Assembly (NCBI GenBank): GCA_026932145.1
Contig: JAIXKT010000008.1
Span: 1-64,000 of the forward strand
Direction of reading: 5' to 3'
DNA length: 64,000 bases
Source: Bacteroidia bacterium
GTDB taxonomy: Bacteria; Bacteroidota; Bacteroidia; J057; JAIXKT01
In this document: one piece after another, positions 1-64,000 of the stretch
Position numbering within the stretch: the stretch's first letter is position 1
How the letters are laid out: every line of letters starts with the position of its first letter
The notes under the pieces: model-generated
What the model was told of the DNA's origin: nothing
Databases searched by the model: none
The model's input: the letters and a program-made list of their open reading frames with translations, nothing else
Translations under genes and position numbers: made by a program

Positions 1-412
1 TGAACGGGAGAAAATTTGGGCTTTTTTAAAGATTTAGAGGTTATGCAACACGCTCGTAAATTGTAAAAAAAACTCCCCAAAAACTCCCCAAAAACTCCCC
101 AAAAAATCAAAATTTATTTTGAACGGGAGAAAATTTGGGCTTTTTTAAAGATTTAGAGGTTATGCAACACGCTCGTAAATTGTAAAAAAAACTCCCCAAA
201 AACTCCCCAAAAACTCCCCAAAAAATCAAAATTTATTTTGAACGGGAGAAAATTTGGGCTTTTTTAAAGATTTAGAGGTTATGCAACACGCTCGTAAATT
301 GTAAAAAAAACTCCCCAAAAACTCCCCAAAAACTCCCCAAAAAATCAAAATTTATTTTGAACGGGAGAAAATTTGGGCTTTTTTAAAAATTTAGAGGTTA
401 TGCAACGCGCTC
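1..412. repeat. 119-bp direct tandem repeat array
   Basis: Three identical 119-base units begin at 1, 120 and 239, and a fourth, truncated and diverged unit begins at 358 and fades out near 412. Each full unit carries three copies of an 11-base motif (aactccccaaa) followed by an A-rich stretch. The last copy differs by a g-to-a change in the T/A tract and by 'gcgctc' for 'acgctc'. There are no unique spacers, so this is a minisatellite-like array and not a CRISPR. No convincing open frame runs through it. The exact identity of the units implies recent amplification or an assembly effect, because the array sits at the window edge. Confidence 0.9.
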
Positions 413-473
413 CATCAGAGATTCTTGGTATAGGTCGGCTATGTTTTCAACATTCATACAGCTAAATTAATGA

Positions 474-764
474 TATCCTTGCGTAACATCAGTTATTAAA
501 ACAGATTTAAGAGTGCGACCAATTTATCATTACAAAAAACGTAGGATAGAAGCACATATTTGCATTGCTTTTGCTGCTTGCAAGTTATACAAAGAGTTAG
601 AACGTCAATTAAACATCAAAAAGGCAGGAATAAGCCCTGAAAAAGCTATTGATATTTTAAAGACAATCTTTGGACTTACTATCCGGTTGCCGCAATCCAA
701 TGAAAACAAACTTATGTTGCTTGATAAAACAGAAGAACAAAAATGGCTATTAGCACTGTTTTGA
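474..764 (+). pseudogene. C-terminal remnant of an IS4/IS1634-type transposase
   Basis: The frame is open from a stop at 471-473 to TGA at 762-764. It encodes the typical end of IS1634/IS4-superfamily transposases: a 'KTDLRVRPIYHYKKRRIEAH' segment, then a helical tail with 'CIAFAACKLYKELE'. In the full proteins the final catalytic region lies just before this conserved 'RPIYH...RIxAH' block, and everything upstream of it is missing here, so the gene is inactive. A GTG at 513 would be the first possible start, but I read this as a truncated gene and not a small protein. It ends directly against the 5S-like sequence and follows the tandem repeat, which suggests a rearranged locus. Confidence 0.7.
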
Positions 765-768
765 ACTT

Positions 769-858
769 TTGGGTGTCCTATTGATGAAGTCAGGAGTTAA
801 ACCCTTCAGCATCGATGGTACTGGGATAAAACCCGGAAGAGTAGACCACCGCCCAACC
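769..858 (+). rRNA. rrf: 5S rRNA-like sequence with an internal deletion
   Basis: The stretch 786-857 reads like the 3' two-thirds of a bacterial 5S rRNA: 'tcaggagttaaacccttcagc', then 'atcgatggtactggg', then 'cccggaagagtag' and 'accaccgccc'. The segment at 769-780 (tttgggtgtccta) can pair with the 3' end (cgcccaa) as helix I. About 25-30 bases that normally form the helix III/loop C arm (the 'ttcccattccgaac' region) are missing between 'gatgaag' and 'tcagg'. The total is about 90 bases against the usual 110-120. A strong terminator follows directly, as at the end of an rRNA operon. No 23S sequence is present upstream. It may be a decayed copy or an assembly collapse. Confidence 0.55.
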
Positions 859-865
859 TATTTTT

Positions 866-895
866 AAAAAAGCCCTACATAAGGGCTTTTTTTTA
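866..895 (+). terminator. intrinsic terminator after the 5S-like sequence
   Basis: A perfect 11-base-pair stem (866-876 with 882-892, core aagccct/agggctt) closes a 5-base loop and is followed by a T run. It lies just past the 5S-like 3' end and before purL, where an rRNA operon terminator is expected. Confidence 0.85.
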
Positions 896-997
896 TTTGA
901 AAAACTTCTATTCATGGAAAAATATTTATTCAACTATTTCTTTTGTGTAAAAAACAGTTGAATAAACTAACGTAGCGTAATTCTAAGTACTAACCTT

Positions 998-1005
998 TAA
1001 CTTTG
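998..1005 (+). promoter_or_regulatory. Bacteroidota-type -7 element upstream of purL
   Basis: TAACTTTG matches the Bacteroidota sigma-factor -7 consensus TAnnTTTG and lies 17 bases before the purL ATG. No good -33 TTG is seen at the usual 19-20 base spacing, so this rests on the -7 element alone. The same octamer precedes three other genes in this window. Confidence 0.5.
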
Positions 1006-1022
1006 CTGCAAAATATAGTTGT

Positions 1023-3248
1023 ATGCGTATAGACACCAGCCCAACAACCGTTGAAACTGCCCAAAAATTAGGTTTGTTATCGGAGGAGTATCACAGGATT
1101 ACTGAAATATTAGGACATGAGCCTAACTTTTTAGAACTCAGTGTGTATTCTGTTATGTGGAGTGAGCATTGTTCTTATAAAAATTCTATTCTTTGGCTTA
1201 AGAAACTTCCGAGAGCCGGTAAGGGAGTTTTGGCAGGCGCCGGAGAAGAAAATGCCGGTTTAATGGATATTGGAGATAGGTTAGCGGTTTGCTTTAAAAT
1301 AGAATCTCACAATCATCCGTCTGCGATTGAGCCTTATCAGGGGGCTGCTACAGGTGTAGGCGGTATTCATCGTGATATTTTTACAATGGGTGCGCGCCCG
1401 ATTGCTGCGTTAAACTCGTTACGTTTTGGGGACTTATCGCTTCCAAAGACTACTCAACTGCTACGCGGCGTTGTGCGGGGTATCGGAGACTACGGAAACG
1501 CCTTTGGTGTTCCAACCGTAGGCGGGGAAACTTACTTCGATTCCTGCTATAATGTAAATCCCCTCGTAAATGCAATGTCAGTAGGCGTTTTAGAGCAAAA
1601 TAAAACAGCTTCCGCAATAGCAATCGGCATTGGAAACCCAGTTTATATTGTAGGGTCAGCTACCGGCAAAGACGGTATTCACGGCGCAACGTTTGCCTCC
1701 GCAGATTTAACAGAAAATAGTGCAGAACAACTCCCTGCCGTTCAAGTGGGAGATCCCTTTACTGAAAAACTACTTTTAGAAGCTACCTTAGAAGCAATAG
1801 CAACAGGTGCCGTTGTAGGCGTTCAAGATATGGGCGCAGCCGGAATCACCTGCTCCACCGCAGAAATGTCCGCCAAAGGGAGCGTAGGAATGGACATCTG
1901 GCTAAACCAAGTTCCTACAAGACAAGCAAATATGCATGGGTTTGAAATCCTATTGTCAGAATCCCAAGAAAGAATGTTAATCGTAGCTGATAAAAATAAG
2001 ACTGCAGCTATTGAAGCTGTCTTTCAAAAATGGGATTTACCCTGCACTCAAATTGGAGTTGTTACAGATAGTGGAATGATTCGTTACTTTGACAATACGG
2101 AACTTTTGGGTTCAGTTCCGGCAGAAAGTTTAGTTTTAGGTGGCGGTGCGCCGGTCTATGAACGCCAATTTCAAGAACCTGACAGATTCAAAAAAAGACA
2201 GAAACCTGACCTATCATCAGTATTTGCAGATTTCGACTTCCCAAAATCTTTGGCTCTTGTTTTAGCCCATCCCAATATTGCATCTAAGAAGTGGATTTAT
2301 CGGCAATATGACTCCATGGTAGGAACGGCTAATTTGACGACCCATAAACCTTCGGCAGCACCGATTGTTAAGATTCACAATACTTCAAAAGCTATTGCGA
2401 TGACCGTAGATTGTAATTCCCGCTATGTTTATGCTGATCCATTCTTGGGATGTGCACATGCTGTAGCCGAAGCAGCCCGAAATATTGCCTGCACCGGTGC
2501 TAAACCGCTTGGCATCACCAACTGCCTGAATTTCGGAAATCCATATAACACGGAAGTATATTGGCAGTTTACCCAAGCTATTTTAGGTATGAAAGCTGCT
2601 TGCGAAGCGTTTTTGCTACCCGTTACAGGCGGAAACGTTAGCTTTTACAATCAATCTTCTTTTGAGGGGCCTGTTTATCCCACCCCAACAATCGGTATGG
2701 TTGGGCTAATGGATAATTTTTCAGAACAGCACATTGGTATAGCCTTTCGGAATCCCGGAGATATTTTATTTGTTGTTGGCCAGCAGCAATTAGACCTTAA
2801 TTCGTCTGTGTTGTTGCAAATCAATCATATAGAGTCTGATTTTGCACCCTATTTGGATTTATCAGAAGAGTTAAAGTTGCATCGGTTTTTACAGGATTCA
2901 AATACCCACAAATGGCTGCAAACAGCAAATGATGTGTCAGAAGGAGGTTTGGTCATCACCTTGATAGAATCAGCTATTGTAGGAAAGTTCGGCATTAAGG
3001 TAAAAAATCCAACTGACCTGCATTCAGCATTATTCTGGTTCAGTGAAAGTGCCGGAAGAGTGTTAGTATCTGTTTCTCCCCAAAATGAAACTAATGTGCT
3101 TGCATTAGCCCAAAAACAAAATATTCCTATTCATAAAATTGGAACGGTTATCGAAACATCAGAAATCCAAATAGATGAGGTAGCCAATGACATAGAGTCT
3201 CTGCAAAAACTGTATGAAAGTACTTTGCCTCAATATGTATCTAACTAA
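1023..3248 (+). CDS. purL: Phosphoribosylformylglycinamidine synthase, PurL subunit
   Basis: This cytoplasmic enzyme performs the ATP- and glutamine-dependent conversion of FGAR to FGAM in purine synthesis. At 741 residues it has the length of the small PurL form, which works with separate PurS and PurQ; neither is nearby. The N-terminal signature '[10 protein letters not shown]' lies near residues 45-55, and the '[21 protein letters not shown]' nucleotide-binding block lies near 93-113. A second AIRS-type half includes '[11 protein letters not shown]' near residues 540-550. ATG at 1023 is the first good start, with a TAACTTTG promoter element just upstream. The gene is probably monocistronic, because the next feature downstream is an insertion element on the other strand. 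Confidence 0.97.
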
Positions 3249-3502
3249 ATCTACCTTGAAATAGGGTTGCAAAAATAAAATATAACCGCTATTGTCCGAT
3301 AAAAAATGGGTCAATCCTAATTTATGGGGAGTAATTGTTAAAAAGGAGTATGTTTGAGGCAGTAAAAAGTACTTACCATCGAAACAACATTTTTCAATGA
3401 AGTATTTCCGGAAGAGATATTGCGAGCTTGTTACACGACAAAAAGAATAAAAATATTTAACTATTTGATTTTGAATTAATTAACTAATACGATAATGATA
3501 TT

Positions 3503-4081
3503 TTAATTAGACCAAAATGTATCTATATTCATATATTTGAATGTGCATATAGACATTACCATTTGAGGGCTTAGGTTCTTTATTGCTTGGTCAAAGAATG
3601 TGCTGATTTGTTCTAAATTTTCGAAATGTTTATTGGTAAACTTTCTTTTGATATGTTGCCATATCTTTTCAGCAGGGTTTAACTCTGGGCTGTAAGGAGG
3701 TAGAAATAATAGGAAGATATTTTTTGGAATGATTAGTTTTTTTGCCTTGTGGAATGCACCATTATCCAAAACCATTATTTTGTATTCTTCAGGTTCTTGC
3801 AATGAAAATTCATCAATGAAAATTTGAAAAGTTTCTCCATTGCAACTAGGCATCTCCAGTTGGAATTGCGTACCACTTACAGGAGAAAATGCTCCAAAAA
3901 GATAAGTGTATTGAAAAACTTGTTGGAAAGTACACACCGGTTGAATGCCCTTGGCCGTAAGACCTCTACCATACTTGGTATGTAATCCAAAACGGCTTTC
4001 GTCTTGAAAATAGAGATTAACAGATTGAAAATCTATTGAAAATGAAAGGATTATATTGGTTATTTTATTAATAAAGTTTTT
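3503..4081 (-). CDS. IS630 transposase, DDE catalytic frame (read by -1 shift)
   Basis: This DDE_3 domain is open from 4081, just inside the A7 run, to the stop at 3503. The catalytic triad is complete: 'YFQDESRFG' carries the first Asp, 'VLDNGAFHKA' the second, and 'PYSPELNPAEKIW' the Glu. An internal ATG at 3937 would omit the first Asp, so a functional enzyme needs the upstream part supplied by frameshift from the DNA-binding frame. Programmed frameshifting between two frames is known in several IS630 members. Alternatively, a one-base deletion in the homopolymer has broken a single gene. The first reading is favoured because both frames and both ends are intact. Confidence 0.75.
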   Translation of the reverse strand, partial: KNFINKITNIILSFSIDFQSVNLYFQDESRFGLHTKYGRGLTAKGIQPVCTFQQVFQYTYLFGAFSPVSGTQFQLEMPSCNGETFQIFIDEFSLQEPEEYKIMVLDNGAFHKAKKLIIPKNIFLLFLPPYSPELNPAEKIWQHIKRKFTNKHFENLEQISTFFDQAIKNLSPQMVMSICTFKYMNIDTFWSN

Positions 4082-4572
4082 TTAAAATCCTCAACAGCTT
4101 GTTCATTTTTTTTGACATGGCTTTTGCGAGCTACTTTTACCTTTGTCCCAAAATGCTTTGTGGCATATTTAAGCACTGTGTTGTATTTAATATCCTTGTT
4201 AAACTCATTGGCTATCCATTCCTTGAGTTCAATATACCCTGCCAGTCCATTTTTAGGGTCATGCAGTTTCTCTTCCATTTTTTTATGCTCTTCCTTGGTG
4301 AACACTGATGGCTTTCCTGCTTTCCCTTTCCTACCATTATGTAGCAAGGTGTCCATACCTCCTTTTTTGTAGGCAGTGCGCCAATTGTGGATGCTTTGAC
4401 TGCTGGCACCAATGGTATCCATCAACTCACGTTTAGAAATACCTTTACTGCCCGCCTCTTTCATCGCTACCAACATTTTGATGCGAGGTTGCATCATTAA
4501 AGACGATGATTTTAATGATTTTCTCAACTCAGTCAAACTTTCTGATACAGGAATATATAATGCAAATGACAT
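4060..4572 (-). CDS. IS630 transposase, N-terminal (DNA-binding) frame
   Basis: The 170 residues make up the DNA-binding half of an IS630-type transposase. They include a winged helix-turn-helix of the type 'GSKGISKRELMDTIGASSQSIHNW' near residues 42-65 and a second helix-turn-helix region up to about residue 150 ('YNTVLKYATKHFG'). The frame stops at TAA (4060-4062) shortly after a run of seven A residues on the coding strand (plus-strand T7 at 4077-4083). A -1 slip at that run continues directly into the DDE frame. ATG at 4572 is the natural start, 86 bases inside the element's end. Confidence 0.8.
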   Translation of the reverse strand: MSFALYIPVSESLTELRKSLKSSSLMMQPRIKMLVAMKEAGSKGISKRELMDTIGASSQSIHNWRTAYKKGGMDTLLHNGRKGKAGKPSVFTKEEHKKMEEKLHDPKNGLAGYIELKEWIANEFNKDIKYNTVLKYATKHFGTKVKVARKSHVKKNEQAVEDFKKTLLIK

Positions 4573-4718
4573 AATGATTTATATTAAAAACCAAAAATAA
4601 AATAAAAAATCCAATATGCAAAATATTGGTCTTGTTTATTTTTCACTATCGTATTAGATATTTTTGGATTTTTTTACCATCCATTCTGGATTATAATCTC
4701 ACGTGTAATACGGTAATT

Positions 4719-5981
4719 TTATTTTGTTCTGATAGCTTCTACCGGGTCCATTTTAGCAGCTTGGTATGAAGGCCAAATTCCGGAAACTAAACCGATAAAC
4801 AGTGATAAACCAATTCCGATAAGTATATCTTTAAACGCAACATAAACCGTGATGTTTATATCCAGATACTGCAATAATAATGTAGCCACAATCACCGTTA
4901 AGTACAAAAATGCTATTCCTACTATTCCGCCTAAGAGGCATAGCAGCAGTGCTTCTAATAAAAATTGCATCAAAATAAATTCTCTCGTTGCTCCCAAGGC
5001 TTTTTGTATCCCGGTTTCAGCTGTTCTCTCTTTTACTGAAACAAACAGGATATTCGCTATTCCGAAACCACCAACCAATAATGCCAATAAACTGATGAAG
5101 ATTCCGCCGGTATTTAGCGCACCAAATATACTATTTAGCTCTTCCATCAAAGCCTCCTGTTTGTTGATTGAAAAATTATCCTCAATATTTGGTTTCAAGC
5201 CTCTTGATGCTCGAATTAAGCCGATAATATCACTTTCTACCTCTGGAACTTTTTCATAGCTTACGGCTTTTATGGAAATCACCTTATCTATTCTGCGACC
5301 GCTTAAATTGTATAGTTGAGACATGACGGGAAACGGCACTAACATCATTTCATCATTACTTTGGCCAAAAATATCTGGTGAGCCTTCTTTTTCAAGAATA
5401 CCTATAACTAAAAGTCTTTTTCCTCGATGGGTTATATAGCGGCCAATTGGGTTTGCATCGGCAAATAATATCCGGCTTATCCCATAACCCAAAATGCAAA
5501 CATTTCTGCCGGAAGTTATTTCTAAGTGGCTAAAAAACCTGCCAAAGCTAAATTTTAGGTCAGAAATTATTTGATAATCATAAGTTACCCCAACCGCCCG
5601 AGCATTATCTACAGAATTACCGCCACTTTTTAGGGTAACACCGTTCTTTACAGCTTCAAAAGAAACTCCCTCAACATTTTTTAAGTTATTCTTAAGTTTC
5701 AAAAAATCCCGATAGTTTACTTTGGGGCGGTTAAAGTATTTAAACCAATCCTCTGAATTATCTTTCCACGGCCAGTTATGTACATACAAAACAGTGTTTC
5801 CCAAAGCCGATAAGCTGCTGGTTAGGGACATCTGCATTGAATAAACCAGCGTAGAAATAACCGTTATGGCATAAATCCCGATAGAAATACCCAGCATAGT
5901 TAAGAACGTTCTTAACCGATGACTCGTAATCGCATGAATAGCTATCCTAAATGCTTCCGTAATCAGTATCCACCACCGCAT
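4719..5981 (-). CDS. MacB/FtsX-type ABC transporter permease
   Basis: This 420-residue inner-membrane protein has the MacB architecture. One membrane segment lies near the N-terminus after 'HRLRTFLTMLGISIGI' (residues 20-45), a large periplasmic domain spans about 50-280, and an FtsX domain with three membrane segments lies near 285-410 ('GGIFISLLALLVGGFGIANILFV', then 'RTAETGIQKALGATRE'). The last residues are 'WPSYQAAKMDPVEAIRTK', the usual end of this family. Such permeases move peptides, lipoproteins or drugs using a separate ATPase, which is not adjacent here. ATG at 5981 gives the standard family N-terminus. The substrate cannot be told. Confidence 0.85.
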   Translation of the reverse strand: MRWWILITEAFRIAIHAITSHRLRTFLTMLGISIGIYAITVISTLVYSMQMSLTSSLSALGNTVLYVHNWPWKDNSEDWFKYFNRPKVNYRDFLKLKNNLKNVEGVSFEAVKNGVTLKSGGNSVDNARAVGVTYDYQIISDLKFSFGRFFSHLEITSGRNVCILGYGISRILFADANPIGRYITHRGKRLLVIGILEKEGSPDIFGQSNDEMMLVPFPVMSQLYNLSGRRIDKVISIKAVSYEKVPEVESDIIGLIRASRGLKPNIEDNFSINKQEALMEELNSIFGALNTGGIFISLLALLVGGFGIANILFVSVKERTAETGIQKALGATREFILMQFLLEALLLCLLGGIVGIAFLYLTVIVATLLLQYLDINITVYVAFKDILIGIGLSLFIGLVSGIWPSYQAAKMDPVEAIRTK

Positions 5982-6155
5982 TGCTATCCCAAAGTTCTAT
6001 GTAATAATCAAATTGTAGATTATTTTTCGACCGAAAGCTACCTTTTTCAGGTAAAAGATACTTCAGGCATTTATCATCCCCAAAATTATCCCATAAAAGT
6101 TTAAAATTCATAAAAGTAGTTATTCAATCTTATGTAAATGTCTGATAAAAAGCTG

Positions 6156-6163
6156 TAACTTTG
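6156..6163 (+). promoter_or_regulatory. Bacteroidota-type -7 element upstream of typA
   Basis: TAACTTTG (consensus TAnnTTTG) lies 26 bases before the typA ATG. No clear -33 TTG is seen at the usual distance. Confidence 0.45.
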
Positions 6164-6189
6164 CAGCCGCTTTTTTAAAAAAGCAAAAT

Positions 6190-8001
6190 ATGCTCCCGCT
6201 AAAAAACATTGCTATCATTGCGCACGTTGACCACGGCAAAACAACATTAGTTGATAAAATTTTACACACCGGAAATTTATTTCGAGAGAACCAAAACCCG
6301 GGTGAGTTGATTTTGGATAACAATGAATTAGAGCGAGAACGCGGTATTACTATTGTTTCTAAAAATGTTTCTATTAGATATAAAGGATTTAAAGTTAATA
6401 TTTTAGACACACCCGGCCACGCAGATTTTGGAGGGGAGGTAGAGCGCGTATTGCGTATCGCTGATGGTGTTTTGCTATTGGTAGATGCCTTTGAAGGACC
6501 AATGCCCCAAACTCGCTTTGTATTGAAAAAAGCCATCGAACTTGGCCTAAAACCAATTATTATCATCAACAAAGTAGATAAAGCCAACTGCCGCCCTGAC
6601 GAAGTACTGGATAACGTAGTTGATTTACTTTTTTCTTTAGACGCAACCGAAGAGCAGTTAGACTTCAAAACAGTCTATGGATCAGGGAAATCTGGCTGGA
6701 TGGGAAAAGACTGGAAAACCCCAACCCGAGACATCTCTTTTTTGTTAGATACCATTATTGAAGAAATTCCCACATCTAAATCCGTAGAAGGCCCGCTTCA
6801 GCTTCAGATTACTTCCTTAGATTATTCTAACTATGTAGGCAGAATCGCTATCGGGCGTGTAACCCGTGGCTCAATTAAAGAAGGCCAGCAAGTGTCTATC
6901 ATCAAACGAAATGGTAGCATCGTTAAATCCAAAATAAAAGAACTCTATACCTTTGAAGGGCTTGAAAAACAAAGAGCAGCTGAAGTTACCTGCGGTGATA
7001 TTGCCGCCATCGTTGGCTTAGAAAATTTTGAAATTGGCGAAACCATTACGGCTATAGAATGCCCCGAAGCATTGCCTCTCTTGCAGGTAGATGAACCAAC
7101 GATGAGTATGTTATTCACAATCAATAACTCTCCGTTTTTAGGTAAAGAAGGAAAATATGTAACCTCTCGCCACCTACGGGATAGGCTGTTTAAAGAAACC
7201 GAAAAAAACTTAGCTCTGCGGGTATTTGAAACCGATTCAGCAGATTCTTACTTAGTTTATGGGCGGGGAGTGCTGCACCTCTCAATACTCATAGAAACCA
7301 TGCGTAGAGAAGGTTATGAATTTCAAGTTGGGCAGCCACAAGTGCTCTTCAAAGAAATTGACGGCATCAAAAATGAACCTATCGAACATTTAGTAGTCGA
7401 TGTTCCAGAGAGTTTTTCTGGAAAAGTTATTGAATTAGTAAATTCCCGTAAAGGAGAGTTATTTATCATAGAACCTAAGGGAAGTTTACAGCACTTAGAG
7501 TTTTACGTTCCGGCACGCGGGCTAATCGGCTTGCGCAGCACAATGCTTACGGCTACGCGGGGTGAAGCGGTGATGTCTCACCGGTTTTATGAATACCAAC
7601 CTTATAAAGGAGATATTTTAGGCAGAACTAATGGAGTCCTGATTTCTATGGGTAGTGGACTCACCGTTGCCTACGCATTATTTCAGTTTCAAGATAGAGG
7701 ATTGTTTTTTGTGGATCCCAATGTGGATGTTTATGGCGGACAAATCATTGGTGAACATACTCGCGGAAACGATCTTGTGCTAAATGTCCAAAAAACGAAG
7801 CATTTAACAAATATTCGGGCTGCAGGTAGCGATGAAAATATTATATTAGCACCGGCAATCCGATTTTCTCTGGAGGAATGCTTGGAGTATATCCAAGAAG
7901 ACGAATATGTAGAGGTAACCCCCAAATCTGTTCGGATGCGCAAAATCGTCTTAGACAAAACAGAACGTGAACGAACCCAAAAACAAAAAGTAAGCCTATG
8001 A
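6190..8001 (+). CDS. typA: Ribosome-associated GTPase TypA/BipA
   Basis: This is a translation-factor GTPase of the EF-G/LepA superfamily that binds the ribosome and is needed under stress or cold. It has 603 residues, the usual length. The G domain shows 'AHVDHGKTT' (residues 10-18), 'DTPGHADFGGEVERV' (G3) and 'INKVDKANCRPDEV' (G4). The C-terminal TypA-specific part includes 'RGLIGLRSTMLTATRGEAVM'. ATG at 6190 gives the family N-terminus 'LKNIAIIAHVDHGKTT'. It is the first gene of a likely four-gene plus-strand run, and its stop overlaps the next start by four bases (ATGA). Confidence 0.97.
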   Translation: MLPLKNIAIIAHVDHGKTTLVDKILHTGNLFRENQNPGELILDNNELERERGITIVSKNVSIRYKGFKVNILDTPGHADFGGEVERVLRIADGVLLLVDAFEGPMPQTRFVLKKAIELGLKPIIIINKVDKANCRPDEVLDNVVDLLFSLDATEEQLDFKTVYGSGKSGWMGKDWKTPTRDISFLLDTIIEEIPTSKSVEGPLQLQITSLDYSNYVGRIAIGRVTRGSIKEGQQVSIIKRNGSIVKSKIKELYTFEGLEKQRAAEVTCGDIAAIVGLENFEIGETITAIECPEALPLLQVDEPTMSMLFTINNSPFLGKEGKYVTSRHLRDRLFKETEKNLALRVFETDSADSYLVYGRGVLHLSILIETMRREGYEFQVGQPQVLFKEIDGIKNEPIEHLVVDVPESFSGKVIELVNSRKGELFIIEPKGSLQHLEFYVPARGLIGLRSTMLTATRGEAVMSHRFYEYQPYKGDILGRTNGVLISMGSGLTVAYALFQFQDRGLFFVDPNVDVYGGQIIGEHTRGNDLVLNVQKTKHLTNIRAAGSDENIILAPAIRFSLEECLEYIQEDEYVEVTPKSVRMRKIVLDKTERERTQKQKVSL

Positions 8002-8681
8002 AAAATAACCTCTTGCAACTTACACTAAGCGTTTCAATGCTATTTTTTTTAAGTTGCCAAAAAACAGAACCAGATGTTGTAAAAGATGTAAAATTTTCTT
8101 TGACTTCTCCTTTTTATGCCCAGCCACAAAATCCCTGCTGCATATCTTTTTTCTGGCAATTACCCACAGCAGGCCAATCTATCTTAAAGGTATCCCCCAA
8201 AAATACCTTTGACTCCTTAATTGTGGACACAACGCTAAATTCCCCAATCTATAAATACCCCAAAAACCTTGAACCAGGTAAAACTTATTACTGGAAAGTT
8301 ACTTGGAATAACGAAACCAAAATAGACTCTTTCAGCATTAAAAACACACCATTAAAAGCTGGCGGAGTTCACTACGTAGAAGTTTATTCCTATGACTGGA
8401 ATTCATCCGGAATTTACAATGAAAATACAAAAGCAGACTCCATATTCTTAACCCGAAACGGAAGCACTATTCGCTATCAATATCCCCCAAAAACAATTGA
8501 CAAAAACTTAAAATTTTCAGTAATTCAACAAGCACCCAATAAAGTATATTTTTTATCTCCTGATGATTTATCTAACTTAACAACATTAGAGCACACTTTT
8601 TCTAATGACTCTTTTTATGTAGAAAGTAAGAAAGAAATATCGGGCGGGGGTAATGTAGTTCGTGTAAGAGGTAAGTTTTAA
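7998..8681 (+). CDS. Predicted lipoprotein, fibronectin-like
   Basis: The 227-residue product begins with a lipoprotein signal ending in 'LFFLSC' with the acylated Cys near residue 20. The rest is beta-rich. The region near residues 60-115 ('KYPKNLEPGKTYYWKVTWNNE') resembles a fibronectin type III or purple-acid-phosphatase-like strand pattern, which suggests an exported, membrane-anchored protein. No enzymatic motif is visible and I do not recognise a named family. The start ATG overlaps the typA stop, so it is almost certainly co-transcribed with typA, although no functional link is obvious. Confidence 0.75.
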   Translation: MKNNLLQLTLSVSMLFFLSCQKTEPDVVKDVKFSLTSPFYAQPQNPCCISFFWQLPTAGQSILKVSPKNTFDSLIVDTTLNSPIYKYPKNLEPGKTYYWKVTWNNETKIDSFSIKNTPLKAGGVHYVEVYSYDWNSSGIYNENTKADSIFLTRNGSTIRYQYPPKTIDKNLKFSVIQQAPNKVYFLSPDDLSNLTTLEHTFSNDSFYVESKKEISGGGNVVRVRGKF

Positions 8682-8696
8682 ATTTTATTGAAAAAG

Positions 8697-9356
8697 ATGG
8701 ATACCGGAAAACTCCCTGTTATGGTTATTGGGACTGGGCTTTTGGCGCGCCAAGTTGCTGAAATCCTGAATCTGCAAGACTTTGTGGTATATGGCTTTTT
8801 GAGTTTAAACCCCAATGAACCCACCCAAGAGCTAAACGATATTCCTATTTTGGGAAATATACAAGATAATACCTTTCAAAAACTCCTAAAAACGGAGCGA
8901 ATGAACTTTATAGTAGCTGATATAGAAACAAAGGTATCAGAGCGGGAAAGTTTAAAGATAACAAAATTATCTGGTAATCAGCCAATTTCGGTTATTCATC
9001 ACAGCGCAATACTTTCTCAGAACCTACGGTTAGGGGTGGGAAATATCATTCACGCCGGCGCAATTATTGGGATCAATAGTGATTTAGCAAGTTTTATACA
9101 CTTAGGAGCAGGCTGCGTTATAGAAGCAGATTGCCGAATAGATTCACGGGTTATCATTTCATCCAAAGCAGTCATTGGCAGTGGAGCGGTTATTGAAGAA
9201 GATGCTTTTATTGGTTCCGGTAGTATCATTTCGCCTTATATCAAGATTGGCAAAGGTGCAAAAATTGCACCAGGTTCTAATGTAATCAGCAGTGTATCAC
9301 CCAATATCACCGTTTTTGGAAATCCGGCAACAGAACTAAAAACCAAGAAAACGTAA
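8697..9356 (+). CDS. NeuD/PglD-type hexapeptide acyltransferase
   Basis: An N-terminal Rossmann-like PglD_N domain ('VMVIGTGLLARQVAEIL', residues 8-24) is followed by left-handed beta-helix hexapeptide repeats from about residue 105 to 205 ('VGNIIHAGAIIGINSDL', 'AVIGSGAVIEEDAFIGSG'). Members O- or N-acetylate sugars destined for surface glycans, using acetyl-CoA. ATG at 8697 is chosen because it leaves a normal N-terminus; a TTG at 8688 would add three residues (MKK). It sits 15 bases after the lipoprotein gene and 6 bases before the symporter gene, so co-transcription is likely. The acceptor sugar is unknown. Confidence 0.8.
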   Translation: MDTGKLPVMVIGTGLLARQVAEILNLQDFVVYGFLSLNPNEPTQELNDIPILGNIQDNTFQKLLKTERMNFIVADIETKVSERESLKITKLSGNQPISVIHHSAILSQNLRLGVGNIIHAGAIIGINSDLASFIHLGAGCVIEADCRIDSRVIISSKAVIGSGAVIEEDAFIGSGSIISPYIKIGKGAKIAPGSNVISSVSPNITVFGNPATELKTKKT

Positions 9357-9362
9357 ACTACT

Positions 9363-11102
9363 ATGCTGACTTTAATTGATTGGGTAGCAGTAGTTTTATT
9401 TTTGGTACTTTCTTTGGGTATTGGTATTTGGGCTTCAAGGAAGCGGGGAAACAGCACTATTCAGGATTTTTTTTTAGGTGGTAGGCAAACCAGTTGGTGG
9501 TTAGCCGGTCTAAGTATGGTCGCTACAACCTTTGCGGCAGACACGCCGTTAGCAGTTACCGAAATTATCGCTCAAAACGGTATTGCCGGCAATTGGCTCT
9601 GGTGGAATATGGCCTTAGGCGGATTATTGACCACATTTTTCTTTGCACGCTATTGGTATCGGGCAAATGTACTTACAGACTTAGAGATTATTACGTTGCG
9701 TTATTCTGGCAGGGAAGCTACTTTGCTGCGGGTGTTTCGGGCTTTTTATTTAGGGCTTTTTCTAAATGCCCTCATTATCGGCTGGGTAAATCTCGCCATG
9801 ATGACTATCCTGCAAGTCTTTTTCAACATTTCTTACATAGAATCTTTACTTTGGTTAGCTGGGTTGATGCTTTTGACTACTGCGTACGCAACTTATTCCG
9901 GATTAAGAGGAGTTTTGTTTACAGATGCTTTTCAATTTGTTTTAGCTATGCTGGGGTGCATTGTGCTGGCTGTTGTTATTTTAGATTTACCGGAAATCGG
10001 CGGTATGTCGGGTTTGGTTAGCAAAGTAAAACCGGAGAAGCTGGATATTTTTCCCTCTCTGGGTAGTGGGAGCGGTTTTGTACTCGGGATTGGGTCATTT
10101 TTTGCCTTTATTGGGGTGCAATGGTGGGCAAGTTGGTATCCGGGTGCGGAGCCGGGTGGCGGCGGCTACATCGCACAACGTATGATGAGCACCGAATCAG
10201 AAAAAGATGCCCAACGCTCTACCTTGCTATTTCAGTGCCTACACTATGCTGTGCGTCCATGGCCGTGGATAATCGTAGGTCTCGCTGCAACAGTTTTATA
10301 CCCCAATTTGACCCCGCAAACATACAAACTCGGCTACGTCTATGCAATGAAAGACTACCTACCAGCCGGACTTAAAGGGGTTCTATTAGCCTCATTCTTA
10401 GCAGCTTATATGAGTACCCTCTCAACCCAATTGAACTGGGGCGCGTCTTATATCGTTAATGATGCCTATAAATTCTTTTTTAACCCTGAGGCTTCTGAAA
10501 AAAAACTTGTCTATACCGGGAAAATAGCCACAATCGTGATGATGCTGATTAGTTTATTTGCAACCACACAGTTAGAAAGTATTGCCGGAACGTGGGCTTT
10601 TTTGATAGAATGTGGTGCCGGTTTGGGGTTAGTGTTGATTTTAAGGTGGTATTGGTGGCGTATTTCTGCGTGGAGCGAATGGGCAGCCACTGTTATTCCG
10701 TTAATCGTATTTGGGTTTTGCCAATTTTGGTATATCGTTATTGACCACAAAAGCCCAAACTCCTTTTTTCAATTTCCCAATACCTTTTTGTTAACCGTTT
10801 TTTTAACTACTGTGGGCTGGTTATTAGTTACTTATCTAACACCGCCAACGCAAGAAACTACTTTACAAAATTTTGTGAAGCGTGTATCTCCTTCCGGAAT
10901 CTGGGGAAAGTATGGTAGCACCCAAAATACTTCAATACGTTACTTGATTTTAGCATGGATTTCCGGCATAGCAATCGTGTATGGTTCACTTTTTTCTATC
11001 GGAAAATATTTACTTCAAGAACCCTTAACAGCTACTATCTGGGTGGCATTGGCTATTTTGGGGATCTTAGGTTTGCGTTATGCCCAACAAAATATCGAAT
11101 AA
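9363..11102 (+). CDS. Sodium:solute symporter (SSS family)
   Basis: This 579-residue, 13-to-15-segment integral membrane protein is of the SSS/SLC5 type. The early block 'FFLGGRQTSWWLAGLSMVATTFAAD' (about residues 38-62) is the characteristic first broken helix with the conserved glycine-rich loop. 'GAEPGGGGYIAQRMMSTESEKDAQRS' near residue 260 corresponds to the SSS signature loop. Members couple sodium entry to uptake of sugars, amino acids, carboxylates or similar solutes, and the sequence does not single one out. It closes the typA-lipoprotein-acyltransferase run with six bases separating it from the preceding gene. Confidence 0.9.
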   Translation: MLTLIDWVAVVLFLVLSLGIGIWASRKRGNSTIQDFFLGGRQTSWWLAGLSMVATTFAADTPLAVTEIIAQNGIAGNWLWWNMALGGLLTTFFFARYWYRANVLTDLEIITLRYSGREATLLRVFRAFYLGLFLNALIIGWVNLAMMTILQVFFNISYIESLLWLAGLMLLTTAYATYSGLRGVLFTDAFQFVLAMLGCIVLAVVILDLPEIGGMSGLVSKVKPEKLDIFPSLGSGSGFVLGIGSFFAFIGVQWWASWYPGAEPGGGGYIAQRMMSTESEKDAQRSTLLFQCLHYAVRPWPWIIVGLAATVLYPNLTPQTYKLGYVYAMKDYLPAGLKGVLLASFLAAYMSTLSTQLNWGASYIVNDAYKFFFNPEASEKKLVYTGKIATIVMMLISLFATTQLESIAGTWAFLIECGAGLGLVLILRWYWWRISAWSEWAATVIPLIVFGFCQFWYIVIDHKSPNSFFQFPNTFLLTVFLTTVGWLLVTYLTPPTQETTLQNFVKRVSPSGIWGKYGSTQNTSIRYLILAWISGIAIVYGSLFSIGKYLLQEPLTATIWVALAILGILGLRYAQQNIE

Positions 11103-11114
11103 TACTAATCTAAA

Positions 11115-11711
11115 CTACCAAGACATTAGCTCTGCATCCGGTTTAGCTGCCGGAATATCTCGCATTACTACTCCCAACAAAAAGCCGATGATAACTCCGT
11201 AAGCAATGAGAGCTACCATTCTGGACTTCAATAATTCCAAAAATGTATGCGGATTCTTTTGGGCATAATCCAACTGTTTTTTTAAGGTCGTTTTGATTTG
11301 GATTCTATCAGATTCAGAATAACCGGATTCCGGCCGTTTAGTGGTTGAATCTGCCTGAATAATAGCTTGCTGAATAACCTTAACATCGTATTCAGGGTCA
11401 ATTGAGCTATAAAATACAGTGTCATAAACCGTTCCAACAATTCCTGCAACCGAACCAGATAACACACAGATTGAAAAAATAACCGGAAATGTTACCAAAA
11501 TAGCCGGATTCGCACGCAGCCGCCAAATAACAATTCCGTAAAAGATAGATGTCGTTAAATAAGTAGCTGCTAATAACACAAAACCAGAAAATAGCCAGAA
11601 ATGCCAGTTATTCGCATAAAATAAAAAATGAAAAAATACCGATAGTAATCCGGCAGCTACTCCAAGCTGTAAACTGGTACGTTTAATGCTTGGTAACGCA
11701 GGGTTACTCAT
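11115..11711 (-). CDS. DUF4199-like membrane protein
   Basis: The 198-residue product has four predicted membrane segments: residues ~15-33, 38-62, 72-95 and 168-188 ('MVALIAYGVIIGFLLGVVM'). A polar segment with 'VFYSSIDPEYDVKV' lies between the third and fourth. This arrangement resembles the DUF4199 proteins common in Bacteroidota, whose function is unknown. It overlaps the start of its minus-strand partner by eight bases (11704-11711), so the two are translationally coupled. Confidence 0.6.
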   Translation of the reverse strand: MSNPALPSIKRTSLQLGVAAGLLSVFFHFLFYANNWHFWLFSGFVLLAATYLTTSIFYGIVIWRLRANPAILVTFPVIFSICVLSGSVAGIVGTVYDTVFYSSIDPEYDVKVIQQAIIQADSTTKRPESGYSESDRIQIKTTLKKQLDYAQKNPHTFLELLKSRMVALIAYGVIIGFLLGVVMRDIPAAKPDAELMSW

Positions 11712-12399
11712 AAATTGTTAAAACATCACGGCCATAACGCAACGCAAGTAAGGATGCCAAAACGGGCGTTAATAAAGAATGTTTTTCAGAACTAAGCTGG
11801 CGTGATGCCTGCAAACAAGCTGACGGAGACTCAAACTGCTCATTAAAAAACAAGACTAACTCCGGAAAATCAGACTTAACAGCCATCTGCAACGCATCTG
11901 CCGGGTCTAATGACTCAATAAGCTCAGCCTGATCATAAACCGGAACTATCGGATCTATATCCTGCTCGGATACTTCCTCCTCACCCAACAAAAAGTTATC
12001 AACGAAATCAAGAATGTTAGGATGCGCCTGAATCTCTAAACATTCTAATAAATATAAAGCTAATCCTTGATAAAAGCCATTCATAGCCGGATTTAGCTCA
12101 TGCAGAAAATCTTCGGCAGCCTCCCATTCCAAAGTGTCAAAAAATTCCTCAGGAACAGTTTCATCAACTAAGTAAAAGCAGAGTGCTAATTCACAAAAGT
12201 ATGATAAGAAAGGCATTAACTTGGCGTTTTCCTGGCAAAGTCTTTGCATTTCACGTACCACATGAACAGGTTTATTTTGTATTTTCAAGAGGGCAGTTAT
12301 CGTTGTAGTAGCCGCCTTTGCATAAGCTGACTCCGGCTTCAAAACCTGCTGAGCTAGCAAAACAGCCGCATCCACTACTCGCTGTTGAAGAAGTTGCAT
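11704..12399 (-). CDS. Hypothetical helical protein
   Basis: The 231-residue protein is predicted to be almost entirely alpha-helical and acidic in its middle ('LGEEEVSEQDIDP'). It has no signal peptide, membrane segment or recognisable catalytic motif, and I do not recognise the family. The repeated short helices could form a HEAT/TPR-like solenoid, but no regular repeat is clear. It is the upstream gene of the pair with the DUF4199-like protein and overlaps it by eight bases. It faces the thioredoxin-fold gene across an 83-base divergent promoter region. Confidence 0.6.
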   Translation of the reverse strand: MQLLQQRVVDAAVLLAQQVLKPESAYAKAATTTITALLKIQNKPVHVVREMQRLCQENAKLMPFLSYFCELALCFYLVDETVPEEFFDTLEWEAAEDFLHELNPAMNGFYQGLALYLLECLEIQAHPNILDFVDNFLLGEEEVSEQDIDPIVPVYDQAELIESLDPADALQMAVKSDFPELVLFFNEQFESPSACLQASRQLSSEKHSLLTPVLASLLALRYGRDVLTIYE

Positions 12400-12454
12400 G
12401 ATCTAAAATGACCGCAAAAGTACTTTCTTTTTACGCACCTAAGACAAAAAAACA

Positions 12455-12462
12455 TAACTTTG
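12455..12462 (+). promoter_or_regulatory. Bacteroidota-type -7 element upstream of the thioredoxin-fold gene
   Basis: TAACTTTG lies 20 bases before the ATG at 12483. It is the only obvious promoter element in the divergent gap between 12400 and 12482. No clean -33 TTG is visible. Confidence 0.45.
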
Positions 12463-12482
12463 TATGATTAAATCTTAACGCT

Positions 12483-13025
12483 GTGAAAACTGTAATTTTG
12501 TCTGTATTGCTTTTGACAATTTGTCTTTTTCCAAAAGTTACCGCAAACGATAAGGTTTCTAATTCAATTCATTGGGTTTCAATGGAGTACGCTGTAGATA
12601 TGGCATCACTCAATAACCGTAAAATTTTGGTTGATGTTTACACCAACTGGTGTGCGTGGTGCAAAATTATGGAGCAAAAAACGTATTCTAATGAGCAGAT
12701 AATCAGCTATATAAATGAGAAATACTATGCCGTTAGGTTAAACGCAGAATCCAAAGACAGTATCCGTTTTCAAGGGAAAATGTTCGGCTTAATGCCACAA
12801 AGCAGAGTTAATCAATTGGCATCTCTCTTGCTTAACGGAAAATTGACCTACCCCACGACCGTTATCATGTCAAAAAATGCAGAGGTACTTTCACCCGTAG
12901 CCGGCTATATGGAACCTTCCGCTATGATGCCTATCTTGAAATACTACGCAGAAGACATTTACCAAAAGCAGTCGTGGGAAGATTACAAGAAAACATCCTT
13001 AGTAGCAGAATCAGAAAAAAAATAA
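12483..13025 (+). CDS. Exported thioredoxin-fold protein
   Basis: An N-terminal signal peptide (residues 1-22, ending near 'KVTAND') is followed by a thioredoxin-like domain with the active-site motif WCAWC in 'YTNWCAWCKIMEQKTYSN' (about residues 55-72). The following 'YINEKYYAVRLNAES' matches the Thioredoxin_7/DUF255-like group. The cis-proline position is seen in 'LTYPTTVIM'. It most likely acts in the periplasm as a disulfide reductase or isomerase. The gene ends 12 bases before grpE, so it may share a transcript with the chaperone genes, which would tie it to protein folding. Confidence 0.8.
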   Translation: MKTVILSVLLLTICLFPKVTANDKVSNSIHWVSMEYAVDMASLNNRKILVDVYTNWCAWCKIMEQKTYSNEQIISYINEKYYAVRLNAESKDSIRFQGKMFGLMPQSRVNQLASLLLNGKLTYPTTVIMSKNAEVLSPVAGYMEPSAMMPILKYYAEDIYQKQSWEDYKKTSLVAESEKK

Positions 13026-13037
13026 CTATTTACATTT

Positions 13038-13616
13038 ATGATAGATTCTTTTGAGCAAGAAACAATAGACCCTAAAACACAAGAAAACATAGGAAAAACA
13101 ACGGTTGAAACAGACCACACCAAAACACCTTCCGAAGAAGGAATAGACACTAACTCAACTTTGCCCTCAGATAACGATATTTTAAACCAGCAAATTAGCG
13201 AATGGAAAGATAAATTTATCCGGCTATCTGCCGAGTTTGATAACTTTCGCAAACGCACTAACCGAGAAAAAACGGACCTTATCCGCTATGGCCAAGAAGA
13301 TATGCTGTCAATAATTCTACCGATGGTTGATGAAATTCAGCGCAGCATTCGTGCTGCCGACTCTGCCACAGATTTAGACGGCCTAAAAAAAGGCTTACAC
13401 TTGATGGATAAAAACCTACGCGCAAATCTGCAGAAAAATGGAGTTCAAGAAATCATTTGCATCGGCTCACCATTAGACCCCAATGAACACGATGCAATCG
13501 CAAGCGTTCCTTCCCCCAATCCAGATATGAAGGGAAAAATATTAGATGTAATAGAAACCGGATTCAAGTTCCAAGAAAAAGTAGTCCGAGTTTCAAAAGT
13601 TATTGTTGGAGAATAA
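13038..13616 (+). CDS. grpE: Nucleotide exchange factor GrpE
   Basis: GrpE releases ADP from DnaK. The 192-residue protein has an acidic, disordered N-terminus, a long coiled coil starting near residue 50 ('QQISEWKDKFIRLSAEFDNFRKRTNREK') and a beta-wing C-terminal domain ('LDPNEHDAIASVPSP', then 'GFKFQEKVVRVSKVIVGE'), all typical. It is followed three bases later by dnaJ, the usual grpE-dnaJ pairing; dnaK is not in the window. No CIRCE inverted repeat was seen in front of it. Confidence 0.96.
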   Translation: MIDSFEQETIDPKTQENIGKTTVETDHTKTPSEEGIDTNSTLPSDNDILNQQISEWKDKFIRLSAEFDNFRKRTNREKTDLIRYGQEDMLSIILPMVDEIQRSIRAADSATDLDGLKKGLHLMDKNLRANLQKNGVQEIICIGSPLDPNEHDAIASVPSPNPDMKGKILDVIETGFKFQEKVVRVSKVIVGE

Positions 13617-13619
13617 TTT

Positions 13620-14762
13620 ATGGCAAAAAAAGACTATTACGAGATCCTTGGCGTTTCTAAAACGGCAACCGAAGATGAAATAAAAAAAGCCTACCGGAAA
13701 TCTGCTATGCAGTATCACCCGGATAGAAACCCAGATAACAAAGAAGCAGAAGAGAAATTTAAAGAACTTGCGGAAGCATATCAAGTGTTATCAGATTCAG
13801 AGAAGCGCGCTAAATATGACCGTTTTGGCCATGCCGGTATGGGCAATATGGGCGGTGGCGGCTTTAACGGCGATATTAATGATATTTTTGGGGCTTTCTT
13901 TGGCGGTGGCGGCTTTGAAGATATTTTTGGCGCTAGCGGACAACGCCAAAAAAGCGGCCGTAAAAAAGGTATCAGAGGCTCCGACCTGAGAGTACGAGTG
14001 AAATTAACCCTCGAAGAAATCTCAAAACCTACTCAGAAAAAAATAAAACTGAATAGGCAAACTCCTTGCCCAACCTGCCACGGATCGGGTTCAGAAGATC
14101 CTGATTCCGTGCAAATGTGCCCAAAATGCGACGGACGCGGCGAAGTTCGTCATGCCACAGGAAACGGCTTCTTACAGCAAATATTCGTAACCGCATGCCC
14201 AACATGCCACGGAGAAGGAAGAATTATTGCCAAACCCTGCAAGACTTGCTCCGGTGAAGGCACACGCCCCAAAGAAGATGTAGTTTCAATAAACATTCCG
14301 GCCGGAGTTAATAACTCAGTGCAACTAAGTATGCGCGGCGAAGGAAACACCGGAAAACGAGGCGGCCCAAATGGAGACCTCATCATCCAAATAGAAGAAC
14401 TGCCCCACCAGCACTTTACCAGAGAAGGAAATAACGTTATCTACGAACTATATCTCAACTTTGCTGATGCTGCCATAGGCACCCAAATAGAAATCCCTAC
14501 CCTACACGGAAACCATCTAATAAAAATAACTGCCGGAACTCATTCCGGAAGAGTACTCCGGCTAAAAGGAAAAGGAATACCCAATATGGACGGCTACGGC
14601 ATAGGAGACCAGCTTATCCATATCAATGTCTGGACTCCCCAGCAACTTACCTCTGAAGAACGACAGATTATGGAAAAACTGCGAAGCTCACGTAACTTTA
14701 ACCCAAATCCGGGACCAAACGAAAAAACCTTTTTCCAAAAAATGCGTGAGTTTTTTTCCTAA
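13620..14762 (+). CDS. dnaJ: Chaperone protein DnaJ
   Basis: This type I Hsp40 has 380 residues. It has a J domain with the HPD motif ('YHPDRNPDN', about residues 31-40), a Gly/Phe-rich linker ('[11 protein letters not shown]'), a zinc-binding domain with four CxxCxGxG repeats ([32 protein letters not shown]) near residues 155-220, and C-terminal substrate-binding barrels. It stimulates DnaK ATPase and delivers clients. It sits three bases after grpE in one operon. A 253-base gap with a canonical promoter near its end separates it from the next plus-strand gene. Confidence 0.97.
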
Positions 14763-14959
14763 AAACAGTACTTTTATATCGTAAAAATGCAACTTAACTA
14801 AAGTATTTTATCCACACCCAAAGCATCTTTTTTAAAATTAAACGACCTAAATCTGAAAATTACGTTAAATTAAGTACTAAAAATCAACTAAATAGCCCCA
14901 AAATTGCTAACTTATCATGTTTTTACCTTAAAAAAACACCTAATAAATATATTAGATAC

Positions 14960-14989
14960 TTGTTTGAATTGTAAAAAATATTAACTTTG
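14960..14989 (+). promoter_or_regulatory. Canonical Bacteroidota promoter (TTG-N19-TAACTTTG)
   Basis: TTG at 14960-14962 and TAACTTTG at 14982-14989 are separated by 19 bases, a full match to the Bacteroidota -33/-7 promoter. It lies 26 bases before the ATG of the lipoprotein gene at 15016. It is one of the two complete promoters I found here, the other being that of the bcr operon. Confidence 0.75.
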
Positions 14990-15015
14990 CGGCGTTTAAA
15001 ATACACACACATATT

Positions 15016-15918
15016 ATGTTAAACATCAAAACAGGAATTATTGGTCTGTTTATCGGATCATCGTTAATGTTTGGGTGCAAGTCTGACCCGGGAAAAACGA
15101 CAGGCGAAGCTACCCAAGATACTCTGGCACTTAAATTTGATACAGGAATGCTCCAAAATGTTGGAGATATTATCAAGACAGTACCATCACCGGTAGAAAT
15201 AGCTACATTAGTTAAAAAATCCGGTGCTAATTTTAATGCAAAGATGCTTAACCCCGCACAAAATGCTGCAAAATACACAAAGACCTATAAGCAAGGTCTA
15301 AATATGGGTGTTTATGGAGCTGATTTAGGTTATGCAGCACTCTATTCTCAAACCCAAGAATCTCGTTCATTATTAGAAGCCGTTAACAAATTGGGAACAG
15401 CTTTAAATATTTTGGGTGCTTTTGAGTTAGAAACAATTAAAGGTGTAGAAGCTAATTTAGACAAACCGGATTCCTTAATTCAATTAGTTACCGAGCAGTT
15501 CAAAATGGCAGATGCACATTTAAAGCAAACTGACCGTGCTGATATTGGTATTTTAGTGATGGCCGGCGGCTGGGTAGAAGGCTTATACCTCTCCACCCAA
15601 CTCATTAAAGCTAAATCTAATCCTGCAATCGAAACCAGAGTTGGTGAGCAAAAGGTATCCTTAGGAAGTTTGATAGCATTAGTAGAAACATACAAAGACA
15701 AAGAAGGCTTTGTGGACTTAGCTAAAGATTTAAACGACCTTAAAGCCAGTTTTGATAAAGTAACTATCTCTTATGAAGAAGCTGCTCCAAACACCAAGAA
15801 AAGCGGCGATACTGCTGAGCTAACAATTAATACGAAGAGTAAAGTTGAGATTAGCAAAGAGGTAATGGCCGAAATCACCAAAAAAATAGAGGCTTTCCGT
15901 AATAAAATTGTTTCTTAA
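15016..15918 (+). CDS. Conserved-type lipoprotein of unknown function
   Basis: The 300-residue product starts with a lipoprotein signal ending in 'SSLMFGC' (Cys near residue 21). The mature part is mostly alpha-helical with small residues, including 'NMGVYGADLGYAALYSQTQES' near residues 96-116 and 'VMAGGWVEGLYLSTQLI' near 182-198. No enzyme motif is visible. I do not recognise a named family, although the glycine-rich helical pattern is what one sees in several uncharacterised Bacteroidota lipoproteins. It is probably co-transcribed with the small exported protein 24 bases downstream, under a full promoter. Confidence 0.75.
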   Translation: MLNIKTGIIGLFIGSSLMFGCKSDPGKTTGEATQDTLALKFDTGMLQNVGDIIKTVPSPVEIATLVKKSGANFNAKMLNPAQNAAKYTKTYKQGLNMGVYGADLGYAALYSQTQESRSLLEAVNKLGTALNILGAFELETIKGVEANLDKPDSLIQLVTEQFKMADAHLKQTDRADIGILVMAGGWVEGLYLSTQLIKAKSNPAIETRVGEQKVSLGSLIALVETYKDKEGFVDLAKDLNDLKASFDKVTISYEEAAPNTKKSGDTAELTINTKSKVEISKEVMAEITKKIEAFRNKIVS

Positions 15919-15942
15919 CCTAATTTTGACTGCCATAAAAAT

Positions 15943-16365
15943 ATGAAATCATTATTCAAAATAGTTATCTGCGCGTTGATTTTTGCTCTACCCGCAATAA
16001 CCAAAGCACAGGATTGTTCTTATGTATTTAAGTCTTGCGCAAGCACCCTGAGTGGATATACGCTTGTTGACGGATTATACGCCAAACTTGACGAAAAAGG
16101 AGCAAAATCAGAGATTACACTGTATTCAGGAAATAAATATCGCTTTGTTGGCTGTATGGACGAGTCCGTTTCAGGAGCCGGTCCAATTATTTTTGGCCTT
16201 GCGGACAAAAAAGGTAACTTATTGATTAGTAATCTATCTGATGATGAAAAATCTGCTTACAAATATATTGATGTTACTTGTAGTGCTACAGATACCTATA
16301 TTTTAGTTGCTTTATTAAACAAAGGAAGTGCTTGTGCCGGTGTTCTATACGGCTCAGCAAAATAA
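15943..16365 (+). CDS. Small exported cysteine-containing protein
   Basis: The 140-residue product has a clear signal peptide ('IVICALIFALPAITKAQDC', cleavage after 'KAQ'). The mature part is about 117 residues, beta-rich, with several Cys residues ('DCSYVFKSC', 'VGCMDES', 'DVTCSA', 'SACAGVL') that could form disulfides outside the cytoplasm. I do not recognise a family. It follows the lipoprotein gene by 24 bases and is closed by a strong terminator. Confidence 0.7.
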   Translation: MKSLFKIVICALIFALPAITKAQDCSYVFKSCASTLSGYTLVDGLYAKLDEKGAKSEITLYSGNKYRFVGCMDESVSGAGPIIFGLADKKGNLLISNLSDDEKSAYKYIDVTCSATDTYILVALLNKGSACAGVLYGSAK

Positions 16366-16385
16366 AGTTTTAGTTTTAAATGATG

Positions 16386-16415
16386 AAAAAAAGGTCGCTA
16401 TAAGCGGCCTTTTTT
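16386..16415. terminator. Bidirectional intrinsic terminator
   Basis: The A-run plus 'ggtcgct' (16386-16399) pairs with 'agcggcc' plus a T-run (16403-16415), with one G-T pair and a 3-base loop. It serves the plus-strand gene ending at 16365 and the minus-strand dut ending at 16419. Confidence 0.85.
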
Positions 16416-16418
16416 CAT

Positions 16419-16862
16419 TTAGATAATTCCGGTGTGGCCAAAGCCGCCCTCATTTCTTGTTGTAGCATTTAAGGCAGAAACTTCCTGCAAACTTACCTTT
16501 ACAACGGGAGCAACAACAAGTTGTGCTATTCTCATTCCATTTTGTATCCAAACGGGCTTATCTCCCAAGTTAATCAGCAGTACTTTTATTTCCCCTCTGT
16601 AATCGGCATCAATAGTTCCGGGGCTATTCAAAACTGTTATACCGCTATCCAAAGCCAAACCGCTTCTGGGGCGTATTTGTGCCTCATAGCCAATAGGTAT
16701 CTCTATCCATAAACCCGTAGAGAATAAAAACCTTTTATGGGGCAATAATTCAACAGATTCTGGCACAAAAGCACATAAATCTAAGCCTGAAGCCCCGTCA
16801 GATGCATAAAACGGAAGCGGATTATTGCTTTTATTAACAATATAAACCGTAACGGAAGACAT
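16419..16862 (-). CDS. dut: Deoxyuridine 5'-triphosphate nucleotidohydrolase
   Basis: This enzyme hydrolyses dUTP to dUMP and pyrophosphate. The 147 residues carry the five dUTPase motifs: 'ASDGASGLDL' (motif 1), 'IRPRSGLAL' (2), 'GTIDADYRGEI' (3, with the catalytic Asp), 'GMRIAQLVV' (4) and the C-terminal 'RNEGGFGHTGI' (5, which closes over the active site). The length is typical for the trimeric form. It lies 7 bases after the PKD-protein gene on the same strand and may be read from the mre transcript. Confidence 0.97.
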   Translation of the reverse strand: MSSVTVYIVNKSNNPLPFYASDGASGLDLCAFVPESVELLPHKRFLFSTGLWIEIPIGYEAQIRPRSGLALDSGITVLNSPGTIDADYRGEIKVLLINLGDKPVWIQNGMRIAQLVVAPVVKVSLQEVSALNATTRNEGGFGHTGII

Positions 16863-16869
16863 TAGTTAT

Positions 16870-18402
16870 TTAGTAAATGATAATGGGATCGGGATAAACA
16901 AATGTTTGATAGCAGGTTTCATTGGCAAAAACGGTTAGCCGAACCTGATAAACTCCCGGTGAATCATATATTTTTTGGGGAGATCGCTGATTTGAAATAC
17001 TTCCATCGCCAAAATTCCAGAGATATGATTCAGCAAAAGCCGTCATATTTTTAAAACGAATGGGTACTCCCATTTTTTCTACATTTTTAGGAACATCAAT
17101 CGTAAATCGGGGTTTCATTTCGGAACAATCGCGCTCGTCTATGCGTAGTAGCCAAAAGTCTGTTGTGTTATTTTTCCCCAAATCTTTTTCAAAAGTATTT
17201 ATTTTAGAGCCAAGAACGTAATAAACACCGGGTTTATATTCGATAATGGCAGTAGCACGCTCATTATTAGGTCCTCCAAAAGTCTTTTTCCAGACAATAT
17301 CTCCTTGTGCATCTAAGCGAATTACCCAAAAATCCTCTCCGCCTTTAATGTATTGGTTCTCAAGGGTGTTATAGGAAGAATAGCCGCAAACGATTATTCC
17401 TCCGTCTGTACATTCTGCAACCGAAGTAAGATGTTCAAATCCCGAATCTCCGTATTTTTTATTTAAAATAACTCTGCCGCTCTGGTCAAATTTAACTATC
17501 CAAAACTGCTTGTTTTTATTTGTGGAGAGAGTGCTACCAACGGCAATCAAGAAGCCAAATTGGTTTTCAATTACTTTGGTTAAAATATCTTCGTATGGTT
17601 CTTTGAGGACATTCTTCCAGAGGATATTTCCCGTAAAATCCATCTTTGATATCCACACGTCTCCGTTCAATTTTGATTTGGAGCTATCCATGCTTTCGGA
17701 ATTGGTAAAGCCTACTTGTGCATAGCCTCCGTCTTTGCAGCGTATAATACTGTTGGAGAAGTCGTTACGATTACCTCCATAAGTTAGGTTTCGGATAACT
17801 TCTCCGTCTTTGTTTAAGATAACGAGCCATTGGTTGTTTAGGCCGGTGTCGTTATTTTCAACATCGAAGTTTGTTGACCATGTAGATCCGGTTACCACAG
17901 GGCCACCAAATATAGACGTTGTTATGCCGTTTGCGATGTCTTGGTCCATTCCTCCCAGTGATTTTTGCCAGATTAGGTTTCCGGATTTATCTATTTTTCC
18001 AACCCAAAAATCAGCGTATGTTTGAGAATCACCTTTTTCAAAATGGGTCAAGTTAGAGCCGGTTACCCCGCAGAAAAAGAATCCGGAATCTGGGGTCGCC
18101 ACTAAGTCTCGGATTTCATCATGCCCGCCTGCTCCAAGGCTCTGTTTCCATAAAAGTTTACCTATCGGGCTGATTTTAGCAACCCAACCATTATGAAGAG
18201 CGTTTACGCTATCTACTTGGTGGCTTCCGGCTATAACTAAATTACCGTCTTCAGTTTTGATCAAACTTGTTGGATTATCCGAAAATTTTGTGCCATAAAA
18301 TTTTTGAAACCTTAAAATAGGAAATAATTGCCCCGAAGCTGCCTGAAAAGAACAGCTAAGAATAATTATCAGTGCCCAAAGTCTATTATTTCCTACCAAC
18401 AT
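16870..18402 (-). CDS. Exported beta-propeller protein with C-terminal PKD domain
   Basis: The 510-residue product has a signal peptide (about residues 1-24, 'ALIIILSCSFQAASGQ'). Repeated segments follow ('TEDGNLVIAGSHQ', 'TPDSGFFFCGVTG', 'CKDGGYAQVGFTN', 'CTDGGIIVCGYSS') with 'DFWVGKID/DFWVIRLD' strands. Spaced roughly 50-60 residues apart, they indicate a delta-60/SBBP-like beta-propeller. A PKD domain with 'SYLWNFGDGSISNQRSPQKIY' lies near residues 445-490. It is a likely cell-surface adhesive or structural protein. It has no type IX CTD of the usual form at its end. The start overlaps the mreD end by 17 bases, an unexpected neighbour for a cell-shape operon. Confidence 0.8.
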   Translation of the reverse strand: MLVGNNRLWALIIILSCSFQAASGQLFPILRFQKFYGTKFSDNPTSLIKTEDGNLVIAGSHQVDSVNALHNGWVAKISPIGKLLWKQSLGAGGHDEIRDLVATPDSGFFFCGVTGSNLTHFEKGDSQTYADFWVGKIDKSGNLIWQKSLGGMDQDIANGITTSIFGGPVVTGSTWSTNFDVENNDTGLNNQWLVILNKDGEVIRNLTYGGNRNDFSNSIIRCKDGGYAQVGFTNSESMDSSKSKLNGDVWISKMDFTGNILWKNVLKEPYEDILTKVIENQFGFLIAVGSTLSTNKNKQFWIVKFDQSGRVILNKKYGDSGFEHLTSVAECTDGGIIVCGYSSYNTLENQYIKGGEDFWVIRLDAQGDIVWKKTFGGPNNERATAIIEYKPGVYYVLGSKINTFEKDLGKNNTTDFWLLRIDERDCSEMKPRFTIDVPKNVEKMGVPIRFKNMTAFAESYLWNFGDGSISNQRSPQKIYDSPGVYQVRLTVFANETCYQTFVYPDPIIIY

Positions 18403-18904
18403 CTGGGTTGTAAAAAAATAGCAATATTAGACTTGATATAATCATGGAAAATAAACTTCCACCGGCAGATTGAATCAAAATAGAAGAAAAACGTGCCCAC
18501 GAAAATTGATATAATATTTGATACAAAAGACTATAAAACCCCAATAGTGGTAGTACGTAGAGTAACTTCCAGAGATAACTTTGCGCTTGGAAGTTAATTC
18601 CGTCTGTCTTTAAGGAAGTAATCTGCGGAGAAATAAGCCGTATCCAAGGATTTCGAGCCACACAGAGAGCCATTAAGCAAATAGACTGTAACCCAAGTGG
18701 TAATAGTGTTATATCCAAAGCTATCCCAAAAATAAATGCTGATGAATATAACAAATAACGATTGGTTGTAACCGGCAAAAATAGTATCCAAATAGGCGCA
18801 ATATGCGGATAAGCCCAGCCTTCAATGCGAATTAAATCAAAAAAAAATATCTGCACCAGTAGATACACAATTCCAAGTACAGTTTGAATAGCAACCTCTA
18901 TCAT
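18386..18904 (-). CDS. mreD: Rod shape-determining protein MreD
   Basis: This 172-residue membrane protein has about five membrane segments and occupies the third position after mreB and mreC. 'VYLLVQIFFFDLIRIEG' and 'FIFGIALDITLLPLGLQSICLMAL' resemble the conserved MreD core, where an acidic residue lies inside the third or fourth helix. It overlaps mreC by four bases (ATGA), so the two are translationally coupled. MreD joins MreC in the elongasome that directs peptidoglycan synthesis along the cell. Sequence conservation in MreD is low, so position counts heavily in this call. Confidence 0.85.
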   Translation of the reverse strand: MIEVAIQTVLGIVYLLVQIFFFDLIRIEGWAYPHIAPIWILFLPVTTNRYLLYSSAFIFGIALDITLLPLGLQSICLMALCVARNPWIRLISPQITSLKTDGINFQAQSYLWKLLYVLPLLGFYSLLYQILYQFSWARFSSILIQSAGGSLFSMIISSLILLFFYNPDVGRK

Positions 18905-19764
18905 TTTACCGGTGTTGTTTTTGGGATAAGCGAATCTATAGATTGTTTCGCTTCATGCTGAACTAAATACAGATAATCTATATTATAAAAGTCTGTAGAA
19001 AGTTGAACTTTAATGTTGTAAAAACCATCATCTTCTTTTGTACTTATAGAATAGACTCTTCCGACTATATAATCTTCAGGAAAAATAGTGCTATAATGGC
19101 TGGTAAAAACGGTATCACCCTGCTGAATGTGAAAGTGAACGGGGATATATTTTAAGGAGGCAAATTCAGGCGAAGCACCGTCCCAAGTAATAGTTCCAAT
19201 TACACTGCGATTTTTTACTTTGGCACTCAGTTTAAAATCTTTATTAAGTAAGCTCATTGCCAAAGAAAAATCAGAGGAGGTTTCAATAACTTGGCCGGCA
19301 ACACCTTCGGGAGAAAATACCCCCATTCCTTTGCGCACCCCTTGTTTAGACCCGATATTGAGTAAGATATAGTTAAAATTTGTCCCAATAGTATTATGAA
19401 GTGCACGTGCAGGGATGTATTCAAAGCGGTTGTAGGGAACTAAACTATCTGGTATTATTCGATAGTTTAATGAATAGGGTATTTGATGTTTATGCAGCTC
19501 TAACTCTGTTTTTAAGGCATTGACTTTGTTTTTTAGTAGGATGTTTTCTGTTACAAGTTTATCATTTTGGTCTGAGAGGTTAATATGAGCAACTAAGCGC
19601 GCATTAATATCCTGAACTGCACCGGCTATTTTGAGCATTTGTTCTGTGTACCATTGGTTATGGTAGTTATTATGGCCAAATAGCAATAGTAATGCAGCTA
19701 TCTGCAGCAATAGGAAGTATAACGCACTTCCGTAACTTATTATAAAGCTAAATAAGCGTTCCAA
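18901..19764 (-). CDS. mreC: Rod shape-determining protein MreC
   Basis: The 287-residue protein has one N-terminal membrane anchor (residues 10-30), a coiled-coil segment near 60-95 ('NDKLVTENILLKNKVNALKTEL') and a periplasmic double beta-barrel domain. The latter contains 'IGSKQGVRKGMGVFSPEGVAGQV', the family signature 'GxxxGvxxgmgVxxxxGvvGxV'. It organises PBP2/RodA along MreB filaments. It lies seven bases downstream of mreB and overlaps mreD. Confidence 0.95.
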   Translation of the reverse strand: MERLFSFIISYGSALYFLLLQIAALLLLFGHNNYHNQWYTEQMLKIAGAVQDINARLVAHINLSDQNDKLVTENILLKNKVNALKTELELHKHQIPYSLNYRIIPDSLVPYNRFEYIPARALHNTIGTNFNYILLNIGSKQGVRKGMGVFSPEGVAGQVIETSSDFSLAMSLLNKDFKLSAKVKNRSVIGTITWDGASPEFASLKYIPVHFHIQQGDTVFTSHYSTIFPEDYIVGRVYSISTKEDDGFYNIKVQLSTDFYNIDYLYLVQHEAKQSIDSLIPKTTPVK

Positions 19765-19771
19765 AGTGGGA

Positions 19772-20794
19772 TTAAGACATCAAAAACTTGAATTTGTCAA
19801 TGTTTTTGAGCGCAATTCCGGTACCTCTTACAACAGCTCTAAGTGGGTCGTCTGCAACATGAACGGGGAGTTTGGTCTTTTCGGCCAGTCGCTGGTCAAG
19901 GCCACGGAGGAGTGCGCCTCCGCCGGTAAGGTAAATACCTTTTTCATAAATATCGGCAGATAACTCCGGCGGGGTTAATTCTAATGCTTTTAAGACAGCT
20001 TCTTCAATTTTCATAATTGTTTTGTTAATTGCGTGAGCTACCTCTTTGTAAGAAACGCTAATGGTTTTAGGAATTCCGGACATTAAATCTTTACCACGAA
20101 TTTCAATATTATTGGGAGGGTTATCTAACTCTGGCAGTGCAGCACCAACTTCTATTTTGATTCGTTCGGCACTTCTTTCTCCGGTCATTAGGCTATGTTG
20201 GCGGCGCATATAGTCCAGAATATCCATGTTAAGGTCATCTCCGGCAATCCGAATGCTCTGGTCGCACACAATACCGGACAAGGCTATGACGGCTATTTCG
20301 GTTGTTCCGCCTCCAATATCCACAACCATGTGCCCAACGGGTTGAGATACATCTATTCCGATTCCGATAGCCGCTGCCATAGGCTCGTGAATTAGATATA
20401 CTTCTTTGGCATCTGCGTGCTCAGCAGAGTCTTTCACAGCTCGTTTTTCTACTTCGGTAATGCCGCTCGGAATACAAATAACCATCGTATGATTTGCACT
20501 AAAGAACTTACGTTCCGGCTGAATCATTTTGATAAATGCTCGAATCATGTGCTCTGCAACCGTAAAATTCGCGATTACGCCATCTTTTAATGGACGTATC
20601 GTCTTGATATTCTCATGTGTCTTTTCATGCATGAGCTGTGCCTCTCTTCCAACAGCCACTACCCGGTTAGTTGTGCGCTCAATCGCAACTATAGATGGCT
20701 CATCAACCACCACTACGTCATTGTGCATTATCAAGGTATTTGCCGTGCCTAAATCTATTGCTATCTGACTTGAGAAAAAATCCCAAAACCCCAT
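19772..20794 (-). CDS. mreB: Rod shape-determining actin homologue MreB
   Basis: The 340 residues show all the actin-fold landmarks: 'AIDLGTANTLI' (phosphate 1, residues 12-22), 'VVDIGGGTTEIAVIALSGI' (phosphate 2, about 164-182) and 'YLTGGGALLRGLDQRL' (adenosine, about 288-303). The amphipathic 'MGFWDFFS' N-terminus suits membrane binding. MreB filaments guide lateral cell-wall synthesis, so the cell is probably rod-shaped. It is the first gene of the minus-strand group mreB-mreC-mreD-PKD protein-dut. A possible -7 element (plus-strand CAAAATTA, 20867-20874) lies 73 bases upstream. Confidence 0.97.
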   Translation of the reverse strand: MGFWDFFSSQIAIDLGTANTLIMHNDVVVVDEPSIVAIERTTNRVVAVGREAQLMHEKTHENIKTIRPLKDGVIANFTVAEHMIRAFIKMIQPERKFFSANHTMVICIPSGITEVEKRAVKDSAEHADAKEVYLIHEPMAAAIGIGIDVSQPVGHMVVDIGGGTTEIAVIALSGIVCDQSIRIAGDDLNMDILDYMRRQHSLMTGERSAERIKIEVGAALPELDNPPNNIEIRGKDLMSGIPKTISVSYKEVAHAINKTIMKIEEAVLKALELTPPELSADIYEKGIYLTGGGALLRGLDQRLAEKTKLPVHVADDPLRAVVRGTGIALKNIDKFKFLMS

Positions 20795-21293
20795 CTCTTA
20801 AAATTTTTAAATTAAATCATTGATTATGAAAAAATTGCACCCAAATATCGTTTACAATTCACTCCACAAAATTAATTATTCAACGTATTCAAATCATTTT
20901 TTTCTAAAATTAATTTAAAAAAAATAAACAATTAATAGTATTTAACTTTTAAAATATTTTTTCTACGCTATAAATATATTATTATCAATAAATTATAACT
21001 TATTTTATTAAGGTTTTATTTTTTGTTATTTACTAATTTTATTTGATTTTTAACTCAAACATCAAAACAATTATTTTCAATTTTTAAATAATTGCTTTTT
21101 CCCAATGATAGTTTTTCTGTGTTATATGATGCTTTTTCTTCTATTATCTTTAAAATATTTGATTATTGTTTTTAGCTATTATTAAATTTAGATACCATAA
21201 TTTCGACAGTTATGCTATTAAAATAGCCGTTTTTACAAAGTTATTTTTCGTTTAAACCAACAAGTGTTATTCTTTTAAGCATAAATTCGTGAT
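20795..21293. other. Very AT-rich divergent intergenic region
   Basis: About 500 bases separate mreB (minus) and the SDR gene (plus). The stretch 20880-21240 is almost entirely A and T, with long A and T tracts. I see no gene, no tRNA and no TTATCCACA-like DnaA boxes. It probably holds promoters for both flanking genes; plus-strand CAAAATTA at 20867-20874 is a reverse TAATTTTG that could serve mreB. Confidence 0.6.
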
Positions 21294-22076
21294 ATGTTTC
21301 AAAGTGATATTTTTTTAGGAAAAAAAGTTTTGGTTACAGGTGGCGGAAGCGGAATTGGTTATGGAATTGCTAAGTTGTTATTAGAACTTGGTGCAGAAGT
21401 AGTGATAGCCTCTCGTAAAGAAGACCGGCTTAAAGCAGCCCAAAAAGAACTTTCACAATATGGAAAATGCCATATTATCGTTTTGGATATTAGAGAACTT
21501 GTAGAAGTAGAAAAAGTGATTCTCGAAATTCAGTCTCTCTGGGGAGGCTTGGATATTTTAATAAACAATGCCGGCGGGCAATTTCCTTCTCCTGCTGAAA
21601 ATATTGCCCCAAAAGGCTGGCTCGCTGTTATCAATAACAATCTAAATGGTCTTTGGTGGGTAACGTCCACAGCAGCCAAAACTTTTTTTATCCCTCAAAA
21701 AAGCGGGATTATTATTAATATTATTGCCAATATTTTTCGGGGTTTTCCGGGAATGGCGCACACAGGGGCAGCACGTGCCGGTGTTGATAACCTAACAAAA
21801 AGCCTTGCTGTTGAATGGGTTACACATAATATTCGTATTAATGCTATTGCACCCGGGGTTATCCAGTCCTCCGGCCTTGACCAATATCCTCCCGAACTAT
21901 TGCAATCTATTAACACAACTATTCCAATGAAACGTACCGGTAGCGTAGAAGATGTAGCTTGGTTAACGGCCTTTTTGGCCAGCCCAATGGGAAATTACAT
22001 CACCGGAGAAACTATTTATGTGGACGGCGGGCAACGACTTTGGGGTAATCTCTGGCAAATACCAGACCCAACTTGA
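21294..22076 (+). CDS. SDR-family dienoyl-/enoyl-CoA reductase-like protein
   Basis: This short-chain dehydrogenase has 260 residues. The NADP-binding motif 'VTGGGSGIGYGIAK' lies at residues 13-26, with 'SRKEDRL' supplying the basic NADPH-favouring residue and 'NNAGG' near 91-95. The stretch 'HTGAARAGVDNLTKSLAVEW' closely resembles peroxisomal trans-2-enoyl-CoA reductase. At the catalytic Tyr position of YxxxK, however, it carries Asp (DNLTK), as in SDR-type 2,4-dienoyl-CoA reductases. It probably reduces a dienoyl- or enoyl-CoA with NADPH. The C-terminal 'ITGETIYVDGG' is standard. The gene stands alone, three bases tail-to-tail from the CocE-type gene. Confidence 0.8.
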   Translation: MFQSDIFLGKKVLVTGGGSGIGYGIAKLLLELGAEVVIASRKEDRLKAAQKELSQYGKCHIIVLDIRELVEVEKVILEIQSLWGGLDILINNAGGQFPSPAENIAPKGWLAVINNNLNGLWWVTSTAAKTFFIPQKSGIIINIIANIFRGFPGMAHTGAARAGVDNLTKSLAVEWVTHNIRINAIAPGVIQSSGLDQYPPELLQSINTTIPMKRTGSVEDVAWLTAFLASPMGNYITGETIYVDGGQRLWGNLWQIPDPT

Positions 22077-22078
22077 TT

Positions 22079-23947
22079 TTACTCCGTTGGAAAAATAGGT
22101 ATCAAAATAGAAGTCGGATAATCTTTATTCAACCAAATTGTCTGTGTAGCCTCCTGAAAATCAGAATCTAAACAAGTATAAACATCTACAAATTTCTGTG
22201 GATTTCTATCAAATAATGGAAACCAAGAACTTTGAATCTGAACCATTAGCTTATGGCCTGGCAAAAAGGCATGAGCTACATCAGGTAACGTAAACCGAAT
22301 TTGGGTCGGAGTATTTGGCTTCAAGGGAACTTCTTTTTCAAAACCTTCCCGAAAACGTGCGCGCATAATCTCACCACGAACCAACTGCTGGTAACCACTC
22401 AATGGAATTTTCGTAAAACCATTATCCGTAGTAGAATCCGGAAAAACATCTATTACCTTCACAATAAAATCAGCGTCTGTTCCCGTACTCGACACCCAAA
22501 GTTCCGCAATTATCGGCCCTGTAACCTTCAATGTATCTTGCAATAAATTTGTTTGGAACGTAAGCACATCCGTTCTTCTTGATGCAAATCGTTGGTCATC
22601 AGTCATATATTCCCTTGTCCGCTTTAAATGAACATCTTCAGTATAGGGAACCGGATGAAAAGGGTCAGATAGATAACTACGATAACCTCCTGATTTTATG
22701 GGCTTTATAAAGGATATGGAGAAATCGGGATATAAATAAAGTCGTTTATTTTGAATCTGTTTAGGTGGCCACGTTCCAAAAGAATACCATTGGTTTTCTC
22801 CGGTAACAAATATTGTTACCTCCGGTGGCTTCGGTACATCTGTATCTTTTAGGTAATGTTGAAAAAAGGGGAGTTCAATTTTTTCTTTAAAGAAAATACT
22901 GGTTGGTTTTCCAAAAGAAATATTACCGAGTCTATCTCCCGCAGAACGATGCCAGCCGCCGTGAAACCATGGGCCAACCAGCAAAAAATTATCATTATTT
23001 ACGTTTTGCTTTTCTATGGCTTGATAGGTTGCAAAAGTGCCGAAACAATCCTCTGCGTCAAATAGCCCACCAACGGTTAAAACTGCCGGCTTAATATTGG
23101 TCAAATGTACCCGAATGTTCCGCGCTTTCCACCACGAATCATAGAATGAATGTTTCATCAAATCATTCCAGAAGGAAATAGAGTCCTTTAAAACTGCCGA
23201 ATAATTTCTGATAGCACCCATTTTTAGGTGAAAATCATAATTATCGCGACTTGGGTACTGAAAAGAGGGAGTCCAAGTTTTAGTTAAACCGTTTCTTGGG
23301 CGGCCAAATACGTAGTAGAAATCAAATGCGTCCATCAGGGAAAAAACCCCATTGTGGTGAAAATCATCACCGATAAACCAGTCTGTAACAGGTGCTTGTG
23401 GGGAAACCGCAACAAGTGCTGAGTGCGCTTCCGGTAGTGCTGCGGTGCAATAAAAACCCGGATACGAAATACCCATCATCCCAACTTTCCCATTATGAGA
23501 TGAAACATTTTTGAGTAGCCACTCAATTGTATCATAAGTATCGCTGCTTTCGCTAATCTTAGCGGAACTTAATGGAACATGAGGGCGAATATCCTCATAA
23601 TTTCCCTCGCTCATAAACCGTCCGCGAACATCCTGAAAAACAAATATATAGCCATCTTTAACCAGATGCATAATCTGCGTAAAACGAGTTGTATATTCAT
23701 TTTCCCCATAGGGGGCTACCGAATAAGGCGTTCGTAGCAATAATATTGGCCAGCGAAGAGTTGAGTCTTTGGGTAAATAAACAGAAGTAAATAAACGAGA
23801 GCCATCTCTCATTGGAATCTGATACTCCGCCTTCCAATAGTGTTCTCGAACATATTGAATCGAAATGCTATCTTCTTGTGAATAAGCATATTGAGTGCAA
23901 TAAAGCATAAAAAAAAGAAAATAAGTGGGATATTTAAAGTTCAGCAT
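22079..23947 (-). CDS. CocE/NonD-type hydrolase (X-Pro dipeptidyl-peptidase S15 fold)
   Basis: The 622-residue serine hydrolase has a signal peptide (residues 1-23, 'FFMLYCTQYAYSQ'), so it is exported. The nucleophile Ser sits in 'GMMGISYPGFYC' near residue 150. The catalytic Asp is probably in 'GGLFDAEDCFGTF' near 307, and the His in 'GPWFHGGWHRSAG' near 340. The C-terminal jelly-roll (PepX_C) domain spans about 385-615. Members cleave esters, amides or X-Pro peptides. It overlaps the upstream lipoprotein gene by 14 bases. Confidence 0.88.
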   Translation of the reverse strand: MLNFKYPTYFLFFMLYCTQYAYSQEDSISIQYVREHYWKAEYQIPMRDGSRLFTSVYLPKDSTLRWPILLLRTPYSVAPYGENEYTTRFTQIMHLVKDGYIFVFQDVRGRFMSEGNYEDIRPHVPLSSAKISESSDTYDTIEWLLKNVSSHNGKVGMMGISYPGFYCTAALPEAHSALVAVSPQAPVTDWFIGDDFHHNGVFSLMDAFDFYYVFGRPRNGLTKTWTPSFQYPSRDNYDFHLKMGAIRNYSAVLKDSISFWNDLMKHSFYDSWWKARNIRVHLTNIKPAVLTVGGLFDAEDCFGTFATYQAIEKQNVNNDNFLLVGPWFHGGWHRSAGDRLGNISFGKPTSIFFKEKIELPFFQHYLKDTDVPKPPEVTIFVTGENQWYSFGTWPPKQIQNKRLYLYPDFSISFIKPIKSGGYRSYLSDPFHPVPYTEDVHLKRTREYMTDDQRFASRRTDVLTFQTNLLQDTLKVTGPIIAELWVSSTGTDADFIVKVIDVFPDSTTDNGFTKIPLSGYQQLVRGEIMRARFREGFEKEVPLKPNTPTQIRFTLPDVAHAFLPGHKLMVQIQSSWFPLFDRNPQKFVDVYTCLDSDFQEATQTIWLNKDYPTSILIPIFPTE

Positions 23948-24464
23948 CTGAAATATTAAATAAATAGGTCATTTTAATTTCATTAGTTACAGGAAATAAT
24001 TCTATAATGATTTTAGAATATTTTTCAGGTATCCATAAATATTCTGATTGGGTGATGGTTGGGTTTCCATAGCAAGCATTATAATAATTTACAATTGACT
24101 GCCAAGTATTCAAAGTTGCTGCTTGTGAGGCATCAATAATTGAAATATTCATGGTTCGTAAAGTCTCTTGCTCAAAAAAATAGTTTACCCAAATAGTTTT
24201 GTTTTGTGCAATTTTCAGAGATAGCTGAATCCCGAAGCTATCCGAAATAACCAGGTGATTTTTTAATTCTTGATTTAATATTGATTTTGTTTTTCCGGAT
24301 ATGTCTTTGTTATAAAGCAAGTTAACCGAAGTTTGTAAAAATTGTATATTTTCTGGCAGATGAATTACTGGGTGTGAACAGCTATCGGATAATAATGAGA
24401 TAAAAAGAAATAGGCAGAAGCTAATGCTTCTGCCTATCAAAAAGTTTTTCGTTTTTTGTATCAT
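23934..24464 (-). CDS. Predicted lipoprotein downstream of gldJ
   Basis: The 176-residue product has a lipoprotein signal ('FCLFLFISLLSDSC', Cys near residue 29) and a small alpha/beta body that I do not recognise. The start ATG shares one base with the gldJ stop (TAATG arrangement), so coupled translation is likely. An 11-base perfect inverted repeat lies within the signal-peptide codons. By position it could be an accessory gliding/secretion lipoprotein, but no GldH or GldN signature is visible. Confidence 0.65.
   Translation of the reverse strand: MIQKTKNFLIGRSISFCLFLFISLLSDSCSHPVIHLPENIQFLQTSVNLLYNKDISGKTKSILNQELKNHLVISDSFGIQLSLKIAQNKTIWVNYFFEQETLRTMNISIIDASQAATLNTWQSIVNYYNACYGNPTITQSEYLWIPEKYSKIIIELFPVTNEIKMTYLFNISDAEL
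24411..24436 (-). terminator. Terminator-like perfect hairpin inside a coding start
   Basis: On the plus strand taggcagaagc (24411-24421) is the exact reverse complement of 24426-24436, around a 4-base loop. On the minus strand the hairpin is followed by TTTCTTTTT. It lies 28 bases past the gldJ stop but inside the first codons of the downstream lipoprotein gene, so it could attenuate that gene. Confidence 0.5.
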
Positions 24465-25636
24465 TAGGAAGGACTTCCTACGCGAATCATTGCGCAGCGG
24501 AATCCAACTGTTGATAAAGAAGAATCTGCATTTAAGTATCTACGTGATCCTGTTGTTAGATAGTAAGCAATATCTGCCCAAGAACCGCCACGATATACTT
24601 TTACGTTATCGAAGTCAGAATTACCCGGAGCTTTGTTAGGATCTGGATTGAATAATAATGAGCGGCGTTCGTCATAAGCTTCATCATCTTTTAGCGGATC
24701 TTTAAATATTTCGGTCATACCTTTGCGGCGGTGTGGATTTAAGTCTTCCATATCTTCGTAAGAAAGAACACGATAGGTATCTTTTGTCCATTCGCAAACA
24801 TTTCCGGCCATATTGTAGAGACCTAAGTCATTTGGATAGAAAGCTCTTACTGGAGCACAAATCATATAGCCGTCATTTAGGCCGCCTGGTAGGTTAGAAC
24901 CGCCTGTGCTGGAACGTCCTGCATAATCACCGCGGCCACGCTTAAAGTTAGCACGGAAACGACCTTGTGCATCACGTAGGGATTTTCCCTCCCATGTGTA
25001 GAGTTCTTGCTCCAGCATTCCGCGAGCGGCATATTCCCACTCTGCTTCTGTTGGCAAGCGATATTCTGGCCAAAGTACTGCTTCAGGGTCATCTTGTAAC
25101 AATTTACCGTTCACAATATTTGTACGCCATTTGCAATATTCGTTTGCTTGATGCCAATTAACGCCAACTACAGGATACATATTGAAGCCGTCGTGGCCAA
25201 AATAGTATTGTGTGTATGGGTCATTGTAGGCCAAATCTTTTAGCCAAACGGTCGTGTCTGGATAAAGATTTTTGTACATAACATCGCCTGAATCACGTAA
25301 GATATAGAATAAAAATTCTTTGTAATCTACATTAGATACTTCGGATTCGTCCATATAAAAGCTATGAACGGTTACTTGGCGTTCACGATTATCCATATCA
25401 TAGGCGATGTCTTTCTCACCACCACCCATGTGGAAAGTACCACCTTCGATAAACACAAGCCCCGGAGCTGTTTCCTGACCTTTATAATTTTTGACTTGAA
25501 AACCGTCATCACTGTTATAACGGATACCTGTTTTAGAACTTTCTTTACCAACAAAGTTGATATTTTCACCTCCACAACCTGTAAACATAACGGCTACAAC
25601 CGCAGTCAAAAAAAGCAATAACCTACCTTTTTTCAT
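24464..25636 (-). CDS. gldJ: Gliding/type IX secretion lipoprotein GldJ-like (FGE-sulfatase fold)
   Basis: This lipoprotein has the formylglycine-generating-enzyme (SUMF1) fold. ATG at 25636 is preferred because the lipoprotein signal 'MKKGRLLLFLTAVVAVMFTGC' starts there; a further in-frame start at 25681 would push it in by 15 residues. The FGE domain runs from 'APGLVFIEGGTFHMGGGE' (about residue 60) to 'YRGGSWADIAYYLTTGSRRY' and 'VGFRCAMIRVG' at the end. 'GFQVKNYKGQ...GPGLVF-like' and 'YPVVGVNWHQANEYCKW' fit GldJ better than GldK, though GldK remains possible. GldJ stabilises the outer-membrane ring of the gliding/T9SS machine. porP/sprF lies just upstream on the same strand. Confidence 0.8.
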   Translation of the reverse strand: MKKGRLLLFLTAVVAVMFTGCGGENINFVGKESSKTGIRYNSDDGFQVKNYKGQETAPGLVFIEGGTFHMGGGEKDIAYDMDNRERQVTVHSFYMDESEVSNVDYKEFLFYILRDSGDVMYKNLYPDTTVWLKDLAYNDPYTQYYFGHDGFNMYPVVGVNWHQANEYCKWRTNIVNGKLLQDDPEAVLWPEYRLPTEAEWEYAARGMLEQELYTWEGKSLRDAQGRFRANFKRGRGDYAGRSSTGGSNLPGGLNDGYMICAPVRAFYPNDLGLYNMAGNVCEWTKDTYRVLSYEDMEDLNPHRRKGMTEIFKDPLKDDEAYDERRSLLFNPDPNKAPGNSDFDNVKVYRGGSWADIAYYLTTGSRRYLNADSSLSTVGFRCAMIRVGSPS

Positions 25637-25699
25637 ATTTAAATGTTCGCTGAATTCTGGTTTAATTAAATTTCGTTGCAAATATAAAATGTTTTTTAA

Positions 25700-26683
25700 T
25701 TAAAAACGTGGACACGGATAAGATTTATGCTTCATTTTATGTTTTTTATTTTGTTCAAACTGAAGCACCAAAGAAATTTCGTGAGAACCGCCCGTAACGG
25801 AGTTACGAAGTTTAGAAATAGTATAGTCATAACTATATCCAAAGCTAAAAATTCCTTTTCTTACGCCTATAAGGGCTATCACTGCATCTTGGTTTCTGTA
25901 CCAAAGACCTATAACTAATGGGTCTAAGTTTGTATATAGCCCAATGTCAATTTGTGTGAATGGGCCTTGTGTTTTAAATAGTGCTGCGGGAGCAATAGAC
26001 TTATTTTTACCTATCGGGATATTTATTCCCCCGAAAGCGGATATTTTCATTGGTAATTTTGTGTCTGGGGTGCTTCCGTTTACTGAACCTAAGGGACCTG
26101 TAAAGAAGCGTTGCCTAGGCTGGGTTAGATGGTTTACCGTAGTTCCAACATAAACAAACTTATTGAAGTATAAAACTCCAGCGGATACGTCCGGCGTAAT
26201 GCGGGATTGGTTAATCCCTACTTCATTTGTTGGTTTCGTAAAACCTTCTAATGGGTCTATTTGGTCGCCAAAACGTAGTTTATAAAAATCTATTGAAGAC
26301 TGTTGAATACCTCCGGCAAGACCGAAGCGAATAGACGAATGCTTATTGATTTCTAAATCATAAGCATAGGTAATATTTGCATCTAATTTATTTAAGTTAC
26401 CTTCTCCGGCTTGGTCAGACATTAACGTAAGTCCAAGTCCGTGATTGGTGCCGCCAAAACTTAATGGGTGGTCAAAGCCAACTGCAAATGTTTTATATGC
26501 ACCGGGAATAGACGACCATTGTCTTCGGTAGTTTAATGCTACTCGCGCACCGTCTCCTGACCCTGTAAACGCAGGGTTCAGCAAGATTTGATTCGCATAA
26601 AATTGAGAAAATTGCGGATCCTGCGCCTGTAAACCAGACCAAATGCATATAGCACAAAATGTTAGCTTTAGTCGTTTTTTCAT
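25700..26683 (-). CDS. Type IX secretion membrane protein, PorP/SprF family
   Basis: The 327-residue protein has a signal peptide (cleavage after 'SGLQAQ') followed at once by the family signature 'DPQFSQFYANQILLNPAFTGS' (residues 22-42). The rest is an outer-membrane beta-barrel. PorP/SprF proteins link type IX secretion to particular surface substrates or anchor secreted adhesins. It ends with an unusual basic tail ('KKHKMKHKSYPCPRF'). It lies 63 bases upstream of gldJ on the same strand, a natural partnership. Confidence 0.93.
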   Translation of the reverse strand: MKKRLKLTFCAICIWSGLQAQDPQFSQFYANQILLNPAFTGSGDGARVALNYRRQWSSIPGAYKTFAVGFDHPLSFGGTNHGLGLTLMSDQAGEGNLNKLDANITYAYDLEINKHSSIRFGLAGGIQQSSIDFYKLRFGDQIDPLEGFTKPTNEVGINQSRITPDVSAGVLYFNKFVYVGTTVNHLTQPRQRFFTGPLGSVNGSTPDTKLPMKISAFGGINIPIGKNKSIAPAALFKTQGPFTQIDIGLYTNLDPLVIGLWYRNQDAVIALIGVRKGIFSFGYSYDYTISKLRNSVTGGSHEISLVLQFEQNKKHKMKHKSYPCPRF

Positions 26684-26779
26684 AATGTTGTTACCTGGTG
26701 CAATTGAATTTTTGGATTATTTCTTTGCGGCAGCTAAAATAATTAGTTTTTGAATTAGTGTAGGATGTTTTGCAAACAT

Positions 26780-27289
26780 TTATTTATTTTTTTCTTTTTT
26801 ACCCATATTCATGCTATCTTTTGGGGATATTATATGCCATAATGCCGGTTCTAATCCTTGTTTACCCGGTTTTACTTTAATTCTGCCAATCTCTTTCTCA
26901 TTTCTGAAAAATATAAACATCGGTATTGAATCTACCTGATAAGAATTTACCCATCTGTTAATATCCCGTTTGGTGGTATCTACTGAAACAATTGTAACGC
27001 TCCTAATGGGTAATTTTGGCATAATATTAAAAAACTTGGGTACTAATTTGCGGCTATCGCTACACCATGTGCCTAAAAATAATTTTAAATCCACAGAATC
27101 TTTTGTTGTCTGCAAAGAATCTAAATACACCAGATTGCGTTTTTTAGGTGTGTATCTTGTATTCACCGGATTTTTCCACCGGCATTGTTCTTTAAATTCT
27201 GAAACCGTAAAGTAACCTCGTAAATAATAATTTTTACACCCAAATAATGTAAAAACTATTATCCCAATAACGATATTTCTAATCATCAA
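26780..27289 (-). CDS. Thioredoxin-like lipoprotein with a single active-site Cys
   Basis: The 169-residue product has a lipoprotein signal ('IGIIVFTLFGC', Cys near residue 18) and a thioredoxin-like fold. The strand 'VDLKLFLGTWCSDSRKLVPKF' near residues 66-86 has WCSDS, so only the first Cys of CxxC is kept. The cis-Pro region is 'VDSIPMFIFF' near 117-126. With one Cys it cannot act as a normal dithiol oxidoreductase. It may bind a partner or act as a monothiol protein at the membrane. It lies 21 bases after the DUF2851 gene on the same strand. Confidence 0.7.
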   Translation of the reverse strand: MMIRNIVIGIIVFTLFGCKNYYLRGYFTVSEFKEQCRWKNPVNTRYTPKKRNLVYLDSLQTTKDSVDLKLFLGTWCSDSRKLVPKFFNIMPKLPIRSVTIVSVDTTKRDINRWVNSYQVDSIPMFIFFRNEKEIGRIKVKPGKQGLEPALWHIISPKDSMNMGKKEKNK

Positions 27290-27310
27290 GTAAAAGTAAT
27301 TGGTTTAACT

Positions 27311-28576
27311 TTAATAAGACGTTTTTGGGGAAAGAATTTTCTGGCCAAACTGACATTCTAAGCACTTTTGGGATTGGCAATACTGTGTAATACATTCAAT
27401 CATTCCTTGGCTATGCAAAATACATCTTGGTTTAAACTCAAGATTTTTAAATTTAGCAGTATGTTGATTTTGCTCCGGCGGTATTTTTTCCAATAAATTC
27501 AAATAATAATCTATTTGATCCGGATTGAATTTTGAAAAATAGCTCCACTGAATAGGTAAAAAGGCATTTATTATTAATCTGTTATACACTTCATCAGAAA
27601 TAGAAACGTTATGTAGCTTTGTTTCTTTTTCAAAAATATAATGTGTTTTCCAATAATGATGAATGTGTTGATTTAAGAATTGCTTGTCTATATTCGGAAT
27701 AATGGGGTTTGTTAGCTGCCAATATGGTTCAAATTGGATTATTGCTGCCAATTGTGCTATACGGATAGTAGGAAAAGCAATTGGTCGTATTCTAAAAAAA
27801 TAACATTGAGTATTTAGCTGTGTTAATTGGTGCTTTTGTTGTAAGTAGTGCCATTCTTGCAGTAGTATTTTTGGGTAATCTTCGGTTGTTTTTTCGGGAA
27901 TTAGGCGAGCTACTCCAAACAGTAATGCGTGTAATTGAATTATTTGGTGCCGGTACTGACGAATGATAGAAAAAGGTATGTGTTGAGCCATTTCTCCAAA
28001 AGCCTGCCGGTTGATTGGGCCAGCTATTGCTTCGGCGGTAGCCCTCCAAAGTAAATCTAAGTAGTCTATATCGCTGGGCTTTTGTTGCAACCAAAGGTCT
28101 TTCTTTCGCTCAAATCTTTCCACACCCAAGCGAGTAAACCACTGATAGGATAGCAAAGGAGGAATTTCTGAGTGAAAGTTTGAACAAGGAATAGAATTTT
28201 CTGTCTTTAAAAATTGTTGATACTTCTCCAAAATAGCCTCTGGTAGTGAAACAACTAATTCCGTAATCTCCGTTCCGTCTTTTCTGCAAGGAATCTGGGT
28301 AGATTTTTTTAAAACAACGTGAAGTATTACGGAATTATAGATACTATCTTTATGGTGGCTGTGCAAGTACCAACTTTGGCCATCTATATGACACTCAACG
28401 GAACCCACCCACTGGATTCCGTCAATTTCTAAGCGCGCATACAAGAAATCCGGCCCTTGATTAGCGTTTTGTCTTCCGGGCGAAAGTACTAATAACTTAC
28501 GCCCGTCTGATAATGTAAATACTTGATTATGGAATAGTTGTAATCTCCAAACAAACTGAAGCAGGGCTTCCTGCAT
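27311..28576 (-). CDS. DUF2851 family protein
   Basis: The 421-residue protein matches the Bacteroidota DUF2851 pattern. The N-terminus is 'EALLQFVWRLQLFHNQVF', followed by a 'GPDFLYARLEIDGIQWVGSVECHIDGQSWYLHSH' region near residues 41-74 and a C-terminal Cys pattern ('CITQYCQSQKCLECQFG') that looks like a metal-binding or DNA-repair type cluster. The early 'NxGPDF...GxVExH' arrangement has been likened to restriction-nuclease folds, but the function is unproven. It follows gcvH by two bases on the same strand. Confidence 0.85.
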   Translation of the reverse strand: MQEALLQFVWRLQLFHNQVFTLSDGRKLLVLSPGRQNANQGPDFLYARLEIDGIQWVGSVECHIDGQSWYLHSHHKDSIYNSVILHVVLKKSTQIPCRKDGTEITELVVSLPEAILEKYQQFLKTENSIPCSNFHSEIPPLLSYQWFTRLGVERFERKKDLWLQQKPSDIDYLDLLWRATAEAIAGPINRQAFGEMAQHIPFSIIRQYRHQIIQLHALLFGVARLIPEKTTEDYPKILLQEWHYLQQKHQLTQLNTQCYFFRIRPIAFPTIRIAQLAAIIQFEPYWQLTNPIIPNIDKQFLNQHIHHYWKTHYIFEKETKLHNVSISDEVYNRLIINAFLPIQWSYFSKFNPDQIDYYLNLLEKIPPEQNQHTAKFKNLEFKPRCILHSQGMIECITQYCQSQKCLECQFGQKILSPKTSY

Positions 28577-28578
28577 TC

Positions 28579-28959
28579 TTATACTCCTACGTGCGACCTA
28601 TATGCAGTCGCATCTAAGAGAGCATCTAACTCGGTAGGATTTGTAACTCGGATTTTAACAACCCAACCACCTCCATAAGGGTCTTGGTTGATTGTGTCTG
28701 GTGCCTTTTCTAATAATGCGTTTACTTCAACAATTTCTCCAGAAATCGGTAAAAATAAATCCGAAACAGTTTTTACAGCTTCTATTGTTCCAAAAACCTC
28801 TTGTTGAGCGAGTGTTTTATGTAAAGATGGAACATCTACATAAACAATATCACCAAGTTCTCGCTGGGCAAAGTCTGTGATACCTACCTCTGCATACTCA
28901 CCGGATAAGCGTATCCATTCATGGTCAGGGGTGTATTTTAGATTATCTGGAATATTCAT
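28579..28959 (-). CDS. gcvH: Glycine cleavage system H protein
   Basis: The 126-residue lipoyl-domain carrier shuttles the aminomethyl group in glycine cleavage. It shows '[10 protein letters not shown]' (residues 8-17), '[20 protein letters not shown]' and the lipoyl-Lys loop '[15 protein letters not shown]' near residues 56-70, followed by '[14 protein letters not shown]'. It is complete and of normal length. The P and T proteins are not in the window. DUF2851 follows two bases downstream. Confidence 0.97.
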
Positions 28960-28998
28960 AAGATTAATTTCTGCGCAAAAATAAGTTTTTCTAAAATA

Positions 28999-29035
28999 GA
29001 AAACTGCCCTTCTTTGAAAAAGAGGGCAGTTTTTC
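28999..29035. terminator. Symmetric terminator hairpin between the TPR gene and gcvH
   Basis: aaactgccct (29001-29010) pairs exactly with 29023-29032, with an A run before and T run after, so it works in both directions. In use it should end the minus-strand TPR gene, whose stop is at 29054. Confidence 0.8.
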
Positions 29036-29053
29036 GTTACAAAATTTGGTTAT

Positions 29054-30376
29054 TTATTTTGTTGATATTTTGGATAGTTCGTTATTAGCGGCAGCTTTAT
29101 AGGGGCCAAACATAGCATCTTTGAAAGCTTTTTTAGCTTTTTCAATATCTCCTCCTTTTTTGGCAGCTAAGCCAAGTAAGAAATAATATTGTGCTTTTTT
29201 GTTGGGATCTGCCGGAGCCATCGTTAAAGCTCTTTCAGCAGAAGCTACTGCTTGTGCGTATTGGCCGACTTTGTATTCTGCAACTCCTTTTTGGAAAATT
29301 ACGCCTAATGTATTAGGAGCTTTTTCTAAAATTTTATTTGCTGTTGCGATAGCACCTGCGTAATCACCGGCACCAGATTGAATTTTAATCATCAAATTGT
29401 ATAGGGCAGCTTTTTTGGCGGCATCGGTTTCACTATCTACAGCCTTATTTAGATTCGTAATAGCCTCTTGAGAACGCCCTTTTTTAAAGTTAATAATTCC
29501 CATCAATTTATAACCTCCTGAGAATGTAGGAGTTAGCTCAACGGCTTTGCGTAGATTGTTCAATGCTTCTTCATCTTCTCCGCACTTGTAGTAACCTACA
29601 GCCAACTTATAGTAGTAGCTGTGTGAAGACTTGCTTTGGTCAGACTTGATTTTTTTGTAGTATGGTGAGTTTGTAGGTACATTTTTCCAAGCCTTATCTG
29701 CTTCGGCAGCATTTCCCATTTTGCTATAAGCAAGTCCTAAACCATACCAATACTTTGCGGAAGTAGTCGGTGGTAAATCTTTGGAAAGATCAACTGCTCT
29801 TTGATAGGAGTCTTTTGCTTGCGCCCACTGATTTGATGCGCCGTAAACATCTCCTTCCATAGCTGGAATTCTTGGATCTTGGGGAGATAAACTTTTTACT
29901 TGATCTACATGGGTACGTGCTTCGCTGGCGCGGTCTTGTTTCAATAAAATTGAAACTACCGTTTGCTTGTAAATAACCTTACGATTTACGTCGGTTTCAT
30001 ATTTGAAAGCTAAGTTAAAATACTGAACAGCTTTGTCGTATTCTTTCTTTTTAACATAAATCTTAGCGATAGACACATAGGCAGGTGAGAAATCCTCTTT
30101 ATACTTTGTTGCATCCGAGAAAGCCGCAACGGCTGCATTAGGGTCAGTTTTAGCCAAACACTTACCTTTTGCATAGTAATATTTGTAGTTTGATGGTTCC
30201 ATTTTAATGGCCTCATCATACTTTGCTATAGCACCGGCGCAATTCTTTTGCTTTCGCATTTGCTCACCAGCTCTGAACGATACCGATCCCGGCCCTTGTG
30301 CCCAGATAGCCGCCGGGAGCCACAAAAACGCTAATAAAATTGGAAATCGGAAAATTAGCTTAGTACACATAATCAT
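29054..30376 (-). CDS. Exported tetratricopeptide-repeat protein
   Basis: The 440 residues comprise a signal peptide ('FPILLAFLWLPAAIWAQ', cleavage near residue 26) and then about ten TPR units across residues 32-435, such as 'CAGAIAKYDEAIKMEPSNYKYYYAKGKCL', 'EYDKAVQYFNLAFKYE' and 'DIEKAKKAFKDAMFGPYKAAANNELSK'. TPR solenoids scaffold protein complexes. In this phylum exported ones are common in gliding/secretion and polysaccharide-uptake machinery, but nothing here fixes the partner. Confidence 0.88.
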   Translation of the reverse strand: MIMCTKLIFRFPILLAFLWLPAAIWAQGPGSVSFRAGEQMRKQKNCAGAIAKYDEAIKMEPSNYKYYYAKGKCLAKTDPNAAVAAFSDATKYKEDFSPAYVSIAKIYVKKKEYDKAVQYFNLAFKYETDVNRKVIYKQTVVSILLKQDRASEARTHVDQVKSLSPQDPRIPAMEGDVYGASNQWAQAKDSYQRAVDLSKDLPPTTSAKYWYGLGLAYSKMGNAAEADKAWKNVPTNSPYYKKIKSDQSKSSHSYYYKLAVGYYKCGEDEEALNNLRKAVELTPTFSGGYKLMGIINFKKGRSQEAITNLNKAVDSETDAAKKAALYNLMIKIQSGAGDYAGAIATANKILEKAPNTLGVIFQKGVAEYKVGQYAQAVASAERALTMAPADPNKKAQYYFLLGLAAKKGGDIEKAKKAFKDAMFGPYKAAANNELSKISTK

Positions 30377-30654
30377 TAATAGAAAAATTAGTTGAGAATT
30401 TTTGATTCAATATTTTTCGGGGTCAAATTTCTGTATTTCTTCACGAATTAAAAAATAAAAAATTGCAAATTGTTGTTTTTTTTTTGCCAACGGAGTATTT
30501 AAACTGTATTTCGTGATAAAACATAATTTGGGGATGTTTTCTTAGGTTTATACGAATATTTATCTACTTAGTTTCGGCTGTGAAATTAACTATTTTATGA
30601 ACTTTGTAAAGTTTTTATATTTTTTTTTTAACGCATCGATACTTCTGTTTATCA

Positions 30655-31938
30655 ATGAATTATATTGAAGAACTTTCTAATAGAGAATTAATCCATAGTA
30701 AAACACCAGATTTAGAGGCTCTTTTTAGCCAAAAGCAAGTTATTGCATACGCAGGATTTGATCCTACATCGGATTCTATCCACATTGGAAACCTTGCTAC
30801 ACTCATGCTTTTGGTGCGTTTGCAGCGGCACGGGCATAAGCCTATTGTGCTGATAGGGGGCGCAACCGGCATGATTGGCGACCCCTCCGGAAAATCCCAT
30901 GAACGTAATTTATTGAGCGAGGAAATACTTACACATAATGTAGATTCTATTACTAAACAGTTACGTAAATTCCTTGATTTTGAGCACCCAACAGCTTCAG
31001 CAGAAATAGTGAATAACTATGACTGGATGAAGCAATTTTCCTTCCTTAATTTCCTGCGGGATGTGGGTAAACAACTTACTGTAAATTATATGTTAGCCAA
31101 AGATTCTGTCCAAAAACGCCTTGAAACCGGTTTGTCTTTTACTGAATTTAGCTATCAGCTAATTCAAGCCTATGATTTTTATTATCTATATAAGCATAAA
31201 AATTGTGTGCTACAAGTTGGTGGGTCTGACCAGTGGGGAAATATTACTGCCGGCACGGAGCTAATCCGTAGAATGCTTGGCCAGTCCGGGCATGGGCTAA
31301 CCTGCCCGCTGTTGGTTAAATCTGACGGCAGTAAGTTTGGCAAATCTGAATCCGGTAATATCTGGATTTCTCCAGAACGTACCAGCCCCTATAAGTTTTA
31401 TCAATATTTTCTGAATACTGCTGATGATGATTTGCAGCGTATTTTTATGGTATTTTCGTTAAAGTCTATTGAAGAAATCAACGAAATTCTTGCTGAACAC
31501 CCCAAAAATCCAGAAAAGCGAATTGCTCAAAAAGCGATTGCAGAAGAACTTACAAGCTGGATACATAGTCCGGAGGTTTGCAAGCAGGTTATAGCTGCAA
31601 GCCTTGCCTTGTTTTCCGAAGATTTAAATAGCTTGCAAAATATCAGTCCATCTTTATTTGAAGATGTTTTCGAAGGTGTTCCCAGAAGTAATATTTCTAT
31701 GGAGCAGTTTGAATCATGGACAATCTTAGACATTATTCATCAATGCCAAATTGTGCCTTCTAAAACCGAAGGACGTAAGGCTTTGCAAGCCGGCAGTATC
31801 CGCGTAAATAAAGAAAAGTTAACAGACGCTAACTGTTTGATAAAACAGTATAATCTGATTCACAATAAGTTTCTAATTATCCAAAAAGGTAAAAAGAATT
31901 ATTACCTCATTGAAATCGGTTTAAATAGCTGTTCTTAG
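30655..31938 (+). CDS. tyrS: Tyrosyl-tRNA synthetase
   Basis: This class I synthetase charges tRNA-Tyr. The 427 residues include the HIGH-like 'SIHIGN' (about residues 42-47), the tyrosine pocket 'QVGGSDQWGNI' near residue 190, the KMSKS-like 'KFGKS' near 227-231, and a C-terminal S4 RNA-binding domain ('KTEGRKALQAGSIRVNKEKL'). ATG at 30655 gives a normal N-terminus. The 278-base gap upstream contains T-rich tracts and a near-consensus GAACTTTG at 30599-30606, but no certain promoter and no T-box. Confidence 0.97.
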   Translation: MNYIEELSNRELIHSKTPDLEALFSQKQVIAYAGFDPTSDSIHIGNLATLMLLVRLQRHGHKPIVLIGGATGMIGDPSGKSHERNLLSEEILTHNVDSITKQLRKFLDFEHPTASAEIVNNYDWMKQFSFLNFLRDVGKQLTVNYMLAKDSVQKRLETGLSFTEFSYQLIQAYDFYYLYKHKNCVLQVGGSDQWGNITAGTELIRRMLGQSGHGLTCPLLVKSDGSKFGKSESGNIWISPERTSPYKFYQYFLNTADDDLQRIFMVFSLKSIEEINEILAEHPKNPEKRIAQKAIAEELTSWIHSPEVCKQVIAASLALFSEDLNSLQNISPSLFEDVFEGVPRSNISMEQFESWTILDIIHQCQIVPSKTEGRKALQAGSIRVNKEKLTDANCLIKQYNLIHNKFLIIQKGKKNYYLIEIGLNSCS

Positions 31939-33042
31939 TTATTTAATCAATAGTCCGGTAAGCGGTGCGTGGTCAGATAGAGGCATTGTGCTCATGCCTC
32001 CGGTTTTTTCGTCTTGATGCACCATCCCTGAGTTAGGCACCCAAGAAAGGTTTGAAAAAAGGTAATCCAATCTTCTATTCCAAAAACCGTGTCCGTTTAC
32101 GGTGTGAGAATAGTATTTTTCTTCGTTTAGGTTATATTGTTCTAATGGGATACATTCTGAGTAGCTTTTATAGATAGGTAGCAGCCAATCTCGTTCTTTG
32201 GTGTAGTCGTCTTCCAAAAAGTCTTTATCCTTACAAACGGAGTCATCAAACTTGCTGAGCTTTTTAGTTCCCGGAGGCAATGTATTGAAGTCGCCCCCAA
32301 AAACCACATTGTTTCCGGCTTTAACTAAACTATCAGCTACTTGCTGTAAGATTTTTAGCTGTACTAAACGGGTATTTTCTTTGGAATAAGCAGAGGTATG
32401 GGTGTCAATTAAGTAGATAGGTTTTGATGAGTTGGGTATATCTAACTTTGTTATCAACAAATTACGGCGTAAGTAGAAAAATCGGGTAACCGGATCTTGT
32501 TCTGTTAAAAGTGGTAATGCTATTCTGGTGGCCTCTTTCAGCGGCCATTTACTTAAAATAGCATTACCGGAGTTAACCTTTCCTAAGTTTTTAGTAGGAA
32601 TATAATTTACTTGCCATTGGCTTGCGTAAGTGCCATAATTTAAGGCTGTATTGTCTAATAGATACTGAACCATATCTGCTCCGGGAGTACGCCACGAGTC
32701 AATATCAGCCTCTTGTAAAAACAAAATATCCGGATTAACAGCCTCTATTTTTTTCGCTAAGGCAGCACAATTTGTGATAACCTCTTCTTCGGTCATGTGC
32801 ACACGGTCTCCATAGCAATCAAACCAAAAATCTATACGAGCTCCACCAAACTTTACATTCCAAGTCATCACCAACAAGGTATCCTTAGGAGAAGCCTCTT
32901 GAATCTGTTTAGCTTGGTAATACAGTGCAGGTTCAATCGGCTTAAATTGATATACCAACAAATTAGTTTGTGATATAAACAGCAATGCTATCAGTAAAGC
33001 GGATAAAAAAACCAGAGATACCTTGATGATTGTCTTACGCAT
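31939..33042 (-). CDS. Endonuclease/exonuclease/phosphatase (EEP) family protein
   Basis: The 367-residue EEP-fold protein has an N-terminal membrane anchor or signal (residues 6-27, 'VSLVFLSALLIALLFISQ'). The metal-site motifs are 'LVMTWNVKFGG' (Asn), 'DILFLQEADIDSW' (Glu), 'GGDFNTLPPG' (Asp/Asn) and 'LSDHAPLTGLLI' (Asp-His). Family members cleave phosphodiesters in DNA, RNA, phosphoinositides or sphingomyelin. An exported form could be a nuclease or a phospholipase, and no substrate can be named. It is tail-to-tail with tyrS with no gap. Confidence 0.85.
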   Translation of the reverse strand: MRKTIIKVSLVFLSALLIALLFISQTNLLVYQFKPIEPALYYQAKQIQEASPKDTLLVMTWNVKFGGARIDFWFDCYGDRVHMTEEEVITNCAALAKKIEAVNPDILFLQEADIDSWRTPGADMVQYLLDNTALNYGTYASQWQVNYIPTKNLGKVNSGNAILSKWPLKEATRIALPLLTEQDPVTRFFYLRRNLLITKLDIPNSSKPIYLIDTHTSAYSKENTRLVQLKILQQVADSLVKAGNNVVFGGDFNTLPPGTKKLSKFDDSVCKDKDFLEDDYTKERDWLLPIYKSYSECIPLEQYNLNEEKYYSHTVNGHGFWNRRLDYLFSNLSWVPNSGMVHQDEKTGGMSTMPLSDHAPLTGLLIK

Positions 33043-33112
33043 ATTTAAGATTTTTAACTCATTGATTTAAAGCTATTTTAATGATTTAACCTAACTTAAA
33101 AGCGGCAAGATA

Positions 33113-34138
33113 TTAGTGAATCTGGAATGTGCTACCGCTTACAAACAGCTCATCTAAATTTTTCAGGTTGCTTTTGGCTTGCATTTCTTTCATTTGGGTA
33201 TTAAAAGATTCATCAAAAACAGGTGCTTTCACATTTCTGATGATACCAAGTGCAACCGGAAATTCCGGCAACTTCATTTGGGTTAATAAATAATGTAAGG
33301 CTCCTGATTTAGCTTCTGCATCATGAATGAGGATGTCTTTTTCGGTAATTCCATTTTCACCAATCGTAACAACTTCAAGTTCTAAGCCATTTAGGCGGAT
33401 ACCTTTGTTTTTGTCTTTACCAAAAATCATTGGTTTTCCGTGCTCTAAAATAAGCTGGTTATTCAGTTTGTTTTCCTTACTTGTGATGTAGTCATGCGCT
33501 CCGTCATTGAAGATAACGCAGTTTTGTAGAATTTCAATCAGGGATAGGCCATTGTGTTTTTCAGCTTCAACCATAACTTGGGTCATTAGCTTCACATCTG
33601 TATCAGGAACTCTTGCAAAGAATTGGCTTTGCGCTCCTAATGCTAATTCTCCTATCTGAAATGGATTTTCTACAGTTCCATACGGAGACGACTTAGTAAC
33701 CGTTCCAAAGTTAGTGGTGGGTGAGAACTGGCCTTTTGTTAATCCATAGATTTCATTGTTGAATATGAGGTAGTTAAGGTTTAAGTTTCTGCGAATTGCG
33801 TGGATAAGGTGGTTTCCGCCGATGGCGAGCGAGTCCCCGTCCCCTGAAACCACCCAAACACTTAACTCAGGATTTGCTAACTTCACGCCCGTAGCTACGG
33901 CCACTGCCCTACCATGAATTGTATGAAAACCGTAGGTATCCATATAATATGGAAAACGAGATGAACAGCCTATTCCGGATATTATGGCAACGTCTTCTTT
34001 TTTTAGATTTAGTTCTGAAAATGCTTTTTGGACAGCATTCAAGATAGCATAATCCCCACAGCCCGGACACCACTTAACCTCTTGGCTACTTGCATAATCC
34101 TTAGGTTTATATAAACACTGTAATCCTTCTAAGTTCAT
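33113..34138 (-). CDS. korB: 2-oxoglutarate:ferredoxin oxidoreductase, beta subunit
   Basis: This TPP- and [4Fe-4S]-binding subunit oxidises 2-oxoglutarate (or a related 2-oxoacid) with CoA and reduces ferredoxin. The 341 residues show cluster ligands in 'WCPGCGDY' (residues 23-30), 'GIGCSSR' and 'QNCVIFNDGA', and the TPP/Mg motif 'SGDGDSLAIGGNHLIHAIRRN' near 97-117. It lies four bases after korA and closes the benzoyl-CoA operon. In Thauera the equivalent korAB supplies ferredoxin to benzoyl-CoA reductase, and the same role is inferred here. Confidence 0.93.
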   Translation of the reverse strand: MNLEGLQCLYKPKDYASSQEVKWCPGCGDYAILNAVQKAFSELNLKKEDVAIISGIGCSSRFPYYMDTYGFHTIHGRAVAVATGVKLANPELSVWVVSGDGDSLAIGGNHLIHAIRRNLNLNYLIFNNEIYGLTKGQFSPTTNFGTVTKSSPYGTVENPFQIGELALGAQSQFFARVPDTDVKLMTQVMVEAEKHNGLSLIEILQNCVIFNDGAHDYITSKENKLNNQLILEHGKPMIFGKDKNKGIRLNGLELEVVTIGENGITEKDILIHDAEAKSGALHYLLTQMKLPEFPVALGIIRNVKAPVFDESFNTQMKEMQAKSNLKNLDELFVSGSTFQIH

Positions 34139-34142
34139 GGTA

Positions 34143-35978
34143 TTATGAATTTTCTGCTAAAACTTTGTTGAAAGCAGCCTTTAATTCGGCTAATTTAAAT
34201 GGTAATCCTTCTATTTTATTATATTGTAGGTACTGAAACTGAGGTAGGGTAGCTCGCAAATAATTAGCAAACTGACCTGTGTTGAGTTCACAAACGATGA
34301 TTTTTTCAAATTTAGCAAATACTTCGCTTGTGTTTTTGGGCAGCGGATAAAGGTAGTTAAAGTGTGCAAATGCGATGTCTTTACCTTCTTGCTGGAGTTC
34401 GGTTACTGCTCCGAGTAAAATTCCGAATTGTCCACCCCAGCCTACAACCAATAACTTTGAGGCATTTTTACCTTTATATTTTTGATTGGGAATATCATTG
34501 GCAACGCGGTTTACTTTTTCTTTGCGGATTAAGACCATTTTTTCATGGTTTTCCGGGTCGTGGGATACACTGCTGGAAAGAGCATCTTTTTCTAAGCCCC
34601 CAATGCGGTGCTGTAAATTAGGTGTGCCGGGAGATACCCAACTTCGGGCTAATGTTTCTGGATTTCGGTTATAAGGTTTCCAGTTGGGGTCTGCATCGGT
34701 AAGAAAATTAGGATTAATTTCCGGCATATCTGTTGTCTGCTTAATTTTCCAGGGTTCAGAACCATTTGCTAAGTAGCTTTCTGAGAGCAGTATAACCGGT
34801 GTCATGTGTTCAACAGCTATTCGGGTGGCTTCATAAGCCCAATCAAAGCAGTCAGAAGGTGTACTTGCTGCCAAAACGACTACCGGTGATTCTCCGTTTC
34901 TTCCCCAGATAGCTTGCATGAGGTCGCTTTGTTCTGTTTTGGTGGGCAATCCGGTAGAAGGTCCTCCGCGTTGCACATTAACGATAACGATTGGTAGTTC
35001 TGCCATTACTGCTAAGCCGATAGCTTCCGTTTTTAAGGCCATACCCGGCCCGGATGTGGTTGTAATGGCTACATTTCCGGCATAAGCTGCTCCAATAGCG
35101 GAGCATATTCCGGCAATTTCATCTTCTGCCTGAAAAACTTTAACACCAGCCCACTTGTGTTTAACCAGCTCCTGCATAATGTCAGATGCCGGCGTTATGG
35201 GATACGAACCTAAAAATAACGGCTTCCCAATCCGTTGGGCTGCAGTCATAAAACCCCACGCAAGTGATTGATTTCCAGTGATGTTCCGATAAATTCCAGG
35301 CTGCCTTTTAGCTGTCAAAACAGCATAAGAAGGCTTGATAGCCTCAATCGTTAAACCGTAGTGAAAGCCGGCTTTTAATGCCCGAATATTTGCCTCCCCA
35401 AGAGTCGGATTACTCTTGAACCGTTTGTTGATAAACTCTATGGTCTGGTCTAAGGGTTCATCGAAAAGCCAAAAGACAACCCCAAGTGTAAACATATTTT
35501 TACATCTATCGGCAGTCTTTGTATCCAATTTTAGATCGGCTACGGCAGTTTTGGTAAGAGAGGTAATCGGAATTTCAATGACTTTGTAGTTTGCTAAAAG
35601 CTCTGTTTCAAGCGGGTTATTTTCAAAGCCGGCTTTTTCTAAGTCTCTTTTTCCAAAGGAATCTCGGTCAATGAGGATAGTGCAGGCGGGTCTTAGTTGT
35701 TTTAGATTAGCTTTTAAAGCAGCAGGGTTCATGGCTATCAAAACATCGGGAGAATCTCCCGGCCCATACACTCCAGAAGCACCAAAGTTAATCTGATACC
35801 CGGAAACCCCTGCAACTGTGCCCTGTGGGGCACGTATCTCTGACGGAAAATCAGGAAAAGTGGCTAACTGGCTACCCATAATCGCCGTAGTGTCCGTAAA
35901 TAATGAGCCAACCAATTGCATCCCGTCCCCAGAATCCCCCGCAAATTTTATAATAGCATTTTGTAATTCAGTTCTCAT
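34143..35978 (-). CDS. korA: 2-oxoglutarate:ferredoxin oxidoreductase, fused gamma-alpha subunit
   Basis: The 611-residue fusion has an N-terminal gamma domain ('FAGDSGDGMQLVGSLFTD', residues 13-30, to about 195) and an alpha (pyrimidine-binding) domain from about 225 ('GNQSLAWGFMTAAQRIGKPLFLGSYPITPASDIMQEL'), plus a C-terminal transketolase-like domain. The alpha motif 'YPITPAS' is standard for 2-oxoacid:ferredoxin enzymes. With korB it makes CO2, acyl-CoA and reduced ferredoxin. It begins 101 bases after dch, a gap that contains a hairpin (35992-36030). Confidence 0.93.
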   Translation of the reverse strand: MRTELQNAIIKFAGDSGDGMQLVGSLFTDTTAIMGSQLATFPDFPSEIRAPQGTVAGVSGYQINFGASGVYGPGDSPDVLIAMNPAALKANLKQLRPACTILIDRDSFGKRDLEKAGFENNPLETELLANYKVIEIPITSLTKTAVADLKLDTKTADRCKNMFTLGVVFWLFDEPLDQTIEFINKRFKSNPTLGEANIRALKAGFHYGLTIEAIKPSYAVLTAKRQPGIYRNITGNQSLAWGFMTAAQRIGKPLFLGSYPITPASDIMQELVKHKWAGVKVFQAEDEIAGICSAIGAAYAGNVAITTTSGPGMALKTEAIGLAVMAELPIVIVNVQRGGPSTGLPTKTEQSDLMQAIWGRNGESPVVVLAASTPSDCFDWAYEATRIAVEHMTPVILLSESYLANGSEPWKIKQTTDMPEINPNFLTDADPNWKPYNRNPETLARSWVSPGTPNLQHRIGGLEKDALSSSVSHDPENHEKMVLIRKEKVNRVANDIPNQKYKGKNASKLLVVGWGGQFGILLGAVTELQQEGKDIAFAHFNYLYPLPKNTSEVFAKFEKIIVCELNTGQFANYLRATLPQFQYLQYNKIEGLPFKLAELKAAFNKVLAENS

Positions 35979-35991
35979 TTCTTAATTTAAG

Positions 35992-36030
35992 AATAACTCT
36001 ATTAAACAAATAGTTTATTCCAGAGTTATT
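35992..36030 (-). terminator. Possible weak hairpin between dch and korA
   Basis: aataactct (35992-36000) pairs exactly with agagttatt (36022-36030) around a 21-base loop. On the minus strand it is followed only by 'cttaaatt', a poor T run. It may modulate read-through into korAB more than end transcription. Confidence 0.35.
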
Positions 36031-36079
36031 TTTGAAACATATTTTTTAGTTAGATAGTTCTATTCGTTTTTCTTGATTT

Positions 36080-36853
36080 CTAATTGTTTGACCAATTTGG
36101 TTTTCTTTTTTCTAAAAATGCCTGAATCCCTTCATTAGCATCTTTGGTTTCCATAAGTTTTTGAGTATAAGTTTGTTCTAAATAATTCAAAAAATTACTT
36201 ATGATATGGCTGAATTTAACTCTGGCTGCGCCGTTGGCAAAACGCAAAGAGGAGGCACTTTTGGGAAGGATGTATTTTTCTATCCAGCCGTCCACTTCGG
36301 CATCGAGGATATTTTTATCTTCATAGACAGCATTTAGAAGGCCTATTTTCAGGGCTTCTTCGGCATCAATGGTTTTTCCGGTGAGCAAAATATCTTCGGC
36401 GCGAGCTAAGCCAATTTTTTCGGGCAAAATAATGGATGCAGGAGGCGGAAAAACCCCCAAAATAATTTCGGGCTGGCCAAACTTAGCTGTCTTATCTGCA
36501 AAAATAAAATTACAAACAAGTGCTAACTCCATACCTCCCCCCAAACACTGGCCGGATACTTTTGCCAATGTGGGTATTTGCATCTCTATAATTTCTATAA
36601 ATATTTGGTGAAACGTTTTGAGCATCTTCCCGGCTAACTGGTAGGTGTGCTCTTCAACACTTGCTCCAAATGAAAAATGTTTTCCCTGCCCTTGAAATGT
36701 GATGAGTTTTAGATTGTGATTCGTTTTAAATAGCTGAAAGCAAGCCAAAATATCTTGCATCATGGTGTTATCTAAAACATTTCCTTTTCCGTCATCTAAC
36801 AAAATATTGGCTACTGCCTCGTTATGCGAGTACGAGAGTTTTATTTTTTTCAT
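36080..36853 (-). CDS. dch: Cyclohexa-1,5-diene-1-carbonyl-CoA hydratase
   Basis: This crotonase-family enzyme adds water to the dienoyl-CoA made by benzoyl-CoA reductase, giving 6-hydroxycyclohex-1-ene-1-carbonyl-CoA. The diagnostic 'GKHFSFGASVEEH' and 'VSGQCLGGGMELALVCNF' stretches resemble the Thauera enzyme. Both catalytic Glu positions are present ('GGMELAL' and 'QPEIILGVFPP'). ATG at 36853 gives 'MKKIKLSYSHNEAVANI', a typical start; an upstream start at 36889 would add 12 residues inside the terminator region. It lies after a strong hairpin that follows oah. Confidence 0.9.
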   Translation of the reverse strand: MKKIKLSYSHNEAVANILLDDGKGNVLDNTMMQDILACFQLFKTNHNLKLITFQGQGKHFSFGASVEEHTYQLAGKMLKTFHQIFIEIIEMQIPTLAKVSGQCLGGGMELALVCNFIFADKTAKFGQPEIILGVFPPPASIILPEKIGLARAEDILLTGKTIDAEEALKIGLLNAVYEDKNILDAEVDGWIEKYILPKSASSLRFANGAARVKFSHIISNFLNYLEQTYTQKLMETKDANEGIQAFLEKRKPNWSNN

Positions 36854-36872
36854 ACAAAAATTAGTATCTTGT

Positions 36873-36913
36873 AAAAAAGACTTCCTCAATTGTTTGATTT
36901 TAAGGAAGTCTTT
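36873..36913 (-). terminator. Strong intrinsic terminator between oah and dch
   Basis: A perfect 11-base stem (36876-36886 with 36903-36913, aaagacttcct/aggaagtcttt) has a 16-base loop and, on the minus strand, a TTTTTT tail. It starts five bases after the oah stop and splits the catabolic cluster into bcrC-to-oah and dch-korAB. Confidence 0.85.
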
Positions 36914-36917
36914 ATTT

Positions 36918-38021
36918 TTAGGCTGTTTCAGTTTTAAATTGTGGGGAAATTAGTTGGTGCATTTCATCGTTCCATTCTTTGCCTTCGGCTAAGAGTTGGC
37001 GAAGTTTCACAAAATCTACTTCACGGTTATTTTTTGGGCCATAATTAAAGGCGCGGAATCCGGCTTTGGCTTCCGTCATCATATTTAGGGCTAACCATTC
37101 TCTGCTGCTTTCTTTATTCATATCCCAATGTTCGAGTTTTTTCTTACGAACTTCGGTGAGTGTTTTGTGGAGGCAATTGGGGAAAGTGTGTAGCAATTTA
37201 GCGAGGAATTTATTTAATAATGCATCAAGCATCGTAAAATCAATCGTTCCTTTTGCCATAAGTTCTTTTCCTGCAGTGAGTTCTGTGCCTGTTTTCATAG
37301 ATCCGAAAATGATTCTGCCGTATTCATCGGCATATTTTTCGATGTTTATGAGTGGGTTAGGGATGAATTTTTCATCTACTTTTAGTACAGGAGCTATATC
37401 TGTGATGAGGCCGTGCATAAGTGCCTGATGGGCAGTCCATGGTTCACAGAGAGTTAGAGAGGCCATAGCTCGTTCTACGCCTACGTATAGGTGCAGGAAG
37501 TCGGTAGCTCCGCCAATGGCGGCACTGCCGTGTTTGGGTCCGGCTTGCCCAAAACGGGCTAAATCCGAGGCTATGGTAAAATCACAAGCCATACCAATTT
37601 CTTGGCCGCCGCCAATGCGCATCCCGTTTACCCTTGAAATAACCGGCTTCTCACATTTTAAAATACTGGAAACCATGTCATTAAACAAACGCATATATTG
37701 AGAATATTCCTGCGGATTTCCAGAATAATATTCAGCATATTCTTTGGTATTTCCGCCGGTGCAGAATGCTTTGTCTTCCGAACCTGTAAAAACAACCGCT
37801 ACAACGCTTCTGTCATTAGAAGCTTCCCCAAACGCCAAGATAACTTCTTTAACTGCTTTGGTTGTGTATGAGTTAAATTGTTTTGGATTATTTAGAATTA
37901 TCCACGCATTATACAAACCCTCAACCGGTGTGCCGTCAGTATTTAGGCAAGGGCGTTTTTCGTAGATAATATCTGTATATTGATAACCTTCTACTAAATT
38001 GTGATTTTTTAGAGTTTCCAT
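36918..38021 (-). CDS. oah: 6-oxocyclohex-1-ene-1-carbonyl-CoA hydrolase
   Basis: This crotonase-family hydrolase opens the ring by adding two waters to 6-oxocyclohex-1-ene-1-carbonyl-CoA to form 3-hydroxypimelyl-CoA. At 367 residues it is longer than hydratases, as expected for Oah/BamA. The family blocks 'YNAWIILNNPKQFNSYTTKAVKEV' (residues 39-62), 'FCTGGNTKEYAEYYSGNP' (about 86-103), 'RIGGGQEIGMACDF' and 'KHGSAAIGGATDFL' are all intact, and this combination is very specific. Oah is the marker enzyme for anaerobic benzoyl-CoA degradation. It follows had by 21 bases. Confidence 0.95.
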   Translation of the reverse strand: METLKNHNLVEGYQYTDIIYEKRPCLNTDGTPVEGLYNAWIILNNPKQFNSYTTKAVKEVILAFGEASNDRSVVAVVFTGSEDKAFCTGGNTKEYAEYYSGNPQEYSQYMRLFNDMVSSILKCEKPVISRVNGMRIGGGQEIGMACDFTIASDLARFGQAGPKHGSAAIGGATDFLHLYVGVERAMASLTLCEPWTAHQALMHGLITDIAPVLKVDEKFIPNPLINIEKYADEYGRIIFGSMKTGTELTAGKELMAKGTIDFTMLDALLNKFLAKLLHTFPNCLHKTLTEVRKKKLEHWDMNKESSREWLALNMMTEAKAGFRAFNYGPKNNREVDFVKLRQLLAEGKEWNDEMHQLISPQFKTETA

Positions 38022-38042
38022 AAAAGTTGTTTTATTAAATGT

Positions 38043-39098
38043 TTAGTTAAAATCCGGTACTAAAACAGAGCGTTTGTCGTATTTGTGTGCCAAAGTATTC
38101 TGAAATACTTCGTTAATTTTTGACATTGGAAAAGTTTGAACAAAATCGGTGATAGTCAGTTTTCCGGAGTCAATTAGTTCAACGACTTCGGGATAAAGTT
38201 CCGGTTTGCAACCCCATGTACCAATTAGTTTTGCATCGAAAGCCATGATATTGCTTAGGCGAATATCCGGTTTTGCCATTGTAAAGCCAACTATACTTAG
38301 GGTGGAGGTGTAGGTTATGAGGTTAAACGCAAGTTCTTGGCCGGCAGTAGTTCCAGATATTTCAAATATTTTCCAGCCATATTTGTGTGCACCTATTTCT
38401 TTGGCTATTTCTTTGACCTTTGCTTTAATGGCTTTTATGTCCATATTTTTGGAGTTAAGCACTGCATCTACTCCGTTCTTTTTGGCTGCTGCTAATTTTT
38501 CGTCGCTAATGTCTATTGCTAACACTTTGGCTCCCAATATTTTAGCTATTAACGCACCGTAAACACCTACACCGCCTACACCAATCACGATGGCCAAATC
38601 TCCGGCTTCTAACTCCGATTTTTTGATAACTTGATACGGTGTAGAAATGGCATCAGCAATAACGGCTAACTGCTCTAAGCTGTATTTTTCTAAAATACTT
38701 TCCGGAACGGGGCAAAGAAATTTATGCGGTACCACAATATGGGATGCAAACCCTCCATGAAAATCATTTCCGGGCATCAGTTGGTTTTGGCAAATATTAC
38801 TGCGTCCTTTTTTGCAGAGTTCACAATCTCCGCAGGGTAGCACTGCCGGTATAATTACCTTTTTATCAAGAAGATGTGCTGGGCCTTTGATAACTGTGCC
38901 ACTGATTTCATGGCCTAATGTCAGCGGTAATTCTTTTTTTGTTTTAACGCCATCGTGCCAAAAACTCAAATCTGTATGGCATACGCCGCAGCCGGCAATC
39001 TTTACTAAGGCATCCTGATCCGAAATATTCGGTATATCCGACTCCACCAATTTAAAATCGGCTTTTAGCTCGGTCATCTGATATTGATACAATTTCAT
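38043..39098 (-). CDS. had: 6-hydroxycyclohex-1-ene-1-carbonyl-CoA dehydrogenase
   Basis: This NAD-dependent, zinc-containing alcohol dehydrogenase has 351 residues. The catalytic zinc ligands are in 'GCGVCHTDLSF' and 'LGHEISGTV'. The structural zinc has four Cys in 'CGDCELCKKGRSNIC' (about residues 92-106). The Rossmann motif is 'VIGVGGVGVYGALIAKILGA' (about 171-190). It oxidises the Dch product to the 6-oxo compound used by Oah. The exact identity rests on position between oah and the beta-oxidation fusion as well as on sequence. Confidence 0.92.
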   Translation of the reverse strand: MKLYQYQMTELKADFKLVESDIPNISDQDALVKIAGCGVCHTDLSFWHDGVKTKKELPLTLGHEISGTVIKGPAHLLDKKVIIPAVLPCGDCELCKKGRSNICQNQLMPGNDFHGGFASHIVVPHKFLCPVPESILEKYSLEQLAVIADAISTPYQVIKKSELEAGDLAIVIGVGGVGVYGALIAKILGAKVLAIDISDEKLAAAKKNGVDAVLNSKNMDIKAIKAKVKEIAKEIGAHKYGWKIFEISGTTAGQELAFNLITYTSTLSIVGFTMAKPDIRLSNIMAFDAKLIGTWGCKPELYPEVVELIDSGKLTITDFVQTFPMSKINEVFQNTLAHKYDKRSVLVPDFN

Positions 39099-39116
39099 GT
39101 TGTTATTTATTATTTT

Positions 39117-41207
39117 TTATGCTTGCATCATTTTGTCGTATTCTGCGCCGATTCTTCCTTTTCGGCAAAGCGGATTTACCATAAAATCACCAGATAACTT
39201 AGCCTGAACGTGGATTGATTCGGCAATACTTGCATTGCAAGAGTTTTCAATACAAGCGGTAATCGCTTTACGTGCTTCTAACAATCCGGCATCTTGTGAG
39301 GGCGTTATATTCGCCTCTTCAAAATTCAGTTTTCCAAGGGGAGTATTGATTAGCAGACGTTTAGGTAAAGCATTTTCGCCTTCTTGTAAGATCTGCCAGA
39401 TTTTCTGTAATGAATTTTCTGCGGTATCGGCAAAGTCTGTTAGCCAGCCAATGGTATCTTTTGCTTTAAAGGATTTTCCTTCTATGAGCATTTTCAGCAG
39501 ATTTTTACGCATTTCCGGCTTAGCTTTTCGGATTGCCCAATGGCAGCCCTCCATACCGGGTATTACCGGCAAGGTAACTTCCGGCATTGCTAAGGTAGCA
39601 TCTTGAACCGCAAAAAGATAATGACAGTGCATCATAAGTTCTAACATTCCGCCCATACAACGTTTGCCATTGATAAAACCAATAGAAATCTCAAACTCAT
39701 GATGCAGTCTTCTGGCTGTTTCTGACCAAGAATATGCAATATGCGCTCCTTGCTTGGGGTCGGTAACGGCGGGGAAAAATTCCGTAATATCGGCACCAAC
39801 CATCTGTGTGGATAGATGAAAATCACCGGTTAAAACAACCCTTTTGATTTGATGCTGCTTTAACCAATCTATGGCACGGTTTAATTCCGCATCAACATCC
39901 CAACTATAACTTTCTCTGCTTAGAGTGATAACTCCCACGGAACCATCATGCTCTGCATTCACATATAGTTGTTGCCATTCGGGGGTATCCATATTCTTAA
40001 AAACATCCGGATACCACGCTGTTTCGGCAGCCTGCGGAATAAGTTGATGATATGCTTGTATGGTTTTAAAAACTTGTTCACTACCTGTTTTTCTGGCAGT
40101 AGCTATCATTCCTTTGGTAAACTGCGCACAAAGTTCTCCAATAGCATTCATGGTAGCAAAATCAGCCCGCTTCTCATGAATCATGATAGAAGTCATCTGG
40201 AATAATGCGCCCAAAATAATGTCTTTCAATATTACGGATTCGTCGTCTGCCAAATTCCAGTTAACTAAGGGACGAAAATGGTCTGGCGGATACCAATTTT
40301 GGCCGCTATCTTTACGTTCTGTAAGTTCTTGAACCGGCGTAAATAGGTTTCCATAGTGCTGGCCAAGATGATATAAGCATGACCAAGTTAAGAAATTAGA
40401 ACCTTTTGCACCAATAACATCGTGTGCTCGGAAAGGATTCGGGCCAATTAACCGCCTAATGTATTTGTCTATTTTCCAATAAGGTGTGTTGGTAATGTTG
40501 GCAAATTGAATACTTGCCTGCAACAATCCGCAAAAGAATACATCCAAAACAAATGACCAGTCATCGCTTACTTGAACGGGAATCAGGCCAAGCGACCAAA
40601 GCAATTGTGTTTGTGGTGTAACCGAAGGTTCTACAACTTCAAAGATTTTGTTAATCTCATGGGGAAAAGCAGGGTGAGCAATACTCACGCCTAACTGGGC
40701 AGATGGAAAACCGGACGTTACCGAAAAAATATGAATATCCGGAAATTCTTTTTTAAAGAGTGCATAGTGTGCCTTTTTCAGCTCCAAATTTTCCGGAATA
40801 GCTTCCAATAAAAATGTAGGATTATAGCTTTTGACAACCGGCGGGAGGGAGTTTCCGTCATAATTTAAGCGAATGACGTTTTTTAGAATATCATTCGCGG
40901 CTTCGCGCCCAAAAGAGTTAAGTAGTTGTTGGGTTTGCTGGTTAAAGCCGTCTGCAGAGCAGGGTAGGTCAAGGGCAATGATAGGGACGTTATAGGGAGC
41001 TAATCGGGAAGCAAATTGCATCACTTTACCGGCTCCAACGATGCCGTTAGCACCGGTTATTACCAATGCGCCGCGATTTTCTTTTTCTCCAAAAACTTGA
41101 TTAACAAGTCTTTCTGTATCTATTGGAAGTTTTCCGTTTTTGATAATATCGAGTACGCTGCCCAAACCGAGGGCTTCTAACGTAGAGGGTCTTAGATAGT
41201 TATTCAT
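39117..41207 (-). CDS. Bifunctional 3-hydroxyacyl-CoA dehydrogenase / enoyl-CoA hydratase, reversed order
   Basis: In this 696-residue fusion the Rossmann NAD-binding domain comes first ('VITGANGIVGAGKVMQFASRL', residues 48-68) with an HCDH-type core ('SVTSGFPSAQLGVSIAHPAFP', about 165-185), and a crotonase domain follows (about 435-690). The crotonase part keeps both Glu positions ('GGMLELMMHC' and 'MPEVTLPVIPGMEG'). In FadB/FadJ the hydratase comes first, so the order is inverted here. It probably carries out beta-oxidation of 3-hydroxypimelyl-CoA and the following steps. It lies 18 bases before had and 13 after the thiolase gene. Confidence 0.85.
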   Translation of the reverse strand: MNNYLRPSTLEALGLGSVLDIIKNGKLPIDTERLVNQVFGEKENRGALVITGANGIVGAGKVMQFASRLAPYNVPIIALDLPCSADGFNQQTQQLLNSFGREAANDILKNVIRLNYDGNSLPPVVKSYNPTFLLEAIPENLELKKAHYALFKKEFPDIHIFSVTSGFPSAQLGVSIAHPAFPHEINKIFEVVEPSVTPQTQLLWSLGLIPVQVSDDWSFVLDVFFCGLLQASIQFANITNTPYWKIDKYIRRLIGPNPFRAHDVIGAKGSNFLTWSCLYHLGQHYGNLFTPVQELTERKDSGQNWYPPDHFRPLVNWNLADDESVILKDIILGALFQMTSIMIHEKRADFATMNAIGELCAQFTKGMIATARKTGSEQVFKTIQAYHQLIPQAAETAWYPDVFKNMDTPEWQQLYVNAEHDGSVGVITLSRESYSWDVDAELNRAIDWLKQHQIKRVVLTGDFHLSTQMVGADITEFFPAVTDPKQGAHIAYSWSETARRLHHEFEISIGFINGKRCMGGMLELMMHCHYLFAVQDATLAMPEVTLPVIPGMEGCHWAIRKAKPEMRKNLLKMLIEGKSFKAKDTIGWLTDFADTAENSLQKIWQILQEGENALPKRLLINTPLGKLNFEEANITPSQDAGLLEARKAITACIENSCNASIAESIHVQAKLSGDFMVNPLCRKGRIGAEYDKMMQA

Positions 41208-41220
41208 AGAGTACGTTTTG

Positions 41221-42417
41221 TTAGTTTACTTTAAAAATAGCGGCAATTCCGACATCTCCTGCGGCGCAGCCAAAAATCAATACATAACCGCCACCTAACT
41301 CAACGGCTTCTTCTAAGGCTTCGATAACAACTCGGGTTAGGGTTGGCCCTTGTGGATGACCAAAAACAAGCGGACTCCCGTTGTTATTCATCTTTTTCCA
41401 GTCATAGTTCATCACTTTGGCAAAAACGGCATCATTTACAGCAAAAGGATTGTGGTCTTTTACGACCGCCATATCTTCTAAGGTGAGCCCCGTTTGGAGT
41501 AATAGCTTTTGGACGGCGAGTGCCGGAGCTTCCGGCATACAAGATACGCCTACCCGAATTTCTGTTTTGGCTATAAAAGTGATTTCTACTTCTGGCTTAC
41601 GGCTTAGTTGTTTTGCTTTTTCTCTTGAAGTTACTAACAGTGTAGCCATACCGTCTGAGGCATGGGTTTGGGAACCGCCGGTTACGCAAGAGTCAAGTTC
41701 ACGCATAGCACGTAATGTTTCTAAAGAAATTTTTCGAACTCCTAAATCATCATCAATTTTTCCAAGTGGCTTCCCTTGAATATTTAACACATCAAGCGGC
41801 ACAGTTACTTTGTTGAGGAATCCGGATTGTTTTCCGTTGAAATATTGTTCATAGCGGTAGGCTGTTAGTTCATCTATTTCTCTGCGGTCAATTTTATATT
41901 TTCTGGCTACGGTTCCGGCAGAGGTTATCATTGCTTTTCCGGTGGAGGGGTCAAAGCCAAAGTTATCCCAAACGTCGCTAATGACTTCGGTTCTTCGGTA
42001 GGCTCTTCTTTCTGGGAAAACGCCTACGGGTGAGTCGCTGGTTCTATCAAATGTCAAAACGCCTACGGTATCGCTGGCTCCCGATTGAACTTGGCCGGCA
42101 GCTAACACAACGGCTTGCAATCCGGTTGCGCAGGCTTGCTCTATGTGATAGCCGGGAATACGTCTTCCGACACAGTTAGCTACTACGGTAGCATTCCAAA
42201 ACTTAAAATGCCACGGCACAGTAGAACCAATTATCAGATAATCCAGATGGCTGGTAGATACATTTCTTTTTCCCATAATTCTGGCCATAGCTTCTCCGGC
42301 AAACTGGCCAATGTTTACCTCTGCCAGCGGGGAACTCTGCCACGCCGGGAAAAAACTGCTTCCCCAAGTTCCATAAGGTAGATAAGCTCGTGGAAAAACA
42401 GATTGAACTTCTTTCAT
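41221..42417 (-). CDS. Thiolase-family acyl-CoA acetyltransferase
   Basis: The 398-residue thiolase-fold protein has its nucleophile Cys in 'IEQACATGLQAVVLA' near residue 92. The second part has 'VKDHNPFAVND' where typical thiolases have NEAF, 'GHPQGPTLTRVV' for GHPxGxSG, and 'FGCAAGDVGIA' for CxGGGxG, so it is a divergent member. It should cleave 3-oxopimelyl-CoA (and perhaps later C6/C4 intermediates) with CoA, and operon position supports this. It sits between the tryptophanase-like gene and the HCDH/ECH fusion, with a 66-base gap upstream. Confidence 0.82.
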   Translation of the reverse strand: MKEVQSVFPRAYLPYGTWGSSFFPAWQSSPLAEVNIGQFAGEAMARIMGKRNVSTSHLDYLIIGSTVPWHFKFWNATVVANCVGRRIPGYHIEQACATGLQAVVLAAGQVQSGASDTVGVLTFDRTSDSPVGVFPERRAYRRTEVISDVWDNFGFDPSTGKAMITSAGTVARKYKIDRREIDELTAYRYEQYFNGKQSGFLNKVTVPLDVLNIQGKPLGKIDDDLGVRKISLETLRAMRELDSCVTGGSQTHASDGMATLLVTSREKAKQLSRKPEVEITFIAKTEIRVGVSCMPEAPALAVQKLLLQTGLTLEDMAVVKDHNPFAVNDAVFAKVMNYDWKKMNNNGSPLVFGHPQGPTLTRVVIEALEEAVELGGGYVLIFGCAAGDVGIAAIFKVN

Positions 42418-42483
42418 ATTTAAAAAACGCTAAAATTCGATGTTTTTGGGTGTTATTGTATAGTTGGCAAAGATTAGTTTTTA

Positions 42484-43866
42484 TTAGCTTAATCTTTCAA
42501 ACTTAGCTGTAAAATGTCTTAAAAATGGCGGTTCTTCCGTGATTTTATAGCCTTTAACGGTATCTTTTTCCTTCAAAATCTCTGAAAAGGTTTCGATAAC
42601 ATATTCTATATGGCTTTGGGTATAAACTCTTCGGGGAATGGCTAAACGCACGAGTTCCATTGAGGCGGGAATTAATTTTCCGTTTTCATCATATTTTCCA
42701 AACATAACCGACCCGATTTCTACGCATCTGATACCGGCTTTGAGATAAAGTTCAGCTACCAATGCTTGCCCGGGATATTCATGTGGCGGAATATGCGGAT
42801 AAAGTTTTTTGGCATCTATGTAAACAGCATGGCCACCTATTGGCATCATAACTGGAATCCCTAATTTATGAAGGTGTTCTCCTAAATAGGTAGTGCTTTT
42901 AATGCGGTATTCTAAATAACTTGGGCTAAAAATCTCTTGGAGGCCGATTGCTAAGGCTTCCATATCTCTGCCGGATAATCCACCGTAGGTAGCAAAACCT
43001 TCCGTAATGATTAATAGATTTCTACAGGCATCTGCCAGTGTTTTATCTCTAAGGGATAAAAAGCCTCCCATATTCACTAAGGCATCTTTTTTGGAACTCA
43101 TTACTGATCCGTCCGTGTAAGAAAACATTTCTTGGGCAATTTCTTCATAAGATTTGTTTTCAAAGCCGGGTTCTCTGTGTTTGATGAAGTAGGCATTTTC
43201 GGCAACACGGCAGCAGTCTAATAGCAGCAATACGTTGTGTTTTTTGCAAACATGATGTGCCTCACGCATATTTTGCATACTTGCCGGCTGGCCGCCGCCG
43301 CTATTGTTCGTAACTGTAATAATCACAGCAGCGATATTTGCAGCACCTTTTTCAAGAATTAAGGATTCTAAACGGCTTATGTCTAAATTTCCCTTAAATG
43401 GATGAATGAGTGCCGAATCGTTTGCTTCCGAAATCGGAATATCAATAGCTTCAGCACCGGAAAATTCGATATTTGCTCGTGTCGTATCAAAATGCGTGTT
43501 GCTGATAAAATATTTTCCTTTTCCCCCTAAATGGCTGTATAAGATGCGTTCGGCAGCTCTCCCTTGGTGGGTAGGCAAAATAAATTCGTGCCCAGTTAAA
43601 TGACGAACGGCATTTTCCATTTTGTGCCAAGATTTAGAACCAGCATAGGATTCATCGCCCAGCATTATGCCTGCCCATTGTTCAGCACTCATAGCAGAAG
43701 TTCCGCTATCAGTTAAAAAGTCAATGATTACTTGGTCAGAATTTAGCAAAAATGGATTGTAATGAGCTTGTTGCAGATACTGAATACGTTCTGCTTCGGT
43801 ACTCATCTGGATATGCTCTATGGATTTGATTTTGAATGGCTCTATGATTACGGTGTGCTTCATCAA
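42484..43866 (-). CDS. Beta-eliminating lyase, tryptophanase-like
   Basis: This PLP enzyme of the tryptophanase/tyrosine phenol-lyase family has 460 residues. The PLP-Lys lies in 'MSSKKDALVNMGG' near residue 258. 'DFLTDSGTSAMSAEQWAGIMLGDESYAGS' and 'LPTHQGRAAERI' are family blocks. At two selectivity positions it follows tryptophanase: Asp in 'HFDTTRANI' (TPL has Thr) and Ile in 'GIRCVEIGS' (TPL has Arg). It would release indole or another leaving group, pyruvate and ammonia from an amino acid. It lies three bases after the KPR-activase fusion. The actual substrate is uncertain. Confidence 0.8.
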   Translation of the reverse strand: MMKHTVIIEPFKIKSIEHIQMSTEAERIQYLQQAHYNPFLLNSDQVIIDFLTDSGTSAMSAEQWAGIMLGDESYAGSKSWHKMENAVRHLTGHEFILPTHQGRAAERILYSHLGGKGKYFISNTHFDTTRANIEFSGAEAIDIPISEANDSALIHPFKGNLDISRLESLILEKGAANIAAVIITVTNNSGGGQPASMQNMREAHHVCKKHNVLLLLDCCRVAENAYFIKHREPGFENKSYEEIAQEMFSYTDGSVMSSKKDALVNMGGFLSLRDKTLADACRNLLIITEGFATYGGLSGRDMEALAIGLQEIFSPSYLEYRIKSTTYLGEHLHKLGIPVMMPIGGHAVYIDAKKLYPHIPPHEYPGQALVAELYLKAGIRCVEIGSVMFGKYDENGKLIPASMELVRLAIPRRVYTQSHIEYVIETFSEILKEKDTVKGYKITEEPPFLRHFTAKFERLS

Positions 43867-43869
43867 TTA

Positions 43870-45705
43870 TTATTTAGATATTGTTGTTTCGAGTTTTGGG
43901 CTGTGTTGTTTTTGAAAAACTTGTTTCGCGATAGTGGCTGCGCCGAAAGCAACTATAAATTGTGGATTTTGGATGATTTTGATGTCTTTCTTAAATTTTT
44001 CATTTAAAATATCTTTCAAAAAGGGGTGGTGAGCGATTACGCCGCCTATCATATAGGTTGGTATTCCGGGGTCAAGGCGCATTTTAGCAACTCTATTGGC
44101 AATTGAGATATAAATACCTCGGGCGATGTCTTCTAATTTCATTCCGTCAAAAATCCAGTTCATAATTTCTGTTTTGGCAAAAACGGTGCAGAAGCTGTTT
44201 AGTTCTTTGTCATATTTAGACAAGGCTGCTAAGTTGCTCATTTCTGAGATATTAATATTTGCCCGTTCGGCTATTTCGGCTAAAAAAGAGCCTGTTCCGG
44301 CGGCGCATTTATCGTTCATATAAAAGTTTTCTACGCTGTTGTCTTTATCACAGCGGATTACCTTGATGTCTTCGCCACCGATGTCTATGATATTTTTTTC
44401 ACCGGGATAATAGGCCGAGGCACCGGCAGCAGCACAATTGATTTCGGTTTTTACAATATCTGTTTCTGTAAAATGCTTACGTCCGTAGCCGGTTGCGCAA
44501 CTGTATTTTACTCTAAAAGAAGAATTTATGGCCATCATGACATTTTTGAAGGCTTGTTTATCGTTGGTCATGGTGGGTAAGAAATACTGGAATACAGCGG
44601 TTCCTTGTTCATCAACAACTGAAAACTTAGCGTATGCAGAGCCTAAATCAATCCCTAAAAAGCAATCTTGGTTTTTATAGTTTGTAATAATTGCCTGTTT
44701 GTTGATAACACCTTTTCCCAGAATTAGGCGGGAAACATCGTTTTGGTTTCCGGGTATGCGGGAAATGATATTTTTGTTGGTCATGGCCTTTACCATGTTG
44801 GTAAAGGATAAATTTAGTGAAGTTCTTACGTAGTGTTTTCGTCCGTATTCAACGATTTTCCCGTTAAAGTAATCTATTTCAGTTTGTTTTCCTTGGATCA
44901 AGTCCAGGGCGAGGGACGGGAAGTGGTCTCCGCCTTTTTTCAAGTAACGCATACACAGGCGGATGAAGTCATCGGAGAATCTGATTTTTTCTTTTTCAGC
45001 AACTTCTAAGCCTTCATTGATAATTTGTTCAACAAGTTCTGCGGTGTCTGGGTCAGCCATTGCTTCGGCCATCGTTAGGCGGCCTACTCCGCAAAGTGGG
45101 CTTAAAGCTGCATTTAAAATCGTTTTTTGCCAAACCTGTTTGGTTAAGGCAAAAGAATCAACAACTTTGGTTTCCAAGCCAGCTTGTGTCAAAAGTTCAG
45201 CAAGTTCTTGGGCTTTTGTGTGTTGAGAATCATTAACAGAACCGATATAGTTAGGTGGGTTAAAAAAGGCTACTTTTACGGTGTTGGGAGTAGCCATATT
45301 TCCGGCAAAATTGACAACCATTCGTAGGACTTTCAGTTCTCCAAAGGTTGGAATAAACATATCTTCTATATCAATTCCGTTTTGGGCGATTACTACGGTC
45401 AATTTTTCTGAGTTTAGGCTGGCAGCTTCTTGCAGTGCTTCATCTACTTGATACGACTTGGTGGCGAAGATAAGATAATCAAGATTTAGTGCTGCAAAGT
45501 CGCTTATTTTTTCATAGACAGTTACCTTAGAGGTGCTTTGAAATACACTTTCTAAAATAAGGCCGTTTTCTAAAATTTTATTGCGTTTAACTTCATTTCT
45601 GATACATAAAGCGGCTTCACAGCCGGATTCATGGAGTTTAGCCGCTAAAATAATACCGATTGGACCTGCCCCTATAATTCCGACTTTCAGGTTTTTAAGG
45701 TTCAT
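43870..45705 (-). CDS. Fusion: ketopantoate-reductase-like domain + CoA-enzyme activase ATPase
   Basis: The 611-residue protein joins two unrelated enzymes. Residues 1-300 are ApbA/PanE-type: a Rossmann 'KVGIIGAGPIGIILAAKL' and a C-terminal helical domain with the Lys region 'TKQVWQKTILNAALSPLCGVG' and 'TEIDYFNGKIVEYGRKH'. Residues about 341-611 are an ASKHA BcrAD/BadFG-type activase: 'CFLGIDLGSAYAKFSVV', 'NIIDIGGEDIKVI', cluster Cys in 'NDKCAAGTGSFLAEIAER' and 'FCTVFAKTE', and 'YMIGGVIAHHPFLKD'. Such activases use ATP to push an electron into a HgdB/BcrB-type enzyme. The gene overlaps the HgdB-like gene by four bases, so that protein is the likely partner. I know of no described fusion of this kind. 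Confidence 0.85.
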   Translation of the reverse strand: MNLKNLKVGIIGAGPIGIILAAKLHESGCEAALCIRNEVKRNKILENGLILESVFQSTSKVTVYEKISDFAALNLDYLIFATKSYQVDEALQEAASLNSEKLTVVIAQNGIDIEDMFIPTFGELKVLRMVVNFAGNMATPNTVKVAFFNPPNYIGSVNDSQHTKAQELAELLTQAGLETKVVDSFALTKQVWQKTILNAALSPLCGVGRLTMAEAMADPDTAELVEQIINEGLEVAEKEKIRFSDDFIRLCMRYLKKGGDHFPSLALDLIQGKQTEIDYFNGKIVEYGRKHYVRTSLNLSFTNMVKAMTNKNIISRIPGNQNDVSRLILGKGVINKQAIITNYKNQDCFLGIDLGSAYAKFSVVDEQGTAVFQYFLPTMTNDKQAFKNVMMAINSSFRVKYSCATGYGRKHFTETDIVKTEINCAAAGASAYYPGEKNIIDIGGEDIKVIRCDKDNSVENFYMNDKCAAGTGSFLAEIAERANINISEMSNLAALSKYDKELNSFCTVFAKTEIMNWIFDGMKLEDIARGIYISIANRVAKMRLDPGIPTYMIGGVIAHHPFLKDILNEKFKKDIKIIQNPQFIVAFGAATIAKQVFQKQHSPKLETTISK

Positions 45706-46922
45706 GAATGGATTAGCTTGTTTTCAATAAGTTGTTCTAAAAATGTTTCTATTTTGGTCATACTTTGTCCTTCGCTGAAGAAACGCAGGTCGCACAAATC
45801 TCCTTCAACGACCAATGCTGGGACGCCATTTTTTTCTTTTAGGCGTTGGGGCATTCCAAATCTTGCGTTGGAATTGTTGAAGCAGGTTTTTGAATCATGA
45901 TAGACGATACCGTCAATTTTATATTCATTGAACCAATCTGTTAGCATTTCCATTTTAGCGGCTTCACTGCGGTTGATAAAAATTTCCGTATAGGCGCGCG
46001 CTGTGGAGTTCCAAGGGTCGTTTTCGTCAAATTTATCAAAGACCCAACTGCTGCAATATGTTGAGGCAACTACTGCGGCTTGATTATCGGCAAATAAGTC
46101 GCTGAGCATCCGAAGTTTTCCCCAAATAGGCATTCCTTCCCAAAAAATACGGACTTTAGCTTTTGGCAAAAATCCTTCTCCGTTAGCAACTTTTTCAGTA
46201 AGTTCTGCTAAAAGGGTTGTGTAATAGTCTTTGGCTACTTGGGTGCCTCGTAAGACTACGATTGGCCCCATGTGAATGGTGCCATCAGAAAAGCTGATAG
46301 GTGCAATATCGGCGGTAGATGTCTTGAGTACTTTTTGCCAGAGTAATGTTGCTTCTTTGCTAAGCCGGACGGTTTCTTTAAACTGGTCTTCGTCAAACTT
46401 TCTGCCGCTGGCTTGCTCGCAGGCGGGAATCATCCGCTTGAATTGTTTTACAACAAGTTCAACTTCTTCTTGGGTAACTTGGTCAATGTGCCTTGGGGGT
46501 TGGATTCCCACGATTGGGCAGCTAAACTCTTGGGCAAAAAAGTTAAACCAGTCTTGTACTTCGCGGCATTGATTGGTATTATAGGCGATGATGTCTGGTT
46601 TTGGGATTCCTTTTAGGCCATAGTGTTTTTGCAGGGGGGTTTCTTGTTTAAGATAAGAACCTATATCTGCGGTGGTGTAGGAGCAAACGTGGCCTGAGTA
46701 GCCGCGTTTAACGGCTTCTGGGATATAATCCATTGCGGAGCGGGTAGCCCCTAATAATGCACCGTGATTTTCCGGAAAATATACTTCAAAGCCAAAGGAG
46801 CGTAGTAGCTCGGCAGGACCAACGCTGGTACACCAAGCAATTTTTTTTTCGCCGGATTCTAATGAACGAAAGTAATTGCCCATTACCTGCTTTAAAATAT
46901 CGGTACTGGCTATTTTATACAT
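45702..46922 (-). CDS. HgdB/BcrB-like 2-hydroxyacyl-CoA dehydratase/reductase subunit
   Basis: The protein is about 406 residues from ATG 46922 (MYKIAS...), which overlaps the preceding gene by eight bases; an earlier in-frame start at 46952 would overlap by 38. It belongs to the 2-hydroxyglutaryl-CoA dehydratase D-component family. Likely [4Fe-4S] ligands are Cys near 80 ('GHVCSYTTADIGSY'), near 119 ('NTNQCREVQDW') and near 338 ('SKTCFNNSNARFG'). It is separate from BcrB and BcrC and has no second HgdA-type subunit beside it, so it may act alone or as a homodimer. The fused activase that follows is its natural partner. Substrate unknown. Confidence 0.82.
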   Translation of the reverse strand: MYKIASTDILKQVMGNYFRSLESGEKKIAWCTSVGPAELLRSFGFEVYFPENHGALLGATRSAMDYIPEAVKRGYSGHVCSYTTADIGSYLKQETPLQKHYGLKGIPKPDIIAYNTNQCREVQDWFNFFAQEFSCPIVGIQPPRHIDQVTQEEVELVVKQFKRMIPACEQASGRKFDEDQFKETVRLSKEATLLWQKVLKTSTADIAPISFSDGTIHMGPIVVLRGTQVAKDYYTTLLAELTEKVANGEGFLPKAKVRIFWEGMPIWGKLRMLSDLFADNQAAVVASTYCSSWVFDKFDENDPWNSTARAYTEIFINRSEAAKMEMLTDWFNEYKIDGIVYHDSKTCFNNSNARFGMPQRLKEKNGVPALVVEGDLCDLRFFSEGQSMTKIETFLEQLIENKLIHS

Positions 46923-48654
46923 AATGAGTGTTTTTGTGGTTTTTGAGGTCAATGATATACACTTCTTCGTTGGCGGGGACGTTTTCTCCGTATAAACGAA
47001 GTAAGTGGGCGCGGTATTTTTCTACAACGTTTTTGGGAATTATTTTTAATGACGGTGTTAGTGTGTTGTTTTCGAGGGAGAGTTCGTCCATGATGATGGC
47101 GGCGGCTTTTACTTTGGCAAATTTTTGGCCGATGCTGTTGTTGGCTTTATCAAGGCAGTCCGTTAGGCAGCGACCCATTTCATTTAGGTTTCTGGGGCAA
47201 AAGCAACCTTCTTCCGGTGTAAATTCGTAATCAGGATTGTCTAAGAGTCTTTTGTTCGGAAATATTAATGCTACGGGATGTTCTTCGCCGCTGCCGGCTA
47301 CTACTGTATATTGAACGTAGTGGCATCTTAGCTCGATGGCTTTTTCTAAGTCGGTAGGAATCACTTTTTCGCCATTAGATAGTTTAAAAATTCTATCTTT
47401 TCGGGAAATTAGGCGCAAGCCGTTTTCGGTGATTTGGCCAACATCGCCGGTTCTGTACCAGCCGTCTTCGGTAAAAGTGATGCGGTTTATTTCGTCATTT
47501 TTGTAATAACCAACCATCACATTAGGGCCTTTTACCTGAATCTCATCATCATCGGCAATTCTGATAGTTACGCCCGGAATCGGTTTTCCAACCATACCGG
47601 TTTCTCGCCTGAGCTTAGGATTGGTTAAGGTGCAGCAGGGAGATGTTTCTGTAAGCCCCCAACCTTCAATTACCGGAATATTTCTCTTTTCAAATTCATT
47701 AGATAACTTTTCCGGTAAAGCAGCCGCAGCAGTAAAAATAAATTTTAAGCCGGAGTTAAAGAAAATATCTTCGGTCTCTTTATTTTCTCGGGTTAGTTCA
47801 AATAGATTTTGGTAAACCTTTGGGACACTAAAAAAGACTGTTGGGCGAACTTTTTTCCAATTTTCAAAAATTATCTTTGGGTCTCGGCCATAAGAGCTTT
47901 CTAATGAATAGGTAGCACCTTTTGCTAAGGCTGTAAATAGCTCAAAAATACCTCCAAAACTATGATGCCAAGGTAGGTAGGATAGGAATCTATCTTCTTC
48001 ATTAACGTTCCAAAGAATATCGAGAGCAGCCTGCTGAGAAAGGATATTCTGGTGGGTTAGCTGAACGCACTTAGGAGTCCCCATCGTTCCGGAGGTAAAC
48101 ATATTTAGGCAAATCGTTTCCGGTGTAATGGTTGTATCCAAATAATTTTCTTTCGCTGGTTTTAGCAACTCCCGAATATGGACCAACTGTTCAAAACGGG
48201 TGGTAACAATATCATCATCAAAGGTATAGATTTTTTTTAATGATAAATTGGTTCCGATATTGTTCAGTTGTGTATCTCCTTCTACAGTTAGCCATTGAGC
48301 GTCTGCATGAGTGATTAGTAGCTCTGCCGTATCTTTTTTAAAGTTAAAAAAGATAGGAACAGCAACGCCGCCGGATGCCATAACTGCAAGTTCTACTTGC
48401 AGCATATTCAGGTTATTTCGTGAAAAGAGCACCATTTTGTCCCCAACCTGAAATCCTGCTTGGCGGAGGTTATAGGCAATGTTGATGATGTTCTGATAAA
48501 AGTCCTTCCAAGTTATTCCAATATAATTTTCGGAGGCATCTTGTTGTTGAAAGACAATCTTTTGCGCAAATTTTTCTGCATTTTGCTTTAGTAATATTGC
48601 GATATTTGGAATAACCTGCCCGAGCGTATATTCACTGGCCAACTGTTGCTTCAT
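46915..48654 (-). CDS. AMP-forming acyl-CoA synthetase (long-chain type)
   Basis: This ANL-family ligase has about 579 residues. It has P-loop 'FTSGTMGTPKCVQLTH', 'LPWHHSFGGIFE', the A5 block 'GWGLTETSPCCT', and the A7-A8 motifs 'GWYRTGDVG' and 'RISRKDR-like' ('LISRKDRIFKLSNGEKV'). ATG at 48654 avoids overlap with bcrD; 48681 is an alternative. Overall it resembles long-chain FACS enzymes more than known benzoate-CoA ligases. Its place in the operon suggests it makes the CoA thioester that feeds the pathway (benzoate, a phenylalkanoate, or the 2-hydroxyacid made by the neighbouring fusion). Confidence 0.85.
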   Translation of the reverse strand: MKQQLASEYTLGQVIPNIAILLKQNAEKFAQKIVFQQQDASENYIGITWKDFYQNIINIAYNLRQAGFQVGDKMVLFSRNNLNMLQVELAVMASGGVAVPIFFNFKKDTAELLITHADAQWLTVEGDTQLNNIGTNLSLKKIYTFDDDIVTTRFEQLVHIRELLKPAKENYLDTTITPETICLNMFTSGTMGTPKCVQLTHQNILSQQAALDILWNVNEEDRFLSYLPWHHSFGGIFELFTALAKGATYSLESSYGRDPKIIFENWKKVRPTVFFSVPKVYQNLFELTRENKETEDIFFNSGLKFIFTAAAALPEKLSNEFEKRNIPVIEGWGLTETSPCCTLTNPKLRRETGMVGKPIPGVTIRIADDDEIQVKGPNVMVGYYKNDEINRITFTEDGWYRTGDVGQITENGLRLISRKDRIFKLSNGEKVIPTDLEKAIELRCHYVQYTVVAGSGEEHPVALIFPNKRLLDNPDYEFTPEEGCFCPRNLNEMGRCLTDCLDKANNSIGQKFAKVKAAAIIMDELSLENNTLTPSLKIIPKNVVEKYRAHLLRLYGENVPANEEVYIIDLKNHKNTHYV

Positions 48655-48673
48655 GGTTGGTTTATTTTGTGTT

Positions 48674-49531
48674 TTAAACAACTAAGGTAGTTTGTTTTTC
48701 TTTCAGTTTATAATATCTGAATCCGCCCCACAGTGCTGCTCCTATTGCGCCGGAGTAAATGGCATTGGGGTTAGAAATAAAGGTAAATGTACTTTTTTTG
48801 TTTTCGGCAGAAATTTCTTCAATAGCCTGAATCATACCGATATTCATTCCCATACCTCCTGCAAGAACGATGGGGGATTCTGCCCGCAGGGAACTTAATA
48901 ATTTTACGACCCGGCTGGCTATGGATAGATTGATTCCCTTTACGATATTAGGAGTGGAGATTCCTTTTGATACCGAGTTAATCACGTCTGTTTCAGCAAG
49001 TACGGCGCAAATTCCAGACGGAACGTCCGGGTTATCTGCTTTGATGGAAATTTCGCCTACCTCTTCGATAGCTAAGCCGAGGTAGCGGGATATATTTTCA
49101 ATAAATTGTCCGGACCCCGAGGCGCATTGGCCTGTCATTTTGTAGTCCAGTACTTTGCCTTTGGAATCCACTTTGATAGCTCTCACATACAAACCGCCCA
49201 TATCAACAACTGTTTTAGCTTCTGGGGCAAAGTATTTCCCGCCGCGCGCATGTGAGGTCATGCTGTAAAAATGGCCTTTTTTCTTTTCTACCATTTCTCC
49301 CTCTCCGGTAGAGGCTAAGTAGGCAATGTCTTTATCATAAGACAAATTATTCCTTTTGAGGATAATATCTACTGCATCAACTACCACATCTTTGGGGTTT
49401 CTTTTGCGGATTTTTTCGGTTTGTTTATCTATGAGTTTATGGTCTCCACCGGTGTGGTCGTACTGCATCAAGACTGCTTTTACGTAGCTACCGCCTACAT
49501 CTACGCCTACTGTATAAATTAGTTTTTCCAT
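48674..49531 (-). CDS. bcrD: Benzoyl-CoA reductase, delta subunit (ATPase/activase)
   Basis: This ASKHA ATPase subunit of class I benzoyl-CoA reductase has 285 residues. It closely follows the Thauera BcrD pattern: 'VGVDVGGSYVKAVLM' (residues 8-22), 'LASTGEGEMVE', 'GHFYSMTSHARGGKYFAPEAKTVVDMGG', cluster Cys in 'GQCASGSGQFIENISRYLGL' and 'SGICAVLAETDVINSVSKGIS'. With BcrA it couples ATP hydrolysis to electron transfer into BcrBC. It lies 31 bases after bcrA. Confidence 0.95.
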   Translation of the reverse strand: MEKLIYTVGVDVGGSYVKAVLMQYDHTGGDHKLIDKQTEKIRKRNPKDVVVDAVDIILKRNNLSYDKDIAYLASTGEGEMVEKKKGHFYSMTSHARGGKYFAPEAKTVVDMGGLYVRAIKVDSKGKVLDYKMTGQCASGSGQFIENISRYLGLAIEEVGEISIKADNPDVPSGICAVLAETDVINSVSKGISTPNIVKGINLSIASRVVKLLSSLRAESPIVLAGGMGMNIGMIQAIEEISAENKKSTFTFISNPNAIYSGAIGAALWGGFRYYKLKEKQTTLVV

Positions 49532-49562
49532 AAGTATTTTATTTAGATTAGGTTAATTGATT

Positions 49563-50987
49563 TTATTCAACGGGTTCGCGGACTTCGGATTTTTGGGCTT
49601 TGGGTAAATTTACCTGAATATTTCTACGGGCAAACATGGCTGCTCCGAGTGCTCCCATAAAGATTGAATCTGTATGAATATTCATCGTTAGGTTTCCGTA
49701 GGTATTTGCAACCATATCTTTGACGTATTTTAGTATAGCTTGATTTCGAGCAACACCGCCGGTAAAGGTAAATTCATTTTTTACACCTCCCGAACGGGCG
49801 ATTAGGGACATTGCTCTTTGAACAATGGCTTTGTGTAAGCCAGCCAGAATATTAGGGCGTTCTTCGCCGTTGTTTAGTAGTTCCTTTACTTCTGAGCCTG
49901 CAAATACGGTACAAGTAGAGCAAATAGTAGTTTCGCGGGTTGCGCTAAGGGCTTCTGGACCTAATTCATTGAGAGAAAGCCCGAATTCGTCAGCGATATA
50001 ACCCAGATAACGTCCACAGCCTGCTGCGCAACGGTCATTCATGTGGAAGCTGGTTACTAAGCCATAACTATCTACTTGAATAGCTTTAGTATCCTGCCCG
50101 CCAATGTCTAAAACAGTTCGGGTATTTGGGAAAACGGCGTGCGCACCAAAGGCGTGGCAAAGGATTTCTGACTTAATGCAGTCTTCCGGAAAAGGAAGTA
50201 AAGCTCTACCATAACCCGTTCCAACCATATTCGCAATAGGTATTTCCTCATCGGCAATGGCCTCTATATGCTGGCGTAAGGTATAGGCTAAGGTTTCATA
50301 GTTATCTTTGGTAGTATTTAATTCAGCATAATACCAATCTTCTTTGTTGTTATTACCTTGGGTATCTGCCAATCCCTGATATTTTTCATCTAAGATTTTG
50401 ATGGATTCTATAACCAATTCTTTAAAGTTATAGGATACCATTTCGTTTTCTGTGGGAGTGATACTTTTGTCAAAGGCAAGTATGAGGGGTTCATAGAATT
50501 CTGACCCGATATTGGAAACTTCTCCATTATATTTTTCACTAACGATATCTCTAAAAAATTGATTTTTAGTACCGAGCATTTCGTAGATAAATTCATGATG
50601 AATTTGTGGGCGGATTTTTTCGATAATGATTTTTAGTTTTTCTAGAATATCTGCTTTGTTTGGGTGGGAGAAGTTTTCTACGGTTTGGATGAGCATTTTT
50701 TCAAGGCTATCCATTCTTCTTTTAAATTGTCCGTATTTGAAGACGTTTTTTAGGTCTTCCATATATTTTTTGAGTTCGGGGCGTTTGCCTTGGCTTTCAC
50801 CAATTTTTTCTTCTAAAAGAGTAAAGCGGGCATCATAAATAGCTTCTTCACGGGCGATGTCGGCAGCTATTTTGTAGTTTGCTCGTGTATTGGTGATACC
50901 GCGCCCTACAATTTCATCTTTTTCATTAATGATGACGGATTTTGAAGTTGTGGAACCGAGATCTATTCCTAAATAATATTTTTTCAT
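49563..50987 (-). CDS. bcrA: Benzoyl-CoA reductase, alpha subunit (ATPase/activase)
   Basis: This ASKHA ATPase subunit has about 474 residues from ATG 50987; a TTG at 50996 would add three. It begins 'KKYYLGIDLGSTTSKSVII'. A long helical insertion (residues ~45-250) sits between the first phosphate motif and 'MVGTGYGRALLPFP'. The insertion is typical of BcrA/BadF and is absent from BcrD. Cluster Cys are in 'NDRCAAGCGRYLGYIADEFGL' and 'TICSTCTVFAGSEV'. It lies 18 bases after bcrB. It acts as a heterodimer with BcrD, two ATP per reduced ring. Confidence 0.95.
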   Translation of the reverse strand: MKKYYLGIDLGSTTSKSVIINEKDEIVGRGITNTRANYKIAADIAREEAIYDARFTLLEEKIGESQGKRPELKKYMEDLKNVFKYGQFKRRMDSLEKMLIQTVENFSHPNKADILEKLKIIIEKIRPQIHHEFIYEMLGTKNQFFRDIVSEKYNGEVSNIGSEFYEPLILAFDKSITPTENEMVSYNFKELVIESIKILDEKYQGLADTQGNNNKEDWYYAELNTTKDNYETLAYTLRQHIEAIADEEIPIANMVGTGYGRALLPFPEDCIKSEILCHAFGAHAVFPNTRTVLDIGGQDTKAIQVDSYGLVTSFHMNDRCAAGCGRYLGYIADEFGLSLNELGPEALSATRETTICSTCTVFAGSEVKELLNNGEERPNILAGLHKAIVQRAMSLIARSGGVKNEFTFTGGVARNQAILKYVKDMVANTYGNLTMNIHTDSIFMGALGAAMFARRNIQVNLPKAQKSEVREPVE

Positions 50988-51005
50988 AATTTTCAACTAT
51001 TTTAA

Positions 51006-52307
51006 TTATGTATTAGAGGGTTGGTTGGCAAGTTCCTTCATCATTTTTCGCTGGGCAAGCATTTGAAAATAGGATTCAAGTCTATTTTTAATGTTTGAAT
51101 ATGAGAAGTATCGTGGGTCAACGAGGTCAGATTCGATGAAGCCTACGGGGACTTCTAATTTGTCTTCAATTTCACGCATCATAGCAAGCTGGCCGGCTGA
51201 AAAGGAGTTACAGCTTTTGATTGAGTTTGTTACATAGCCGTCAGCACCATATTCTGCAATGCACTTTGAAAGTAAATCTACCCGCTGGGGGAGGTTCAGG
51301 TTGGTATAGCAGTTCATGCAATATTCTGCGAGGGATTCGAGGGGTTTTTCGGGATTATGTCTCCAGCCGAGGTCATAAACGCCGCCTACTTTGGTATAAG
51401 AAGAAGCTACAATTACGGCTCCCATATCATAGAATATTTTCCAAAATTCTCTGAAACTTGTCCAGTTTGGTGGGCCTTCTACCACTAAGCGGTATTTTTC
51501 CTCGCTCATTTCACCTTCTGGGGTAACGGGGCCTAACCCCAATTGAATTCTTTCTTGAATTTCTGCATACAATGCCTTGTAGTAATCCACCGCTTCTTGA
51601 GTACCTCTAAAACCAATATTGATGGGACCGATGTAGTAAACGCCGGCAAAATAAGCGTCTATGGGAGAAGGACGATGTTTGGTTGTATCAAAGATTTTGG
51701 TAATCCAGTCTTCAGACTCTTTGGAGAGTTCTAAGTGCTTTTTTAGCTTTTCTTCATCAAATTTAATACCGGAAACGGCTTCCATTTTAGGGATTACTTC
51801 TTCATGGAATTGTTTTACCATATATTGAGTCATTTCCGGAGTCATTTTGCCATTTTCTTGGTATGGTGTATGCAGCATAATGACGGTGGTATCTGGATAT
51901 TCCCGTTTTAGTGTTTCAAACCATTTCATGAAAGTAAAGCAGCCGGTATAGCTGAGCAGGAGGACATCCGGTTCTGGAAGTTTTTGGCCGGTTGGGCCGA
52001 TGTTTCCTTTTAGGAGCATTCCTACGTCGCATTTTACGTAGGTGCAAACGTCTTCACTATGAGCGTGTTTTTCTGCCTCTTTGATGTATGCAGCAGATTT
52101 TTTGCGCATTGCATTTTGCAGCGCGTTGATTTCCGGATAAACCGGCAGCATATCGAATGTCCGGATTAGCTCAGACAAATTACCCGGCACAAAAGTATAG
52201 CATACTTTACGCCCGTTTGCTTTGGCATTAGCCAAATCATTGAACAATCCTTCTATCATCTCCTTTTGGAGAATCATGCTATTTTCTTTTTTTACTTCTG
52301 ATTTCAT
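51006..52307 (-). CDS. bcrB: Benzoyl-CoA reductase, beta subunit
   Basis: This [4Fe-4S]-containing catalytic subunit has about 433 residues from ATG 52307 ('MKSEVKKENSM'). Longer in-frame starts would run into bcrC. Probable cluster Cys are in 'EDVCTYVKCDVGML', 'SYTGCFTFMKWF' and 'SIKSCNSFSAGQ'. The 'YYIGPINIGFRGTQEAVDYYKAL' and 'VEGPPNWTSFREFWKIFYDMG' stretches fit BcrB/BadE. With BcrC it binds benzoyl-CoA and carries out the Birch-like two-electron reduction. It lies 19 bases after bcrC. Confidence 0.94.
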   Translation of the reverse strand: MKSEVKKENSMILQKEMIEGLFNDLANAKANGRKVCYTFVPGNLSELIRTFDMLPVYPEINALQNAMRKKSAAYIKEAEKHAHSEDVCTYVKCDVGMLLKGNIGPTGQKLPEPDVLLLSYTGCFTFMKWFETLKREYPDTTVIMLHTPYQENGKMTPEMTQYMVKQFHEEVIPKMEAVSGIKFDEEKLKKHLELSKESEDWITKIFDTTKHRPSPIDAYFAGVYYIGPINIGFRGTQEAVDYYKALYAEIQERIQLGLGPVTPEGEMSEEKYRLVVEGPPNWTSFREFWKIFYDMGAVIVASSYTKVGGVYDLGWRHNPEKPLESLAEYCMNCYTNLNLPQRVDLLSKCIAEYGADGYVTNSIKSCNSFSAGQLAMMREIEDKLEVPVGFIESDLVDPRYFSYSNIKNRLESYFQMLAQRKMMKELANQPSNT

Positions 52308-52326
52308 TGGTTTAAAAAAATGGTTT

Positions 52327-53511
52327 TTAAGAAATATGTACAGATTCGTCTTCCCACAATTTGATAGAATCAGAGAAGGCACCTACTTGTTCTTTAATTA
52401 CTTTATATTGGTTGATGTTTTCACTAAATTGGAATGCTATGTAGCGGATTCCCATTTTGTCAAAAGCCTTTTGGAAGATAGGAGCATCTAAGAGGCTGGG
52501 GTCGCAAAAACTGGCTGAGGCAAAAAGAACCCCGTCTGCACCACGTTTTTTGGCAATTTCTGCTAAACGGTTCTCTTTGGGGTTACTTACATCATAAATA
52601 GAAGAAGAATATTGGCTTTGGTAAATGTAAGCATGAGCAATAGCTTCTAAGGGGCTGTTTGTTGTAGCGCTAATGTCTCCAAGAATCATTCTGGAGCCAA
52701 GCATATAATCATCATCAACTACATAGCATCCGGCTTCTTCGATAGATTTTATCAGACCGATTGACGGTTGCTCGCAGAAAGCTCCAGAAATAACTACCTT
52801 TACTTTGTCCTGTGGTTCTCCAATATTTTGTTCAATGTGGTTGCAGACTTGCTCTAAAATCTGATTGTGTTCTTCTACCGGAATGACTGTTCCGGCTCTG
52901 AGTACATAATAGACTTCTTCGATAGTCATTCGCCAAGGGTAATGCTGGCGGATTTCATAAATTCGCTCTATTAGCTGGCGATTTTTATTGTATAAAGCGA
53001 TGGAGTGATTTAAATCTGCTGTGGTAACGGTCTTATTATTAATTTCTTGGACGTAATGCATGACGTGCTGCATTTCTTGTTGGTAAAATACACCGCCTAC
53101 TTCCGGTAAAAAGTTTTGCGGAAAATCCATATATTTGATGAACTTCCCGATGTTATTGAGTTTAAAAATTCCGGATAGATTTCGGATTACGTCACAGATA
53201 GAGGGAAAAATATATCCGTCAAAATGTGCAGTTTGGCCGTCCAAGACTATATCAAGAGTGCTTCTGGGGATGTGGCAAATGTATGATTGGTAGTAGGCAT
53301 CTCCTCTGATAACCTGTTTTTTATCTCCGCCGCCAAAGATGGCTACCGGCAAAGCTCCGGCAGCGTGCAGCACTTCGCGGGGAAAATATACCGGCATATA
53401 CCCCACAACAACCCTACCGGGTGCTTCCTCTTTCCAACGCTTTGCGCGTGTAAAATTCAAATCAAACGCTAACTCTTTGCATTCCTTAATTAGTTGTTTA
53501 AAATCCAGCAT
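52327..53511 (-). CDS. bcrC: Benzoyl-CoA reductase, gamma subunit
   Basis: This 394-residue catalytic subunit starts the operon. The N-terminal block 'GYMPVYFPREVLHAAGALPVAIFGGGD' (residues 37-63) and the Cys sites 'QSYICHIPRSTLD', 'FPSICDVIRNLSG' and 'ASFCDPSLLDAP' are those of BcrC/BadD. 'VVISGAFCEQPSIGLIKSIEEAGCYVVDDDYMLGSRM' is a strong family signature. The gene order bcrC-bcrB-bcrA-bcrD is the Thauera one. ATG at 53511 lies about 130 bases after the predicted promoter, giving a long leader with a palindrome. Confidence 0.95.
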   Translation of the reverse strand: MLDFKQLIKECKELAFDLNFTRAKRWKEEAPGRVVVGYMPVYFPREVLHAAGALPVAIFGGGDKKQVIRGDAYYQSYICHIPRSTLDIVLDGQTAHFDGYIFPSICDVIRNLSGIFKLNNIGKFIKYMDFPQNFLPEVGGVFYQQEMQHVMHYVQEINNKTVTTADLNHSIALYNKNRQLIERIYEIRQHYPWRMTIEEVYYVLRAGTVIPVEEHNQILEQVCNHIEQNIGEPQDKVKVVISGAFCEQPSIGLIKSIEEAGCYVVDDDYMLGSRMILGDISATTNSPLEAIAHAYIYQSQYSSSIYDVSNPKENRLAEIAKKRGADGVLFASASFCDPSLLDAPIFQKAFDKMGIRYIAFQFSENINQYKVIKEQVGAFSDSIKLWEDESVHIS

Positions 53512-53581
53512 ATAACTTTCTCGTGATTAAAATCATTGTTTTTAGACCCAAATAGATATTTGCAGTCAGTTATAAAATAAT

Positions 53582-53619
53582 TTATCAACAATTATCCGTT
53601 GGATAAATTTACTTGATAA
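53582..53619. promoter_or_regulatory. Nested palindrome in the bcr operon leader
   Basis: An inner perfect dyad (TTATCC-GTT-GGATAA, 53592-53606) lies within an outer pair (TTATCAA at 53582-53588 and TTGATAA at 53613-53619). It sits between the minus-strand promoter and bcrC, 30-70 bases downstream of the -7 element. It could be an operator for a repressor or fold as an RNA hairpin. There is no T run, so it is not a simple terminator. Confidence 0.5.
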
Positions 53620-53648
53620 CTTAAAACCGTTAAATCCATTTTACTATG

Positions 53649-53680
53649 CAAATCTACACAAAATAATAATCACTTACAAA
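53649..53680 (-). promoter_or_regulatory. Bacteroidota-type promoter of the bcr operon
   Basis: On the minus strand TTTG (53677-53680), 20 bases and TAGATTTG (53649-53656) fit the -33/-7 consensus TTTG-N19/20-TAnnTTTG. Transcription would start near 53642, leaving a leader of about 130 bases before bcrC. Confidence 0.65.
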
Positions 53681-53747
53681 CAAGATAAAATGATTCATAG
53701 CCAAATCCTTTGACTTTAGCTATCAAAAGACTTAGATGGATGATATA

Positions 53748-53762
53748 TTAGGGCTACCCTAA
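53748..53762. promoter_or_regulatory. Short perfect dyad upstream of the bcr promoter
   Basis: TTAGGG-CTA-CCCTAA is an exact 6-3-6 inverted repeat. It has the same 6-3-6 geometry as the dyad at 53592-53606 but a different sequence. It lies about 70 bases upstream of the bcr -33 element and 132 before the plus-strand FkbM gene, so it could serve either. The rest of the 382-base gap (53512-53893) holds no gene that I can see; a near-consensus CAACTTTG lies shortly before 53894. Confidence 0.4.
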
Positions 53763-53893
53763 AAGATAAAAAAGTAAATATCTACTTAATTATTAAGCTG
53801 GTGTTAATTTCATAACCATTTAAGTGGCTATTCCTGCTATAAGCAAAAAAATATACAACTTTGCAGTTGAACTTTTAGTTCATATAATGTCTA

Positions 53894-54808
53894 ATGAAAA
53901 AAAACTTAGAAAAAAATCTTGAACAAGTAGAAGCATTATCAAATACTTCCAAATTGGGCAGGTTACTGCACAACCCAATTAGATATATTTATGCGATAGT
54001 ATTAAAAAACGTCTTGTATCCGATATTTCAAAAAGAAATATCGGTAAGCTGTGAACTATTTACAGGAAAAAAAATCAACGTAGTTTTGCCTGCTTCAACC
54101 GATATTTACTTAACTGGAGGCAAGTCTCACCCGTCTGAAATTAGGTTAGCTAAGTTTTTAATTCATAATTTACAAAACAACGACTCTTTTTGGGATATAG
54201 GAGCGCATTATGGCTATTTCTCAATTTTGGCATCTGAATTGGTCGGGCCGGGCGGAAAGGTTGTATCCATTGAAGCATCTACCTCAACTTTTGATATTCT
54301 GAAAAAAAATACAGAACAGTATGCTAATATATCCATACGGCACAATGCAATGTCTGATAACAATCAAAAGGTCTCATTTTTTGAATTACCTAATTTGTAT
54401 TCAGAATATAATACAACTGACTTAGCTCAATTTGAAAACGAAAAATGGTTTTCAAAAATCAAAACTAAAAAGGTAGTGGTTGATGCCCTTACATTAGACA
54501 ACTTACTAACCAAATATGGGGAAGTTCCTAATATCATCAAGATTGACGTAGAAGGCGGAGAATTCGCTGTGATAAACGGCGGGATGAATCTCCTAAAAAA
54601 AGAAGGCTCAAAACCCGTTATTGTGATGGAATACTTAGAAGCCAAAAGAAACAATCAGCCGCATAAACAAGCTACTGATACCTTAACGCAGTTAGGCTTT
54701 AAGCCAAACATCATTCAAAATGACGGCAGTTTGATATTCATCAGTGATATTGAAGCCCATTTATCAAAAAACAATTTAGAATCAGATAATATTGTTTTTA
54801 AGAAATAG
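53894..54808 (+). CDS. FkbM family SAM-dependent methyltransferase
   Basis: The 304-residue Methyltransf_21/FkbM protein has SAM motif I 'FWDIGAHYGYFSILASELV' near residues 98-116, the acidic 'VVSIEAS' at 122-128, and 'IIKIDVEGGEFAVINGG' near 214-230, which is the family signature. 'VIVMEYLEAKRN' lies near the end. Members O-methylate sugars or lipid-linked glycans. The gene reads away from the bcr operon and is not functionally tied to it. Upstream CAACTTTG, one base off the -7 consensus, precedes it. Confidence 0.9.
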   Translation: MKKNLEKNLEQVEALSNTSKLGRLLHNPIRYIYAIVLKNVLYPIFQKEISVSCELFTGKKINVVLPASTDIYLTGGKSHPSEIRLAKFLIHNLQNNDSFWDIGAHYGYFSILASELVGPGGKVVSIEASTSTFDILKKNTEQYANISIRHNAMSDNNQKVSFFELPNLYSEYNTTDLAQFENEKWFSKIKTKKVVVDALTLDNLLTKYGEVPNIIKIDVEGGEFAVINGGMNLLKKEGSKPVIVMEYLEAKRNNQPHKQATDTLTQLGFKPNIIQNDGSLIFISDIEAHLSKNNLESDNIVFKK

Positions 54809-54882
54809 CGGCTCTAAATACATTCTGAATAGAGAAAAACAGCTTTAAAAACAAGAATGAAAAAGTTCCGTAAATTTGTACC

Positions 54883-56067
54883 ATGAAAGACTTTAATCTG
54901 CTGATTATATTGTTGGCATTATTTTCAGGTTGTCAAGACTTTTGGGGCAAAAAAACAGATTTAGGGTTTATTGATGTTCCTAAATATGGTGATGATATTG
55001 TGGCTTATATACCGATTCAGCCTTCTTTAACGGGTTTTGCCAATCCCGTAGATGTTTTAGCAGGTTATGATGAATTGCTGTATGTGGTGGATGCTGGCGC
55101 GAACCAAATTATTCAATATGACCAAGCCGGGCGGGAGTTAAGCCGATTTACTTTACCCAAAGTAAAAGCCATCGCTCAAGATAGAAAGTTAAATTTATTA
55201 GCAATAGCCGGCTTTGATACCGTAATTATGGGCAACCCCATTACGTTAAATGCAATTTTCAGAATAGCTTTACCGGCGTATCCTTACAGCTTAAACGGAG
55301 CCAGAATCACCCAAAAAATCATCCATCCATTTTACTTTAAGTCAGTAGTTTCTCCCAGCGATTTATCCGTAGAAATCAGAGACATCGCCGTATTGGCAGA
55401 TAATTCTTATTATTTTGTTAGAAAAGGGAATTCTAATTCTTCGGTGCAATTTGGAGGCCCTGATGATTCCATAGTACTGATGGATGCCAATGATGTGTTT
55501 TTAGGAACTTTGTCTGTAACAACTACACAAGGGACTTTTAACAATTATTTTCGTCAGCCACTTGCTATTACGGCTTATGCACAGCCGCCTCAAACTCCAT
55601 TTGTGAGCAGTAGCCGTGATTTCTTTGTGAGTTCCGGTGATAAATTCATAACCCTGAGCGTTCAAAACATTCGTGTTACTAACGGCCAAGATGGCCTTGA
55701 ATATTCTTTAAACGCAGATTTAGGTTCTATGGATACTTCTAAAGCAAGCGGCTTTTTGTATTCTCCACAGCGTTTTGGCCAAGCTACCGGCTTAACTTAT
55801 TCCGGAGACGGCACCAATTATCTATTTGTAGCTGATAGCCAAAAAGATTCTATTTATGTGTTTACCAATACCGGTTTAGAAGGAGTAACCCCGCCGCCAA
55901 GTGCAGCAGTCCGAAAAAATATTCGGGTTTCTTTTGGCGGAACAGGTACGGCTCCCGTCCAATTTCAACAGCCGGTAGCCGTAGCATATCTAAATAAAAT
56001 TGTGTATATTTGCGACAAAGGAAACAAACGCATATCTCGGTTTAAACTAACCACCGACTTCAATTAA
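54883..56067 (+). CDS. NHL-repeat lipoprotein
   Basis: The 394-residue product has a lipoprotein signal ('LIILLALFSGC', Cys at about 17). NHL-type beta-propeller strands follow: 'NPVDVLAGYDELLYVVDAGANQIIQYDQAGREL' (residues 51-83), 'GLTYSGDGTNYLFVADSQKDSIYVF' and 'QPVAVAYLNKIVYICDKGNKRISRF' at the end. It is probably an outer-membrane-anchored binding protein with no enzymatic motif. TAAATTTG at 54871-54878 fits the -7 consensus and sits only four bases before ATG, so the transcript may be leaderless. A run of three short-spaced genes follows. Confidence 0.82.
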   Translation: MKDFNLLIILLALFSGCQDFWGKKTDLGFIDVPKYGDDIVAYIPIQPSLTGFANPVDVLAGYDELLYVVDAGANQIIQYDQAGRELSRFTLPKVKAIAQDRKLNLLAIAGFDTVIMGNPITLNAIFRIALPAYPYSLNGARITQKIIHPFYFKSVVSPSDLSVEIRDIAVLADNSYYFVRKGNSNSSVQFGGPDDSIVLMDANDVFLGTLSVTTTQGTFNNYFRQPLAITAYAQPPQTPFVSSSRDFFVSSGDKFITLSVQNIRVTNGQDGLEYSLNADLGSMDTSKASGFLYSPQRFGQATGLTYSGDGTNYLFVADSQKDSIYVFTNTGLEGVTPPPSAAVRKNIRVSFGGTGTAPVQFQQPVAVAYLNKIVYICDKGNKRISRFKLTTDFN

Positions 56068-56089
56068 TCTAAAAAACTACTGGCCGGCC

Positions 56090-56368
56090 ATGATTATTCT
56101 GAAATGGATTCTAATTGGATTTGGAATATTTTTTTTACTAATTCTGTTTGCTGCACTTACCATACCGCTATGGCTCCCGCTATTGCTAAAGCTATTCGCA
56201 AGATATTTTTTGAGAAAGCACGCATCCCAAGTAAAAGAAGTTTTATCTGAAGACTTTATCAGCGTAGCTAACAGCTATGTAAACTCTAAATCCGGCGATA
56301 TACCACAACAAGCCGGCAGATTCAGAGATGAGCAAATTATAGACGTTGATTCAACCAAAATAGACTGA
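56090..56368 (+). CDS. Small membrane protein, DUF4834-like
   Basis: The 92-residue product has one or two hydrophobic segments (residues 3-33, 'LIGFGIFFLLILFAALTIPLWLPLLL') and then a polar, acidic tail with 'DEQIIDVDSTKID'. The pattern of an N-terminal membrane part, basic 'RYFLRKHA' and a charged C-terminal tail resembles DUF4834 proteins of Bacteroidota, but the match is by eye. It lies between the NHL lipoprotein and a larger membrane protein on the same strand, six bases before the latter. Confidence 0.55.
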   Translation: MIILKWILIGFGIFFLLILFAALTIPLWLPLLLKLFARYFLRKHASQVKEVLSEDFISVANSYVNSKSGDIPQQAGRFRDEQIIDVDSTKID

Positions 56369-56373
56369 CTCCA

Positions 56374-57207
56374 ATGCAGATAATCCTGATTCTTGTAAGT
56401 ATTTTAGTAGGCGGGAGTTTGGGCTACTATCTGGCTAATTTACAAACAGACAAAACCCTTTTTAGTTCTGTAACTGTCTTTATGGCGATAGCAGGGGCTA
56501 TTGTGGGCGGAATCATTGCGCTATTTCCAGCAGAGGCTTCTTATTTTGTTTTTATACCATTAGCCGGAATAATATTTTATCTAATTGGCTGGCGAAAATT
56601 TGCCAAACACTATTTCCAGAAGTTTTATTCTGCCGGAAAGATGATCTTGATACTGATATTGAATCTCTGTTTGTTTTTTTGGCTATGGGTAGAATATCCC
56701 AACGGTATTTTGACGATGCTATATTTCTCTGCTATGTCGCTTTTTCTCCTGCTGTTTTTACCCAAGCAGGGAAAGTACAAAGAGATTTTGGCCGCCCTAA
56801 TTATTTTCGCTATCTATGGATGGTTATTGAGTTTTTTGACCAATAATCTCTTATTGGTTTATTACACAGGTCTTATCCAATATAACGGTTTTGGGATAAC
56901 GATTACCTTGCTATACAGTTTGTTGTTTTTTGTATTTGCCAAAAGTTTAAAATTTCGCTATAAAAGTATAGAGCAACGTAACCTTTATCCGATAAAAGAT
57001 TTTCTTACAGATGGCCGCCGTTGGGCAGATTACCGAAAAAAATATCCTTCGGAAGTAGTCGAAAAAAGACACGCAAAGATGATCCAAGCATATAATAAAG
57101 TGCTCACAGCCCGCTTTGGTCTTGATATTCTCCACCCAGATATGCTTGAATTGGATAAGATGAAAACCAAAATACAGCTACGTGCATTGAAGGTATTCAG
57201 AAGATGA
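56374..57207 (+). CDS. Polytopic membrane protein of unknown function
   Basis: The 277-residue protein has seven or eight hydrophobic segments in the first 195 residues ('VTVFMAIAGAIVGGIIALFPA', 'FVFIPLAGIIFYLIGW', 'MILILILNLCLFFWLW', 'LYFSAMSLFLLLFL'). The C-terminal region is a soluble, positively charged tail of about 75 residues ('DGRRWADYRKKYPSEVVEKRHAKMI'). I do not recognise the family. It overlaps the start of the permease gene by four bases (57204-57207), so the two are coupled. Confidence 0.65.
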   Translation: MQIILILVSILVGGSLGYYLANLQTDKTLFSSVTVFMAIAGAIVGGIIALFPAEASYFVFIPLAGIIFYLIGWRKFAKHYFQKFYSAGKMILILILNLCLFFWLWVEYPNGILTMLYFSAMSLFLLLFLPKQGKYKEILAALIIFAIYGWLLSFLTNNLLLVYYTGLIQYNGFGITITLLYSLLFFVFAKSLKFRYKSIEQRNLYPIKDFLTDGRRWADYRKKYPSEVVEKRHAKMIQAYNKVLTARFGLDILHPDMLELDKMKTKIQLRALKVFRR

Positions 57208-58256
57208 GGATGCTCGTTATTCTTTTTAAGTCCTTATCCACAGCAGTTATTTCCATTTTTGGGGTTATCACAGTACTATTTTTTTTGTTTTACTGGATTG
57301 GAGACCCAGCACAGATGCTGGCCGGGCAGCGAAACGATTTAGCAACCCTCGAATCAATACGGGCGGAGTTGGGCTTAGATAAACCCTTGCTTAGTCAATA
57401 CAGTAATTTATTAAACGATATATCTCCTGTTGCTTTGTTGGACTCTAAGCAGCAAAGTTCCGGAAACTATCATTTTCTTAACATAATTTCTACTGAACCG
57501 GCTTTGGTACTCAAATGGCCTTATTTAAGAAGGTCATTTCAAAGTAACCGCCCAGTAATTGATTTATACCTAAGTCGCTTACCCGGAACCCTTATCTTAG
57601 CAACTGTCAGTTTGATATTAGCTATCTTCATAGGGATTCCGTTAGGAGGCATTGCTGCTGCGAATGCTCAAAAGACATTAGATAAGTTACTGATTATCAT
57701 CACAACAGCAGGGATAGCTGCGCCCTCTTTTTTTATGGCTGTTTTGCTGATTCGGATTTTTGTTATTGATTTAGGGGGTATTACCAACTTACCCATTGCC
57801 GGCTATCTCATAGAGCGGGATATTTTTTCGGCAGACACACACATAGATTTCAGATACTTAGTTTTACCGGCATTATCTTTGGCAATCAGGCCGTTATCTC
57901 AGATTTTGCAATTGACTCGTGATGCTTGTTTGGGTGTTTTAGACCAAAACTACATCAGAACAGCCCGTGCTAAGGGATTGAGTGAAGGCTATATTTGGTT
58001 CAAACACATTTTGCCAAATGCTTTAAATCCGCTGATAACTGCAACCTCTGGCTGGTTTGCTTCGTTGCTATCCGGCGCGTTTTTTATTGAATATTTATTT
58101 GATTGGTTGGGTGTGGGGAAATTAACCGTTGATGCTATGCTTCAGCATGATTTTCCCGTTATCTTAGGAGGCGTGGTTATGTCGGCTACCATTTTTATTA
58201 CCGTAAACACTTTTGCAGATATTTTAAACCGCCTTATAGACCCCAGAATCTCCTGA
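57204..58256 (+). CDS. DppB/OppB-type ABC transporter permease
   Basis: The 350-residue inner-membrane permease begins with the DppB-like 'LSTAVISIFGVITVLFFLFYWIGDPAQMLAGQ' and carries the BPD_transp_1 core from about residue 130 to 345. The EAA-loop-like coupling segment is 'RTARAKGLSEGYIWFKHILPNALNPLI'. Such permeases import peptides or nickel with a second permease (DppC), two ATPases and a binding protein. None is adjacent downstream, where the next gene is on the other strand, so the rest of the transporter must be elsewhere. Confidence 0.85.
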   Translation: MRMLVILFKSLSTAVISIFGVITVLFFLFYWIGDPAQMLAGQRNDLATLESIRAELGLDKPLLSQYSNLLNDISPVALLDSKQQSSGNYHFLNIISTEPALVLKWPYLRRSFQSNRPVIDLYLSRLPGTLILATVSLILAIFIGIPLGGIAAANAQKTLDKLLIIITTAGIAAPSFFMAVLLIRIFVIDLGGITNLPIAGYLIERDIFSADTHIDFRYLVLPALSLAIRPLSQILQLTRDACLGVLDQNYIRTARAKGLSEGYIWFKHILPNALNPLITATSGWFASLLSGAFFIEYLFDWLGVGKLTVDAMLQHDFPVILGGVVMSATIFITVNTFADILNRLIDPRIS

Positions 58257-58359
58257 AAAATGTGATTTACGGCCTAAAATGTGGTTTTATTTTTTATTTT
58301 TGGCTACAACCATAATGGCCGAACCCAAAAACCAAGATTTCGCAGGAAGTCAATCAGCG

Positions 58360-58992
58360 TTAAACCCACAGATAATAAATGTCCATAAGTTCTTTGTATT
58401 CATATTCTGTGCTGATGTTTAGGTCTTTTAGCTTTCCGGTTCTTACGTCAAATATCCATCCGTGAATAATTGGGAAGCCTGTTTTTCTCCAAGAACGCTG
58501 AACGTGGTCAATCTTCATGATATTGAATGATTGCTCTAAGACATTTAGTTCAGCCATTTTATCAAGGCGTTTTTGGTTATCTTCGATAATATCTAGTTCG
58601 GCACGGTGTAATCTATAAACATCACGCAGGGTTTGCAGCCAACTGTTGAGTTGCCCCATATCTTCTGGTTCAAGGGCAGCCTTAATGCCCCCACATTCAT
58701 AGTGCCCGCAAACGATTATATGCTTAACTTTTAAGTATTCTACGGCATATTGAACGATAGCATTCAGATTATTATCGGTGCTAACAACGAGGTTAGCGAT
58801 ATTTCGATGAACAAAGACCTCTCCGGGGTCAGCTCCCATGAGTTCTTCGGCTGTTACGCGGCTATCAGAGCATCCAATGTATAAGATTTCGGGAGATTGT
58901 CCCTTAGATAAATTTTCAAAATATTCCGAATCCGTAGCTAACTTTTCGGCAATCCAATTTTGATTATTCTGAAAGATTTCCTCAAAGTTCAT
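58360..58992 (-). CDS. can: Beta-class carbonic anhydrase
   Basis: This zinc enzyme converts CO2 to bicarbonate. The 210 residues show the zinc ligands and catalytic dyad of the beta class: Cys-Asp in 'IGCSDSRV' (about residues 40-47), and His and Cys in 'VCGHYECGGIKAAL' (about 95-108). The 'VFVHRNIANLV' and 'NLNAIVQYAVEYL' blocks are also standard. The 103-base gap to the permease holds no recognisable gene. It stands alone on the minus strand. The gene symbol is the usual one for this class. Confidence 0.95.
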   Translation of the reverse strand: MNFEEIFQNNQNWIAEKLATDSEYFENLSKGQSPEILYIGCSDSRVTAEELMGADPGEVFVHRNIANLVVSTDNNLNAIVQYAVEYLKVKHIIVCGHYECGGIKAALEPEDMGQLNSWLQTLRDVYRLHRAELDIIEDNQKRLDKMAELNVLEQSFNIMKIDHVQRSWRKTGFPIIHGWIFDVRTGKLKDLNISTEYEYKELMDIYYLWV

Positions 58993-59156
58993 AACAATAT
59001 CCCCAATTATTGTGCGAAACTATGCAAATATTGTTCTTAGGTTTAAATGAACAGTTAAGATTTTAGAATTATTTATTTAGGCCCCAAAAAATACTTAGGC
59101 AGTAAAGTTTTTACCAAGATATTTGTATTGGCATTTACTTTGTGGTTACTTGGGTT

Positions 59157-60644
59157 ATGAAATACATCAAAATATTCATTTTAGGGTTTATCTGGGTTAA
59201 TATAGCTGTTTCGCAGGAGCTTATAGACCAGACTACTTTTTCGGCAGATGCTTACAACATAAATAAGGTTGGGTATCCCTCCCGAATCTGTGCTGACGGG
59301 CGCGGAAACGCAGTTTATGTGGAGCATTTTCAGGCTACAAACGGCAGAAGAACGGTTAATCGTTATATTCAGGCAGTTAGCCCCAAAAAGTATGAAGAGC
59401 TTTGGGCTAAACCGATTACCAAAGAGGGGCAACCCACGATGAATTTTAAGGACATTCGCCGCTTAGACCGTTCCTTTTTGGTATTTGGAACCCAAGAAGA
59501 CCCCAAAACCAAAAGCTATAAAGTTGTAGGGCAATTCTTTTCTTTGGCGGGGTCAGAAATCGGGCCGCTTCAAAATATATCTAATTATGAAACTTTTGAT
59601 ACAAAGTCTAAAGGCTACGTAGATGAGTATGCTATTTCGCCTGATAGCACCAGATTTCTCTGGTTAGGAATGAATCCCGATGAAGATCCTAAAAAAAGAA
59701 GGCATTTTGCCTCTGTTTGGGGAGGAGACGGGCGTTATGTATGGTCGCAAGAATTACAGTTGCCTAAAACTACTGAACGTTATGTGGTTCGCCAAGCCCT
59801 CGTTGATAAAAGAGGAAATGCTTATTTCTTAATGACTTATGAAAAATATACGAATACTGTTGCCGATACCGCCAAGTTACCTATCATCGTTAAATATGAC
59901 TATAAGCAAAAAAACTACGCCGAGTTTCCAATCGTCTTAAACGGAGCGTCTATTCCGGCTATAGAGCTTTTTTTAACTACCCAAAACGAAATGGTCGCTA
60001 TCGGCGTAAGTGCCAAAACCTCCGGAAACGGAATCCTAAACGGCCAAAAAGCTTACAATACAGCCATTAAATGGAATGAATTTTTCTATAAAAAATTCAA
60101 TATCATGGAAGGAATGCGCCTAAAACAAGAAAATTCTCTCGAAATACCTAAATCTTGGGTTGATAAATACAAAGATGGTGCAAACTTCACCCAAACAAAA
60201 GTAATCGAAAAAAACGGCCAATTACTTTGGCTCTTAGAAGAGGCTTATACCCAAAATAAAGACGGCGGAATCCAGTTTGTCCGTTATGATGTGGGAATTG
60301 TCTCCATTGACCTCAATGAAGGAAAAATCCAATGGGCTACGACTTTTGAAAAAAGACAGCGAGATTTTAACAATGATTTCCTTTTTTCTTACACCCCGGT
60401 AGTGGTTGGCGAAAAACTACATTGTATCTATGTAACCGAAAAAGGCGCGCAAGGTAAATTAGTAGCTACTTCTGTAAGCCTAACTGACGGAGAAACCACA
60501 ACCAAAGAACTTATCTCAAACCAAGAATCATTATATTACTTTTTCCCAGCTCGCTCCGGCCTGATAGATAGTAAAGTAGTAATTCTGATGGGAGTAGGAA
60601 ACCCAACTGCCAATGAATACAAACTGATAAAGTTGAAGTTTTAA
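59157..60644 (+). CDS. Exported protein of unknown function, propeller-like
   Basis: The 495-residue product has a signal peptide ('IKIFILGFIWVNIAVSQ', cleavage about residue 20). ATG at 59157 is chosen over GTG at 59142, which would add five residues before the signal. The body is beta-rich with repeated 'DKRGNAYFLMTYEKY' and 'CADGRGNAVYVEHF' strands suggestive of a beta-propeller, but no clean repeat or enzyme motif is visible. I do not recognise the family. It lies directly before the large SpoIIE-domain signalling gene, so the two may work together. Confidence 0.7.
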   Translation: MKYIKIFILGFIWVNIAVSQELIDQTTFSADAYNINKVGYPSRICADGRGNAVYVEHFQATNGRRTVNRYIQAVSPKKYEELWAKPITKEGQPTMNFKDIRRLDRSFLVFGTQEDPKTKSYKVVGQFFSLAGSEIGPLQNISNYETFDTKSKGYVDEYAISPDSTRFLWLGMNPDEDPKKRRHFASVWGGDGRYVWSQELQLPKTTERYVVRQALVDKRGNAYFLMTYEKYTNTVADTAKLPIIVKYDYKQKNYAEFPIVLNGASIPAIELFLTTQNEMVAIGVSAKTSGNGILNGQKAYNTAIKWNEFFYKKFNIMEGMRLKQENSLEIPKSWVDKYKDGANFTQTKVIEKNGQLLWLLEEAYTQNKDGGIQFVRYDVGIVSIDLNEGKIQWATTFEKRQRDFNNDFLFSYTPVVVGEKLHCIYVTEKGAQGKLVATSVSLTDGETTTKELISNQESLYYFFPARSGLIDSKVVILMGVGNPTANEYKLIKLKF

Positions 60645-60786
60645 CGATAAAATTGATTTTATCTTACAGAAGCTCTATTCTGAGCTATTTCCTATTTTGG
60701 TAAAGTATTACGCCCTCCCAAGAGGAGTGGTTAAATTATTTCTAAACTTTTTTAATCCCTGAAAAAAACTAAGTTATATTTGGGCT

Positions 60787-63700
60787 GTGCATAGGTTTTA
60801 CATCGTTTTTATTTGGTGGTTATTTTTTTACGGCTCTTTTGCGCAGGTTCAATTACCGGGGGAGCCGTTTAGTGTAAATTTTACCGCAAAGCAATATAAT
60901 GCTTCTTCTCAAAATTGGGCAATTACCCAAGATGCAAGAGGTATCATCTATGTAGCCAATCATTCTTATGTCCTTGAATATGACGGGAGTCAATGGCGGC
61001 AAATTTTAGTAAAACTAAATGCACCAATTCGTTCTTTGGGTGTGGATTCCGCCGGAAAAGTATATGTGGGTGCCGCCGGCGAATTGGGATATTTAGCATC
61101 TGATAAAACCGGAAAACAATCCTTTGTTTCGTGGCTACCTAAAATACCTGAAAAGAACCGCGATTTTGCCGATGTTTGGCAAACCTATGCCACCAATCAA
61201 GGTGTTTTTTTTAGTACCGATAAATATCTATTTCACTTTTTGGGAGATTCTTGTACGGTATTTCAAGCCCAAGAATCTTTTCATTTTTCTTTTTGGGTCA
61301 ATGGTCGCCTCTTAATTCGTGAGCGCGGAAGAGGTTTATTAGAGTTCAAAAACAACCAACTAAACTTAGTGCCGCTTGGTGAGCGTTTTGCAGATGAACG
61401 AATTTATACCATCCTCCCACTCAACACAACAGAACTTCTAATCGGGACACGCGAAAAGGGGCTATATCGTTATACTGGCCGTGAGTTGATTCCTTTTGAT
61501 CCAACCTTAAATTCATCAATAGTAGAAAACCTACTTTATCACGGTGTGAAATTAACCGAAGATTTATTTGCTTTTGCAACCCTTAGATCCGGCGTGATTA
61601 TCATCAACCAGCAAGGAAAAATCATAAAGCAGTTGGGAAAGTCCACCGGACTTTTAGACGATATGGCACTGTTTTTATACAAAGACCAAAGTCAGGCACT
61701 ATGGATTGCGTGGAATAACGGTTTGTCTCGGGTAGAATATCCCTCTCCATTTAGCAGAATTTCAGAGATAAACGGGCTTGTGGGAATCCCGCTAATCGTT
61801 TTTCCCCGCCAAGAAATGGTGTATGTGGGCACCAGCACCGGCCTTTTTAGATTTGATAAATCAACTCAGCAAACATTTTTAGAACCGGTAAAAGGCATTC
61901 AAAGCGAATGTTGGGATATTAAAGAGCAGGATGGTAAGATATATGCTGCAACCTTAGAAGGTGTTTTTGAAGTTAATTCAAAAAAAGCTACGCTAATTTA
62001 TGATTGCAGGGCGCAATGTGTGCTGCCCTCTAAATATTTTTCAGGAGATATTTGGGTGGGCTTAGAATCCGGTGTGCTGAGATTGACGCGCCGCCAAAAT
62101 CACTGGGTAGCAGACGCTACCCTACCAAATATAACCGAAAAGGTTCGCAATATGGTTGAAACCAAATATGGAGAATTATTGATTGGAACTGATTATCAAG
62201 GAATTATAATTATCCCGATTGCTCAAAATAAGCCTGTTTCGAGAATTACTACCCAAAATGGCCTGCCGGATGGCGAATATTATCTTTTTTCTGCTGAAAA
62301 TACCGGCGTAATCGCTACTCAGCAAGGGCTATTCACGATCTCTGATACCGGAAAGCTAATTCCAGATAACCGCTTTGGAAATAAATTTCTCTTAGGGCAA
62401 AAGAAGAAAAACCCTATCTTTAATTTATACGAAGATTTTAAAGGCGATGTCTGGATAGATGGCCATGAGGGGATCGGTGTGGTACGAAAATCTCAAAAAG
62501 CCATAGAATTTGAAGAATTAGACCTAAAACGCCTTCCTACGTTCAATATTCTGGATATAGCAGTTAGCCAAGATAATGTCGTTTGGTTTTCCGGTGCAGA
62601 CGGGATAATTTGCTATCGTATTCAAAATAAAAATCTTTATAATCCTGTTTATCGGGCTATTATCAGAAGTGTTACGCTTTCTGGTGTAGATTCTACGATT
62701 TATTTTGGAGCTAAAAATAACTGGACACATACAGACTTTTTGCCTTATCGTTACAATGCAATCCGGTTTGAATATTCCGTACCTGCTTTTACCAATAGTC
62801 CACATAACCAATATCAGTATTTTTTGGAAGGGTTTGATTCAGCGTTTTCTAACTGGACTTACGAAACCAAAAAGGACTATACCAACCTTCCGGAAGGTTC
62901 TTTTCGTTTTCATGTGCGGGCACGGGATACTTTCGAGCAGCTTAGCCGAGAATCTGTTTTTGAGTTTGTTATCCTTCCGCCTTGGTATAGACGCTGGTGG
63001 GCTTATTTGCTCTATACAACTTGCGGGATACTAACTATTGTTGGATTTATCCAATGGAGAACCCACAAAATTCAGGTAGAAAAAATAGCATTAGAGCGAA
63101 AAGTAGCGGAGAGAACCCAAGAAGTCTTGCAGCAAAAAGAAGAAATCGAACGTAAAAATAAAGCCCTAACAAACTCATACACAGAAATTAACAAACAAAA
63201 AACTGAATTAGAAAAGGCAAATGTCAAAATTAAAATCCAAAATGAAACCTTAATCAGCGCGAACGAAGAAATAGAGAAGCATAACAAAGATATGATGGAC
63301 TCTATCCGCTACGCACTGCGGATTCAAGAGGCTATCTTACCCCGAAAAAATGTATTAGCCCAATTCCTTGACGATTACTTTATCTTCTTTAAACCCAGAG
63401 ATATTGTCAGTGGAGACTTTTACTGGTTCACAGCCTTAGATAACGGAAACAAGATTGTTTTAGCTGCTGCAGACTGTACCGGACACGGAGTTCCCGGCGC
63501 ATTTATGTCCCTTATTGGATACACAATGCTAAACAAGCTAATTATAGAGCGAGGCCTAACCGACCCAGGAGAAATACTGACTAAACTTAATGACGAAGTA
63601 GTAACTGCCCTACGCCAGCAACAAAATAACGATTCCCAAACTACTATGGACGGTATGGATATAGCTCTCTTCATCTATGAAAAACCAACCCGATTCTTAT

Positions 63701-64000
63701 CCTATGCCGGAGCCAACCGCCCTTTATGGCTCTTTGAAGAGGCCAACTTAATTGAGATAAAACCGGAAAAACAACCCATTGGAGGTAACCGCCCACTTAA
63801 ACAGCCATTTATCACCAAAACAAAAACGATTAAACCCAACACAAGTATTTACATCACTTCAGACGGCTTCGCAGACCAGTTTGGCGGCGAATTTGGCCGA
63901 AAATTTATGACCAAACGCCTCCTCGAAATACTCACTTCACAACAACAATATCCCCTCGCAGAACAAGAAAAAAATATCCAAAATATCTTCCAAAAATGGA
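60787..64000 (+). CDS. Reg_prop/Y_Y_Y sensor with SpoIIE phosphatase output (partial, 3' cut)
   Basis: The open frame runs from GTG at 60787 to the window end with no stop (1071 residues so far). Order: signal peptide ('MHRFYIVFIWWLFFYGSFAQ'), a large beta-propeller of ligand-sensing type (about residues 25-630), a Y_Y_Y domain ('YFLEGFDSAFSNWTYE', near 680-700), one membrane segment near 742-760, a coiled coil (about 768-840), and a SpoIIE/PP2C phosphatase domain with intact metal sites ('VSGDFYWF', 'AADCTGHGVPGAFMS', 'MDGMDIALF', 'TSDGFADQFGG'). It probably senses an outside signal and dephosphorylates an anti-anti-sigma factor. TATATTTG at 60775-60782 lies only four bases before GTG. Perhaps 10-30 residues are missing at the C-terminus. 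Confidence 0.9.
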   Translation, partial: MHRFYIVFIWWLFFYGSFAQVQLPGEPFSVNFTAKQYNASSQNWAITQDARGIIYVANHSYVLEYDGSQWRQILVKLNAPIRSLGVDSAGKVYVGAAGELGYLASDKTGKQSFVSWLPKIPEKNRDFADVWQTYATNQGVFFSTDKYLFHFLGDSCTVFQAQESFHFSFWVNGRLLIRERGRGLLEFKNNQLNLVPLGERFADERIYTILPLNTTELLIGTREKGLYRYTGRELIPFDPTLNSSIVENLLYHGVKLTEDLFAFATLRSGVIIINQQGKIIKQLGKSTGLLDDMALFLYKDQSQALWIAWNNGLSRVEYPSPFSRISEINGLVGIPLIVFPRQEMVYVGTSTGLFRFDKSTQQTFLEPVKGIQSECWDIKEQDGKIYAATLEGVFEVNSKKATLIYDCRAQCVLPSKYFSGDIWVGLESGVLRLTRRQNHWVADATLPNITEKVRNMVETKYGELLIGTDYQGIIIIPIAQNKPVSRITTQNGLPDGEYYLFSAENTGVIATQQGLFTISDTGKLIPDNRFGNKFLLGQKKKNPIFNLYEDFKGDVWIDGHEGIGVVRKSQKAIEFEELDLKRLPTFNILDIAVSQDNVVWFSGADGIICYRIQNKNLYNPVYRAIIRSVTLSGVDSTIYFGAKNNWTHTDFLPYRYNAIRFEYSVPAFTNSPHNQYQYFLEGFDSAFSNWTYETKKDYTNLPEGSFRFHVRARDTFEQLSRESVFEFVILPPWYRRWWAYLLYTTCGILTIVGFIQWRTHKIQVEKIALERKVAERTQEVLQQKEEIERKNKALTNSYTEINKQKTELEKANVKIKIQNETLISANEEIEKHNKDMMDSIRYALRIQEAILPRKNVLAQFLDDYFIFFKPRDIVSGDFYWFTALDNGNKIVLAAADCTGHGVPGAFMSLIGYTMLNKLIIERGLTDPGEILTKLNDEVVTALRQQQNNDSQTTMDGMDIALFIYEKPTRFLSYAGANRPLWLFEEANLIEIKPEKQPIGGNRPLKQPFITKTKTIKPNTSIYITSDGFADQFGGEFGRKFMTKRLLEILTSQQQYPLAEQEKNIQNIFQKW

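Follow-up and report, generated by a model that had tools for sequence, protein, structure and literature searches.

The bcr Locus and Its Promoter

The window (the whole 64-kb stretch of DNA that was analysed, lying on contig C8 of a 3.48-Mb genome) carries on its minus strand a run of genes in the order bcrC-bcrB-bcrA-bcrD-ligase, presumed to form an operon. In the profile search bcrC and bcrB exceeded the curated cut-offs, and the bcrA-like and bcrD-like genes were identified by their best matches, yet below the equivalog cut-offs; an AMP-forming ligase gene follows. The intergenic region, 382 bp in length, ends at a divergent gene for an FkbM-type methyltransferase (Table 1). Farther along the minus strand, the interval between the ligase and the thiolase (42484-46952) contains a beta-eliminating lyase, a single protein fusing a ketopantoate-reductase-like part with a BcrAD/BadFG ATPase domain, and an additional 2-hydroxyglutaryl-CoA dehydratase D-type subunit. 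These genes could possibly couple aromatic amino acid breakdown to the benzoyl-CoA pathway.

Upstream of bcrC an exact -33/-7 pair was found, which bears out the good TTTG-N20 promoter claimed for bcr in the preliminary description; matches of the type TTTG-N18-22-TAGATTTG number six in the entire window, both strands considered. The TTTG located 20 bases 5' of TAGATTTG fits the -33 element. According to an excerpt of the transcription start map of Flavobacterium psychrophilum, the -7 box of Bacteroidota sigma-A promoters is TAnnTTTG and is placed at -12 to -5 (PMC9723704). The TAGATTTG of the window agrees with this consensus, with nothing unusual, and TTTG and TAnnTTTG are both present at the proper spacing. 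Because the -7 box is taken at -12 to -5, as in that excerpt, transcription of bcrC is predicted to start at about 53644. With respect to this position, the leader palindrome would lie at about +39 to +53 and the TTAGGG palindrome at about -104 to -118, the latter separated by 67 bp from the -33 TTTG, on its upstream side.

Table 1. Positions of the features of the bcrC upstream region and of the R1 leader in related loci.
Feature	Position	Strand	Remark
bcrC	52327..53511	minus	TIGR02263, 432.4 bits (cut-off 421.15)
Best Crp/Fnr-like box match, ATGATTTTAATCAC	53521..53534	minus	Single mismatch; lies 9 nt ahead of the bcrC start codon rather than at an activator position
54-bp imperfect inverted repeat	53568..53621	minus	Holds both dyads; might form a hairpin in the bcr 5'-UTR
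Outer dyad	TTATCAA 53582-53588 / TTGATAA 53613-53619		Spans 53582-53619
6-3-6 palindrome TTATCC-GTT-GGATAA (TTATCCGTTGGATAA)	53592-53606		Within the predicted leader
Putative promoter TTTG-N20-TAGATTTG	53649..53680	minus	Bacteroidota-type, for bcrC
6-3-6 palindrome TTAGGG-CTA-CCCTAA (TTAGGGCTACCCTAA)	53748-53762		Upstream side of the promoter
Third 6-3-6 palindrome TGAACT-TTT-AGTTCA (TGAACTTTTAGTTCA)	53868-53882		Just ahead of the FkbM-type methyltransferase gene at 53894 (divergent)
R1 leader	L015:2423-2511, L021:7861-7952, L077:7869-7957, L017:3554-3653, L025:7870-7956		Further loci: L016, L022, L026, L027, L037, L044

Palindromes in the Intergenic Region

Both 6-3-6 palindromes and the outer dyad sit where the preliminary description had placed them. 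Its nested dyad holds as far as the nesting is concerned, but the two elements are not concentric, the centre of the outer dyad (53600.5) being offset by 1.5 bp from that of the inner palindrome (53599). Four TTATC/GATAA units fall within the 38 bp of the outer dyad. Two features are additional to that description, namely a third 6-3-6 palindrome and a 54-bp imperfect inverted repeat enclosing the leader dyad. Preceding the FkbM gene is a sigma-70-like TTTGCA/TATAAT pair with a 17-base spacer, of which the third palindrome takes up 15 bases; pairs of this type occur four times in the region against 3.2 expected, that is, at chance level.

Other explanations of the repeats were tried and rejected. 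No intrinsic terminator was found. An invertible promoter would have the two palindromes as inverted copies of one another, which they are not; as for a repeated element, the next best match to the 73-bp region (E 0.22) is not a convincing second copy. The promoter does lie between the arms (53550-53561 and 53776-53787) of a 12-nt inverted repeat that has one mismatch; one of equal quality was present in 63 of 200 shuffles.

Perfect 6-3-6 palindromes number 28 in the window and three in the intergenic region, for which 3000 dinucleotide shuffles gave a mean of 0.29, with at least two in 3.4% and at least three in 0.5% of them. When any one spacer from 0 to 10 was admitted in the same shuffles, at least two palindromes were obtained in 28% and at least three in 3.1-3.6% (two runs). 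The first of these figures is in accordance with chance palindromes in AT-rich intergenic DNA having no function, a reading we consider unlikely, and so is the finding that G/C-containing palindromes (at least two G/C per arm), pooled over spacers 0-10, reach a total of at least three in 3.3% of shuffles. On the other hand, all three observed palindromes have at least two G/C per arm and the same spacer, and at spacer 3 not one of the 3000 shuffles had even two of them; with any one spacer from 0 to 10, at least two were found in 0.8% and at least three in 0.03% of 3000 shuffles, and with at least one G/C per arm at least three were found in 0.2%. In addition, the window has 13 other stretches of at least 100 bp without a 120-aa ORF, and the count for all of them was only one G/C-containing 6-3-6 palindrome. 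Since the G/C restriction was picked after the data were seen, the excess of the cluster over the shuffles is graded as suggestive.

Three G/C-containing palindromes of the same geometry within 382 bp hint that some of them may be binding sites. In that case one or more would serve as operators for regulators specific to this lineage, such as a benzoyl-CoA-released repressor bound at +39 to +53. As the preliminary description proposed, these would be dimeric, but the two sides need not be bound by one and the same protein; this we regard as possible, though somewhat unlikely. The same hint counts against the reading we tentatively prefer, with slightly less than even confidence, in which the palindromes are independent features rather than copies of one operator and the leader repeat acts as an RNA hairpin.

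Search for a Shared Operator and for Regulators

The preliminary description had taken the equal geometry on both sides of the promoter as a sign of one dimeric regulator. The half-sites TTATCC, TTAGGG and TGAACT have 3, 3 and 2 of six letters in common pairwise, and TTATCC and TTAGGG, with 3/6 letters shared, are not the one half-site expected of such a regulator. Throughout the genome TTATCC-N3-GGATAA has two copies, the second inside a coding sequence (a long open frame with PKD-like repeats, labelled by eye), and TTAGGG-N3-CCCTAA has a single exact copy; neither motif was found at any other promoter when the whole genome was searched. Near-matches in the window, with at most three mismatches, were not above chance (39 against 41 expected for the TTATCC motif, 19 against 30 for the TTAGGG motif). 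A single regulator shared by both palindromes is therefore not supported, and a shared operator was rejected on the half-sites and the genome counts.

Comparison with relatives was based on 66 bcr loci, reduced to 37 upstream regions by removing 28 proteobacterial loci and L048, which has no upstream DNA; loci L002-L013 were left out of the upstream count. Among the 37, L022 bears the label Chlorobiota and L035 simply 'bacterium', and L029, a short duplicate-like row of L028, was counted and then omitted from the tree. Neither motif is intact in any of the 37 regions (at most 400 bp; 113 bp for L029). The closest approach among the relatives is TTATTCAGCGGATAA in L050, which has one mismatch; of 740 shuffled regions, 2 come as close to that motif. 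The preliminary description had expected close relatives carrying the same operon to retain the dyads; this failed at the level of the class, which is the level of the comparison, as none of the 59 genomes listed besides that of the window (G000) belongs to its family. It is because the half-sites are unrelated, neither motif was found at another promoter and neither is intact in the upstream regions of 37 relatives that we read the palindromes as independent features. The same three results weigh against operators of lineage-specific regulators, and the genome counts of just 2 and 1, together with the lack of intact copies in relatives, would also be in keeping with chance.

Among the regulators of anaerobic aromatic operons, MbdR belongs to the TetR, BadR to the MarR and AadR to the Crp/Fnr family, all three being dimeric and having palindromic operators, and bzdR encodes a helix-turn-helix fused to a shikimate-kinase-like domain. 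A search for the Crp/Fnr, TetR, MarR and shikimate-kinase (BzdR-like) families was extended to the whole genome. It returned two Crp/Fnr, three TetR, five MarR (three over the cut-off) and one shikimate-kinase match. No member of the four families (PF13545, PF00440, PF12802 and PF01202) matched on contig C8, in line with the earlier statement that no regulator of the BzdR, BadR or AadR type is encoded in the window; in this the window differs from the MbdR, BadR and AadR systems. The sole PF01202 match is on contig C1, in an open frame of 212 aa. The lack of matches to these four families on the contig speaks against operators of dimeric regulators, whereas the three TetR and three MarR matches over the cut-off, located elsewhere in the genome, speak for them.

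The Leader Inverted Repeat

The 54-bp repeat is the top-scoring hairpin of the intergenic region, its score being reached by 4 of 150 shuffles; that it outscores the remaining 146 also argues against palindromes arisen by chance. Four TTATC/GATAA units in 40 bp were obtained in none of 2000 shuffles, this being a post hoc test. The predicted leader of 134 nt folds with a z of -2.0 (7 of 200 shuffles were as good), and its 53-nt and 39-nt pieces with z of -1.5 and -1.6. The hairpin part of our preferred reading is founded on an inverted repeat longer than described before, on the 4 of 150 shuffles that reach its score and on the leader z of -2.0. Two aspects of the folding models count against it. 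First, the predicted hairpin energies are only modestly below those of shuffles. Second, the modelled folds disagree on the shape of the hairpin, as the 39-nt and 53-nt pieces fold into the nested dyad while the minimum-energy structure of the complete leader has the longer arms paired and TTATCC and GGATAA not paired with each other. The repeat is thus a possible 5'-UTR hairpin, or else a lineage-specific operator. If functional, the downstream dyad within it would most likely act as a hairpin close to the start of the bcr mRNA, whose stability or translation it might affect. Rfam gave three matches on the window region, all far under the gathering scores.

A Conserved Leader RNA in Related bcr Loci

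A leader of the form ATGACnCAATTrTAACTATACC-N-TTTTTTGCTTGAYAGCAAGGTATAGT-N-TCAAGTAAAAA, here modelled as R1, is conserved in 11 of the 37 related loci. Its long-range pairing CTTTTTTGCTTGA/TCAAGTAAAAAG, combined with CTATACC/GGTATAG, would generate a pseudoknot. In a covariation alignment of 12 rows (the 11 loci and the divergent L018), 88.3% of cells pair compared with 42-54% in slid versions, and the covariation score is 0.198 compared with 0.130 in shuffles, none of 500 reaching the observed value. Five pairs change on both sides, a number reached by 8 of 500 shuffles; four belong to the long-range stem and one to CTATACC/GGTATAG, where conservation is otherwise one of sequence. Further pair types were not above shuffles (261/500), nor was the covariation of an alternative P1+P2 hairpin, and, folded as single sequences, three R1 loci surpassed shuffles only slightly, with z between -0.5 and -1.5. 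Rfam, run on eight loci (seven model rows and L018), gave no gathering-score match at the leader; its three matches at that level, elsewhere in those loci, were two tRNAs and an S15 leader. R1 is put forward as a candidate for a new RNA with a cis-regulatory role in benzoyl-CoA reductase operons. In the riboswitch literature found, the article with most mentions of benzoyl-CoA concerns, according to an excerpt, a B12 riboswitch (PMC13119186).

The window's leader did not come out as an R1 member: with filters on, the window gave no match at E<=10, and the best unfiltered hit in 53500-53900 had 4 bits (E 0.63). The genome of the window gave no match at E<=1 either, a setting at which an empty answer is uninformative. 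When 55 of the 89 loci were searched, the 11 strong matches (at least 71 bits) were the loci from which the model had been built; weak ones were seen in L050 (28 bits), L018 (23) and L024 (21), as well as on the minus strand (26 bits) of L004/L025, L004 being apparently the same contig as L025 by its equal length and score. In a search across genomes 5 of 395 matched, four of them strongly and with the bit scores of model rows; because these four are probably the model genomes, the search added no independent member. The remaining match, L094 with 37 bits, looks like a chance AT-rich one by ATPase-like and transposase-like frames (by eye).

A Crp/Fnr-Like Box in Relatives, Missing in the Window

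A perfect ATGA-N6-TCAT box is present in 31 of the 37 relatives' upstream regions, compared with 1.6% of base-by-base shuffles. In 28 it is followed by a TA-starting element 21-22 bp on (0.5% of such shuffles), the distance being 22 bp in 26 loci and 21 bp in two; boxes were located, for example, at -129 (L038), -108 (L023) and -92 (L031) upstream of bcrC. If the -7 box is placed as in the excerpt cited above (PMC9723704), the 22-bp distance brings the box centre to -41.5. Some of the TA-starting elements agree poorly with TAnnTTTG (L019, TAACCTAG; L020, TATCATAG), and the best -33 match in the 28 loci is off by one to three of its four letters, whereas the TTTG of the window is exact. L028, L029 and L040 have a perfect box and lack the TA element at 21-22 bp; six loci have no perfect box (L014, L022, L033, L037, L041 and L049), L037 having one with a single mismatch (matrix score 9.7). 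In L033, L040 and L041, labelled Saprospiraceae/Lewinellaceae, an AAGACA...TGTCTT-like palindrome or a near form was noticed by eye instead.

No perfect ATGA-N6-TCAT, and hence no Class II Crp/Fnr-like arrangement, was found upstream of bcrC in the window, whose only perfect copy is at 40183-40196. The best match of the region scores 8.9 on the plus and 2.4 on the minus strand, compared with 12.6-20.7 for the 28 training sites. Anaerobic control of the Crp/Fnr type could still be exerted through this degenerate box or an unrecognised site, given that it is the region's best matrix match, that two Crp/Fnr genes exist in the genome, on C48 and C32, and that the strict box-plus-promoter pattern occurs at two other places in it. 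We hold this to be highly unlikely: the box would lie at about +111 to +124, by the start codon and not upstream of the promoter, and when regions of about 400 bp were shuffled, 30% held a box with at most one mismatch. The two strict sites (ATGA-N6-TCAT-N21..23-TAnnTTnG), neither of which is at bcr, are L083 (C13:2955-2998), after a nitric-oxide-reductase-like frame, and L084 (C19:19703-19746), adjoining glutamyl-tRNA-reductase-like and histidine-kinase-like frames (all by eye).

In a BcrC tree of 36 of the 37 relatives, the window and five outgroup rows, the window groups with L014, L019 and L020 (99/99), with L018 adjacent (95/91). L014 is without the box. As the neighbours L018, L019 and L020 carry it, its absence is most simply a loss, and one gene tree, in which the fork joining L014 with L019/L020 is weak (96/55), suggests that this took place in the lineage of the window. 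The box in 28 of 37 relatives, the exact -33/-7 pair with no good box here and the tree placement together ground this part of our preferred reading. Under it, the bcr operon would be transcribed from a sigma-A promoter of consensus type whose -33 element is good, while most related bcr promoters have no full -33 match and a Crp/Fnr-like box near -41.5 that has apparently been lost here. A consensus promoter devoid of an activator box would suit repression as well, in favour of an operator. More speculatively, and in our opinion quite unlikely, ancestral Crp/Fnr activation was replaced by the strong consensus promoter plus a new negative control in the leader, by a hairpin or operator in 53568-53621, possibly with a second factor on the upstream palindrome. 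Comparison of the upstream regions suggests that a Crp/Fnr-like site near -41.5 is a common rule for bcr genes of Bacteroidota, a rule that the window breaks. By themselves the palindromes are an ordinary find; they are testable candidates for whatever replaced control from the -41.5 box.

Comparison with Known Systems

No report on bcr control in Bacteroidota was found, as judged by titles and the opening of abstracts, and the search for a Bacteroidetes Fnr box likewise found no literature. For Azoarcus it has been worked out how benzoyl-CoA reductase genes are controlled; there, according to an excerpt, the PN promoter of the bzd operon is under the repressor BzdR and the activator AcpR, the latter of FNR/CRP type with its site at -41.5 (PMC6678401). 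The BzdR operators described there share TGCA units conserved among strains (PMC6678401); in contrast, TTATCC, TTAGGG and TGAACT have no repeated unit of the TGCA type in common, and the palindromes of the window are not intact in relatives and are not accompanied by a -41.5 box. Two likenesses to the PN promoter, as far as it is covered in the excerpt (PMC6678401), stand beside these differences: palindromic sites are located on either side of a benzoyl-CoA reductase promoter in the window too, and the -41.5 position of the activator site is the very one occupied by the box in 28 of the 37 related loci.
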